Shown: positions 1 through 41,083 of the stretch, piece by piece
Layout: each line of letters opens with the position of its first letter
Position numbering within the stretch: position 1 is the first letter of the stretch
Assembly: GCA_021463195.1 (NCBI GenBank)
Contig: JAJTXZ010000044.1
Location: forward strand, 1-41,083
Direction of reading: 5' to 3'
From: Anaerolineae bacterium
Lineage (GTDB): Bacteria; Chloroflexota; Anaerolineae; UBA4142; SHND01
Length of the DNA stretch: 41,083 bases
Program-made: the position numbers and the translations under genes
Notes under the pieces: generated by a model
Databases searched by the model: none
Told to the model about the DNA's origin: nothing
The model's input: the letters and a program-made list of their open reading frames with translations, nothing else

Positions 1-823
1 GGCGGACCGCCTCGGCATATTTCTCTTCGGCGCGTGTGCGCAGCCCATCCGCCTCTGCGCCACTTTTCGTTCGCGCCCACTCACCTAACAGATTACCCCA
101 ATTGTTGAACGCCTCGTGCTTGTCCGCTTTGAGGCGGACCGCTGCCGCATATTTCTCTTCGGCGCGTCCGCGCAGCCCATCCGCTTCCGCGCCACTTTTC
201 GTTTGCGCCCAATCACCCAACAGATTCCCCCAATTGTAGAACGCCTCGTGCATGTCCGCTTTGAGGCTGACCGCTGCCGCATATTTTTCTTCGGCGCGTC
301 CGCGCAGGTCATCCGCTTCGGCGCCACTTTTCGTTTGCGCCCACTCTGCTAACAGCAAACCCCAGTTGTTGAACGCCTCGTGCTTGTCCGCTTTGAGGCG
401 GACCGCTTCGCCATATTTCTCCTCCGCACGCCCGCGCAGGTCATCCGCTTCTGCGCCACTTTTCGTTCGCGCCCAATCATCTAACAGCGAACCCCAATTG
501 TTGAACGCCTCGTGCATGTCCGCTTTGATGCGGACCGCTGCCGCATATTTTTCTTCGGCGCGCGCGCGCAACGCATCCGCCTCTGCGCCACTTTTCGTTC
601 GCGCCCAATCATCCAACAGCAAACCCCAGTTGTAGAACGCACCGTAATCGTCCGCTTTGAGGCGGACCGCTGTCGCATATTTCTCTTCGGCGCGCCCGCG
701 CAGGTCATCCGCTTCGGCACCACTTTTCGTTTGCGCCCACTTTGCTAACAGCAAACCCCAGTTGTTGAACGCCTCGTGCTTGTCCGCTTTGAGGCGGACC
801 GCCTCCGCATATTTTTCTTCGGC
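1..823 (-). repeat. In-frame 132-bp tandem repeat array (44-residue TPR-like units)
   Basis: Counting from 823 downwards there are six complete 132-bp units and the start of a seventh at the left edge. All stay in the reading frame of the SIR2 protein and encode AEEKYA-AVRLKAD followed by an NWG-LL helix and TKSGAEAD-LR. Units differ at only a few codons (for example KHEAF versus DYGAF), so the array is nearly identical at DNA level and probably expanded recently. A divergent first unit lies at about residues 345-377. Confidence 0.95.
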
Positions 824-1954
824 GCGGGCGCGCAGCCCATCCGCCTCTGCGCCCCTTTTCGTGGCTGCCTCATCCATGAGCTCATTTCCTTGCGCGAGAT
901 ACGCCCAGGCAATGGCATCCGCGAGGTCGGGATGAAGGTTATCGGGATATTTTTCACGCAGCGCAATGACGGAATCCAAATTGCCGCCGATGAGGTCAGA
1001 CCATGCCTGCAAGCCGTCCGCCTGCGCCGGCTCTAACTGCTCGGAAGCGGTAGTGATGTACTTGCGCGCATGCTCCAGAATGTCCACCGGTTCACTCAGT
1101 TTTGAAAAGCGGTAGGGCGCAACCTTTTGCAAAGTCTTGTTCAGATGGGTGAATGGTTTGGCGACAATGTCGGGCGGGAAACAGCCGAGTTCTTTAGCGA
1201 CTCGCACAAAGAATTCGTCGGCATCCAAGCCGTTCACGTAAAAGGCGTCCTTGCCCGCTTCCAAGAGTTGTTCGCGGACATCTTTGGAGGGTTCGGCGTC
1301 ATTGTAACCAATCCAAAAGAGTCCATCCTCAAAAAAGGGAATGGCGGCGAGCTGCTTGAAAACCGGATCATTGTCACCGCTGTAACCGACGACAAGCAAC
1401 AGGCGCGCGCGTACCGCGTCATGAATGACCGGCGTCAAAAGGGTGGCGTGATGTTTCACTTCGTCATCCGTATTCAGAATGACAAAGCCCGAACGCTGTC
1501 CGTGCAGGTAAAAGACAGAGGGGTCAACGACGGCGCCCGGTATAAAACGCTGCGACGCGCCAAAATCATAAACCGCCGGATAGATTCCGACGAGCGCGCA
1601 TGCGCGAATGACGAGCGGGTCAAAGTTCACGGTGAGGATGCGTTCGATAACACCCGCCGCGACGAGTTGCGCGAGCGCGATGTGCGCCCAGTTGATTTTG
1701 GCGTCGTCAATGTATTTGGCAAGCAGGTCGCGCCGTTCGCCGCGCGTGAGCGCTTCCATCAGCGCGGGATAGGTCTTGTTGTCCGCGCGCGCGTATTTGT
1801 GGGGATAGTCTTTTTCGATTTCCTTTACAAAACCCGACGCGAGGGGAATGCCGGCGGTGACAGAACAACCCGCGCCGATGAGAACAGAGATACGCGTTTT
1901 GCGTTCGCGGGCGTGGCGCAAAGATTCAAGTAGTTCATCAATCGTTCTACGCAT
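1..1954 (-). CDS. SIR2-like domain protein with TPR-like repeat array (3' end cut by window edge)
   Basis: The frame opens with an ATG at 1954, with AGAGG about 8 bases upstream, and runs stop-free off the left edge, so at least 651 residues are visible and the C-terminus is missing. Residues about 20-260 read as a SIR2-like (SIR2_2 type) NAD-binding domain: GAGCS at 27-31, TVNFD at 108-112, LHG at 150-152 with the expected catalytic His, and VGYSGDND at 189-196. Residues from about 345 on are helical TPR-like units of 44 residues, each with NWG-LL and KYA-AVRLKAD patterns. Known from the family: SIR2-like NADases joined to sensor or repeat domains act in anti-phage systems (ThsA of Thoeris, DSR1/DSR2, SIR2-HerA). 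Inferred: a sensor-effector that consumes NAD. A defence role is not proven, and no neighbouring defence gene is visible to the right. It is transcribed alone from its own promoter. Confidence 0.9.
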   Translation of the reverse strand, partial: MRRTIDELLESLRHARERKTRISVLIGAGCSVTAGIPLASGFVKEIEKDYPHKYARADNKTYPALMEALTRGERRDLLAKYIDDAKINWAHIALAQLVAAGVIERILTVNFDPLVIRACALVGIYPAVYDFGASQRFIPGAVVDPSVFYLHGQRSGFVILNTDDEVKHHATLLTPVIHDAVRARLLLVVGYSGDNDPVFKQLAAIPFFEDGLFWIGYNDAEPSKDVREQLLEAGKDAFYVNGLDADEFFVRVAKELGCFPPDIVAKPFTHLNKTLQKVAPYRFSKLSEPVDILEHARKYITTASEQLEPAQADGLQAWSDLIGGNLDSVIALREKYPDNLHPDLADAIAWAYLAQGNELMDEAATKRGAEADGLRARAEEKYAEAVRLKADKHEAFNNWGLLLAKWAQTKSGAEADDLRGRAEEKYATAVRLKADDYGAFYNWGLLLDDWARTKSGAEADALRARAEEKYAAAVRIKADMHEAFNNWGSLLDDWARTKSGAEADDLRGRAEEKYGEAVRLKADKHEAFNNWGLLLAEWAQTKSGAEADDLRGRAEEKYAAAVSLKADMHEAFYNWGNLLGDWAQTKSGAEADGLRGRAEEKYAAAVRLKADKHEAFNNWGNLLGEWARTKSGAEADGLRTRAEEKYAEAVR

Positions 1955-2001
1955 AAGCTTGCCTCTAGAATTTGAAAGCGGTTACAACTATGGTGGATGA
2001 C

Positions 2002-2030
2002 ATTATAAAGGGATGCGGAATAATTCTCAA
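2002..2030 (-). promoter_or_regulatory. Sigma-70-type promoter of the SIR2-TPR gene
   Basis: On the minus strand the -35 box TTGAGA (2030-2025) and a perfect -10 box TATAAT (2007-2002) are separated by exactly 17 bases. The predicted start is near 1995, giving a leader of about 40 bases before the ATG at 1954. Confidence 0.75.
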
Positions 2031-2119
2031 TCGCGTCATGAGAAACGCTGCGGTCTGCTTAACACCGAATCGCGATGCGCGTTTTGCGCGTCGTGTGTTA
2101 CAAATCTGAAATAAAAAAT

Positions 2120-2143
2120 GCGGCAGAGAAATTTCTCCGCCGC
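2120..2143 (-). terminator. Rho-independent terminator after the secreted-protein gene
   Basis: A stem of GCGGC plus GAGAA pairing with TTCTC plus GCCGC is followed on the minus strand by a run of T (ATTTTTTATTT). It lies 16 bases after the stop codon at 2159 and separates that gene from the SIR2-TPR gene. Confidence 0.8.
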
Positions 2144-2158
2144 AAAATTTTTCTCCCA

Positions 2159-2749
2159 TTACTCGCGCGCCCAACGATTGAAAAAAGATTTGCTTTGTGT
2201 CGGCGGCGCTCCGCCTGTTGTCGGCAACAATGGTTTCGGTTGCTGTTGCGGTTGCGTCACCTGTGATGACGCGCCGACAGAGACGCCCGTGCCTTGAATC
2301 GTCAGCGTAAAGTTCGCCGTGCCGGTGTTGTAATTGACGACTTGGACGTAAAAGGTGCCGGGGAAATTAAATTCCCCTTTCCATTTCAAATCCGGCGATT
2401 TACATTCGCCCCAATACTGTTCTTCGCCCGTCGCGCAGTTGATCGAATACGCGGTGCCGCGTCCAATCGGCGTCGTGCGCGGCTCCCACCAGCTCTGCGC
2501 CTGCTCCGGCGTGAATACATTGAACGCGACCAGACTGTTCGCGCCGTTCGGCATCAAAATTGTCACGAGCGATCTATCGCCCGCGTAATCGAATTTGTGC
2601 CATTGCGTTGAATTGGCGGGAATGCTTTGCGGCTGTCCGTTGATAAACGTGGCGGTGGCGGGCTGTGCGTTCGCAGAATTGTCCGCGAATGCAGTTGCGG
2701 CAAAGAGGGGTGTGATGAGAATTACGAGAATGGCAAGAAATTTTTTCAT
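2159..2749 (-). CDS. Secreted protein of unknown function
   Basis: The 196-residue product starts with a clear signal peptide: MKK, a hydrophobic core to about residue 20, and cleavage probably after the AFA at about 20-22. The mature part has a beta-rich region (about 35-155) with two Cys (in INCATG and GECKS) that could form a disulfide. The phrases WHKFDYAGDR and GTFYVQVVNYN look like pre-peptidase C-terminal (PPC)-type beta-sandwich modules, but this is only a resemblance. The last 40 residues are Gln/Pro/Thr-rich and end in a basic segment with no sorting motif. AGGGAAG lies upstream of the ATG. The gene follows the S41 peptidase gene after a terminator, so it is probably a separate unit. 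I do not recognise a specific family. Confidence 0.8.
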   Translation of the reverse strand: MKKFLAILVILITPLFAATAFADNSANAQPATATFINGQPQSIPANSTQWHKFDYAGDRSLVTILMPNGANSLVAFNVFTPEQAQSWWEPRTTPIGRGTAYSINCATGEEQYWGECKSPDLKWKGEFNFPGTFYVQVVNYNTGTANFTLTIQGTGVSVGASSQVTQPQQQPKPLLPTTGGAPPTQSKSFFNRWARE

Positions 2750-2772
2750 TGGTCATTTCTTCCCTGAAAATG

Positions 2773-2838
2773 GGACACAAATTCCACGGATGCCACAGAT
2801 TTTCGGTCTATCTGTGTAATCGGTGGCATCTGTGTCCG
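2773..2838. repeat. Word-type inverted repeat in the spacer (ATCTGTG/GGCATC words)
   Basis: A long imperfect hairpin: GATGCCACAGATT (2789-2801) pairs with AATCGGTGGCATC (2818-2830) with one mismatch, and the outer GGACACA (2774-2780) pairs with TGTGTCC (2831-2837). It lies between the S41 gene's terminator and the next gene on the minus strand and belongs to the class of short-word spacers seen elsewhere in the window. Confidence 0.8.
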
Positions 2839-2921
2839 AAAGATTTTCATCGGTTGTGGGTGAGCCAATGGCTCATGGACAACTCTTCTCACCTCAAGGA
2901 TACGCCATGTTCGACAAAAAC

Positions 2922-2949
2922 AAAAATCCATCCTTGCGGATGGATTTTT
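2922..2949 (-). terminator. Rho-independent terminator of the S41 peptidase gene
   Basis: AAAAATCCATCC and GGATGGATTTTT form a perfect 12-bp stem with a 4-base loop directly after the stop codon at 2952. The minus strand continues as TTTTTGTTTTTG. Confidence 0.85.
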
Positions 2950-2951
2950 AG

Positions 2952-4247
2952 TTACGGAATTACTTGGGCCTTGCCGGAAAATTTTGTCGCATCCGTCGCG
3001 CATTGCCCATTCGGACATGTCAGCAACTCTATCGCGCGCTGCATTTGCGAATCGCGCGCTGCCGCGTAAGCTTGCGGTGTCATGCCTTTCAACTGCGCGG
3101 GCGTCAATGGCGCGACGCCGGCGGGCAGTGAAATTTTTTCATCGGGCTTGATCCCTTGATGCCAAATTACGCGTCCGTTCGGCGTCAACCATTCGCTGGT
3201 CGCCAAAAGCATCGCCGAACCGTCGGGCAAATCGAATGTGTTCAACACCGTGCCGGTGCCAAAGGTGGTTTCCCCCACCAATTTCGCGCGTCCCGCGTCT
3301 TGCAGCGCGCCCGAAACAATTTCGGATGCGCTCGCGCTGCCGTAATTAATCAACACCACCATCGGCAAATCGGTCGCCAAGCCGCCCGCCTCGATGTTCA
3401 CATGCTCAATCTTGCCCTGCGCGTCTTTTTGCAAAAGCGCATCGCCTTTGGATAGAAATTGACTCGCCGTCGTGACCGCTTCGCTCAACAAGCCGCCGGG
3501 ATTATTACGCAAATCCAAAATCACGCCCGTCAAATTTTGCGCCTTGATTTCGGTCAGCGCTTTTTTCAAACCATCGCCCACATGATCGCTAAAGCCGGCG
3601 ATACGCACTGTCGCGATGGTCGTGCCGGGCACCTGCGCCCACGAAACATTATTGACCACGATTTTCGCGCGCGTCAAAGTGAGTTCGCGCAGCGAGCCAT
3701 CCGCCGAATCCAGAATCATCAATTTCACCGGCGTGCCGGCGGGTCCCAAAATTTTCTCGATGACCTCTTGCACGCTCTTGCCGGTCATGTCCTCATCATC
3801 CACTTTGACAATCGCGTCGCCCGGTTTCAAGCCCGCTTTGAGCGCGGGCGAATCGTCCATCGGCGCGACAATGATCACATAATCGCCGCGCTGTTCCACT
3901 TGCGCGCCAATGCCTTCAAACGAACCCGCCGTATAGTCGTAATGTTGTTTCAACATTTCCGGCGTGAGAAAAGTGGAATGCCCCGTGTCGCCTAATGCGT
4001 CCACCATGCCCGTTATCGCGCCATACGTCAAACGTTGTTGTTCCACCGCGTCGCGGTCCACATAATGCCTGTCAATCAAACGCCATGCTTGCAGCAACAA
4101 ATCGGTGTTTGGACGCGAATCGGTCGTTTGCGTCGCCGCGCTGGCTTCGCCGACGTAACGGTCGAGCATCACGCCGCCCGCCAAGCCAAACACAAATACG
4201 CCCAGCGTTAAAAATAAAACTCCAATATAGCGCCATCGAATTTTCAT
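2952..4247 (-). CDS. S41 family (C-terminal processing) peptidase with PDZ domain, catalytic Lys replaced
   Basis: The 431-residue protein has one N-terminal membrane anchor or signal (about 8-30), a PDZ domain (about 110-190, GIGAQVE to VKLMI) and an S41 core. The nucleophile motif GSASASE places Ser306 where CtpA, CtpB and Tsp have their catalytic Ser. In CtpB and Tsp the Lys lies 25 residues later, in FGKG; here residue 331 is Thr (FGTG), and the Gln of CtpB is Leu335. Known: S41 enzymes trim or degrade envelope proteins using a Ser-Lys dyad. Inferred: the enzyme uses another base, or is a binding or scaffolding relative. The substrate-side features (DLRNNPGG, LPDGSAMLLAT, PNGRVIWHQGIKPD) are intact. 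AGGAAAC precedes the ATG. Family is certain, activity is not. Confidence 0.9.
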   Translation of the reverse strand: MKIRWRYIGVLFLTLGVFVFGLAGGVMLDRYVGEASAATQTTDSRPNTDLLLQAWRLIDRHYVDRDAVEQQRLTYGAITGMVDALGDTGHSTFLTPEMLKQHYDYTAGSFEGIGAQVEQRGDYVIIVAPMDDSPALKAGLKPGDAIVKVDDEDMTGKSVQEVIEKILGPAGTPVKLMILDSADGSLRELTLTRAKIVVNNVSWAQVPGTTIATVRIAGFSDHVGDGLKKALTEIKAQNLTGVILDLRNNPGGLLSEAVTTASQFLSKGDALLQKDAQGKIEHVNIEAGGLATDLPMVVLINYGSASASEIVSGALQDAGRAKLVGETTFGTGTVLNTFDLPDGSAMLLATSEWLTPNGRVIWHQGIKPDEKISLPAGVAPLTPAQLKGMTPQAYAAARDSQMQRAIELLTCPNGQCATDATKFSGKAQVIP

Positions 4248-4470
4248 TTGTCGTTTCCTCGAGTCTGTGATTCAATCTCTAGTCTTGGCAAGACGCATTG
4301 TATCTATCCAACTTTAGGTCGGAATGATTTCAGGTTTAACCAAGCATGAGGCGCGCGCGTGCGCTCAAAATTGTAACATTGAATTTTCGGACGCGGCGCG
4401 CCTGTACTTTATTCCTATCTCTAAAGACGCATTATTTATGCGCTATTGCGCGTCGGCGCGTAAAATAACG

Positions 4471-4500
4471 ATGACAAAATAGAATGATTCATGCTAGAAT
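4471..4500 (+). promoter_or_regulatory. Promoter of the PP2C-kinase-FHA operon
   Basis: ATGACA (4471-4476) and TAGAAT (4495-4500) are separated by 18 bases. Transcription would start near 4507, inside or just before the GC-rich hairpin that precedes the first gene. The rest of the 288-base gap back to the S41 gene is AT-richer and holds only the divergent S41 leader. Confidence 0.6.
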
Positions 4501-4503
4501 AAC

Positions 4504-4526
4504 CCCCGCGCGCTTGGCGCGCGGGG
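4504..4526 (+). promoter_or_regulatory. Perfect 10-bp GC hairpin at the 5' end of the signalling-operon mRNA
   Basis: CCCCGCGCGC, loop TTG, GCGCGCGGGG forms a perfect stem ending 9 bases before the ATG at 4536. No normal Shine-Dalgarno sequence lies between. It could stabilise the 5' end or limit ribosome entry; no U-tract follows, so it is not a terminator. Confidence 0.65.
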
Positions 4527-4535
4527 TCAAACGCC

Positions 4536-5699
4536 ATGTCTGCCGAATCTGTTGAAAATGCCGGGGCGGTCGCGCCGCCTGAACCACTGGTCGCGGGAAC
4601 TTTATTGCTTGAGCGCTATACCGTTGTGCGCTTTATCGCGGCGACCGAAACTGCCAATGAATATTTGGTCGCGGTGACGCGTGCGTGTCCCATGTGCGGC
4701 GTGGAAAATCAAGGCGATGCCGCGACTTGCGGCTTTTGCGGCAGCGCGCTGCCGGAAGCGTCCCTGCTGCGTTTGTTTGAACAGCGCGCGCCGCGCGCCG
4801 CGCGCGCGCTGCCGTCTGCCAGCTTTGTGATTGACGATTTTTGCTATACATTGGCGCCAAATTCTGCCGCCGCTGAAACGGCGGCGGCGACGACACTTCA
4901 GCTGACGTATGGTTTGCGAACCGATACGGGGTTGGCGCGCAGCGCGCGCGGCGAACCGAATGAAGACAGCGTGGCGGTCGTGTTATTGGATGCGCCCGGC
5001 GCCTTGCGTCCGTTGGCGCTCTTTATGATCGCCGATGGCGTTGGCGGCGCGGCGGCGGGTGAAGTCGCGAGTCGAATGGCGTTGCAAACGTTGACGCGCG
5101 AATGGACAAACCGCATCCTGCTACCGTTGTGGAACGGAACCGTGTTGACGGATGAAACCGTGCGCGCGGAATTGCAAGCGGGGCTTGCGGCGGCGAATGC
5201 ACAGCTGGTGGAATTTCAAAATGAGCGCGGCGCGCAGAGCGGGACCACGTTGACCGCGCTGGTTGTTTTGGGCACGCGCGCGTTGGTTGTCAATATCGGC
5301 GACAGTCGCACTTATTTGTGGCGTGACCAAAATTTTGCGCCGCTTACGCGTGACCATTCGTATGTCGGCATGTTGGTCGCGAATGGTTTGATTACACCGA
5401 CGGACGCGTATTATCATCCACAGCGCAATATCATTCTCGCCAGTTTGGGCGACGCCGCGTCCACCGCCGATATTTTTCCGCTCGAAGGCGGGACGCTGGA
5501 ATTGCGCGCCGGCGACCAATGGCTTTTATGCAGCGACGGGCTTTGGGAAATGGCGCGCGATGACGTAATGCAGCATATTTTGTCCCAAGCGGCTGACGCG
5601 CAATCCGCGTGCGCGGAATTGACGCAAAAGGCAAACGCGGCGGGCGGCGCGGATAATATCAGCGTAATTATAGTTCGATTCGATAGTGACTTGCTATGA
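4536..5699 (+). CDS. PP2C-type serine/threonine phosphatase with N-terminal zinc ribbon
   Basis: A metal-dependent protein phosphatase of 387 residues. The PP2C core is intact: NEDS (about 142-145), IADGVGG, SGTTLTAL, NIGDSRTYLW, LTRDHS, LCSDGLW and GGADNISV, which carry the metal-binding Asp residues. Ahead of it (about 50-70) is a zinc ribbon, CPMC-x(11)-CGFC. The first 45 residues (LLLERYTVVRFI, NEYLVAV) resemble the very start of a kinase N-lobe and may be a remnant or a mimic. It is the first gene of an operon; its stop overlaps the start of the kinase gene by 4 bases (ATGA). Inferred role: reversing phosphorylation by the adjacent kinase. No membrane segment is visible, so it is cytoplasmic. 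Confidence 0.92.
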   Translation: MSAESVENAGAVAPPEPLVAGTLLLERYTVVRFIAATETANEYLVAVTRACPMCGVENQGDAATCGFCGSALPEASLLRLFEQRAPRAARALPSASFVIDDFCYTLAPNSAAAETAAATTLQLTYGLRTDTGLARSARGEPNEDSVAVVLLDAPGALRPLALFMIADGVGGAAAGEVASRMALQTLTREWTNRILLPLWNGTVLTDETVRAELQAGLAAANAQLVEFQNERGAQSGTTLTALVVLGTRALVVNIGDSRTYLWRDQNFAPLTRDHSYVGMLVANGLITPTDAYYHPQRNIILASLGDAASTADIFPLEGGTLELRAGDQWLLCSDGLWEMARDDVMQHILSQAADAQSACAELTQKANAAGGADNISVIIVRFDSDLL

Positions 5700-7594
5700 C
5701 ATTGGAACAGGGCGATATTGTCAACCAGCGTTATGAAATTTTAGAAATGCTCGGCAAGGGCGGCATGGGCGCCGTGTATCGCGCGCGTGATGTATCGCTC
5801 GAACGCGCCGTCGCGCTCAAGGTTCGCACGCCCGATCCGAACGGCACGACGTTGGGTATGACGCAGGCGCGCGCGCAATTTCGCCGCGAAGCCCAAGTGT
5901 TGGCGCACGCCAATCATCCGAACCTTCCCCATATTTACGATTATTTTTCGCTAGAGGACAGCGAATACATTATCATGGACTTGATTGAAGGCGAGAATTT
6001 GCATCGCCTGATTCAAGCGCGCGGCGCGCAGCCCGAAGTTTTGGTTTTGAATTGGGCGCGCCAAATTTTGGACGCGCTGGTTTATTTGCATGCCAACAAA
6101 TTTATTCATCGCGATATTAAACCGCATAATTTGATTCTGGCGTCGGATGATCGCATTGTGTTGGTGGATTTTGGCTTGGTAAAATTATTCGACCCGAATC
6201 AACCTAGCACGTTGACTTTGCTGCGCGGCGTTGGCACGCCAGAATATGCGCCGCTCGAACAATATTCGCGCGAAGTGGGTCACACCGACCCGCGCAGCGA
6301 TATTTACGCGCTGGGCGCGACGTTATATGCTTTGTTGACAGGCAAAACGCCGCCGGATGTCCATGTTCGGCTTTTACATCCTGATACCATGCGCGGCGCG
6401 CGCGAACTCAATCCGCAAATTTCTTTTGGCGTCGAAAGTATTATCGAAAAAGCGATGGGCTTGTATCCGCAGCAGCGTTATCAGACCGCGCAGGATATGT
6501 TGTTGGCGTTCGGCTTTTCGCCCTCGCGGCTTACGGACGCGCCGCGCGTGGAATATCTCACCCCGACGCGCGCCGCCACCTCGCCGCCGGCGCACGCGCC
6601 GTCACTGGCGGATGCGCCGTCCGCGGCAGCAGCGGTCACCGACGAAGCGGAACCTGAACCTGCGCCTGAAGCAGAGGTCGCCCCTCCCCCCGCCGAACGC
6701 GCGGATGATTTGGCGGTCTCGCCGGTCAAACAATCCACCACCGGCATGTTGGCGGCGCGTGGCATTCCGCGCCCTTCCGCCGTTCCCGCCGCGGAAACGG
6801 CTTTGGACAAGACGCAAATTTTGCCGCCGCGTCCGAAATTATCAGTTTCAATCGCGCAAGGCGTGCTGCGCTTGCAAATCGCGATTGGGCAGCACATTGA
6901 ATTTGTGCGCGTATCAGCGGGCGCTTTTCAAATGGGCAGCAATCCGCAAACGGACCGCGACACGCAGCCAGACGAATTACCGCAAATTCAAGTTGAGCTG
7001 AGCGAGTATTGGATTTCCAAATATCCGATAACTGTCGGGCAGTACACGATTTTCACAAACGCGACGAATCGCGTGACGCCATTTGATTTTCCGCAAAAAA
7101 GCGGACATCCCGTTGTGAATGTGAGTTGGTACGACGCGCTGGTCTTTTGTCGTTGGGCAAGTGATTTGACCGGCAAACAAGTGCATCTGCCTTCCGAAGC
7201 GGAATGGGAAAAAGCCGCGCGCGGCGCGGACGGACGTCTTTATCCGTGGGGCAATGCGTTTGACGCGCAGCGTTTGAATTGCGCCGAAGCCAAATTATCC
7301 GGCACGACGCCTGTGGATGGATTCGCCGCCGGCGTTAGTCCGTGCGGCGCGTGGGATATGGCGGGCAATGTTTGGGAATGGGTGAATGATTGGTACAAAG
7401 CGGATTATTATGCGGAACAGGTCGCGCAAAATCCGCAGGGCCCCGAGACCGGTTATTATAAAGCGCTGCGCGGCGGCGCATGGTTCAGCGACCGCGCGCA
7501 TGTGCGCGCGGCGGACCGCACGCACTTTAATCCGGAAAATCAATATGATTATGTGGGTTTTCGCATCGCGTTGACGTTTGATAAAGCGACCTGA
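5696..7594 (+). CDS. Serine/threonine protein kinase with C-terminal FGE-sulfatase-like domain
   Basis: Of 632 residues, 1-275 form a Hanks-type kinase: glycine loop GKGGMGAVY (20-28), catalytic Lys42 in VALKV, HRD (138-140), DFG (158-160), GTPEYAPLEQ and DIYALG. Residues 290-400 are a Pro/Ala/Glu linker. Residues about 402-628 match the formylglycine-generating-enzyme-like fold: VSAGAFQMGS, YPITVGQY, HPVVNVSWYDA, LPSEAEWEKAARG, AGNVWEWVNDWY, LRGGAW, DYVGFRIA. The Cys pair used by true formylglycine-generating enzymes is absent, so this half is more likely a ligand-binding or sensory module, as in other kinase-FGE fusions. There is no membrane segment. The gene is translationally coupled to the PP2C gene and followed by an FHA gene. 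Confidence 0.93.
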   Translation: MTLEQGDIVNQRYEILEMLGKGGMGAVYRARDVSLERAVALKVRTPDPNGTTLGMTQARAQFRREAQVLAHANHPNLPHIYDYFSLEDSEYIIMDLIEGENLHRLIQARGAQPEVLVLNWARQILDALVYLHANKFIHRDIKPHNLILASDDRIVLVDFGLVKLFDPNQPSTLTLLRGVGTPEYAPLEQYSREVGHTDPRSDIYALGATLYALLTGKTPPDVHVRLLHPDTMRGARELNPQISFGVESIIEKAMGLYPQQRYQTAQDMLLAFGFSPSRLTDAPRVEYLTPTRAATSPPAHAPSLADAPSAAAAVTDEAEPEPAPEAEVAPPPAERADDLAVSPVKQSTTGMLAARGIPRPSAVPAAETALDKTQILPPRPKLSVSIAQGVLRLQIAIGQHIEFVRVSAGAFQMGSNPQTDRDTQPDELPQIQVELSEYWISKYPITVGQYTIFTNATNRVTPFDFPQKSGHPVVNVSWYDALVFCRWASDLTGKQVHLPSEAEWEKAARGADGRLYPWGNAFDAQRLNCAEAKLSGTTPVDGFAAGVSPCGAWDMAGNVWEWVNDWYKADYYAEQVAQNPQGPETGYYKALRGGAWFSDRAHVRAADRTHFNPENQYDYVGFRIALTFDKAT

Positions 7595-7613
7595 GGCGTC
7601 GCGCTAAACTTTA

Positions 7614-8045
7614 ATGGCCCAAGTCAAAGCATGTCCTGATTGCGAACGTCGCAATGCCGCCGATAACACGGTCTGTCAATTTTGCGGCATGACGTTAGAA
7701 CAAGCGCCGATATTTGACGCGCCCGATTTGGCGCTGCCGAAAATCACTATCAACGACCGTGTGTTAAAGCTGCCGCTGCAAGTCGAGCTTGTCATCGGGC
7801 GCGCTGACGCGCCCAGCGGTTGGATACCCGATGTTGATTTATTGCCTTTGGGCGGCACCGCCGGCGCGGGCGTTTCGCGGCGGCACGCGCGTTTGGTGTG
7901 GTATGGTCATTGGCAAATTCAAGATTTGGGTTCGGCGAATGGCACATTTGTGGACCGGCATCGTCTCGCTCCCGACATGCCTCAAGACCTCAAGCCCGGC
8001 GCCGTGATTCAAATCGGCAGATTGTATTTGGTCTATCACGGTTAG
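7614..8045 (+). CDS. FHA domain protein with N-terminal zinc ribbon
   Basis: The 143-residue protein has a zinc ribbon at about 7-26 (CPDC-x(11)-CQFC) and an FHA domain at about 45-140 with the phosphothreonine-pocket motifs IGR, SRRHARL, GSANGTFV and RHRL. FHA domains bind phosphothreonine peptides, so it is the natural reader for the kinase encoded just upstream. It lies 19 bases after the kinase stop with no strong ribosome site except the GAGG at the kinase stop codon. The ribbon closely resembles the one in the PP2C protein of the same operon, which suggests a common partner or a shared origin. Confidence 0.9.
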   Translation: MAQVKACPDCERRNAADNTVCQFCGMTLEQAPIFDAPDLALPKITINDRVLKLPLQVELVIGRADAPSGWIPDVDLLPLGGTAGAGVSRRHARLVWYGHWQIQDLGSANGTFVDRHRLAPDMPQDLKPGAVIQIGRLYLVYHG

Positions 8046-8075
8046 GGGAAAAAGGTTTTTTTCCGCGCGACCAAA

Positions 8076-8111
8076 AACGCCGCGTCGGAAAAATTTTTCC
8101 GACGCGGCGTT
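8076..8111. terminator. 36-bp perfect palindrome between the FHA gene and tRNA-Trp
   Basis: AACGCCGCGTCGGAAAAA is followed directly by its exact reverse complement. It lies 31 bases after the FHA stop and just past the 3' end of the convergent tRNA-Trp gene, so it can serve as a terminator for either strand. No long T-run follows it, so in RNA it is mainly a long stem. Confidence 0.6.
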
Positions 8112-8114
8112 GTG

Positions 8115-8188
8115 TGGCAGGGGAGCAGGGAATTGAACCCTGGACTACCATTTTGGAGACGGTCAGTTTACCTCTAGCCTACTCCCCT
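8115..8188 (-). tRNA. tRNA-Trp (anticodon CCA)
   Basis: The minus strand folds as a tRNA: acceptor AGGGGAG with CTCCCCT, anticodon stem ACCGT with ATGGT around the loop CTCCAAA (anticodon CCA), variable loop AGTC, T arm CAGGG-TTCAATT-CCCTG, discriminator G and an encoded CCA end (8117-8115). The D stem carries one mismatch (C12-A23). Confidence 0.95.
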
Positions 8189-8199
8189 TTGCGTTCGCC

Positions 8200-8228
8200 A
8201 TTCTAGCATGCCCGATGGATTCTCGCAA
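8200..8228 (-). promoter_or_regulatory. Promoter of tRNA-Trp
   Basis: TTGCGA (8228-8223) and TAGAAT (8205-8200) on the minus strand with a 17-base spacer; transcription would start about 5 bases before the tRNA. The remaining stretch 8229-8492 shows no gene and no clear repeat. Confidence 0.65.
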
Positions 8229-8492
8229 ATTATTTTCGCGTCGAGACGCAGTTAAACAATTCCCAAAAGGTTTTACCTTTGGCATTGTCTATGTTAAAGT
8301 AATTGACCGAAAAAATATCAAATTCACCAAGTGAAAAGTTCAAAGCAAAATGCGCGCGCCGAACGCAAGTAAATCGCGTAACGCGTATTCCAAGACGCGC
8401 GTCAGAGAACGCCTTGCTGCGCGGACGATTCCGCGATCAAGTTAACGCGCCCGAGTCTTTCGCTTTGAACTTGCGCTTTTTATTCTCGCCTT

Positions 8493-9482
8493 ATGAAACA
8501 TCAAGTGTTTGTCTCACGCCTTATCCCGGATGAAGGATTGAATCTGGTGCGCGACGCGTTTGACGCCGAAGTGTGGCAGGACGAGCTGCCGCCGTCGCGC
8601 GAAATATTGTTGGAAAAAATTCGCGGCAAAGCGGGTTTGCTCTCGCTGCTGACCGATAAAATTGACGCGGCATTGATGGACTTGAATCCGCAGCTGCGCG
8701 TCGTCGCGAACTATGCCGTCGGTTTCGATAATATTGATATTCCGGCGGCGACGCAGCGCGGGCTGCCGATTGGCAATACGCCCGGTGTGCTGACCGACAC
8801 CACTTCAGATTTCGCGTTCACGATGCTGATGAGCGCGGCGCGGCGCGTGGTCGAAGGCGCGGATTATGTGCGCGCGGGCAAATGGAAAACGTGGGGCCCC
8901 AAATTGTTAATGGGTGTGGATATTCACGGCGCGACGTTGGGCCTCGTCGGTTTTGGGCGCATCGGGCAAGCGATGGCAAAACGCGCGAGCGGTTTCGATA
9001 TGCGCGTCTTGTACTATGACCAATATCGCCGCGAAGATTTGGAAAAATCTATGGGCGTCATTTACGCCGACATGGATACGTTGTTGCGCGAAGCGGATTT
9101 TGTTTCGATTCATACCGACCTTAACGAAACGACGCGCCACATGTTCAACGACGCCGCGTTTTCAAAAATGAAATCGTCCGCGCTGCTCATCAACAGCGCG
9201 CGCGGGCCCATCATTGACCCTGTCGCGCTGCACGCCGCGTTATCGTCGGGAAAAATTCGCGCGGCGGCGTTGGATGTGACCGAACCCGAACCGATTCCCA
9301 TGGACAGTCCGCTGCTCGCCTTGCCGAATTGTCTTGTGGTTCCGCACATTGCGAGCGCGTCCATCGCGACGCGCGGCAAGATGGCAGAGATGGCGGCGAA
9401 AAATTTAATCGCGGGCGTGAACGGCGAAAAACTGCCGACATGCGTGAATCCGGAAGTGTATGAAAAAGAAGTGAGAAAATAG
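8493..9482 (+). CDS. gyaR: D-2-hydroxyacid dehydrogenase (glyoxylate/hydroxypyruvate reductase type)
   Basis: A 329-residue member of the D-isomer-specific 2-hydroxyacid dehydrogenases, which reduce glyoxylate or hydroxypyruvate with NAD(P)H. Visible motifs: VGFDNID with the substrate loop, the Rossmann motif GLVGFGRIGQAMA, INSARGPIID with the catalytic Arg, VTEPEPIP with the catalytic Glu, and VPHIASAS with the catalytic His. The length is normal for the family and the start gives the usual KHQVFVSR beginning. No convincing promoter or ribosome site is visible just upstream. A class V aminotransferase of the alanine-glyoxylate type is encoded at 26217-27299, which could supply hydroxypyruvate or remove glyoxylate, but the two are not in one operon. 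The exact substrate is uncertain. Confidence 0.88.
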   Translation: MKHQVFVSRLIPDEGLNLVRDAFDAEVWQDELPPSREILLEKIRGKAGLLSLLTDKIDAALMDLNPQLRVVANYAVGFDNIDIPAATQRGLPIGNTPGVLTDTTSDFAFTMLMSAARRVVEGADYVRAGKWKTWGPKLLMGVDIHGATLGLVGFGRIGQAMAKRASGFDMRVLYYDQYRREDLEKSMGVIYADMDTLLREADFVSIHTDLNETTRHMFNDAAFSKMKSSALLINSARGPIIDPVALHAALSSGKIRAAALDVTEPEPIPMDSPLLALPNCLVVPHIASASIATRGKMAEMAAKNLIAGVNGEKLPTCVNPEVYEKEVRK

Positions 9483-9537
9483 CAGACCGCATCGCGTAGG
9501 GAATATTCCTTGCGATCTGCTACCCGCTACCTGCAAC
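9483..9537. repeat. Word-type spacer hairpin (GCAGGTAGC words)
   Basis: GCAGA..CGCA near 9483 pairs with TGCGATCTGC (9511-9520) around the central palindrome GGAATATTCC; the words CTACCCG and CTACCTG follow up to the next ATG. No Shine-Dalgarno sequence is present before the HIT gene. Confidence 0.65.
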
Positions 9538-10071
9538 ATGTCGCTTAAACCCAAATTGCTCCGCGAAACGTTTCCGCAACTTGATTTGATTGACGCGCCA
9601 TGGCGACACAAATATTTTGATTTGCCGAAAGATGAGCGGTGCTTTATCTGTCACGCCATCCATGCCGCGCCGCGGCATGACGCGAAAAATCTGCTGCTCG
9701 CGCGCGGCGAACGCGCAATCATTATTTTGAATCGTTATCCGTACACGATGGGCGCGTTAATGGTCGCGCCGTTCGCGCATGTTGGCGATTATCGCGAAAT
9801 TGACGACCAAGCGCATTCAGAAATGAATCGGTTGGTAAAACGCGCCATGAATATCCTTGACGCGGCGCTGCAGCCCAAAGCGTACAACATCGGCGTCAAT
9901 CAAGGCGTAGCCGCGGGCGCGGGTTTAAAGGACCATCTGCATATTCACGTTGTCCCGCGTTGGGCGGCGGACACGAATTTTATGACCACCATTGGCAAGA
10001 CGCGCATACTTGCTCAAGACGTGGACGGAATGTACAAACGCTTGAAAAAGACGCTCAAAAACGAGACGTGA
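9538..10071 (+). CDS. HIT family nucleotide hydrolase/transferase (Ap4A phosphorylase-like)
   Basis: The 177-residue protein carries the histidine-triad motif HLHIHVVPRW (about 139-148) whose middle His is the nucleophile on the nucleotide alpha-phosphate. Upstream, CFIC (about 36-39) suggests half of the zinc site seen in branched HIT proteins, and NRYPYTMGALMVAP is the conserved family core. Enzymes of this group act on AMP-linked compounds such as Ap4A, ADP or adenylyl-sulfate; the exact substrate cannot be read from the sequence. The ATG directly follows a word-type spacer and has no ribosome site. It is probably co-transcribed with the reductase upstream. Confidence 0.88.
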   Translation: MSLKPKLLRETFPQLDLIDAPWRHKYFDLPKDERCFICHAIHAAPRHDAKNLLLARGERAIIILNRYPYTMGALMVAPFAHVGDYREIDDQAHSEMNRLVKRAMNILDAALQPKAYNIGVNQGVAAGAGLKDHLHIHVVPRWAADTNFMTTIGKTRILAQDVDGMYKRLKKTLKNET

Positions 10072-10126
10072 AGGATACGCGGCGATAGATATACAGGGAG
10101 ATTTGCTACTTTGTTTTCGCCATTTT

Positions 10127-10135
10127 TGTTATAAT
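10127..10135 (+). promoter_or_regulatory. Extended -10 promoter before the acyl-CoA block
   Basis: TGT followed by the perfect box TATAAT (10130-10135); no good -35 at 17 bases, as expected for an extended -10 site. The predicted start near 10142 leaves a leader of only about 16 bases that contains AGAGG before the thiolase ATG. Confidence 0.65.
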
Positions 10136-10157
10136 AGCCCAGAGGTTTCAAAAAAAG

Positions 10158-11336
10158 ATGAGTCACCCAGATGTGTTTATCCTTTCGGGCGCGCGACTTG
10201 CCACCGGAAAATTTCAGGGTTCGTTAAAAGATATTCCCGCGCCGCAGTTGGGCGCGCACGCGATACGCGCGGCAGTGGCGCGCGCGCGCATCGCGTCGGA
10301 ACAAATTGACGAAGCGCTGCTCGGCAATGTCGTCAGCGCGGGTTTGGGGCAAACGCCCGCGCGCCAAGCCGCGCTCGGCGCAGGTTTGCCCGATACAATT
10401 AACGCGACATTGGTAAACAAAGTATGCGGTTCATCGCTCAAAACCGTGATGCTCGGCGCGGCGATGCTGCGCGCGGGCGACGCTCAGGTTCTGGTGGCCG
10501 GCGGCTTTGAAAGCATGTCGCGTGGGCCCTATCTCTCGGAACAATTACGCGGCGGCGCGCGCATGGGCGACGTGAATTTCCGCGACGCGGTGGTGTTTGA
10601 CGCGTTGACCGACCCGTTCCATAACTGGCACATGGGCAACGCGGCGGAATTTATCGCGCGGAAAATGGAAGTGACGCGCGCGGAACAGGACGCCTACGCG
10701 CTGCGCTCGCATCAACGCGCGTTAGCGGCGCAGCAATCCGGAAAATTCAAAGACGAAATCGCGCCGCTTGAAATTGCAAGCAAAGGCGGCGTGAAAATTT
10801 TTGACGCGGACGAAACGATTCGCGCCGATTCATCGCTCGAAGCGCTGACAAAACTAAAGCCGGTGTTTCAAAAAGACGGCAGCGTCACCGCCGGCAACGC
10901 GCCCGGTTGGTCGGATGGCGCGGCGGCGCTCGTCATCGCGAGCCAAACCGCGTTGAACGGACATGCGCCGCTCGCGCGCATCGCGGGCTATCATCAAGCG
11001 GGCGTCGCGCCGGAAAAAATTTTTTGGGCGCCGATTGACGCGATTAGCGGACTGTTGAAAAAACTGGCGTGGAAACGCGACGATGTGGATTTGTTCGAGT
11101 TGAATGAAGCGTTCGCGGCGCAAGCCTTGGCGGACGGCAATGCGCTCGGCTGGGATTGGGACAAGGTGAATGTGAATGGCGGCGCCATTGCGCTCGGGCA
11201 TCCGCTCGGCGCGAGCGGCGCGCGAATTTTGGTGACGCTGCTGTATGAATTGAAACGCCGCGGCGGCAAGCGCGGTATCGCGTCCGCCTGTCTCGGCGGC
11301 GGCGAAGCGGTGGCAGTGGCAATCGAAACTTGGTAG
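10158..11336 (+). CDS. Thiolase (acetyl-CoA C-acyltransferase/acetyltransferase)
   Basis: A 392-residue thiolase, which cleaves 3-ketoacyl-CoA with CoA or condenses two acetyl-CoA. The nucleophilic Cys is Cys90 in NKVCGSSLK; the second active-site parts are NEAFAAQ, GGAIALGHPLGASGAR (His) and CLGGGEA (the acid/base Cys near the C-terminus). Length is standard. It heads the acyl-CoA degradation run and is followed by an acyl-CoA dehydrogenase across a 57-base word-type spacer. It could complete beta-oxidation or act in acetoacetyl-CoA metabolism; the sequence does not decide which. Confidence 0.93.
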   Translation: MSHPDVFILSGARLATGKFQGSLKDIPAPQLGAHAIRAAVARARIASEQIDEALLGNVVSAGLGQTPARQAALGAGLPDTINATLVNKVCGSSLKTVMLGAAMLRAGDAQVLVAGGFESMSRGPYLSEQLRGGARMGDVNFRDAVVFDALTDPFHNWHMGNAAEFIARKMEVTRAEQDAYALRSHQRALAAQQSGKFKDEIAPLEIASKGGVKIFDADETIRADSSLEALTKLKPVFQKDGSVTAGNAPGWSDGAAALVIASQTALNGHAPLARIAGYHQAGVAPEKIFWAPIDAISGLLKKLAWKRDDVDLFELNEAFAAQALADGNALGWDWDKVNVNGGAIALGHPLGASGARILVTLLYELKRRGGKRGIASACLGGGEAVAVAIETW

Positions 11337-11340
11337 CGTT

Positions 11341-11390
11341 GACAGTTGAAGGTTGAATATTTGCGCAACCTTTGACTTACTGGTAACCCG
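11341..11390. repeat. Word-type spacer hairpin (GTTGAAGG words)
   Basis: GACAGTTGAAGGTTG pairs imperfectly with CAACCTTTGACTTACTG, across GAATATTTGCG. It fills the gap between thiolase and acyl-CoA dehydrogenase; only a weak GGTAA precedes the next ATG. Confidence 0.6.
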
Positions 11391-11393
11391 AAA

Positions 11394-12542
11394 ATGGACT
11401 TTGAACTCACTGAGGAACAAAAACAGATTCGCGATTTGGCGCGTGAATTCGCGCAAAAAGAAATCGCGCCGATCGCATCCGAGTACGACGCGCGTGGCGA
11501 ATTTCCGCGCGCGACCATCAAAAAGATGGGCGAACTCGGTTTGATGGGTATCGAGATTCCGACCGAATATGGCGGCGCGGGTCTCGATACGTTATGCTAT
11601 GTGTTGGCGATGGAAGAAATCTCCAAAGTGGACGCGTCGCACGGCACCATCATGTCCGTCAATAATTCGTTGTTTTGTTACGGTTTGTATAAATTCGGCG
11701 ACCAAGCGCAAAAAGAAAAATATCTTGTTCCCGTCGCGTCGGGCGCGAAAATCGGCGCGTATTCGCTGACCGAACCGCAGTCGGGCAGCGACGCGGGCAA
11801 TATGCAAACGCTGGCCGTGGCGGCTGGCGATAGCTATGTCATTAACGGACGCAAATCGTGGGTGACGAGCGGACCTGTCGCCGATTTCATCATCTTGTTC
11901 GCGATGGTGCGCCCAGAATTAAAACACAAAGGCACGTCGGCGTTTATGATTGACACCGCGCAGCCCGGCTTTGCGCGCGGCAAAGTGGAGCCGAAACTGG
12001 GCATTCGCGCGAGCGCGACGTGCGAACTTTTTTTTGATGATTATCGCGTCGCCGCGCGCGAACGCGTCGGCCAAGATGGCGATGGTTTCAAAATCGCGAT
12101 GAGCATCCTTGACGCGGGGCGTATTGGCATCGCCGCGCAAGCGCTGGGCATCGCGCAAGCCGCATTCGAAGCGTCGGTGAAATATGCCAAAGAGCGCGAA
12201 GCGTTTGGCAGTAAAATCGGCGACTTTCAAGCGATTCAATGGATGCTCGCGGACATGGCGACGCGCATCGAAGCCGCGCGTCTGTTGGTCTATAACGCGG
12301 CATTGAAAAAAACGCGCGGCGAAAAATATACGCGCGACGCGGCGATGGCGAAATTGTACGCGAGCGAAGTCGCGTCGTTTGCCGCCGACTGCGCGATTCA
12401 AATTCACGGCGGGATGGGTTATTCCAAAGAGCTGCCGATTGAACGCTATTATCGCGACGCGCGCATCACGCGCATTTATGAAGGCACGAGCGAAATTCAG
12501 CGCACTATTATCGCGCGCGAGACGCTAAAGCAGCGCGCTTGA
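11394..12542 (+). CDS. Acyl-CoA dehydrogenase
   Basis: A 382-residue FAD enzyme that introduces the 2,3-double bond into acyl-CoA. It shows the family signatures AYSLTEPQSGSDAGNM, GRKSWVTSGPVADF, the FAD-contacting region QAIQWMLADMATRIEAARLLVY and QIHGGMGYSKELPIERYYRDARI. The catalytic base is Glu363 in IYEGTSEIQR, in the position used by short- and medium-chain enzymes. Its neighbours (propionyl-CoA carboxylase subunits, mutases) suggest short-chain or branched substrates such as butyryl- or isobutyryl-CoA, but this is inferred. An electron-transfer flavoprotein is not encoded nearby. Confidence 0.95.
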   Translation: MDFELTEEQKQIRDLAREFAQKEIAPIASEYDARGEFPRATIKKMGELGLMGIEIPTEYGGAGLDTLCYVLAMEEISKVDASHGTIMSVNNSLFCYGLYKFGDQAQKEKYLVPVASGAKIGAYSLTEPQSGSDAGNMQTLAVAAGDSYVINGRKSWVTSGPVADFIILFAMVRPELKHKGTSAFMIDTAQPGFARGKVEPKLGIRASATCELFFDDYRVAARERVGQDGDGFKIAMSILDAGRIGIAAQALGIAQAAFEASVKYAKEREAFGSKIGDFQAIQWMLADMATRIEAARLLVYNAALKKTRGEKYTRDAAMAKLYASEVASFAADCAIQIHGGMGYSKELPIERYYRDARITRIYEGTSEIQRTIIARETLKQRA

Positions 12543-12584
12543 ATTCTGAATTCCAAATCTGAATCCCGAATTCAATCTTAAATC
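12543..12584. repeat. Word-type spacer (GAATTC words)
   Basis: Three GAATTC copies and two close variants (CTGAATCC, CAATCTTAA) in 42 bases, self-complementary because GAATTC is a palindrome. The carboxyltransferase ATG follows with no Shine-Dalgarno sequence. Confidence 0.6.
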
Positions 12585-14123
12585 ATGTCACTCGACGGCA
12601 AAATGATGGAACTGCGCGCGATGCGCGAACAGGCGTTGATGGGCGGCGGGCAAAAGCGGGTTGATCAGCAGCACGCCAAAGGCAAATATACCGCGCGCGA
12701 ACGCATTGACCTTTTGCTTGACGAAGGTTCGTTTCAAGAGTTGGGGATGTTTGTGACCCAACACAATCCGGGCGAGCAATCTATCTTTGGCGACGGCGTT
12801 GTGACCGGTTATGGCACGATTGATGGGCGGCTCGTCTATGTGTTTTCCCAAGACTTTACGGTCTTTGGCGGTTCGCTCGGCGAAGCGCACGCGGAAAAAA
12901 TCGTGCGCTTGCAAGATATGGCGCTGAAAAATGGCGCGCCGATTATCGGGCTGAACGATTCAGGCGGCGCGCGTATTCAAGAAGGAGTGATTTCGCTCGG
13001 CGGTTACGCCGATATTTTTTTGCGTAATACGCTGGCGAGCGGAGTTATTCCGCAAATCAGTTCCATCATGGGCCCTTGCGCGGGCGGCGCGGTGTATTCG
13101 CCGGCGCTCACTGATTTTACGGTGATGGTCAAAGACACGAGCTATATGTTTGTGACGGGTCCCGATGTGGTGCGCGCGGTGACGCACGAAGATGTTTCGT
13201 TTGAAACGCTCGGCGGCGCGATGCTGCACAATACCGCGAGCGGCGTCGCGCATTTCGCGTGCAATAGCGAAGAAGAAGCGGTGAACTCGATTCGCGTGCT
13301 TTTGTCGTTCTTGCCGCAAAATAACGCCGAAGACCCGCCGCGGCGCGCCGTAACCGATTCGCCGCTGCGCGCCGAGACCGAACTAGATACGATTGTGCCG
13401 GACAATCCAAACAAACCGTATGACATGAAGCAAGTGATTAAATTGATTGTGGATGACGGCGATTTCTTTCAAGTGCAAGAACATTTCGCGCCCAACATCA
13501 TTATCGGTTTTGCGCGCATGAACGGGCGGCCGATCGGCATTGTCGCGCAGCAGCCGATGGCGCTAGCGGGCGTGTTGGATATTGACGCGTCGGTCAAAGC
13601 CGCGCGCTTTGTGCGCTTTTGCGATTGTTTTAATGTGCCATTGTTGACGTTGGAAGATGTGCCGGGCTTTTTGCCCGGCGTGGGACAGGAACATAGCGGC
13701 ATTATTCGGCACGGCGCGAAATTGTTGTACGCGTATTGCGAAGCGACGGTGCCCAAAATCACGGTGATTACGCGTAAAGCGTACGGCGGCGCGTACTGTG
13801 TCATGAATTCCAAACACGTGCGCGGCGATTTGAATTTCGCCTGGCCCACCGCCGAAATCGCGGTCATGGGTTCCGATGGCGCGGTGAATGTAATCGCGCG
13901 CGACGAAATCGCGAAATCCGCCGACCCCGAAGCTACGCGCGCGAAACTGGTGGCCGAATATCGCGAGAAATACGCGAATCCGTACATCGCCGCCGCGCGT
14001 GGTTATGTGGACGATGTGATTGAACCGCGCTTGACGCGCGCGCGCGTGATTTCCGGTTTTGAAATGTTGCAAAATAAACGCGATAGTTTGCCGCCCAAGA
14101 AACATGGGAATATTCCGCTGTGA
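12585..14123 (+). CDS. pccB: Acyl-CoA carboxylase carboxyltransferase subunit (propionyl-CoA carboxylase beta type)
   Basis: The 512-residue protein is a full-length acyl-CoA carboxyltransferase (MmdA/PccB family). It moves the carboxyl group from carboxybiotin to propionyl-CoA (or acetyl-CoA). Family landmarks: [15 protein letters not shown], the oxyanion segments [13 protein letters not shown] and [28 protein letters not shown], then in the second half [32 protein letters not shown] split by natural variation, [14 protein letters not shown] and [10 protein letters not shown]. Together with the biotin carboxylase (14771) and biotin carrier (16257) it makes a complete three-part carboxylase. 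The mutase and epimerase nearby favour propionyl-CoA as substrate. It lacks a ribosome site and follows a GAATTC-word spacer. Confidence 0.93.
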
Positions 14124-14229
14124 ATAAAGTTCGAGCTGCGCGCTTTGGCATTGCTTGCTCACGCGCGCCCAAAGACTTGCGCGCGACGCCGAGTTGGCGC
14201 GACGCGCGCTTGGCGGACACAAGAACAAT

Positions 14230-14709
14230 ATGAGCGCTTATTTTACCCAAATCGGACACGCGCATTTAAAGGTGCGCGATCTGGAGCGCGCGACCGCGTT
14301 TTATACGCGTTTTTTCTCGCTCCAAGTGGTCGAGCGCGTCGGCGAGGGCTATGTGTTTTTAAGCGGCGGCGCGCGGCATCATGAGCTCGCGCTGCAGCAT
14401 GTCGGCGTGGATGCGCCAATGCCGCCGCGTCAAGCCACGGGCTTGAATCATGTCGCGTTTGAGACGCCGGATAAAATTTCATTCGCGCGCGCGTACCAAG
14501 CGTTGACGGACGCGGGCATTCATGTCACAATCGTAGACCATTGCGTCAGTTGGTCCATGTATTTCAACGACCCGGATGGCAATGGTTTGGAAATTTATTG
14601 GGATGAGCGCGGCGAACCGGACGGCATGAAACATTGGCGCGGCGTAAATTTGCCGTTGGAGAGCGATGATGTCCTTGCGGTGTTGGAAGAAAAAGAGACT
14701 GACGGCTAG
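14230..14709 (+). CDS. VOC superfamily protein (catechol dioxygenase/glyoxalase-like)
   Basis: A 159-residue vicinal-oxygen-chelate protein with two beta-alpha-beta modules. Likely metal ligands are the His in IGHAHLKVRD, the His in GLNHVAFE, and the Glu in GNGLEIYWD. The internal phrases YFNDPDGNGLEIYWDE resemble extradiol dioxygenases and CatE-type enzymes rather than methylmalonyl-CoA epimerase, which is encoded separately at 20287. The ATG at 14230 is preferred over a TTG at 14155 because the fold begins there. It sits inside the carboxylase gene run, between the carboxyltransferase and biotin carboxylase genes. Its substrate is unknown. Confidence 0.85.
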   Translation: MSAYFTQIGHAHLKVRDLERATAFYTRFFSLQVVERVGEGYVFLSGGARHHELALQHVGVDAPMPPRQATGLNHVAFETPDKISFARAYQALTDAGIHVTIVDHCVSWSMYFNDPDGNGLEIYWDERGEPDGMKHWRGVNLPLESDDVLAVLEEKETDG

Positions 14710-14769
14710 AGACTAGAGATTCCAAATCTCCAGTCTCCAATCTCCAATCTTTAATCTCCAATCTCTATT
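14708..14769. repeat. Word-type spacer hairpin (AATCTCC/GGAGATT words)
   Basis: GAGACTAGAGATT pairs with AATCTCCAGTCTC with one mismatch, followed by AATCTCC-type words repeated to the ATG of the biotin carboxylase gene. Positions 14725-14745 (21 bases) recur exactly, as the reverse complement, at 20266-20286. No Shine-Dalgarno sequence is present. Confidence 0.8.
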
Positions 14770-14770
14770 C

Positions 14771-16255
14771 ATGTTCAAGAAAATTCTCGTCGCCAATCGC
14801 GGCGAAATCGCGGTGCGTATTTTGCGCGCGTGTCGCGAGTTGGGCGTCGAAACTGTCGCGGTGTATTCGGATGCCGACCGCAACGCGCTGCATGTGCGTT
14901 ACGCGGATGAAGCGTACAATATCGGATCCGCGCCCGCGCGCGAAAGCTATCTGCGGATTGACCGGATTGTCGAAATCGCGCTGCGCGCCAAAGTGGACGC
15001 GATTCATCCCGGTTATGGTTTTCTTGCCGAGAATCCGCAATTTGCGCGCGCGGTGATGGCGGCAGATATCGCGTTCATCGGTCCGCCGGCGCGCGCGATT
15101 CAGGCGATGGGCAACAAAGTGCAAGCGCGTAAATTGGCGCAGCGCGTGGGCGCGCCCGTTGTTCCCGGCGTGTACGAAACGTTGAGCGACGAAGCGATTG
15201 TCCAAGCCGCGAATGAAATCGGGTATCCCGTGATGATTAAAGCGGCGGCGGGCGGCGGCGGCAAAGGGATGCGGCGCGTGGATGAACCGGGAGAGATGGC
15301 GAGCGCGTTGGCGCGGGCGCACAGCGAAGCGGCATCGGCGTTTGGCGACGACGCGGTGTATATCGAAAAAGCGTTGACTGGCGTGCGGCACGTCGAGATT
15401 CAAATTCTCGCCGATACCAAAGGCAATGTGATTCATCTCGGCGAGCGCGAATGTTCGTTGCAGCGGCGGCATCAAAAATTGGTTGAGGAAGCGCCGTCAG
15501 TGGCGGTGGACGAGAAAATGCGGATGGCGATGGGCAGCGCCGCGGTCAAGATTGCCCAAGCCGCCGAGTACGTTAACGCGGGAACGTTGGAATTTTTGGT
15601 GGATAAGGATTCTAATTTTTATTTTTTGGAAATGAACACGCGGCTCCAAGTCGAACATCCGGTGACGGAATTGGTCACGGGCGTGGATATTGTCAAGGAA
15701 CAAATTCGCATTGCGTCGGGGCGCGCGCTTTCGTTGCGGCAGGAGAATGTTGTTTTACGCGGGTGGGCGATTGAATGCCGCATCACTGCCGAAGACCCGT
15801 ACAATAATTTTTTACCGAGCGTGGGCAAGATTACAAACTTGCAAGAGCCGACCGGTCCAGGCGTGCGTTTGGAAACAGGGTTGTATGAAGGGATGGAGGT
15901 TTCGCTTTTTTATGATCCGTTGATTGCCAAATTGTGCGTGTGGGGCGAGACGCGCGCGGCGGCGATTGTGCGAATGCGGCGCGCCTTGTCCGAATTTCAA
16001 ATCATGGGCGTATCCACCGCGATTCCGTTTCATCAAAAAATGATGGAAAGCACCAATTTTATGGGCGGACATTTTGACACGCGCTTTGTCGAAGAGAAAT
16101 TTGAAATACGACATGGCGGTTCGCCCGAAAAGGAGCGCGTCGCGGCGTTGATTGGCGCGCTGCTCACGCATGAACGACGACAGACGGCGCTCAATATTCC
16201 GCCCACGCATGGCGCCAATGGCAGTCGTTGGCGCAATCGCGGATGGAAAAGTTAG
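14771..16255 (+). CDS. pccA: Biotin carboxylase subunit of acyl-CoA carboxylase
   Basis: A 494-residue biotin carboxylase that uses ATP and bicarbonate to carboxylate biotin. It has the N-terminal ANRGEIAVRI motif, the ATP-grasp glycine loop KAAAGGGGKGMR (157-168), GERECSLQRRHQK, EMNTRLQVEHPVTE (287-300) and ITAEDP-NFLPSVGKI. Length fits the separate-subunit form (AccC-like); the biotin carrier is a separate gene 1 base downstream instead of a fused C-terminus. This makes the complex a three-gene acyl-CoA carboxylase rather than the long fused PccA. The start ATG directly follows the AATCTCC-word spacer without a ribosome site. Confidence 0.94.
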   Translation: MFKKILVANRGEIAVRILRACRELGVETVAVYSDADRNALHVRYADEAYNIGSAPARESYLRIDRIVEIALRAKVDAIHPGYGFLAENPQFARAVMAADIAFIGPPARAIQAMGNKVQARKLAQRVGAPVVPGVYETLSDEAIVQAANEIGYPVMIKAAAGGGGKGMRRVDEPGEMASALARAHSEAASAFGDDAVYIEKALTGVRHVEIQILADTKGNVIHLGERECSLQRRHQKLVEEAPSVAVDEKMRMAMGSAAVKIAQAAEYVNAGTLEFLVDKDSNFYFLEMNTRLQVEHPVTELVTGVDIVKEQIRIASGRALSLRQENVVLRGWAIECRITAEDPYNNFLPSVGKITNLQEPTGPGVRLETGLYEGMEVSLFYDPLIAKLCVWGETRAAAIVRMRRALSEFQIMGVSTAIPFHQKMMESTNFMGGHFDTRFVEEKFEIRHGGSPEKERVAALIGALLTHERRQTALNIPPTHGANGSRWRNRGWKS

Positions 16256-16256
16256 C

Positions 16257-16754
16257 ATGAATTATACCGTTCTCATCGGCGAGCGTACTTATGAAATTCG
16301 TCCGGATGCCAATCAGACTGTCGAAATTAACGGCGAACCGCATCGCGTGGATTTTCGCAATATCGAAGGGTCGGGTTTTTATTCGGCGCTAATAGACAAT
16401 CGTTCGTGGCAAGCGTTGGTTGAACGCGATGGCGACGAATATCGCATTTCGATTGACGGCGAACTGTATGTGGTCACGGTGCAGGATGAACGCACGCGCA
16501 AAATTCAAAAAGCGTTGAATAAAACGCCGGCCGCTTCCGGCGAATTTATTTTAAAGGCGCCAATGCCCGGCCTGGTGCGTCAAATTCCAATTCAAGTTGG
16601 TCAAACGATTCCGCAGGGTCAAGGATTGATTATTTTGGAAGCGATGAAGATGGAGAATGAATTGCGTTCGCCGCGCGCGGGCGTCGTGCAAGAAATCCGC
16701 GTCAAGCCGGGTGACGCGGTGGAATTGGGACAGACTTTGGTGATTATCCATTGA
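16257..16754 (+). CDS. Biotin carboxyl carrier protein
   Basis: The 165-residue protein ends in a biotinyl domain (about 97-165). The biotin-accepting Lys131 lies in EAMKMEN, preceded by APMPGLV and followed by VVQEIRVKPGDAVELGQTLVII. The first 95 residues form a small beta-rich module (YTVLIGERTYEIR, YRISIDGELYVV) typical of carriers that dock onto acyl-CoA carboxylases. The ATG at 16257 lies one base after the stop of the biotin carboxylase gene, so the two are translated together. A longer upstream frame exists but overlaps the carboxylase gene and adds nothing recognisable. Confidence 0.93.
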   Translation: MNYTVLIGERTYEIRPDANQTVEINGEPHRVDFRNIEGSGFYSALIDNRSWQALVERDGDEYRISIDGELYVVTVQDERTRKIQKALNKTPAASGEFILKAPMPGLVRQIPIQVGQTIPQGQGLIILEAMKMENELRSPRAGVVQEIRVKPGDAVELGQTLVIIH

Positions 16755-16844
16755 ACGCCGCAAAGATAGTGTGTTTTGCGAAATGCGGATTGCGGCTCAC
16801 ACTGAGGCGTGAGACGCGAACGCCAAATTTTCAAGGAGGAAGCA

Positions 16845-17606
16845 ATGGCTGCCAAAAAGAAAACGAACGCGGCAAGCGGTAGTATCTTGAATCAAGTCGC
16901 GGAGAAAATCGGCGGCGCTATCGGCACGGTGCAGGGCAGCGCCGATGTCGCGGTGGAAACCGCCAAGAGCGCGGTGAGCAGCGCGGGCGACGCGGCGCAA
17001 GCGGGCGCGAGCGCGGTTGCCGAAAAAGCGAGCGGCATGGTCGCGGCGGCGCCGGGCGCTGCCAAGAGTGTGGCGGACGACGCGCGGGCGCTGCAAAAGC
17101 AGACGGTCAAGAATGCCAAAAAACAGTTGGCGACGGCGGAAAAACGTCTTGCCAAAGAACGCGCCGCGCTGCAAACGCGTTGGGCGCATGCTACGAAAGC
17201 ATTGAAACGCGGCGCCAAGAACGCGCAAGCTGAAACGGTCGAGGCGCAGCGCGCGCTCATTGCCGACGCGCGCGCGCAAATGGATGCCGCGAATAAAGCG
17301 GCGACGGCGCAACTCGCGGCGGCGCGCAAACAGCTGGCGGCGGTTGAGCAATCATTGACAACCAAAGCCAAAGATACTTCTGCCGCGGCGCAAAAGGCTT
17401 TGGCGCAGCAAACGCAAGCCGCGCAAAAACAGGCGGCGAGCGCGCAAAAGACTTTGAACGCGCAGCTCAAGAACGCGCAAAAACAAGTCGCGCGCGTGGA
17501 AAAAGCGGCGGGCAAGAATGTGAAACAGGCGCGCAAAAAAGCGACCAAAGTGGCGAAAGCGGCGCAAAAAGGCGTGACCAATACCGTCAAAGCGGTCACG
17601 GATTGA
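16845..17606 (+). CDS. Ala/Lys-rich helical protein (phasin- or histone H1-like)
   Basis: Start chosen at ATG 16845 because AGGAGG lies 4 bases upstream, the best ribosome site in the window. The 253 residues are almost only Ala, Lys, Gln, Thr, Val and acidic residues, predicted to be one long amphipathic helix or coiled coil with no Trp except in RWAHATKAL and no Cys. The first 90 residues (QVAEKIGGAIGTVQGSADV, AASAVAEKASGM type) look like phasins or apolipoprotein-like helices; the last 60 (KNVKQARKKATKVAKAAQKG) are strongly basic like histone H1 or Hc1 tails. It ends the carboxylase operon. Possible roles are a granule-surface protein or a DNA/RNA-binding protein; I cannot choose from the sequence. 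Composition bias rather than family signature drives these resemblances. Confidence 0.8.
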   Translation: MAAKKKTNAASGSILNQVAEKIGGAIGTVQGSADVAVETAKSAVSSAGDAAQAGASAVAEKASGMVAAAPGAAKSVADDARALQKQTVKNAKKQLATAEKRLAKERAALQTRWAHATKALKRGAKNAQAETVEAQRALIADARAQMDAANKAATAQLAAARKQLAAVEQSLTTKAKDTSAAAQKALAQQTQAAQKQAASAQKTLNAQLKNAQKQVARVEKAAGKNVKQARKKATKVAKAAQKGVTNTVKAVTD

Positions 17607-17639
17607 CACCGCCGGGCGTGTGATGCGCGCAGGCACAAA

Positions 17640-17669
17640 TTGATTTTAACGGGGCGCGGCGTGTATAAT
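17640..17669 (+). promoter_or_regulatory. Promoter before the DUF433 gene
   Basis: TTGATT (17640-17645) and a perfect TATAAT (17664-17669) with an 18-base spacer. Transcription would start near 17676, about 50 bases before the DUF433 gene. It may also drive the genes that follow. Confidence 0.6.
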
Positions 17670-17724
17670 CACGCTGCCGCCTCGTTTTGGTTTGGCGCGC
17701 GTTTTGAAAATATGAGGTGCAGTG

Positions 17725-18210
17725 ATGGAAACGAATGTGACGCTTGAACAAATGGCGCAGGAACTCGAACAGGTGAAAAGAGAACTGCGCGAGGTGAAAG
17801 AACAATACGCGCTCGGAGTGAATGAGAATGGGGGTGATGCTGCACCGCGCAACGCGCCGCAAGAGGTCATTACGAAAACCGGCGAAAAAAGAATAGAGTA
17901 TCCGACTGAACATCCACACATTTATACGAGTCCAACGATTCACCGTGGCGAGCCGACAGTTCGCGGTTCTGCCATTAGCGTCCGTACCATTGTAGAGCGG
18001 ACACGTTTAGGGGACTCACCAGAAAGAATTCTCCAAGGGTATCCTCATCTGAGTCTCGCGAAAATACATGACGCGCTTTCGTATTATTATGACCACACTG
18101 AAGAAATCGAACAGTATATTCGCGAAAATGAGGAGGCAGGATGGCGAGCGTTGCACCGCGCCTCTTACAATCTGCGACTTTCCAAACTGCGGCTCGAAAG
18201 TTTTGATTGA
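17725..18210 (+). CDS. DUF433 domain protein with N-terminal coiled coil (antitoxin-like)
   Basis: The 161-residue protein has a coiled coil of heptads (about 3-30, EQMAQELEQVKRELREVKEQY), a Gly/Asn linker, then a DUF433 domain (about 65-135: TSPTIHRGEPTVRGSAISVRTI, DSPERILQGYPHLSLAKIHDALSYYYDH). DUF433 is a winged-helix-like fold often found as the antitoxin partner of DUF5615 (PIN-like) toxins. No DUF5615 gene follows; only a 41-residue frame of unknown meaning does. The start is the ATG at 17725, since GAGGTG lies 5 bases upstream. The low-GC, unbiased codon use contrasts with the flanking metabolic genes and suggests transfer. Confidence 0.85.
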   Translation: METNVTLEQMAQELEQVKRELREVKEQYALGVNENGGDAAPRNAPQEVITKTGEKRIEYPTEHPHIYTSPTIHRGEPTVRGSAISVRTIVERTRLGDSPERILQGYPHLSLAKIHDALSYYYDHTEEIEQYIRENEEAGWRALHRASYNLRLSKLRLESFD

Positions 18211-18336
18211 ATGGGAAACGAAGCAGAATCCTGCCGCGTATTCGGAAGAGATAAATTGAATGGCAAGAAAAAGCGTGTTAAAGAAAAACCAACTTACTGG
18301 CGCGGCTATATCGCACAATGGGAAACGGCAAAATGA
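18211..18336 (+). CDS. Possible small ORF of 41 residues, unrecognised
   Basis: An ATG lies directly after the DUF433 stop, and a frame of 41 codons ends with TGA at 18334-18336. The product is basic (GKKKRVKEKPTYWRG) and has no recognisable domain. There is no ribosome site except possible re-initiation at the abutting stop/start. It may be a remnant of a toxin gene lost from behind DUF433, or chance. Confidence 0.25.
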   Translation: MGNEAESCRVFGRDKLNGKKKRVKEKPTYWRGYIAQWETAK

Positions 18337-18351
18337 TCCAGAGGAGCAAAT

Positions 18352-18639
18352 ATGGAATATCTCGTCCCCATCGAAATTGAACCACTTAAAGAAGGTGGTT
18401 TTTTAGCGACCAGCCCTGTCTTGCAAGGATTTCTCGCGCAGGGGCGTACGCTTGCCGCGACAATGGAACTCGCGCAAGATGTCGCGCGCAAAGTTATCGA
18501 ATCGTACATTGAACATGGCGATCCATTGTCCAAAGGATTGACAAAAACAGCATCAGCGAAAAAGGGTGCGCGCGTCAAAACCATCCCGACAATGTTCCAA
18601 AAGGAACATTGCGCGCGATTATTCGCGATTCTGGTTTAA
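18352..18639 (+). CDS. hicB: HicB-like antitoxin with shifted C-terminus
   Basis: The 95-residue product begins with the HicB partial RNase H-like fold: [29 protein letters not shown], then [30 protein letters not shown] lies 7 bases before the ATG. HicB proteins neutralise the HicA mRNA interferase and repress their own promoter. The last about 16 residues (from TMFQKEH) are read through DNA that in another frame encodes the end of a HicA toxin, so the natural HicB end has probably been altered by a deletion. The module lies right in front of the methylmalonyl-CoA mutase gene. Confidence 0.75.
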
Positions 18640-18665
18640 CGACCGACGAGTTCATGAAATTATGA
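18594..18665 (+). pseudogene. hicA: Remnant of a hicA toxin gene (C-terminal 23 codons)
   Basis: In the frame offset from hicB, codons 18594-18662 read [20 protein letters not shown] and then MKL before TGA at 18663-18665. This is the conserved HicA C-terminus (GTLR-IIRDAGL-EEF). The rest of the toxin, including its catalytic His and Gly-rich RNA-binding strand, is gone; upstream in this frame only HicB-coding DNA is found. The TGA overlaps the mutase ATG (ATGA). Read as a deletion that joined hicB to the tail of hicA. Confidence 0.75.
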
Positions 18666-20260
18666 CCAAGCCAAAACCTGATTCCCAATTTGAAACTCTC
18701 TCCAAGATTGAAACGGAACGCATTTACACACCCGACACTACGCGCGTAGATTATCTCGACGCGCTCGGCTTTCCCGGCGAATATCCATTCACGCGCGGGA
18801 TACAGCCGACAATGTATCGCGGACGTTTGTGGACGATGCGGCAGTACGCGGGCTTTGCGAGCGCGGAAGAATCGAACGCGCGTTACAAATATCTTTTGTC
18901 GCAAGGACAAACGGGACTTTCCGTCGCGTTCGATTTGCCGACACAGACGGGTTACGATTCCGACGCGCCAATGGCGGAAGGCGAAGTCGGCAAAGTCGGC
19001 GTGCCGATTTCGTCGCTCCAAGACATGGAGGAGTTGTTTGCGGACATTCCACTCGACCAAGTTTCGACTTCGATGACGATTAATGCCACCGCGCCGATTT
19101 TGCTCGCGTTGTACGTCGCGGTGGCGCATAAGCAGGGCGTACCGAACGCGAAAATTCGCGGCACAACGCAGAACGATATTTTAAAAGAATATATCGCGCG
19201 CGGCACGTACATTTATCCGCCGCAAGAATCGCTGCGCCTCACCGTTGACGTGATTGAATACTGCGCGCGCGAACTGCCGGGGTGGAATCCGATTTCGATT
19301 TCGGGTTATCACATTCGCGAGGCGGGCGCGAACGCGGTGCAAGAAATCGCGTTCACCTTTGCGAACGCGCTTGAATACGTGAACGCGTCGCTCGCGCGCG
19401 GAATGAAGATTGATGACTTTGCGCCGCAGCTCTCTTTTTTCTTTGTCGCGCAAATGGATTTTTGCGAGGAGATTGCCAAATTCCGCGCGGCGCGCAGACT
19501 GTGGGCGCGCATCATGCAAGAAAAATTTGGCGCTGCGAAGCAACAATCCATGATGCTGCGTTTTCACACGCAAACGGCGGGCGTTTCGCTCACCGCGCAG
19601 CAGCCGGAAAACAATATCGTCCGCACGGCAATCGAGGCGCTGGCGGCGGTGTTGGGCGGCACGCAATCGTTGCACACGAATTCGTACGATGAAGCGCTCG
19701 CGCTGCCCACGCCCGAGTCCGCGCGCATCGCGTTACGCACGCAGCAAATTATCGGTTACGAATCGGGCGTGACGAATACGATTGATGCCATCGCGGGCAG
19801 TTATTATATCGAACATCTCACGGACGAAATTGAAACGCGCGTGCGCGATTATCTCGCGCAGATTGAAAAACTCGGCGGCGCGCAGCGCGCGATTGAAACG
19901 GGATTCATCAATCGCGAAATTCAAGAATCGGCATGGAAATTTCAACAAGCGGTGGACGATGGCGAACGCACCGTCGTCGGGGTGAACGAGTTTGTGATGA
20001 CAGAAGAAATCAAACCGCGCCTTGCCCATTCTGATCCTATCGCGCAAGAAAAACAAAAAGCGCGTCTACGCGCATTGCGCGCGACGCGCGACGCGGCGCG
20101 CTGTGAGGAATCTTTGCGCGCGTTGGAAACCGCCGCGCGCGGCGCCGAAAATTTGATGCCGCGCATTTTGCAATGTGTTGAAGCGTACGCGACGGTTGGG
20201 GAAATTTCAGATACGCTGCGGCGCGTCTTTGGCGAATATCGCGGGAACGCGGCGTTTTGA
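18662..20260 (+). CDS. Methylmalonyl-CoA mutase large subunit, catalytic domain only
   Basis: The 532-residue protein holds the TIM-barrel substrate domain of B12-dependent acyl-CoA mutases ([12 protein letters not shown] to EYRGNAAF). It keeps the residues that read the methylmalonyl carboxylate: Tyr62 in RQYAGF (Tyr89 of the Propionibacterium enzyme) and Arg180, ten residues after Gln170 in [14 protein letters not shown] (Gln197 and Arg207). His in SGYHIREAG is present. It rearranges (R)-methylmalonyl-CoA to succinyl-CoA but has no C-terminal cobalamin-binding domain (no D-H-G...S-GG motif), so a separate small subunit is needed; none is in the window. The ATG at 18662 is preferred to an upstream in-frame start, since the latter would run through hicA remnant DNA. 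The epimerase gene follows. Confidence 0.92.
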
Positions 20261-20286
20261 GAGAGGGAGATTGGAGACTGGAGATT
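20261..20286. repeat. Short word spacer (GGAGATT words)
   Basis: Three consecutive GGAGA(T/C)T words fill positions 20266-20286, directly before the epimerase ATG; the same 21 bases occur inverted at 14725-14745. Here the words run in the purine-rich direction and so provide GGAG as a ribosome site. Confidence 0.75.
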
Positions 20287-20694
20287 ATGTTATTACGTCT
20301 CGACCACATCGGCATCGCCGTGCAAAACGTGAGTGACGCGCTGGGATTTTTCGAGCGCGCGTTGGGGATGAAACTCGACCACGTCGCGTTGGAAGAGGGC
20401 GGACGCACAGAAGTGGCGTTTTTGCCTGTCGGCGGAAGCGAAGTGGAGTTGGTGCAAACGCACGACCCGGAAAGCGGACTCGGGAAATTTTTAGCGAAAC
20501 GCGGCGAAGGAATTCATCACCTCTGTTTTGAGGTGGATGATATTCATGCCGCGCTCGCGCGTTTGCGCGAAAACGGCGCGCAGTTGATTGACGAAACGCC
20601 GCGCGTGAATACGAGCGGAATGCAGTACGCGTTCATTCATCCGAAAAGCGCGCATGGCGTTCTCATCGAGTTGTATCAGAAACCGAATTCGTAG
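20287..20694 (+). CDS. mce: Methylmalonyl-CoA epimerase
   Basis: A 135-residue VOC protein that interconverts (S)- and (R)-methylmalonyl-CoA. It matches the family along its length: RLDHIGIAVQNVSDALGFFERALGM, EVAFLPVGGSEVELVQ, GIHHLCFEVDDIHAALARL, and SAHGVLIELYQ. The metal ligands are His in DHIGIAV, His in GIHHLCFEV and Glu in IELYQ. The start at 20287 gives the usual N-terminus; GGAG in the spacer lies 7 bases upstream. Placed between the two mutase genes, it links propionyl-CoA carboxylation to the mutase. Confidence 0.95.
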   Translation: MLLRLDHIGIAVQNVSDALGFFERALGMKLDHVALEEGGRTEVAFLPVGGSEVELVQTHDPESGLGKFLAKRGEGIHHLCFEVDDIHAALARLRENGAQLIDETPRVNTSGMQYAFIHPKSAHGVLIELYQKPNS

Positions 20695-20755
20695 CGCGTG
20701 AAACGACAAAATGCAAGCTAGCGCCTTGCGCCAGCTCTCTGCAAGGAACCGAAAA

Positions 20756-22438
20756 ATGTTTAACGAAAAAGAATTGGAACAAATTCGCGCCGCGCGCGAC
20801 AAATGGGAAGAGACGACGCTGCAAAAAGCGCTCGCGAAAAATCCCGAACGCGCGCCCAAGTTTATTACGACCTCTTCGGAAGAAATCGAACGACTCTATA
20901 CGCCGCTCGAGCTTGCCGAAATGGAGTACGCGCGCGATTTGAATGACGCGGGCGAATTTCCATACACGCGCGGCGTGCACGCGACCATGTATCGCGGCAA
21001 AGTGTGGACAATGCGCATGTTCGCGGGCTTTGGCACGGCGGAAGAAACCAATGCGCGTTTCAAGTATCTGCTCGAACACGGCGAGACGGGCCTTTCGACC
21101 GCGTTCGATATGCCGACATTGTACGGGTACGATACTGACGCGCCGCAGGCGGTAGGCGAATTTGGAAAATGCGGCGTCGCGATTTCGTCGCTCGCCGACA
21201 TGGAAATTTTGTTTGAGGGGATTCCGGTTGATCAAGTGACGACTTCGATGACGATCAATTCGCCCGCCGCGATGATTTGGGCAATGTACATTGCGGCGGC
21301 GGAAAAACGCGGCATCCCGCGCGCCAAATTGGGCGGCACGCTGCAAAACGATATTTTGAAAGAATATATCGCGCAAAAAGAATTTATTTTTCCGCCGGAA
21401 CCTTCGATGCGCCTCGTGACTGATACGGTGGAATTTGGCACGCGCGAATTGCCGAAATGGAATACGATTTCGATTTCGGGTTATCACATCCGCGAAGCGG
21501 GTTCGACGGCGGCGCAAGAATTGGCGTTCACCTTGTCGGATGGATTCGAGTACGTGCGTTGGGCGATGGAACGCGGTTTGGATGTGGACGCGTTCGCGCC
21601 GCGCCTTTCGTTTTTCTTTAACGCGCACAATGATTTTTTTGAAGAAATCGCGAAATATCGCGCGGCGCGCCGCATCTGGGCGCGCGCGATGAAAGAAACG
21701 TTTGGCGCAAAGAATCCGCGTTCGTGGCTCATGCGTTTTCACACGCAAACGGCGGGCGTGTCGCTCACCGCGCAGCAGCCGATGAACAATGTCGCGCGTG
21801 TGGCATTGCAAGCGTTGGCGGGCGTGTTGGGCGGAACGCAATCGCTGCACACGAATTCGTTGGATGAAGCGTGGGCATTGCCGAGCGAACACGCGGCGAT
21901 GATCGCGCTGCGGACGCAGCAGATTATCGCCAATGAAACGGGCGTGACGAATGTGGCGGACCCGTTGGGCGGCAGTTATTTTCTTGAAGCGTTGACGAAC
22001 AAGTTAGAAGCCGAAGCGTACGACTATTTTCGCAAAATTGAAAATCTCGGCGGGATGCTGCCCGCGATCGAGCGCGGTTTTCAGCAGCGCGAAATCGCCG
22101 AAGCCGCTTCGCGCTATCAACGCGAAATTGATTCACAAGAACGCATCATCGTCGGCGTGAATGAATACGTCGCCGAGGAACAATTAAAAGTTCCATTATT
22201 GCGCGTGGATGAAGCAGGCGCGCGGCATCATATTGCGCGTTTGAATCGCGTGCGCGCGGAACGCGACAATGCGCGCGTGGAAAAAACGTTGAACGCCTTG
22301 CGGGCGGCGGCGCGCAAGGCGAATGAAAATTTAATGCCGTACTTGCTCGACGCGGTGAACGCGTACGCGACGCTGCAAGAGATGATGGATACGCTGCGCC
22401 AAGAGTGGGGCGAATATCAAGAACCGGCGATTGTGTGA
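20756..22438 (+). CDS. B12-dependent acyl-CoA mutase large subunit, isobutyryl-CoA mutase type
   Basis: A 560-residue paralogue of the mutase at 18662 with the same barrel and no cobalamin-binding domain. At the substrate-reading positions it has Phe89 (RMFAGF) where methylmalonyl-CoA mutase has Tyr, and Gln207 (EYIAQK) where that enzyme has Arg; Gln197 is kept. Phe plus Gln is the known signature of isobutyryl-CoA mutase (IcmA). The surrounding text ([28 protein letters not shown]) also resembles IcmA. Inferred reaction: isobutyryl-CoA to and from butyryl-CoA, which would feed valine- or leucine-derived acids into the neighbouring beta-oxidation genes. AAGGA lies 10 bases before the chosen ATG. 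Other branched-chain acyl-CoA mutases (isovaleryl/pivalyl) are possible. Confidence 0.9.
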
Positions 22439-22538
22439 GTTGGGACAGCCCGATGCGCGCGGAACGATTCAAGCGCTGAAATCGTCTAACCGATGACGCA
22501 GCGCGTCAAAAATTTTACTGGAGGGCGAAGGAGTAAAG

Positions 22539-24404
22539 ATGAAGGCAGTTGTAACGGGTTTGGTAGGCGCGATTCTTTTGGCAACGCTTGTGAGTGCGCC
22601 GCTGCGCGCGCAAACTACGGTGAGCTGCGCGCAAGATTATACTGTCGCCGCCGGCGATTGGCTTTCTACGATTGCGGAAAAATATCTCGGCAACGCCTCT
22701 GCGTATTACGCGATTATGACGCAGACGAATTTGAAATCAAAAACCGATTTTGCGTACGCGACGATTGTAAATCCCAATATCATTGAAACTGGGTGGAAAT
22801 TGTGCATTCCGGACCAAGCCACGGCGGACGTATTGAACGGCGTGAATCCCCCGCCCGGTTTGGACAAGAACGCGTTATACAATGCAACCTATTCGAGTGA
22901 ATTGATGCCGGGCGGTAAAGCGACGTTGAAAGATGGAACGTATGCAGCGCCCGCTGATCCGAGCGGCGCGCCCGGCGCGCAAATGATGTTGACCAAACAG
23001 ATCGCGTACGGTGATTTGAATGGAACGCCTTCGGCGGCGGTGGTGACGGGTTCGACTGGCGGCGGTTCCGGTTTCTTTTACATTATCAGTTTGATGCAGA
23101 ATCAAGATGGCAAACCGGTTGAAGTGGCGACAACAGGCACCGGCGACCGCAGTCCGGCGCTTGCGCTCGTGATTGAAAACAATCAACTGATGGTGGATTA
23201 TTTGACGCAAGGTCCTGACCAGCCGATGTGCTGTGGCAATTTGCGTGTCGTGGACACTTATGCGCTCGAAGGAAATAAATTGAGTCAAATCTCGCATCAG
23301 GAATTGGGCTATCTCGGTCCGAATGGTGAAACGCCGGGACAACCGGTTGCGGTGACGGGCGAGGTGGTTTATCGCGAAAGAATCGCGATGCCCGAAGGCG
23401 CGGTGATCACAGTTCGCGTCTCGGATGTTTCGTTGGCGGACGCGCCCGCGGTGGTGATTGGCGAGCAGGTGATTGAAAATCCGGGCAATGTGCCGGTGAA
23501 ATTTTCGGTGGCGTACGATGCTTCCAAAATTCAACCAAGCCGCACGTATGCTGTGAGCGCGCGCATTGAGGTAAATGGAAAGTTGGAATGGATTAGCACG
23601 ACGCGCATTCCCGTGATTACAGATGGCGCGCCGACGAGCAATGTCACAGTTCCGGTAGAACGCGTCGGCGGTTCCGCGAGCGCTAATTCAGACGATGCGG
23701 CGAAAAAATTGACAGGCGTCGTGTGGCAGTGGCAAAGCGCCGCTAACGCCAGCGGCGATACAAAGGTGAATGACCCGACGCGCTATACGATTACGTTTAA
23801 CGCGGATGGCACGGCAAACATCAAGAACGACTGCAACAACATTCTCGCCAATTACACGCTGGATGGCGCGAACATGAAATTAGAGTTGGGTCCCAGCACA
23901 CTCGTCGCCTGTCCCGAAGATACGCTTGACACGGAATTTCGCGCGCAGTTGAGCGCGGTTTCAAGTTACAAGCTCGAAAATGAAATGTTGCTGCTTGAAA
24001 CGGCGGATGGCGGCGTGATGAAATTTAGCGCGGGGGAAAAAGCAGCGGGGGGCACGGGCGCGATTGGCGAGCCATTATTTGGGTTGTGGAAATGGCAAGG
24101 CACGCAAACGCCCAAAGAAGAAATCAAACCGGATGACCCGAACAAATACACCGTTGACTTTGGCAAAGATGGTTTTGTGCAAATCAAAGCGGATTGCAAT
24201 ACCGGGCGCGCGGCGTACGGATTGGGCGGAGCGCAAGAACTCCACATCAGCCCGATTGCGTTGACCAGGATGGCTTGCGGTGAACAGAGTCAAGACGCCG
24301 TGTTCGCGCAGCAGTTTCAAAACGCCGCGATCTATTTCATCAAAGACGGCGATTTGTACATTGATCTCACGGCAGACGCAGGGACGATGCATTTTGCGCG
24401 CTGA
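22539..24404 (+). CDS. Secreted LysM, YbaY-like and double META domain protein
   Basis: The 621-residue protein begins with a signal peptide (1-25, cleavage near LRAQT). Domains in order: a LysM-like module (about 33-80, YTVAAGDWLSTIAEKYLG), a middle beta-rich region (about 130-265), a YbaY/YscW-type sandwich (about 273-370, GEVVYRERIAMPEGAVITVRV), and two META domains (about 388-500 and 513-620), each with VWQWQ or LWKWQ, DPTRYTI or DPNKYTV, ADGTANI or KDGFVQI, and an NDCN or ADCN centre. META and YbaY modules often appear together in secreted proteins of unclear role. LysM suggests attachment to cell-wall glycans. AAGGAG precedes the ATG. A bidirectional terminator follows at 24433-24469. 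Exact function unknown. Confidence 0.88.
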   Translation: MKAVVTGLVGAILLATLVSAPLRAQTTVSCAQDYTVAAGDWLSTIAEKYLGNASAYYAIMTQTNLKSKTDFAYATIVNPNIIETGWKLCIPDQATADVLNGVNPPPGLDKNALYNATYSSELMPGGKATLKDGTYAAPADPSGAPGAQMMLTKQIAYGDLNGTPSAAVVTGSTGGGSGFFYIISLMQNQDGKPVEVATTGTGDRSPALALVIENNQLMVDYLTQGPDQPMCCGNLRVVDTYALEGNKLSQISHQELGYLGPNGETPGQPVAVTGEVVYRERIAMPEGAVITVRVSDVSLADAPAVVIGEQVIENPGNVPVKFSVAYDASKIQPSRTYAVSARIEVNGKLEWISTTRIPVITDGAPTSNVTVPVERVGGSASANSDDAAKKLTGVVWQWQSAANASGDTKVNDPTRYTITFNADGTANIKNDCNNILANYTLDGANMKLELGPSTLVACPEDTLDTEFRAQLSAVSSYKLENEMLLLETADGGVMKFSAGEKAAGGTGAIGEPLFGLWKWQGTQTPKEEIKPDDPNKYTVDFGKDGFVQIKADCNTGRAAYGLGGAQELHISPIALTRMACGEQSQDAVFAQQFQNAAIYFIKDGDLYIDLTADAGTMHFAR

Positions 24405-24432
24405 ACAAAAGTAACGCAAGCACGGCATAAAT

Positions 24433-24469
24433 AAAAACGCGCTGGAGAAATTTTCTCCAGCGCGTTTTT
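24433..24469. terminator. Bidirectional terminator between convergent genes
   Basis: AAAAACGCGCTGGAGAA and TTCTCCAGCGCGTTTT form a 13-bp GC-rich stem plus an A/T extension, with T-runs on both strands. It lies 28 bases after the LysM/META gene and 25 bases past the 3' end of the minus-strand membrane gene. Confidence 0.9.
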
Positions 24470-24493
24470 TTGTACTCTAATCCTCTCAAACTG

Positions 24494-25153
24494 TTACTGA
24501 TTTTGCGCGCCCTCGCGCAATTGCTTGCCCAATTCGCGCGCTTGCTCCGTAAAGGTCAATTCCGTTGGCGTGCCGGTGAACCGCGTCCAGAACCACTCTT
24601 GGATTGCGTCAACGCGGTGTGCGAACAAAATTCCCAGCGCGCGCAGCACGAGCCAGCCAACGGTTGCGGTAACGAATGCGGCGATCAACGTGAACGCGAA
24701 TATGTCGCGGAGCAAGACGAGCGCGAGCAGCCAACTCCAAATTCGCAAAATCCAGCGGAGCAGCGCGCCCAAGTACGGGATGAAAACCAAAACGCCAAAT
24801 ATCCATGGGGCGCTCGCAACGGCGACGACGAGCCATGTCTTGCGCAGCGCTTGATCGGTTTGGAAAAAAATTGCAGCAATGATCCAGATGCTGATTGCCC
24901 ACAACGCGAGTTCGAGCGCGAACATTAGCCCCCCGGCAACGAGAGACAAAAGAAAGCGGCGCGGAGTCACACGATTGATAAAGAGCGCGACGCTGTCGCC
25001 CGCCAATTTTGAAATCCCCGCGAGCAATGCAACACACAGCGCCAACCAGCCCGCGTTCGGTTGAGCCAAAATCGCAGCCAACGCGCTGGTATTCAGCGTG
25101 AGCGCGGCGAGAATGAGCGCCCAAAGGTCTTGGAGAAATTGTGCGAGGTTCAT
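24494..25153 (-). CDS. Multi-pass membrane protein of unknown function
   Basis: The 219-residue product has four to six hydrophobic stretches: about 10-30, 36-50, 68-95, 105-130, 143-170. It is rich in Trp/Leu/Ala and has no charged catalytic motif. The segment AGISKLAGDSVALFINRV and the overall pattern recall YIP1-like small membrane proteins, but this is weak. Its ATG follows directly on the stop codon (TAAATG) of the alpha/beta-hydrolase-like gene at 25154-26170, so the two form an operon and may work together at the membrane. Confidence 0.75.
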   Translation of the reverse strand: MNLAQFLQDLWALILAALTLNTSALAAILAQPNAGWLALCVALLAGISKLAGDSVALFINRVTPRRFLLSLVAGGLMFALELALWAISIWIIAAIFFQTDQALRKTWLVVAVASAPWIFGVLVFIPYLGALLRWILRIWSWLLALVLLRDIFAFTLIAAFVTATVGWLVLRALGILFAHRVDAIQEWFWTRFTGTPTELTFTEQARELGKQLREGAQNQ

Positions 25154-26170
25154 TTATTTTTTAATTGGCATGTGCTGCGCGGCAAGTTCGCCGATCGTCG
25201 TCGCGGTCTTCTCGGCGTGTGAGGTTCCATCCGCCAATTTGCTCGAACGCGAAAAGTAATCGCCCTTGAGCGTATGCTTCATCGGACCCATGTCCACTGT
25301 CGTCATTTTTCCGGCGCGCTTGGCTTGGCGCCAATCCGAGCGCGGAAAGAGAAACCAATGTCCGGGAAAAAGCAGATCGCCAACACTGCGCGTATAGTCT
25401 TTACTGCCCGCCAGTTGATACAAATGCTCTACGGCAAGGATTCCGGGATCGTCGGAAAACACTCCGCCAATGCCAATCACATACACGGACGCATTCAAGA
25501 TTTGTTTGAGGTACGGCGCGCACCCAACCGAAATTTGTCCGCCACCTGAATAACCGAGCAGCATCACGGGCGCGTCGCTATCAAACCGATATCCTTGACG
25601 CATCAACGCTTCAACAATTTCTTTGGCGACGCCGAAACTTGTGGGTGGACCATAGCGCGGATCCGCCGAAACGAGAATTTGGGTGAGATTGCGAAAGATG
25701 ACCAATCCGAGCAATGCCCAATCCGCGAGCGATTTGCCGTGTTTACTTGAGCCCTGATTGACGCGCTGCCAAAGCCACGCGAGCGGACGTTCGCCGGTCA
25801 GCGGATTGTTTGTGACGGAATAAGGAAAAACGTCGCGGACAAGAACGGCAGGCGCGATCTTGTCCGCGACGAGGTCGAGGAAACTCGATTCTTTTTGATG
25901 CATCTGTCCGGGGTCAATGGCTGCGACACCCGAGAGATAGACGACGTACAGCGGCGCAGGCGAGATCGCGCTGGCAGAAGCGGCAAGCGGCTCTTCGGGC
26001 GCTTGTTCCTTGGTCCAGCCCGCCCACCAGCGCAATGATTCGAGCGGCGCAAGCAGCAGCGCCAACAACAACGCCAGCCCGACGAAACAAAAAAGCGCAG
26101 AGACGATTTCCAATTTTCGCGCGGTCGGACAATGCATTTTAGCGACGAATTTTCTCGCGTGCGAATGCAT
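25154..26170 (-). CDS. Membrane-anchored alpha/beta-hydrolase-like protein
   Basis: Of 338 residues, about 20-45 form a transmembrane anchor (IVSALFCFVGLALLLALLL). The rest looks like an alpha/beta-hydrolase: YVVYLSGVAAIDPG near the start, the nucleophile elbow LLGYSGGGQ with its Ser at about residue 212, and KHTLKGDYFSR near the end carrying a candidate catalytic His. The exact substrate is unknown; such proteins hydrolyse esters or act on lipids. It is the first gene of a pair with the 24494-25153 membrane protein. ATG 26170 is used; 26137 is an in-frame alternative with no better ribosome site. The GYSGGGQ motif is observed; the family call is inferred. Confidence 0.75.
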   Translation of the reverse strand: MHSHARKFVAKMHCPTARKLEIVSALFCFVGLALLLALLLAPLESLRWWAGWTKEQAPEEPLAASASAISPAPLYVVYLSGVAAIDPGQMHQKESSFLDLVADKIAPAVLVRDVFPYSVTNNPLTGERPLAWLWQRVNQGSSKHGKSLADWALLGLVIFRNLTQILVSADPRYGPPTSFGVAKEIVEALMRQGYRFDSDAPVMLLGYSGGGQISVGCAPYLKQILNASVYVIGIGGVFSDDPGILAVEHLYQLAGSKDYTRSVGDLLFPGHWFLFPRSDWRQAKRAGKMTTVDMGPMKHTLKGDYFSRSSKLADGTSHAEKTATTIGELAAQHMPIKK

Positions 26171-26216
26171 TTTCCAACGAAACGCGATTATACATCAAAA
26201 GCGCGTGCGTGTACGT

Positions 26217-27299
26217 TTACGCGGTAACTTTTTCGAGGATGTGTCCAATCACCGCAAAGCAATCGTGAATTTCGGCTTCGCTTACCCAGCCGAGATGTCC
26301 GATGCGAATAATTTTGCCGCGCATGGGACCCTGTCCGCCGCCGATGATTAAATCATATTCTTCGCGCGCGATTTTGCGCAATGCTTCCGTGTCCACGCCA
26401 TCGGGCGCGTACAACGCGGTGACGGCGTTCGACGCGTAGCGTTCGTCGCCGAACATGCGAAAGCCCAATGACTTTGCTTGTTCGCGTGTGAGCGCGGCGA
26501 TGCGCGCGTGGCGCGCGAAAACATTTTGCAGACCTTCCGCGAGAATTTTTTCGAGCGCGAGATCGAGCGCGTAATATACGGAAACGGCGGGCGTGAACGG
26601 CGTCTGTCCTTTTTCCAACCAACTCTTGGTTTCCGTCCAATCAAAATAAAAGCGCGGCGTTTTCGCGTTGGCGTGCATTTTCCACGCGCGTTCGGAAACC
26701 GAAAGCATCGCCACGCCGGGCGGACATGCCCACGCCTTTTGCGACGCGGAGACCATCACATCAATGCCCCACGCGTCAATCTGCGCGTCGGCGGTGAGCA
26801 TGGAACTCACGCCGTCCACAATCAACACCGCGTCCGAATTTGCGCGCACCGCGTTGGCGATGGCTTGCAGCGGATGCATGATGCCCGTTGAGGTTTCGTT
26901 ATGCGTGACGAGCACGGCTTTTGTCTGCGGCGCGTTTTTTAATTCTTGCGCGACGCGGTCGGGGTCAATGCCTTGCCCATTCTCAAATTTGATTTTGTTT
27001 ACGTTCGCGCCGTACGTTTGCGCGATGCGCGCGATGCGTTCGCCGAATTCGCCGGCGACAAACGCGAGAACGGGATCCCCGGGAGATAAAGTGTTGACGA
27101 TTGCGGATTCCAGTCCGCCGGTGCCTGACGCGGTGAACAAGAGGACATCGTTTTTCGTTTGGAAACAGGCGTTGAGATTGTTGATGATGCGGCGCTGCAT
27201 CGCGGCGAATTGCGGACCGCGATGGTCAATCATTTGATTGCCCGCGACGTTGAGTATGTCGTCGGGGACCGTGACGGGCCCGGGAATGCGAAGGTTCAT
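26217..27299 (-). CDS. Class V aminotransferase (alanine-glyoxylate/serine-pyruvate type)
   Basis: A 360-residue PLP enzyme of aminotransferase class V. Signatures: the start RIPGPVTVPDDIL, DHRGPQFAAMQ, LFTASGTGGLESAIVN (PLP phosphate cup), HNETSTGIMHPL, DGVSSMLTADAQIDAWGIDV and VSASQKAWACPPG with the PLP-binding Lys in SQK. Likely reactions are alanine plus glyoxylate to pyruvate plus glycine, or serine plus pyruvate to hydroxypyruvate plus alanine; the sequence does not separate them. A reductase for glyoxylate or hydroxypyruvate is encoded at 8493-9482. AAGGAGT precedes the ATG. A hairpin of CGACAAATT words lies just upstream. Confidence 0.92.
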   Translation of the reverse strand: MNLRIPGPVTVPDDILNVAGNQMIDHRGPQFAAMQRRIINNLNACFQTKNDVLLFTASGTGGLESAIVNTLSPGDPVLAFVAGEFGERIARIAQTYGANVNKIKFENGQGIDPDRVAQELKNAPQTKAVLVTHNETSTGIMHPLQAIANAVRANSDAVLIVDGVSSMLTADAQIDAWGIDVMVSASQKAWACPPGVAMLSVSERAWKMHANAKTPRFYFDWTETKSWLEKGQTPFTPAVSVYYALDLALEKILAEGLQNVFARHARIAALTREQAKSLGFRMFGDERYASNAVTALYAPDGVDTEALRKIAREEYDLIIGGGQGPMRGKIIRIGHLGWVSEAEIHDCFAVIGHILEKVTA

Positions 27300-27318
27300 C
27301 TTGACTCCTTAAAATGTT

Positions 27319-27339
27319 CGACAAATTTCAAATTTGTCG
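27319..27339. repeat. Perfect hairpin upstream of the aminotransferase gene
   Basis: CGACAAATT and AATTTGTCG pair perfectly with a TCA loop, 20 bases before the ATG at 27299 and just before the AAGGAGT site. It resembles the word-type spacers. Confidence 0.7.
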
Positions 27340-27382
27340 TACCGCTTGAAAGAATTGAAATTGCGTTAACGAAATAAAAAAA

Positions 27383-27408
27383 TGCCCGCGTGGTTCAACA
27401 CGCGGACA
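27383..27408 (-). terminator. Terminator of the Fe-S assembly region's last gene
   Basis: On the minus strand TGTCCGCGTG and CACGCGGGCA pair (one G-T) around GTTGAACCA-type loop bases, followed by TTTTTTT. It lies about 65 bases after the Rieske gene stop at 27474. Confidence 0.85.
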
Positions 27409-27473
27409 TTGAGTGTTTTTGAATACAGAACATTCGCGGATGAAACACGCTCGCGCTGTATTCTACGCAAACT

Positions 27474-27785
27474 TTATTCAAAAGCAACTTGAATCTCTTC
27501 GCCCTCGACGCGCACGGGAAAGGTCTTGATGGGTCGAATCGGCGGCAGGGCAGTGACTTGGCCCGTCCGCACGTCGAAACGTCCGCCGTGGCGCGGACAT
27601 TCAATATCAAAACCCCACAATTCACCGTCGCCTAATGGTCCGCCATCGTGCGTGCACAAGTTTTGTGTCGCGAAAAACGTGCCTTCAATGTTACACAGAG
27701 CAATGTCATGCCCGTTGACGTGAAAGGTTTTTACTTTGCCATTTTTTACTTCGCCGACGCGCGTAACCGTTATGAACTCTGACAT
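27474..27785 (-). CDS. Rieske [2Fe-2S] ferredoxin
   Basis: A 103-residue Rieske protein. The cluster ligands are Cys44 and His46 (LCTHDGGPL) and Cys63 and His66 (ECPRHGGRFD), the classic C-x-H and C-x2-H pairs. Such small soluble Rieske proteins carry electrons, for example to dioxygenases or reductases; the partner is not encoded here. The start at 27785 is supported by TTAGGAG; its ATG overlaps the TAA of the Uma2 gene (TAATG), so the two are coupled. As the last gene of the suf region it may be an early user of the clusters made there. Confidence 0.92.
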   Translation of the reverse strand: MSEFITVTRVGEVKNGKVKTFHVNGHDIALCNIEGTFFATQNLCTHDGGPLGDGELWGFDIECPRHGGRFDVRTGQVTALPPIRPIKTFPVRVEGEEIQVAFE

Positions 27786-28420
27786 TACAAAACTCCTAAT
27801 TCCTTTAGCGCAACAGGAACTTTTGGCATGGGTTGTTGCCATAGCCATTCAACTTGCAAAAAAAATCCGTTCAATACGCTTGATTCAAACTTGCCTTCTC
27901 TGCCGCCGAACATCAATTTGTAGCGATTGTCGTCATCCAACGCATAGAATTCGGCTTGTTTGCGCTCAGGATCAATGAGCCAATATTCGCGCACACCTGC
28001 CGCTTCATACTCGACAAATTTATCGCCACGATCACGCCCAATACTCTCTGGCGAGAGGATCTCGATTGCAATATCAGCGGGGCCATCTAGATATTGTGGC
28101 GTGAGACGATGTTCATTTGATTTAGAAATGAAAAGCACATCTGGTTCGCGCCCCCGCTCTTGGTCAGCAAGTCGCATTTGAAATGGAGCAGAATACACTT
28201 TGCCTAAATCACGCGCATCTGCAAAAAAACGCAAAAGTGTTTCGAGAAAGCCGGAATCGTCAGCATGCTGTCGTGAAACAGACATTCCCATTTCAATTTC
28301 TCCTTCAACCCATTCGGCAAATACTCCGTCATAGCGTTCGAGAAATTCTTTGTACGAAATTTTTTGACTGGGTTTGGCGCGAGCCGCGCTTTCGGCGGTT
28401 AATGAAGCTACTTGGTTCAT
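27785..28420 (-). CDS. Uma2 family putative endonuclease (DUF820)
   Basis: A 211-residue Uma2/DUF820 protein. The family's PD-(D/E)xK-like core is visible: EWVEGEIEM early on, GREPDVLFISKS in the middle and the strongly conserved IEILSPESIGRDRGDKFVEYEAAGVREYWLIDP. GAGGAG lies before the ATG at 28420. These proteins are common and highly multiplied in cyanobacteria and Chloroflexota; their biological role is not established. It sits 5 bases after the SufU gene and overlaps the Rieske gene by one base, so it is embedded in the suf operon. This may be chance insertion or a functional link; nothing in the sequence decides. Confidence 0.88.
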   Translation of the reverse strand: MNQVASLTAESAARAKPSQKISYKEFLERYDGVFAEWVEGEIEMGMSVSRQHADDSGFLETLLRFFADARDLGKVYSAPFQMRLADQERGREPDVLFISKSNEHRLTPQYLDGPADIAIEILSPESIGRDRGDKFVEYEAAGVREYWLIDPERKQAEFYALDDDNRYKLMFGGREGKFESSVLNGFFLQVEWLWQQPMPKVPVALKELGVL

Positions 28421-28425
28421 CTTTC

Positions 28426-28818
28426 TTACTCCTCGTCCTCGTCGCTTGCCTCGTGAATCCCGTACGCGCTCGCCTTGATTACCTTGAGCGGCAGGAGCGC
28501 GCACTTGATGCGCGAGAGTCCCAAGGGAATCCCAAGCATATCGAGAACAACTTGTTTGTCAATATGTTTGAGTTCATCGAGCGACTTGCCTTTGATTTCG
28601 TCGGTGAGCATGGACGCGGAGGCTTGGGAAATCGCGCATCCTTTGCCGGTGAATTTCACATCCGTGATGACGCCATTTTCGATTTTCATTTCCATGCGAA
28701 TTTTATCGCCGCACAAAGGATTGGTATCTTCGTACGCATTGGTCGCGTCCGCGAGCGCGCCGTGATTGTGCGGATGCTGCGCGTGATCGAGGATGAGTTC
28801 TTTATATAAATCGTCCAC
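28426..28818 (-). CDS. sufU: SufU/IscU-type Fe-S scaffold (first copy)
   Basis: A 130-residue scaffold on which [Fe-S] clusters or the persulfide relay is built. The three cluster/zinc Cys are in NPLCGDK, KGCAISQ and RIKCALLP; a conserved Asp lies in CGD. The acidic tail SDEDEE is unusual but short. The start is GTG at 28818 (second residue Asp, DDLYKELILDH); no ribosome site is visible and the start follows the AAAAGCT-word spacer. Immediate upstream neighbour on the strand is sufS, the sulfur donor, as in the SufS/SufU pair of Firmicutes. Confidence 0.92.
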   Translation of the reverse strand: MDDLYKELILDHAQHPHNHGALADATNAYEDTNPLCGDKIRMEMKIENGVITDVKFTGKGCAISQASASMLTDEIKGKSLDELKHIDKQVVLDMLGIPLGLSRIKCALLPLKVIKASAYGIHEASDEDEE

Positions 28819-28828
28819 GTAAAAAGCG

Positions 28829-28894
28829 GAAAGTGAAAAGCTAAAAGCTAAAAGTGGAATTAGATGAAAACTTTAGTTTTTAGCTTTCTACTTT
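28829..28894. repeat. Word-type spacer hairpin (AAAAGCT words)
   Basis: Repeated AAAAGCTAAAAGCT words on the left pair with AGCTTTCTACTTTTTACTT words on the right to give a long AT-rich stem. It exactly fills the gap between sufS and sufU, and no Shine-Dalgarno sequence is left before the GTG of sufU. Confidence 0.75.
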
Positions 28895-30121
28895 TTACTT
28901 GAATATTTTCCGCGCATTTTGCAATGAAGCCACAAGTTGGTCAATTTCTTTGGGCGTATTGTAAATGTAAAAACTCGCGCGCGCGGTAGCCGAGAGATTG
29001 AAATGATCGTGCAGCGGCTGCGCGCAGTGGTGCCCCGCGCGAATGCAAATCGCGTCGCGGTCGAGCAAGGCGGCGATGTCGTGGGGATGAATATTTTCCA
29101 TTTCGAACGCCGCGAGGCCGCCGCGCTGCGCGATGTCGGCGGGTCCAATGACGCGCAAGGTTGGCACCTCTTGCAAACGCTCCAACGCGTATCGAGTCAA
29201 TTCCATTTCGTGCGCGCGCACGTTCGCCATGCCGAGCGCGTTCAAATAATCAAGCGCCGCGCCAAACGCAATCGCTTCGGCGATCGCGGGCGTGCCGGCT
29301 TCAAATTTGTGCGGCAGGTCGTTCCACGACGATTCTTGCAAATGCACTTGGCGAATCATGTCGCCGCCGCCGAGAAAGGGCGGCATCGCTTCGAGCAGCG
29401 CGCGTTTGCCGTACAAAACGCCGATAAAGGGCCCCAGCATTTTGTGTCCGCTGAACGCGAGAAAATCGGCGTCGAGCGCGCGTACGTCAAGCGGTAGATG
29501 CGGCGCGCCTTGCGCGGCGTCTATGACGGCGACCGCGCCCACTGAATGCGCGCGTGAAATAATTTTGTCGAGCGGCGGAATCGCGCCGGTGACGTTCGAC
29601 ATCATGGTCACCGCGACGATTTTGGTTTTGGCGGTGATGATGTTTTCCAGATCGTCGAGCGCGAGCTGTCCTTGTTCGTCAACGGGAATGTATTTGAGCG
29701 TCGCGCCTTTTTCTTGCGCCAACAACTGCCACGGCACAATATTCGAATGATGTTCAAGCAGTGAAATGACAATCTCGTCGCCCGCGTGAATGTTCGCGCG
29801 GCCGTACGAATATGCGACGAGATTCAACGCTTCGGTCGCGTTGCGCGTCCAAACGATTTCGCGCCACGATTTCGCGTTGATGAACTTTTGCGTTTTTTTG
29901 CGCGCGGCTTCGTATTCTTCCGTCGCTTGTTCCGCGAGTTGATAAATGCCGCGATGAATGTTCGCGTTGGTCACGCGATAATAGGTGTCGAGCGCGCGAA
30001 TCACGTTTTCCGGTTTTTGCGATGTCGCGGCGGAATCGAGATACACGAGCGGTTTGCCGTGTACGAACTGTTGCAGGATGGGGAAATCTTCGCGGATGGC
30101 AGAAACATCAAGACTGGACAT
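28895..30121 (-). CDS. sufS: Cysteine desulfurase SufS
   Basis: A 408-residue class II cysteine desulfurase that takes sulfur from cysteine as a persulfide. Signatures: YLDSAATSQKPENVI, HSNIVPWQLLA, DAAQGAPHLPLDV, the PLP Lys in AFSGHKMLGPFIGVLYGK and the active Cys in RAGHHCAQPLHDHFN. Length is normal. The gene lies between the sufT-like and sufU genes and is flanked on both sides by word-type spacers. It lacks a ribosome site before its ATG at 30121. It is the sulfur source for the assembly proteins of this region. Confidence 0.96.
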   Translation of the reverse strand: MSSLDVSAIREDFPILQQFVHGKPLVYLDSAATSQKPENVIRALDTYYRVTNANIHRGIYQLAEQATEEYEAARKKTQKFINAKSWREIVWTRNATEALNLVAYSYGRANIHAGDEIVISLLEHHSNIVPWQLLAQEKGATLKYIPVDEQGQLALDDLENIITAKTKIVAVTMMSNVTGAIPPLDKIISRAHSVGAVAVIDAAQGAPHLPLDVRALDADFLAFSGHKMLGPFIGVLYGKRALLEAMPPFLGGGDMIRQVHLQESSWNDLPHKFEAGTPAIAEAIAFGAALDYLNALGMANVRAHEMELTRYALERLQEVPTLRVIGPADIAQRGGLAAFEMENIHPHDIAALLDRDAICIRAGHHCAQPLHDHFNLSATARASFYIYNTPKEIDQLVASLQNARKIFK

Positions 30122-30141
30122 GAAAATTGGGATACACGAAA

Positions 30142-30192
30142 ACAGGTAGCAAGTAACCTGTCTACTTGTCTACCTGTCTACTTGTTACTTGC
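30142..30192. repeat. Word-type spacer hairpin (CTACTTGT/ACAGGTAG words)
   Basis: GCAAGTAAC (30149-30157) pairs perfectly with GTTACTTGC (30184-30192); inside, ACAGGT and ACCTGT also pair, and CTACTTGT/CTACCTGT repeats four times. Lies between the sufT-like gene and sufS. Confidence 0.85.
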
Positions 30193-30193
30193 A

Positions 30194-30586
30194 TTACCAC
30201 CCCGACAACAAGCCGGGGTCTTCCATCATTTCGGGGTCCCACAAATCGGGCATCACCGACACTTTGATTGTTTTGCCGTAAATAGATTCGCTCACGTCTT
30301 TGACTTGTTGAATGAGCCAGCCGCCATAAGGGCAGAATGGCGTGGTGAGCATCATTTTAATTTCCGGCGGTTCGTCGTTCAAATTGATTTCGCGAATAAG
30401 TCCGAGTTGGACGACTTCCAAACCGATTTCGGGATCATACACTTGGCGCAGCGCCATTTTGATCGTGTATTCGACGCTGCCGGGCGTGACGAGCGGATAA
30501 CTTGGATGCGCTAACGGGTCGTCCGCGCCGATGCCGGGTTCGACGGGTTTGGTCTCTGCTGGATTTGTTTCGGGAAAATCACTCAT
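30194..30586 (-). CDS. sufT: MIP18/SufT family (DUF59) Fe-S assembly protein
   Basis: The 130-residue protein has a Pro/Glu-rich N-terminus (about 1-35) and a DUF59 domain: VEYTIKMALRQVYDPEIGLEVVQLGLIREINL, MMLTTPFCPYGGWLIQQVK with the conserved Cys, and a C-terminal tail DLWDPEMMEDPGLLSGW. SufT and its eukaryotic relative CIA2 help to place Fe-S clusters into target proteins. GGAG lies before the ATG at 30586. It starts 10 bases after the second sufU copy's stop, so the two are co-translated. Confidence 0.88.
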   Translation of the reverse strand: MSDFPETNPAETKPVEPGIGADDPLAHPSYPLVTPGSVEYTIKMALRQVYDPEIGLEVVQLGLIREINLNDEPPEIKMMLTTPFCPYGGWLIQQVKDVSESIYGKTIKVSVMPDLWDPEMMEDPGLLSGW

Positions 30587-30596
30587 GGTTGCTCCA

Positions 30597-31046
30597 TTAT
30601 TTCGATTCATCGCCGCGAAAGGTTTCCGATAAAATAATCGGCGCGACGAGTTTTTTGCCGAGCGCTTTGTGCGAAGGATAAACGCGCGCGCCGCCTTTGA
30701 TGGTATCGAGCGCCAGCGTCGCGCAGCGAATTCGAGATTTCACCACTTCGCGTCCCAACTCTTCAATTAGCTCATTGTAATCCATCGCCTCGATTTCGGA
30801 AATCGTCTTGCCGATAATTTTGTCCATTACGAGCGAAGCGGCTGCCATGCTGATTGTGCAGCCCTGTCCGTCAAACGTCGCATCGGTGATACGGTCGTTT
30901 TCGTCCAACTTTGCAAAGATGGTGACGATATCGCCGCAGCCGGGATTGCCGCCGTTGACCATCAAATCGGGCGCGTCAAGTTTGCCCTTGTGATGGGGAT
31001 TGTTGTATAGGTCAAGAATAATCTCGATGTAATCTTGGCGGGTCAT
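30597..31046 (-). CDS. SufU/IscU-type Fe-S scaffold (second copy)
   Basis: A 149-residue second scaffold. The three ligand Cys are in NPGCGDI, QGCTISM and RIRCATLA, and Asp in CGD is kept. It differs clearly from the copy at 28426 and carries a longer C-terminal tail (GKKLVAPIILSETFRGDESK). This form is closer to the IscU/NifU-N scaffold pattern, the other closer to SufU; the split suggests one builds clusters and the other relays sulfur, which is inference. ATG start at 31046 without a clear ribosome site, directly after a CTACCTG-word spacer. Confidence 0.9.
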   Translation of the reverse strand: MTRQDYIEIILDLYNNPHHKGKLDAPDLMVNGGNPGCGDIVTIFAKLDENDRITDATFDGQGCTISMAAASLVMDKIIGKTISEIEAMDYNELIEELGREVVKSRIRCATLALDTIKGGARVYPSHKALGKKLVAPIILSETFRGDESK

Positions 31047-31055
31047 GATTTTGAT

Positions 31056-31118
31056 GGCAGGTGGCAGGTATCATGTAGCAAGGAACACAATTACTACCTG
31101 TTACCTACTACCTGATAC
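31056..31118. repeat. Word-type spacer hairpin (CAGGTA/TACCTG words)
   Basis: GGCAGGTGGCAGGTATCATGTAGC on the left (two overlapping words) faces CTACCTGTTACCTACTACC and TGATACATC on the right. Same kind of word as at 30142-30192 and partly at 9483-9537. Confidence 0.7.
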
Positions 31119-31121
31119 ATC

Positions 31122-31967
31122 TTACTTTTCAATCGGCGCGCCGACGAGATTGCCCCATTCGGTCCATGAACCGTCGTAATTGCGGACGTTCGGATAACCG
31201 AGCAGGTACGTCAGCACAAACCACGAGAGCGCGGAACGTTCGCCGATGCGGCAGTACGCGATAATGTCGCGGTCGGGCGTGATGCCATTCGGTTCGTACA
31301 ATGTTTTTAAATCCGCGACCGTTTTGAACGTGGCTTGGTCGGTTACGTTTTTGGACCAAGGAATGGATTTGGCGCCGGGCACATGACCGCCGCGTAGCGC
31401 GCCTTCTTGCGGATAGCCGGGCATGTGCAAAAGTTCGCCCGAATATTCTTGCGGCGAGCGCACATCCACGAGCGGCAAACTTTTTTCGATGTGTTCGAGA
31501 ACATCATCGCGGAACGCGCGAATCGTGTGGTCGTCGCGATCGGACGCGCGATACGCGGTGGCGGGATAGGCAGGCGTTGTTTTGGATAATTCGCGCCCTT
31601 CGTCAATCCATTTTTGGCGGCCGCCATTCATGATCGCGGTATTGGTGTGGCCAAACAATTGAAAGACCCACAGCGCATAGCACGCCCACCAATTATTTTT
31701 GTCGCCGTAAAAAATGACGCGCGTGTCCTGATGGATGCCCGCTTTAGCCAAGAGCGCTTCAAACCGCGCGCGGTCAATGTAATCGCGTCGGATCGGGTCG
31801 TTCAAATCTTGAACCCAATCAATTTTTACCGCGCCCGGAATATGTCCAATCTCGTACAATAAAATATCTTCGTCCGATTCGACAAGGCGAATCGCCGCGT
31901 CATGTAGATGCTCAGCCACCCATGCGGTCTCGACTAGTTTTTCGGGATGCGCGTATTCGGTTGCCAT
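31122..31967 (-). CDS. sseA: Two-domain rhodanese sulfurtransferase
   Basis: A 281-residue protein with two rhodanese domains. The first (about 10-125) is inactive: its loop position reads [15 protein letters not shown]. The second (about 155-278) has the active Cys in [10 protein letters not shown], preceded by [12 protein letters not shown] and [11 protein letters not shown]. Known activities of this family are thiosulfate or 3-mercaptopyruvate sulfurtransfer. The loop CRIGER is typical of the thiosulfate type, though this does not decide the donor. AAGGAAAAC precedes the ATG at 31967. It lies between sufD and the second sufU, so it may supply sulfur to this pathway. Confidence 0.9.
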
Positions 31968-31992
31968 TATGTTTTCCTTTTTTCGCGCGCGC

Positions 31993-33393
31993 CTATGCTC
32001 CGACAATTTTTTGGCGGATGACTTGGAACAAGCGCTCTTGCACCACTTCGAGCGGAATCTTGGCGATGAGTTCGTCAAAAAAACCTTCGGTGAACAAGCG
32101 CTCCGCTTCGGGGCGCGGGATGCCGCGCGCCATCATATAAAACACCGCCGCCTCTTCAATGGGGCCCACCGTCGCGCCGTGCGTGCAGCGCACATCATCC
32201 GCTTCGATTTCCAATTCGGGAATCGAGTCCGCATGCGCGGTGCGCGCGAGCAGCAGATTGCGATTTTGCTGATACGCGTCCGAATGCTGCGCGTCGGGAT
32301 TGATGCGAATGAGACCGCGGAACGCGGAATAGGCCTTGTCTTTGAGCGCGCCCTTGTACAACAAATCGCTTTTGCCGTTCGGGACGAGATGATTTTGGAA
32401 CGTATGTTGGTCAAAATGTTGCTGCTGGTCGCCAAAGAAAAAGCCGAGCATTCGCGCATTCGCGCCCGAACCTTCGATGCGCGAATCCAAGAATGCTTTG
32501 GTCACCGCGCTGCCCAACATGCCCGCGAGCCACGTTAAATTTGTGTCGCGTTCGAGAATCGCGGTTTGCGAGGTAAAGTCCCACACATTGTACGCCCAAT
32601 CCTGCAAATTGAAATATTGCAAGTTGGAATTGGGCTTGAGAATCAATTCGACCGCGCGGCTGCCAAAGCGCTGCGCTTCGTTCGCGCGCGAACCGAAATC
32701 TTCGATTAATTTGACGGACGCGCCTTGTTCCAAAATCACCAGCGAGTGCGTGAACAATCCCACATTCGGCGCGTCAAAATACGCGAGCGTATCAATGGGT
32801 TGTTCGATGATCACGTCGCGCGGAACATACAAAAAGGTTCCGCCGTTCCAAAACGCGCCGTGCAGCGAGGCGAATTTCAAATCGCCAATCGTATCGTTGT
32901 AGCCCTGATGTTCGGTGATGCCGTGTTCGTTCACATGCCGCGCGTACCGATTTTCGGCGAGCGTGACCGCGCGCGTCATGAAATGTTCGCGCACGAGGTC
33001 GGGATGTTCGCGCAGCGCGGTGTTCATGTCGCATAAAATCACGCCGCGTTTTTGGTATTCGTCTTTTAATTGCGCGAATGCGTCGCGTCCGTTATGCGTG
33101 ACCAGCACGCCTGCCGCGTCTTGATTGTCCGCGAGACCCTGAAATTCCGCCGGCAACTGCGCCGGCGACCACGTTGAATTTTCCAATTCAAACGGTATTA
33201 CAGTCTCGAGGCGCAAGTCTTGTAACGGCGTGCGCCGCCACAATTCATCATTCGAGGCGGGCATTGGCGTTTCGTTATAAACATGCCACGCTTCCAAACG
33301 CCGCGCGCGCATCCAGTCCGGTTCGCCGTTCGCGCGTGATAACGCTTCGAGCGCGTCTTTGTGAAATCCCGCTAATGTTTTTATTTCAGCCAC
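31993..33393 (-). CDS. sufD: Fe-S assembly protein SufD
   Basis: A 466-residue SufB/SufD family member. It shows [12 protein letters not shown] near the N-terminus, the right-handed beta-helix core, and C-terminal [29 protein letters not shown] with the conserved Cys-x-His. Start is GTG at 33393, with GGAGG 11 bases upstream. SufD forms the SufBCD complex with SufB and SufC, whose genes lie 1.9 kb upstream on the same strand, separated by a plus-strand restriction-modification pair and a small SHOCT gene. In most suf operons these genes are contiguous. Confidence 0.93.
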
Positions 33394-33422
33394 AGGTCAG
33401 AATGCCTCCGATAATTTTCCAG

Positions 33423-33451
33423 TTGATTGCTGTTCCTTGATTTGATAAAAT
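33423..33451 (+). promoter_or_regulatory. Promoter of the restriction-modification pair
   Basis: TTGATT (33423-33428) and TAAAAT (33446-33451) with a 17-base spacer. The predicted start near 33458 is within 2 bases of the ATG at 33460, so the mRNA could be leaderless. It overlaps the upstream region of the divergent sufD gene (start at 33393). Confidence 0.65.
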
Positions 33452-33459
33452 CACTCGCA

Positions 33460-33990
33460 ATGGATTTTGCGCGTGACCCCGTTCGGGTTGTGATTAGCGC
33501 CGAGATGCTGCATGCCGCTGAACTCGCCGCTTCGCTTTCGCATGTCAATCGCACGATTGCGTCGCCGGTGGATACGTTGACGGGCGCGTTGGGCGAATTG
33601 GTTTGGGCGCAATATTATTTTGGCGACTGGCGCAAACACAATCTGGTCAAAAATATCGGCAAGAGCGATTTTGCTCAAGTCGAAATCAAAGCGTCCGCGT
33701 TTCGTTTCAATCCCCGTTTGAATTTACTCGTTCGCGCGGATTATCACGCCAAACGCAAACCCAAATATTATGTCCAAGTCATTATTGATGTTGATCCGAA
33801 AAATCCGCGCATCGTTCCTGACACCAACGCGTTCATTTGCGGATTCGCCACCGGCGACGAAGTGGAACGCGCGCCGTTACGCGACGAGAAAAGCAAACGC
33901 GGCGGCGGCGCCGGATTTCGCACGAAATTTATTCCAATTTTAAAACTGCATCCCATTTCCGAACTGCCCAAGGATTTGAAACAATTCTAA
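33460..33990 (+). CDS. Putative restriction endonuclease (PD-(D/E)xK type)
   Basis: A 176-residue protein with a compact nuclease-like core: Glu46 in GALGELVW, Asp70 in IGKSDF, then VEIK with Glu75 and Lys77, and a following beta strand ([10 protein letters not shown]). This E...D...ExK arrangement is the PD-(D/E)xK nuclease pattern. It is followed, with a one-base TAATG overlap, by a DNA methyltransferase gene, as expected for a type II restriction-modification pair. No close family is recognised and the target site cannot be read. The ATG at 33460 is used; an upstream TTG is less likely given the promoter position. Confidence 0.75.
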
Positions 33991-34832
33991 TGGTCGAGCC
34001 AATTATCATTCAGCGGCAAAACAAAACCGCCAAGTTGTATTTGCAAGATTGCGTTCAAGGGATGCGCGAGCATTTGCGACCCAATTCGGTGAGTGTTATT
34101 GTCACTTCGCCGCCGTACAATCTCGGCATCAAGTATTCCAAATATGATGACACAATTTCACGCGAAAATTATTTGGCATGGATCCGCGAGTGGGCGAGCG
34201 TCGTAAAAAACGTTTTGGCGGACGATGGCTCGCTGTTTCTAAATATCGGCAGCAAACCGACTGACCCGCATGTGCCGTTTCGCGTCTTGCAAGTTCTCGA
34301 ACAAGAATTTGTTTTGCAAAATGCGATTCACTGGATTAAAGCGATTTCGATTGATAAAGAAAATGTCGGCGCTTATCCGAATATTCTTGGCGATATCTCT
34401 GTCGGGCATTACAAGCCCATCAATTCTCCCAGATTCCTAAACGACAATCACGAGTACGTTTTTCAGCTCACCCAGCGCGGCGACGTGAAACTGGACCGTT
34501 TGGCGCTTGGCGTGCCGTATCAGGACAAATCAAATATTAAACGTTGGCAAAGCAAACAAGATTTGCATTGTCGCGGCAACACCTGGTTCATTCCGTACGA
34601 GACGATTAAAAGCCGCGAACGAGACCGTCCGCATCCCGCGACCTTTCCGGTAAAACTGGCCGAAATGTGCATCAAATTGCACGGTATCTCACGCGCGCGC
34701 CTCGTTCTCGACCCGTTTCTCGGCATCGGTCAATCCGCCATTGCCGCGCTGAATTTGAAAAAAAATTTTGTCGGGTTCGAGATTGATAAAAATTATTTTG
34801 ACGAAGCCACGAGACGCGTGCGCCGATTGTAG
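33990..34832 (+). CDS. Site-specific DNA methyltransferase (beta class)
   Basis: A 280-residue amino-methyltransferase. The catalytic motif TSPPYN (39-44) comes first and the AdoMet motif DPFLGIG (241-247) with FVGFEID comes last, which is the beta-class order. The SPPY form is most often N4-cytosine, sometimes N6-adenine. The middle region (about 110-235) would hold the target recognition part. Start overlaps the nuclease stop (TAATG). It protects the host from the adjacent nuclease. The stop codon TAG runs straight into a GGGGCGAAGCA inverted-repeat element. Confidence 0.92.
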
Positions 34833-34896
34833 GGGCGAAGCACTTGCGCATTTATCTACAGGGCGAGTCATATACGCAATGCAAATGCTTCGCCCT
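34832..34896. repeat. Short inverted-repeat element (GGGCGAAGCA arms)
   Basis: GGGCGAAGCA (34833-34842) and TGCTTCGCCC (34886-34895) pair perfectly; pairing extends imperfectly over CTTGCGCATT and AATGCAAA. It abuts the methyltransferase stop codon and could end its transcript. Size and form suggest a small palindromic intergenic element. Confidence 0.7.
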
Positions 34897-34927
34897 TATG
34901 CATTTTTAATGTTCGTCCGTACAATCA

Positions 34928-34959
34928 ATCGCTCTCTCGTGTTGCGACGGGAGAGCGAT
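34928..34959 (-). terminator. Hairpin after the SHOCT gene
   Basis: ATCGCTCTC (34928-34936) and GAGAGCGAT (34951-34959) pair perfectly, 4 bases past the stop codon at 34964 on the minus strand. No T-run follows, so termination is a guess. Confidence 0.5.
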
Positions 34960-34963
34960 GTTC

Positions 34964-35188
34964 TTATGCCAAATCTTTTTTCATCTGCTCAAATTGTTCT
35001 TGGGTAAGTTCGCCTTTGGCATAGCGCGCTTTTAAAATGTCCAGCGGTGACTCGGCTATGCGCGCGCTTTTAGACATCATAACAAGCCGAACAATCACAA
35101 ATATCATTCCGCCCACAAGCGCAAGGAGCAAAAAACAAGATACAAGTTGCGCGAATATCCAAGGGAGATTGACGCCAATTTTTTCCAT
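34964..35188 (-). CDS. Small SHOCT domain membrane protein
   Basis: A 74-residue protein: one transmembrane helix (about 10-37, WIFAQLVSCFLLLALVGGMIFVIV), a basic stretch and a C-terminal SHOCT motif (about 47-74: SPLDILKARYAKGELTQEQFEQMKKDLA). SHOCT is a short helical tail found in many membrane or secreted proteins, thought to bind oligomers or partners. It sits between the RM pair and sufB with its own hairpins on both sides. No role in Fe-S assembly is known. Confidence 0.85.
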   Translation of the reverse strand: MEKIGVNLPWIFAQLVSCFLLLALVGGMIFVIVRLVMMSKSARIAESPLDILKARYAKGELTQEQFEQMKKDLA

Positions 35189-35208
35189 GGATGCTTGCCT
35201 CGCGCGCT

Positions 35209-35239
35209 AAAGAGGGATGAAAATCTTTCATCCCTCTTT
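35209..35239 (-). terminator. Hairpin after sufB
   Basis: AAAGAGGGATGAAA and TTTCATCCCTCTTT form a perfect 14-bp stem with loop ATC. It lies 9 bases past the sufB stop (35248). No long T-run follows on the minus strand, though the stem ends in TTT. Confidence 0.75.
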
Positions 35240-35247
35240 CTTTATTC

Positions 35248-36672
35248 CTAACCGACCGACCCTTCCATTTGCAAATTGATAAGGCGATTCAACTCGACCG
35301 CGAACTCCATCGGCAATTCTTTGGCGAGCGGTTCGATAAAACCGTTCACAATCATCGCCGACGCTTCGTTGTCCGTCAGACCGCGCGAAGTGAGATAAAA
35401 CAACTGCTCTTCGCCGATTTTGGAAACGGACGCTTCGTGTCCGATGGTCACATCGTTTTCTTGCACGTCAATATAAGGATATGTATCCGAACGCGAATGT
35501 TCGTCCAGCAACAGCGCGTCGCACTGCACTTTGGATTTGGAACCTTCCGCGCCGGGGTACACTTGCAGCAAGCCGCGATAAGAAGTGCGTCCGCCATCCT
35601 TGCTAATGGATTTGGAAATGATTTGCGAGGTGGTGTGCGGCGCGGCGTGAATGGCTTTGCCGCCCGTGTCTTGATGCTGGCCTTTGCCCGCCATTGCCAC
35701 GCTCAAGACTTCGCCATGCGCGCCTTTGCCGGTGAGATAGATGCTCGGATATTTCATTGTGAGCTTACTTCCGAGATTCGCGTCCACCCATTCCATCGTC
35801 GCGTCTTGATGCGCGACGGTGCGTTTGGTCACGAGATTGTACACGTTGGAAGACCAATTTTGAATTGTGGTATAGCGCGCGCGCCCGCCCTTCATGACCA
35901 AAATTTCGACGACGGCGCTGTGCAGCGAATTGGATGAATAAGTCGGCGCGGTGCAGCCTTCGACGTAATGCACGAACGCGCCTTCGTCCACAATAATCAG
36001 CGTGCGTTCGAACTGGCCCATGTTTTGGGTGTTGATGCGGAAATACGCTTGCAGCGGCATGTCCACATGCACGCCCGGCGGAACATAGATAAAAGAGCCG
36101 CCCGACCACACCGCGCTGTTCAGCGCGGCGAATTTATTATCGGCGGGAGGGATGATGGTGCCGAAATATTTTTTGAACAAATCGGGATGTTCTTTGAGCG
36201 CGGAATCGGTGTCGGTGAAAATGACGCCCTGTTTGGTCAACGAATCTTTGACGCTGTGGTAAACGACTTCGCTTTCGTATTGCGCGCCGACGCCGGACAA
36301 AAATTTTTGTTCCGCTTCGGGAATGCCCAATTTGTCGAACGTGTTTTTGATGTCCGCCGGCACTTCGTCCCAGTTGCGACCCTGCTTTTCGGCGGCGCGG
36401 ACAAAATAATAAATGTCGTTGAAATCAATCTCGTTGAGGTTGCCACCCCATTGCGGCATCGGCTTTTTGTAAAAAATGTCGAGCGAGCGATGGCGAAATT
36501 CGCGCATCCAATCCGGCTCGTTTTTCATCCACGAAATTTCTTCGACGATCTCGTGGTTCAATCCCTTTTTTGATTTGAACGCATAATTTTCAGGATCGAA
36601 GAAACCGTACTTTTCTTGATACGTGCTGCTGCTTGCGCCAAAATCAAATGCTACGTCTAATTGTTCAGCCAT
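35248..36672 (-). CDS. sufB: Fe-S assembly scaffold SufB
   Basis: A 474-residue SufB. Signatures: [78 protein letters not shown], and the C-terminal [28 protein letters not shown]. The conserved Cys for cluster/persulfide binding is in VEGCTAP. SufB with SufC and SufD builds clusters. GGAG lies before the ATG; a GACGAC-word spacer separates it from sufC upstream. Confidence 0.97.
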
Positions 36673-36689
36673 AATTCACTCCGTTACAT

Positions 36690-36769
36690 GACGACGGACG
36701 ACCGACGGCGGACAGCAGACGCTTGAATTTGTCGTCTGTCGTCTGCGGTCTGTTGTCCTTTTGCGGTCT
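36690..36769. repeat. Word-type spacer hairpin (GACGACGG/GTCGTCTG words)
   Basis: GACGACGGACGACCGACGG and GGACAGCAGACGC on the left pair imperfectly with GTCGTCTGTCGTCTGCGG and TCTGTTGTCC on the right. It fills the sufC-sufB gap; here a Shine-Dalgarno sequence (CGGAGTG) remains after the hairpin. Confidence 0.8.
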
Positions 36770-36776
36770 GTCGCCT

Positions 36777-37544
36777 TTATACCGTCTCTTTTAACACCCA
36801 CTCGTAACCTTGTTCTTCCAATTTTAGCGCGAGTTCTGGTCCGCCTTCGACGGCGATTTTGCCTTTGACCAGCACATGCACAAAATCGGGCTTGATGAAA
36901 TTCAAAATGCGTTGATAGTGCGTGATGATGAGGATGCCGAGATTCGGACCCTGCAGCGAATTAACGCCTTCGCTGACGATGCGCACGCCGTCAATATCAA
37001 GCCCCGAATCCGTTTCGTCGAGAATCGCGATTTCGGGTTGGAGAATCGCCATCTGCAAAATTTCCGCGCGCTTCTTTTCGCCGCCCGAAAAACCTTCATT
37101 CAAATAACGCGTCGCGAATGAATCATCCAATTTTAGCATCGCCATTTTTTCGCGCATCATTTTGCGAAATTCGGGAATCGCGATGGGTTTGAAATTGCCG
37201 TTCATGGTCGTTTTGCGTTTCGCGTTCAACGCGGTGCGTAAAAAGTTGGCGACGGTGACGCCGGAAACACTGTGCGGATATTGAAAGGCGAGGAACATGC
37301 CCGCGCGGGAGCGTTCATCGGGTTTCATTTCGAGGACGCTTTGCCCTTTGTACAAAATATCGCCTTGCGTGACGATATAATGCGGATGACCGAGTAGGGT
37401 GTTCGCTAACGTGGATTTGCCCGAACCGTTCGGGCCCATGACGGCGTGAACTTGGCCTTTGTCAATCGTCAAATTGACGCCTTTGATAATTTCTTTGCCT
37501 TCGACCTCGACATGAAGGTCGCGAATTTCTAAATCGTGAGCCAT
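36777..37544 (-). CDS. sufC: Fe-S assembly ATPase SufC
   Basis: A 255-residue ABC-type ATPase of the SufBCD complex. Walker A GPNGSGKST, Q-loop FLAFQYPHSV, signature SGGEKKR and Walker B AILDETDSGLD are all intact. The start is ATG 37544 (MAHDLEIRDLHV), with GGAGG about 9 bases upstream. It is the first suf gene on this strand; its upstream region holds a MITE-like element (37714-37917). The segment 37545-37713 is AT-rich and likely carries its promoter, but no clear boxes are seen. Confidence 0.97.
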   Translation of the reverse strand: MAHDLEIRDLHVEVEGKEIIKGVNLTIDKGQVHAVMGPNGSGKSTLANTLLGHPHYIVTQGDILYKGQSVLEMKPDERSRAGMFLAFQYPHSVSGVTVANFLRTALNAKRKTTMNGNFKPIAIPEFRKMMREKMAMLKLDDSFATRYLNEGFSGGEKKRAEILQMAILQPEIAILDETDSGLDIDGVRIVSEGVNSLQGPNLGILIITHYQRILNFIKPDFVHVLVKGKIAVEGGPELALKLEEQGYEWVLKETV

Positions 37545-37713
37545 GCGTGGAATTTCCTCCGGAATTTTCAAAAGTCCAGCGCGCGACCAAGCTGTCGCGG
37601 CTATGACAAATCAATTCTAATCGCGCGAGTTTAAAAGAATATAAGAATGGCGAAAGGTTTATAAAAATCGCGTTAGAGTTGTGAAGAAAGACGCAATGCT
37701 CATTTAAATAGAA

Positions 37714-37917
37714 TAGACTTTATGCTAAATAGGCTAGCTCATCGAATTGAATTCGACGGCAAAACAAAGCGTTCAAAAAAACAACGTAAATGCTGAACAA
37801 TGTTCAATGGGCATTGTTTTTTCTTGATCTTTGTTCAGGCGTGGAATTCAATTCCATGATGCGTCGCGTCATTCCCAAAATGCCCGCTTTCAAATTTCTT
37901 ATTTCGCATAAAGTCTA
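37714..37917. mobile_element. MITE-like element, 204 bp, with terminal inverted repeats and TA flanks
   Basis: TAGACTTTATGCTAAATA (37714-37731) and TATTTCGCATAAAGTCTA (37900-37917) are inverted copies with one mismatch. The outermost TA on both sides can be a duplicated TA target, as made by IS630/Tc1-mariner transposases. The inside holds no coding frame, but has TGAACA-A-TGTTCA (37794-37806), a 7-bp hairpin AACAATG/CATTGTT and two GAATT-N-AATTC palindromes (37744-37754 and 37842-37852 area). It lies between sufC and the CPBP gene, whose stop codon falls inside the right repeat. No transposase is in the window. Confidence 0.7.
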
Positions 37918-38787
37918 ATGAACTAAAATGCTTCGCGAGCTCCACGCTTGCCGCGCGAGCCATCCCAACGCGCCGAGTCCAATCAAGTGAATGCCAACGC
38001 TCCACACCAGCGCCGCCGTGTCGCCGTTCGTCGCGCTTAACACGAGCAGTAGTATTCCGAAATCGCGCGCGACGTCAAAACATTGATGCGCCCAGCCCAC
38101 CAAAGGAACGCTTGCGGTTTTGAACCACAGCCAACCCATTGCCGCGCCAAACAAAATATTCGAAAGCGCCAACGCGAGCGTGATGGTCAAAACATTCGCG
38201 CCGAACGTATCCAGAGAGAGCTCATTTTGAGATGCCACAAGAATGAGCGGCGCAATCACGACAGGCAAATGCCACAGCCCGCGCACGATTCCCGAAATCA
38301 CCACCGCGCCGATTTTTCCAAACGACGGCGCGAGCAGCGGCAAAAGATACGCGCACCAACCCAATTCTTCGCCCATCCCCGCGAGCCAGCCGAGCGTCAA
38401 ACCGCCGATGAGAATTAGCCACAAGTACGACGCGAACGGATTGCGGACCGCCAATTCGTTCGGCGCTTCCCATGCGCCCGCCGCAAGCGAAACGCCGCGC
38501 AAGACCAAAACTACCGCCGCGATTGCGAAATAATAACGCGCGTGGCTCCATTTCCAGACAGGGCGCAGCGCGTGATCAAAGCGTCGCCACATCACGAACG
38601 CGGCGAGCGCGGGGCCAGCCATTCCCAAAAAATGTCCGAACATTCCTACAACGGCTACAAGTGACGCGTCGAATTGATGCGCGAACGTTGGAATGAACCA
38701 AACGTCCAGCGCGAAAAAAATCGCCCACGAATACGCGAACGCGACCAGCGCGAAAAGCAGGGTGTGTCCGAGCGCGCGGCTTTTCAT
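37915..38787 (-). CDS. CPBP family intramembrane metalloprotease
   Basis: A 290-residue multi-pass membrane protein with about seven to eight hydrophobic helices. The CAAX-protease/bacteriocin-processing motifs are GMGEELGWCAYLLP (the Glu-Glu pair), VRGLWHLPVV (with His) and the late AHQCFDVA. The ATG at 38787 overlaps the stop of the DUF4386-like gene upstream (ATGA). The C-terminus (SSRSILVH, TAG at 37915-37917) ends exactly at the edge of the MITE-like repeat, so the natural tail may have been replaced. Substrate unknown; such proteases process peptides or prenylated proteins. Confidence 0.88.
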   Translation of the reverse strand: MKSRALGHTLLFALVAFAYSWAIFFALDVWFIPTFAHQFDASLVAVVGMFGHFLGMAGPALAAFVMWRRFDHALRPVWKWSHARYYFAIAAVVLVLRGVSLAAGAWEAPNELAVRNPFASYLWLILIGGLTLGWLAGMGEELGWCAYLLPLLAPSFGKIGAVVISGIVRGLWHLPVVIAPLILVASQNELSLDTFGANVLTITLALALSNILFGAAMGWLWFKTASVPLVGWAHQCFDVARDFGILLLVLSATNGDTAALVWSVGIHLIGLGALGWLARQAWSSRSILVH

Positions 38788-39410
38788 TTTGCCCGCCATA
38801 GAAAAACGCCGAGCCATACTGCCCACACCGCGCCGAGAATTAAAACGCCGAGCGCGAGAAACGGCACGAGACTCACCGCGCCGACCACCAACCCAAGCCA
38901 ACATAGCCCGCGCGGCAGCAATCCGCTCTTGAGCGCCGCCCAATTCACCAGCAGATACCAAACGCCGTTCGCCACGATGACGGCGAGTCCCAACAGCCCG
39001 ATGATGCCATTGAGCGCGTTCCCCGTGTTGGGATCGCTCGCCGAAAAATTCGCGGCTTGCGAAACAGCAAAAATGCTCAACACGGCATTGACGAGCAGCA
39101 AGCCGACCGCGAGGAAACCGAACGCTGTCGCCACGCGCAGTAACGTCGGCGCGGCGTCGCGCAAGCGTTTCCAGAGGACGACGATGAGAATGCTCGCAGT
39201 TGCCGCCGACACGAATTTCAAGAGGTCTTGGGCGAGCAGCGGCATTGGGTTAGCAATGGCAAGCGCGGCGAGTTGCTGCGGGTCGCTCAGCGCGCCGAGT
39301 CCGATGAACGCGACAGCGACGAGAAGCGATGCGCCCGCCGTGAACGCATTGACGAATGCGGCGATGCTGCCCGTTTTTTCAAGACGTGGTTGGGGTGTTT
39401 GCGCGGTCAT
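38784..39410 (-). CDS. DUF4386-like integral membrane protein
   Basis: A 208-residue protein with six probable membrane helices (about 22-45, 60-80, 85-105, 118-140, 150-170, 182-205). The pattern GSIAAFVNAFTAGASLLVAVAF, LLRVATAFGFLAVGLLLVNAVLS and GLLPRGLCWLGLVVGAVSLV resembles DUF4386. ATG at 39410 is supported by AAAGGAGCG. It overlaps the CPBP protease gene by 4 bases, so both are made together; the pairing suggests a joint membrane role of unknown kind. Confidence 0.78.
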   Translation of the reverse strand: MTAQTPQPRLEKTGSIAAFVNAFTAGASLLVAVAFIGLGALSDPQQLAALAIANPMPLLAQDLLKFVSAATASILIVVLWKRLRDAAPTLLRVATAFGFLAVGLLLVNAVLSIFAVSQAANFSASDPNTGNALNGIIGLLGLAVIVANGVWYLLVNWAALKSGLLPRGLCWLGLVVGAVSLVPFLALGVLILGAVWAVWLGVFLWRAK

Positions 39411-39429
39411 TTCTGCGCTCCTTTGCCTC

Positions 39430-39669
39430 ATGGCTCATGGCTTGATTACCGATTCGTTTTCGGAAAAACAATTGTTAGTTGCTTTGGGAACGAGTGATGA
39501 GTTGTTGCCGGACGGACAGCATTTTGCAGGCGCGGTTGTGCGCGAAGAATACATCGAGGGAATTTTAATTGCAGATGCAAATGGACGCAATATTTTTTCG
39601 CGCAGCGATAGGGCGGTGTCAAAATCAGTCAGACCCCAAATGTTTTCGCCGCGCTACGCGACTCAATAA
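39430..39669 (+). pseudogene. Possible gene remnant, 79 codons
   Basis: An open frame from ATG 39430 reads MAHGLITDSFSEKQLLVALG, then a plausible protein-like stretch (DELLPDGQHFAGAVVREEYIEGILIADANGRN) before losing character at SKSVRPQMF. There is no ribosome site and no complete domain. It looks like a fragment of a decayed gene. The surrounding 39411-39970 holds no intact gene, only this fragment, a second one on the other strand and two inverted repeats. Confidence 0.35.
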
Positions 39670-39692
39670 GCGATCTCGTTCAAAAACATTTG
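39637..39692. repeat. Inverted repeat in the decayed stretch
   Basis: CAAATGTTTT (39637-39646) and AAAACATTTG (39683-39692) pair perfectly with a 36-base loop. It lies near the end of the 39430-39669 fragment. Confidence 0.6.
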
Positions 39693-39703
39693 AGATCTTG
39701 GCA

Positions 39704-39823
39704 TCACCGCGACTTTGACAACGCCTTACCCGTCTCTTGGTTATACCAGCGTCCGTGCGCGAAATACAAGCCCATGTTCTGCGCATCGTGCAGATGGAAA
39801 TTCAGGTTCGGCGGGAATTGCAT
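39704..39823 (-). pseudogene. Possible gene remnant, 39 codons
   Basis: A short minus-strand frame, MQFPPNLNFHLHDAQNMGLY then FAHGRWYNQETGKALSKSR, has protein-like composition and ends in TGA. No ribosome site or start context is convincing. It may be the tail of a lost gene. Confidence 0.3.
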
Positions 39824-39833
39824 ATAGCCCCTG

Positions 39834-39885
39834 ACACGCGATCACACACGATGCTACTCGATTCGCGCGCTGCGTGATCGCGTGT
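39834..39885. repeat. Perfect 12-bp inverted repeat
   Basis: ACACGCGATCAC (39834-39845) and GTGATCGCGTGT (39874-39885) pair exactly around a 28-base loop. It lies in the gene-poor stretch before the last gene's terminator. Confidence 0.7.
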
Positions 39886-39941
39886 TGCCACGGATCATGA
39901 CCGAAACTTTCTCTATGCATTGAATTTACACGAATTAAAAA

Positions 39942-39968
39942 CCAGACACGAATTTTTTCTTTGTCTGG
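39942..39968 (-). terminator. Terminator of the last gene
   Basis: CCAGACA (39942-39948) and TGTCTGG (39962-39968) pair, followed on the minus strand by TTTTTAATT; it lies 2 bases after the stop codon at 39971. Confidence 0.75.
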
Positions 39969-39970
39969 CT

Positions 39971-40927
39971 TTAGTGTGTCAAGTCTTGTGGCTTGCGCAG
40001 CATCTCGCGAAATTTGCGCGCAACAAATTGTGGAAAAGTTTCACCTGGAAATGGATTGTATCCTTCTAACTTTCCGTTGCGAATCACTAAATACATCCCA
40101 TTATGTCCTGTAACATGGAGGTAAGGAAAGTTCTGCGCGGGCTCGTTGCGTAGTTTGAGATCCGACGTTGCGCCATCGAGCCAATACAGGCGTTTGGTCT
40201 GTAGATACTTTTCAAAATCCCAGTCATAAGGCGGCGTCGCAATGCTCCCCTCGCCATATTCAGCAACTTTTTGCATCGCCTGTTCGTACGCTGCATTATT
40301 TGCCGCAAAGTATGTTGTAAAGAAGGCGGTATAACGCGGGGTTGGTTCTGGATCATCAAAGCGCCCAATGGGCAGGGTGTGCATAACCGCGACAACACCT
40401 TCTGCTTCCATGGGAACGGCGAGCAAAAGCGGAATTTCATGATAGATATAGATTTCTTCGAACGTGACATCCGTCGGCTCAATACCATTCAGATTCACAC
40501 TCCATTCGACGATTTTGGCATGTTGGCACTCTGCGGTGTAACTCGGTTTTTGCCAATATCTTCGTTTTACAGGATCCCATCCTTCCTCGATCGTGCCAAA
40601 CCATCCATAACCACGCGAGCGTTTGCCCCAGCCGGGACCGCAGAGACTAAAGGTATCTATAGGTTCCGAAACCGTTCCTCCGCAGATGGGGCAGCGCGCT
40701 AATAAATAGATTGGCAGGCGTGAACGGTAATTCAGGATCTGTTGTCTCCACGTTTCTATTGGTGTTTTATATCCGTTGTCATAATAATCACGGACGTACT
40801 CTTTATATTCATAAAAATTGAAAAGTTCATTGGGATATGGCGTAATTTTGTCCTTCAATTCACTACACTCCTCGCCCTCACCAGGGCCACGGGATATGAT
40901 ATTTCGTTGCAAATGCGAAAGCTTCAT
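39971..40927 (-). CDS. Hypothetical protein with zinc-ribbon-like Cys motif
   Basis: ATG 40927 is used (MKLSHLQRNIISRG); a longer frame would start at TTG 40969. The 318-residue product is soluble. A Cys motif ARCPICGGTVSEPIDTFSLCG near residues 75-100 may bind zinc. The rest is mixed alpha/beta with many aromatic residues (YEYKEYVRDYYDNGY, TPRYTAFFTTYFAANNAAYEQA). It does not match any family I know. Codon use is less GC-biased than the metabolic genes, so it may have been acquired. It stands alone with its own terminator. Confidence 0.75.
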   Translation of the reverse strand: MKLSHLQRNIISRGPGEGEECSELKDKITPYPNELFNFYEYKEYVRDYYDNGYKTPIETWRQQILNYRSRLPIYLLARCPICGGTVSEPIDTFSLCGPGWGKRSRGYGWFGTIEEGWDPVKRRYWQKPSYTAECQHAKIVEWSVNLNGIEPTDVTFEEIYIYHEIPLLLAVPMEAEGVVAVMHTLPIGRFDDPEPTPRYTAFFTTYFAANNAAYEQAMQKVAEYGEGSIATPPYDWDFEKYLQTKRLYWLDGATSDLKLRNEPAQNFPYLHVTGHNGMYLVIRNGKLEGYNPFPGETFPQFVARKFREMLRKPQDLTH

Positions 40928-41021
40928 TAGCGGAAATCCACCGCAAAAGCCCATTGGGTTCAAAGGCAATCATGTTGCCTGGAGGGCCTAGTGCATCTTT
41001 AACAGAGTACTTGGTCGAAAG

Positions 41022-41083
41022 ACCTTTGGGGTTTCTGGGCAATTTGCTTGGTTTGGCGCACCCGCGTCGAAAACCCCAAAGGT
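41022..41083. repeat. Inverted repeat at the right edge (ACCTTTGGGGTTT arms)
   Basis: ACCTTTGGGGTTT (41022-41034) and AAACCCCAAAGGT (41071-41083) pair perfectly over 13 bp; GGTC-GAAA-GACC at about 41013-41024 adds a small hairpin. The window ends exactly at the end of the right arm, so the element may continue. Confidence 0.75.

Follow-up and report, generated by a model that had tools for sequence, protein, structure and literature searches.

Between a CPBP/Rce1-like membrane protease gene and sufC lies a short AT-rich stretch with inverted ends, and the locus raises the question of whether this is a mobile element, which transposase would move it and what its arrival did to the gene that it touches. 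A sequence-only reading of the window (the whole 41,083-nucleotide stretch of DNA that was analysed) had described a 204-bp MITE-like element that supplies the stop codon of the protease gene and might share its ends with an IS630/Tc1-type transposase. Our analysis makes it very probable that the element is a MITE cross-mobilised by an IS5-type transposase, that its landing made the TAG of the CPBP gene and that a REPIN-like interior was carried along.

Limits, Ends and Target Duplication of the Element

The 18-bp inverted ends described earlier, TAGACTTTATGCTAAATA (37714-37731) and TAGACTTTATGCGAAATA (37917-37900), are present and match at 17/18 positions. The outer T and A of the proposed 204-bp unit are also there, but they belong to a 3-bp AAT duplication and not to the element. 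Flank comparison and end-repeat alignment place the element at 37715-37916 (202 bp), where it reads AGAC...GTCT with AAT on each side, and its terminal inverted repeats are 17 bp long with a 16/17 match once the outer T/A is assigned to the duplication (Table 1). It is short and non-coding, as a MITE bounded by such repeats should be: the earlier statement that it has no coding frame agrees with zero ORFs of at least 60 aa, and the description "AT-rich inside" with a G+C content of 38% vs 54% for the window. A search of the window for the end pattern, allowing 3 mismatches at most, returned two sites only, both of them the element ends (0.05 expected). The DNA fold of 37701-37930 reached -44 kcal/mol (shuffles -22.5 ± 3.5), and Rfam gave zero matches across 37000-39000.

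Identical 3-bp flanks were found in 26/32 elements with such ends, with the form ANT in 23 of those; part of the 6 elements lacking identical 3-bp flanks are probably false end pairings. The duplication is ATT at the C99 copy, AGT at C54 and TGT/TGT at C69. The C69 copy has no outer TA pair, and the outer TA is therefore not element sequence; these 3-bp duplications, C69 included, rule out a TA target duplication.

Table 1. Coordinates of the element, its parts and the neighboring genes in the window.
Feature	Position	Strand	Basis or remark
Left target duplication AAT	37712..37714		same 3-mer at 37917-37919
Right target duplication AAT	37917..37919		flank comparison with empty-site relative
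Non-autonomous IS5-type MITE, 202 bp	37715..37916		G000:C99 copy 97% identical, in unrelated flanks and with a separate target duplication; site empty in G004
Left terminal inverted repeat AGACTTTATGCTAAATA	37715..37731	+	16/17 match to right end
Right terminal inverted repeat AGACTTTATGCGAAATA, continuing as AGACTTTATGCGAAATAAG	37900..37916	-	end motif common to IS5-type insertion sequences
Inner REPIN-like module, two inverted hairpin units	37740..37858		genus-wide dispersed repeat, mostly outside MITEs
Hairpin unit 1 CATCGAATTGAATTCGACG	37740..37758	+	local pairing in 98.9% of cells, 13 copies
Hairpin unit 2, read on the - strand as CATGGAATTGAATTCCACG	37840..37858	-	compensatory CG to GC vs family consensus
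CPBP/Rce1-like membrane protease gene (Pfam PF02517)	37915..38961	-	ORF limits, true start uncertain
CPBP stop codon TAG	37915..37917	-	T from target duplication, AG from element end
sufC (SUF Fe-S assembly ATPase)	36777..37544	-	ABC ATPase beside SufBD-core gene; downstream of element and co-directional; same order in G004
Promoter-like site TTTATA-16-TATATT for sufC	37638..37665	-	consensus match only; block conserved in empty-site relative

Further Copies and an Empty Site

Copy counts were taken from sequence searches of genomes. The C99 copy in the window's own genome, G000, is identical to the window element at 196/202 positions (97%), and the 100 bp on either side of the two are unrelated; C54 and C69 are older copies in the same genome as the window. 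In G004, which belongs to the same genus, the CPBP gene is followed directly by sufC and the element is absent. Alignment of this intergenic region scored 399.5 with the joined window flanks vs 339.0 with the filled site; small indels distinguish the window from G004 around the insertion, and across these we infer the exact pre-insertion sequence. For C99 an empty site was sought beside the adjacent gene in five congeners, where the alignment stops before the site and no element end lies nearby. The MITE reading had named as evidence against itself a single copy with no empty site in relatives, and what we found was the opposite: several copies in the genome (C99, C54 and C69), target duplications (26/32) and an empty site in G004. 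C69 was also considered as a module-less version of the window element and rejected, as its similarity to the C83 arms was weak (3/500 shuffles reached it) and the C54 arms showed none.

An IS5-Type Transposase With Matching Ends

A scan of public genome contigs found the extended end in 39 stretches, with record labels that include Chloroflexota, Cyanobacteria and Desulfobacterota. Two intact insertion sequences, L163 (1024 bp, encoding a 315-aa transposase) and L160 (1011 bp), have MITE-type ends and an ANT duplication. The L163 transposase matched PF13359 (DDE_Tnp_4, E = 1.4e-24) and PF13613 (HTH_Tnp_4, E = 4.1e-10), the domain pair of the IS5 family. In G019 an insertion sequence of this type, which an IS630 interrupts, has an end equal to the right end of the window element over 21 bp (TAGACTTTATGCGAAATAAGA). 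Together L163, L160 and L102 provide autonomous elements that share the MITE ends.

A DDE_Tnp_4 domain search of the window's own assembly and five congeners found zero transposases. Insertion sequences present in many copies are lost from MAG assemblies, and G004 provides a case for comparison: its contigs end within one with MITE-type ends, the pieces of which encode N- and C-terminal parts of an IS5-type transposase. Likeness between the MITE and the insertion sequences is restricted to the ~20-bp ends, and the MITE is therefore not a simple internal-deletion derivative.

In the mechanism that we propose, an IS5-family transposase (HTH_Tnp_4 + DDE_Tnp_4) would recognise the ends AGACTTTATSSGAAATAAG and duplicate a 3-bp target, mostly ANT; acting in trans, it would cross-mobilise the 202-bp MITE. 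We suspect an ISL2-like group of the IS5 family: ANT duplications, which we take to be the signature of the ISL2 group, were observed in 23/32 elements. No source on ANT duplication in the ISL2 group came up in a literature search; PMC3196728 names the group itself.

The CPBP Stop Codon

The claim that the element supplies the CPBP stop codon was upheld at the level of single bases (37917-37915), with the T taken from the duplication and the AG from the element; the minus-strand junction reads CAT T/AG ACT, the slash marking the element boundary. When the element and one AAT were removed in silico, the protein ended in ...ILVHSI*, vs ...ILVH* at present. On arriving two codons short of where the CPBP gene had ended, the element created the new TAG and, judged from the reconstructed site, probably shortened the protein by two residues. 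The stop codon is regenerated because an ANT target meets the AG at the element end. The CPBP protein of G004 (74% identical) ends at about equal length, and the shortening was therefore probably neutral.

A scan of 23 elements for overlap with stop codons found a few cases. At L082 (G005:C158, ~1502-1619) a MITE lies in a stop codon, with TGA changed to TAG at the same codon and the protein unchanged. Near the CPBP orthologue in G002 (L123, C45) there are tandem repeats with GCAAGCGATTCGAAATCGCGGCAACAACAAC motifs.

The Interior Hairpin Module

Inside the element two palindromic units stand inverted to each other and can fold into a hairpin, the arrangement that characterises REPINs. Dozens of copies of this module occur in the genus, most of them without the outer MITE ends, and matches to the hairpin unit numbered 27 in G000, 40 in G001 and 24 in G005 (0 there for a reversed control pattern). 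Pairing within the unit is kept through two-sided changes, with ~3 independent changes at one pair, some copies being related. Long-range pairing between the two units, unlike the local hairpins, did not exceed that of shuffles and was set aside as a conserved structure. The IS5-type MITE encloses a REPIN-like repeat, the inner module, which may have been taken up by an ancestral MITE, or inserted into it, and would now be carried along.

Units of the module also occur beside transposase genes. In G000 (L205, C6) an IS200-like Y1 transposase gene at 1438-1845 has two units on each side in inverted orientation (1286-1316, 1352-1382, 1941-1971 and 1994-2024), and its protein is recognised by the IS200 model but not by the REP-associated one. 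Variant units CAGCGAATnnnATTCGCCG, with a compensatory T-A to G-C change vs the main family, flank a Y1 gene of G005 at either end (L200, 1300-1330 and 2250-2280), and in G003 another Y1 gene has such a unit on one side (L201, 1916-1946).

Five MITEs with ends like those of the element, L074, L080 and L083 in G001 and L076 and L082 in G005, have as their interiors an inverted repeat of ACAGGATTAACAGGATT type. This repeat is also seen outside MITEs (module flank, L065).

Other Readings of the Element

An IS630/Tc1-type MITE with a TA target duplication, as the sequence-only reading had supposed, would account for the TA at both ends of most copies, and the genome does contain one IS630-type gene. 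However, the flanks form a 3-bp ANT duplication, C69 has TGT/TGT and lacks the outer TA pair, the genome's own IS630 ends in the different sequence TAGACAACTCAA, and the intact insertion sequences with MITE ends encode an IS5-type transposase. A DDE_3 gene bounded by MITE ends was looked for; at L102 the IS630 proved to be nested inside an IS5-type element. Because IS5-type sequences are intact with the MITE ends and the own IS630 has other ends, the IS630/Tc1 assignment is rejected, and we consider it highly improbable. Just as improbable, in our judgement, is that a Y1 transposase moves all 202 bp as a REPIN or an IS200/IS605 derivative with incidental outer repeats. It is true that a Y1 transposase gene has the interior units on both sides, and that these units make hairpin pairs in inverted arrangement, but the outer ends carry 3-bp target duplications, are missing from most module copies and enclose unrelated interiors in other MITEs. 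IS200/IS605 elements are not known to make a target duplication on insertion.

The element might also be a regulatory RNA or a transcription barrier between CPBP and sufC and not a passenger, a reading that we hold to be unlikely, if somewhat less so than the two above. CPBP and sufC are co-directional and the RNA hairpin of the transcribed strand is strong (-68.7 kcal/mol, z = -6.4); against this, the G004 intergenic region does without the element, zero terminator-like sites were found on the - strand and the promoter-like site for sufC is downstream of the element. That site is the only promoter-like match for sufC and lies between the element and the gene, the insertion being upstream of it. 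The effect on sufC expression that the sequence-only reading had considered stays conjectural, and one on read-through from CPBP is possible.

In G000 an IS630-type sequence (L069, C67, ~1390-2500) with TAGACAACTCAA ends is inserted in a longer palindrome of AAGGGTTTTCGAAAACCCTT type, with its transposase broken into two ORFs.

Significance of the Locus

The feature in the window is a genuine IS5-type MITE with a REPIN-like passenger; both kinds are known and the members are new. The likely transposase family is corrected from IS630-type to IS5-type, and the MITE family, which occurs in several phyla, now has exact ends and a target rule. The element is an example of one repeat family riding inside another, and stop-codon regeneration from ANT + AG can be sought at other copies. 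More tentatively, and with less than even chances, the IS5-type MITEs of this genus may be interchangeable carriers whose interiors come from other palindromic families, REPIN-like here and ACAGGATT-type in congeners. If this nested hitch-hiking is true, several unrelated repeat families owe their spread to one transposase.

Comparison With Known Systems

With the IS5 family and its MITEs the system shares the PF13613/PF13359 transposase, a single-ORF element of ~1 kb, inverted ends of ~20 bp and the 3-bp ANT duplication. It differs in that the best NCBIfam IS5 model matches the partner transposase below the model cut-off, and in that the window MITE shares only its ends with the insertion sequence.

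The interior resembles REPINs (PMC3116915) in its inverted palindromic doublet with spacer, its hairpins, compensatory changes and dispersed copies, and a Y1 gene flanked by units; it differs in that inner-module copies number in the tens, no GTAG tag was seen and the Y1 protein scores as IS200 and not as REP-associated. Like the interior, TIRtrons and CGTC repeats (PMC3733652) combine a tyrosine transposase gene with self-complementary inverted repeats on its flanks, and these repeats also make up dispersed families. The CGTC superfamily is defined by an unpaired CGTC tag, an 8-9 bp stem and a 4-5 nt loop (PMC3733652), whereas the CGTC at one end of our inner hairpin pairs in the local stem and the loop is 3 nt; none of the published CGTC families has matching stem and loop sizes, and the module falls outside this superfamily of REPs. 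The closest parallel in nesting is GTAG-15 of Anabaena variabilis, whose dimers sit inside long palindromes (PMC3733652, section 7), so that there too a REP dimer is nested in a longer palindromic element. In Anabaena variabilis, however, the outer palindrome was not found without the REP, whereas here the outer ends are also found with other interiors.
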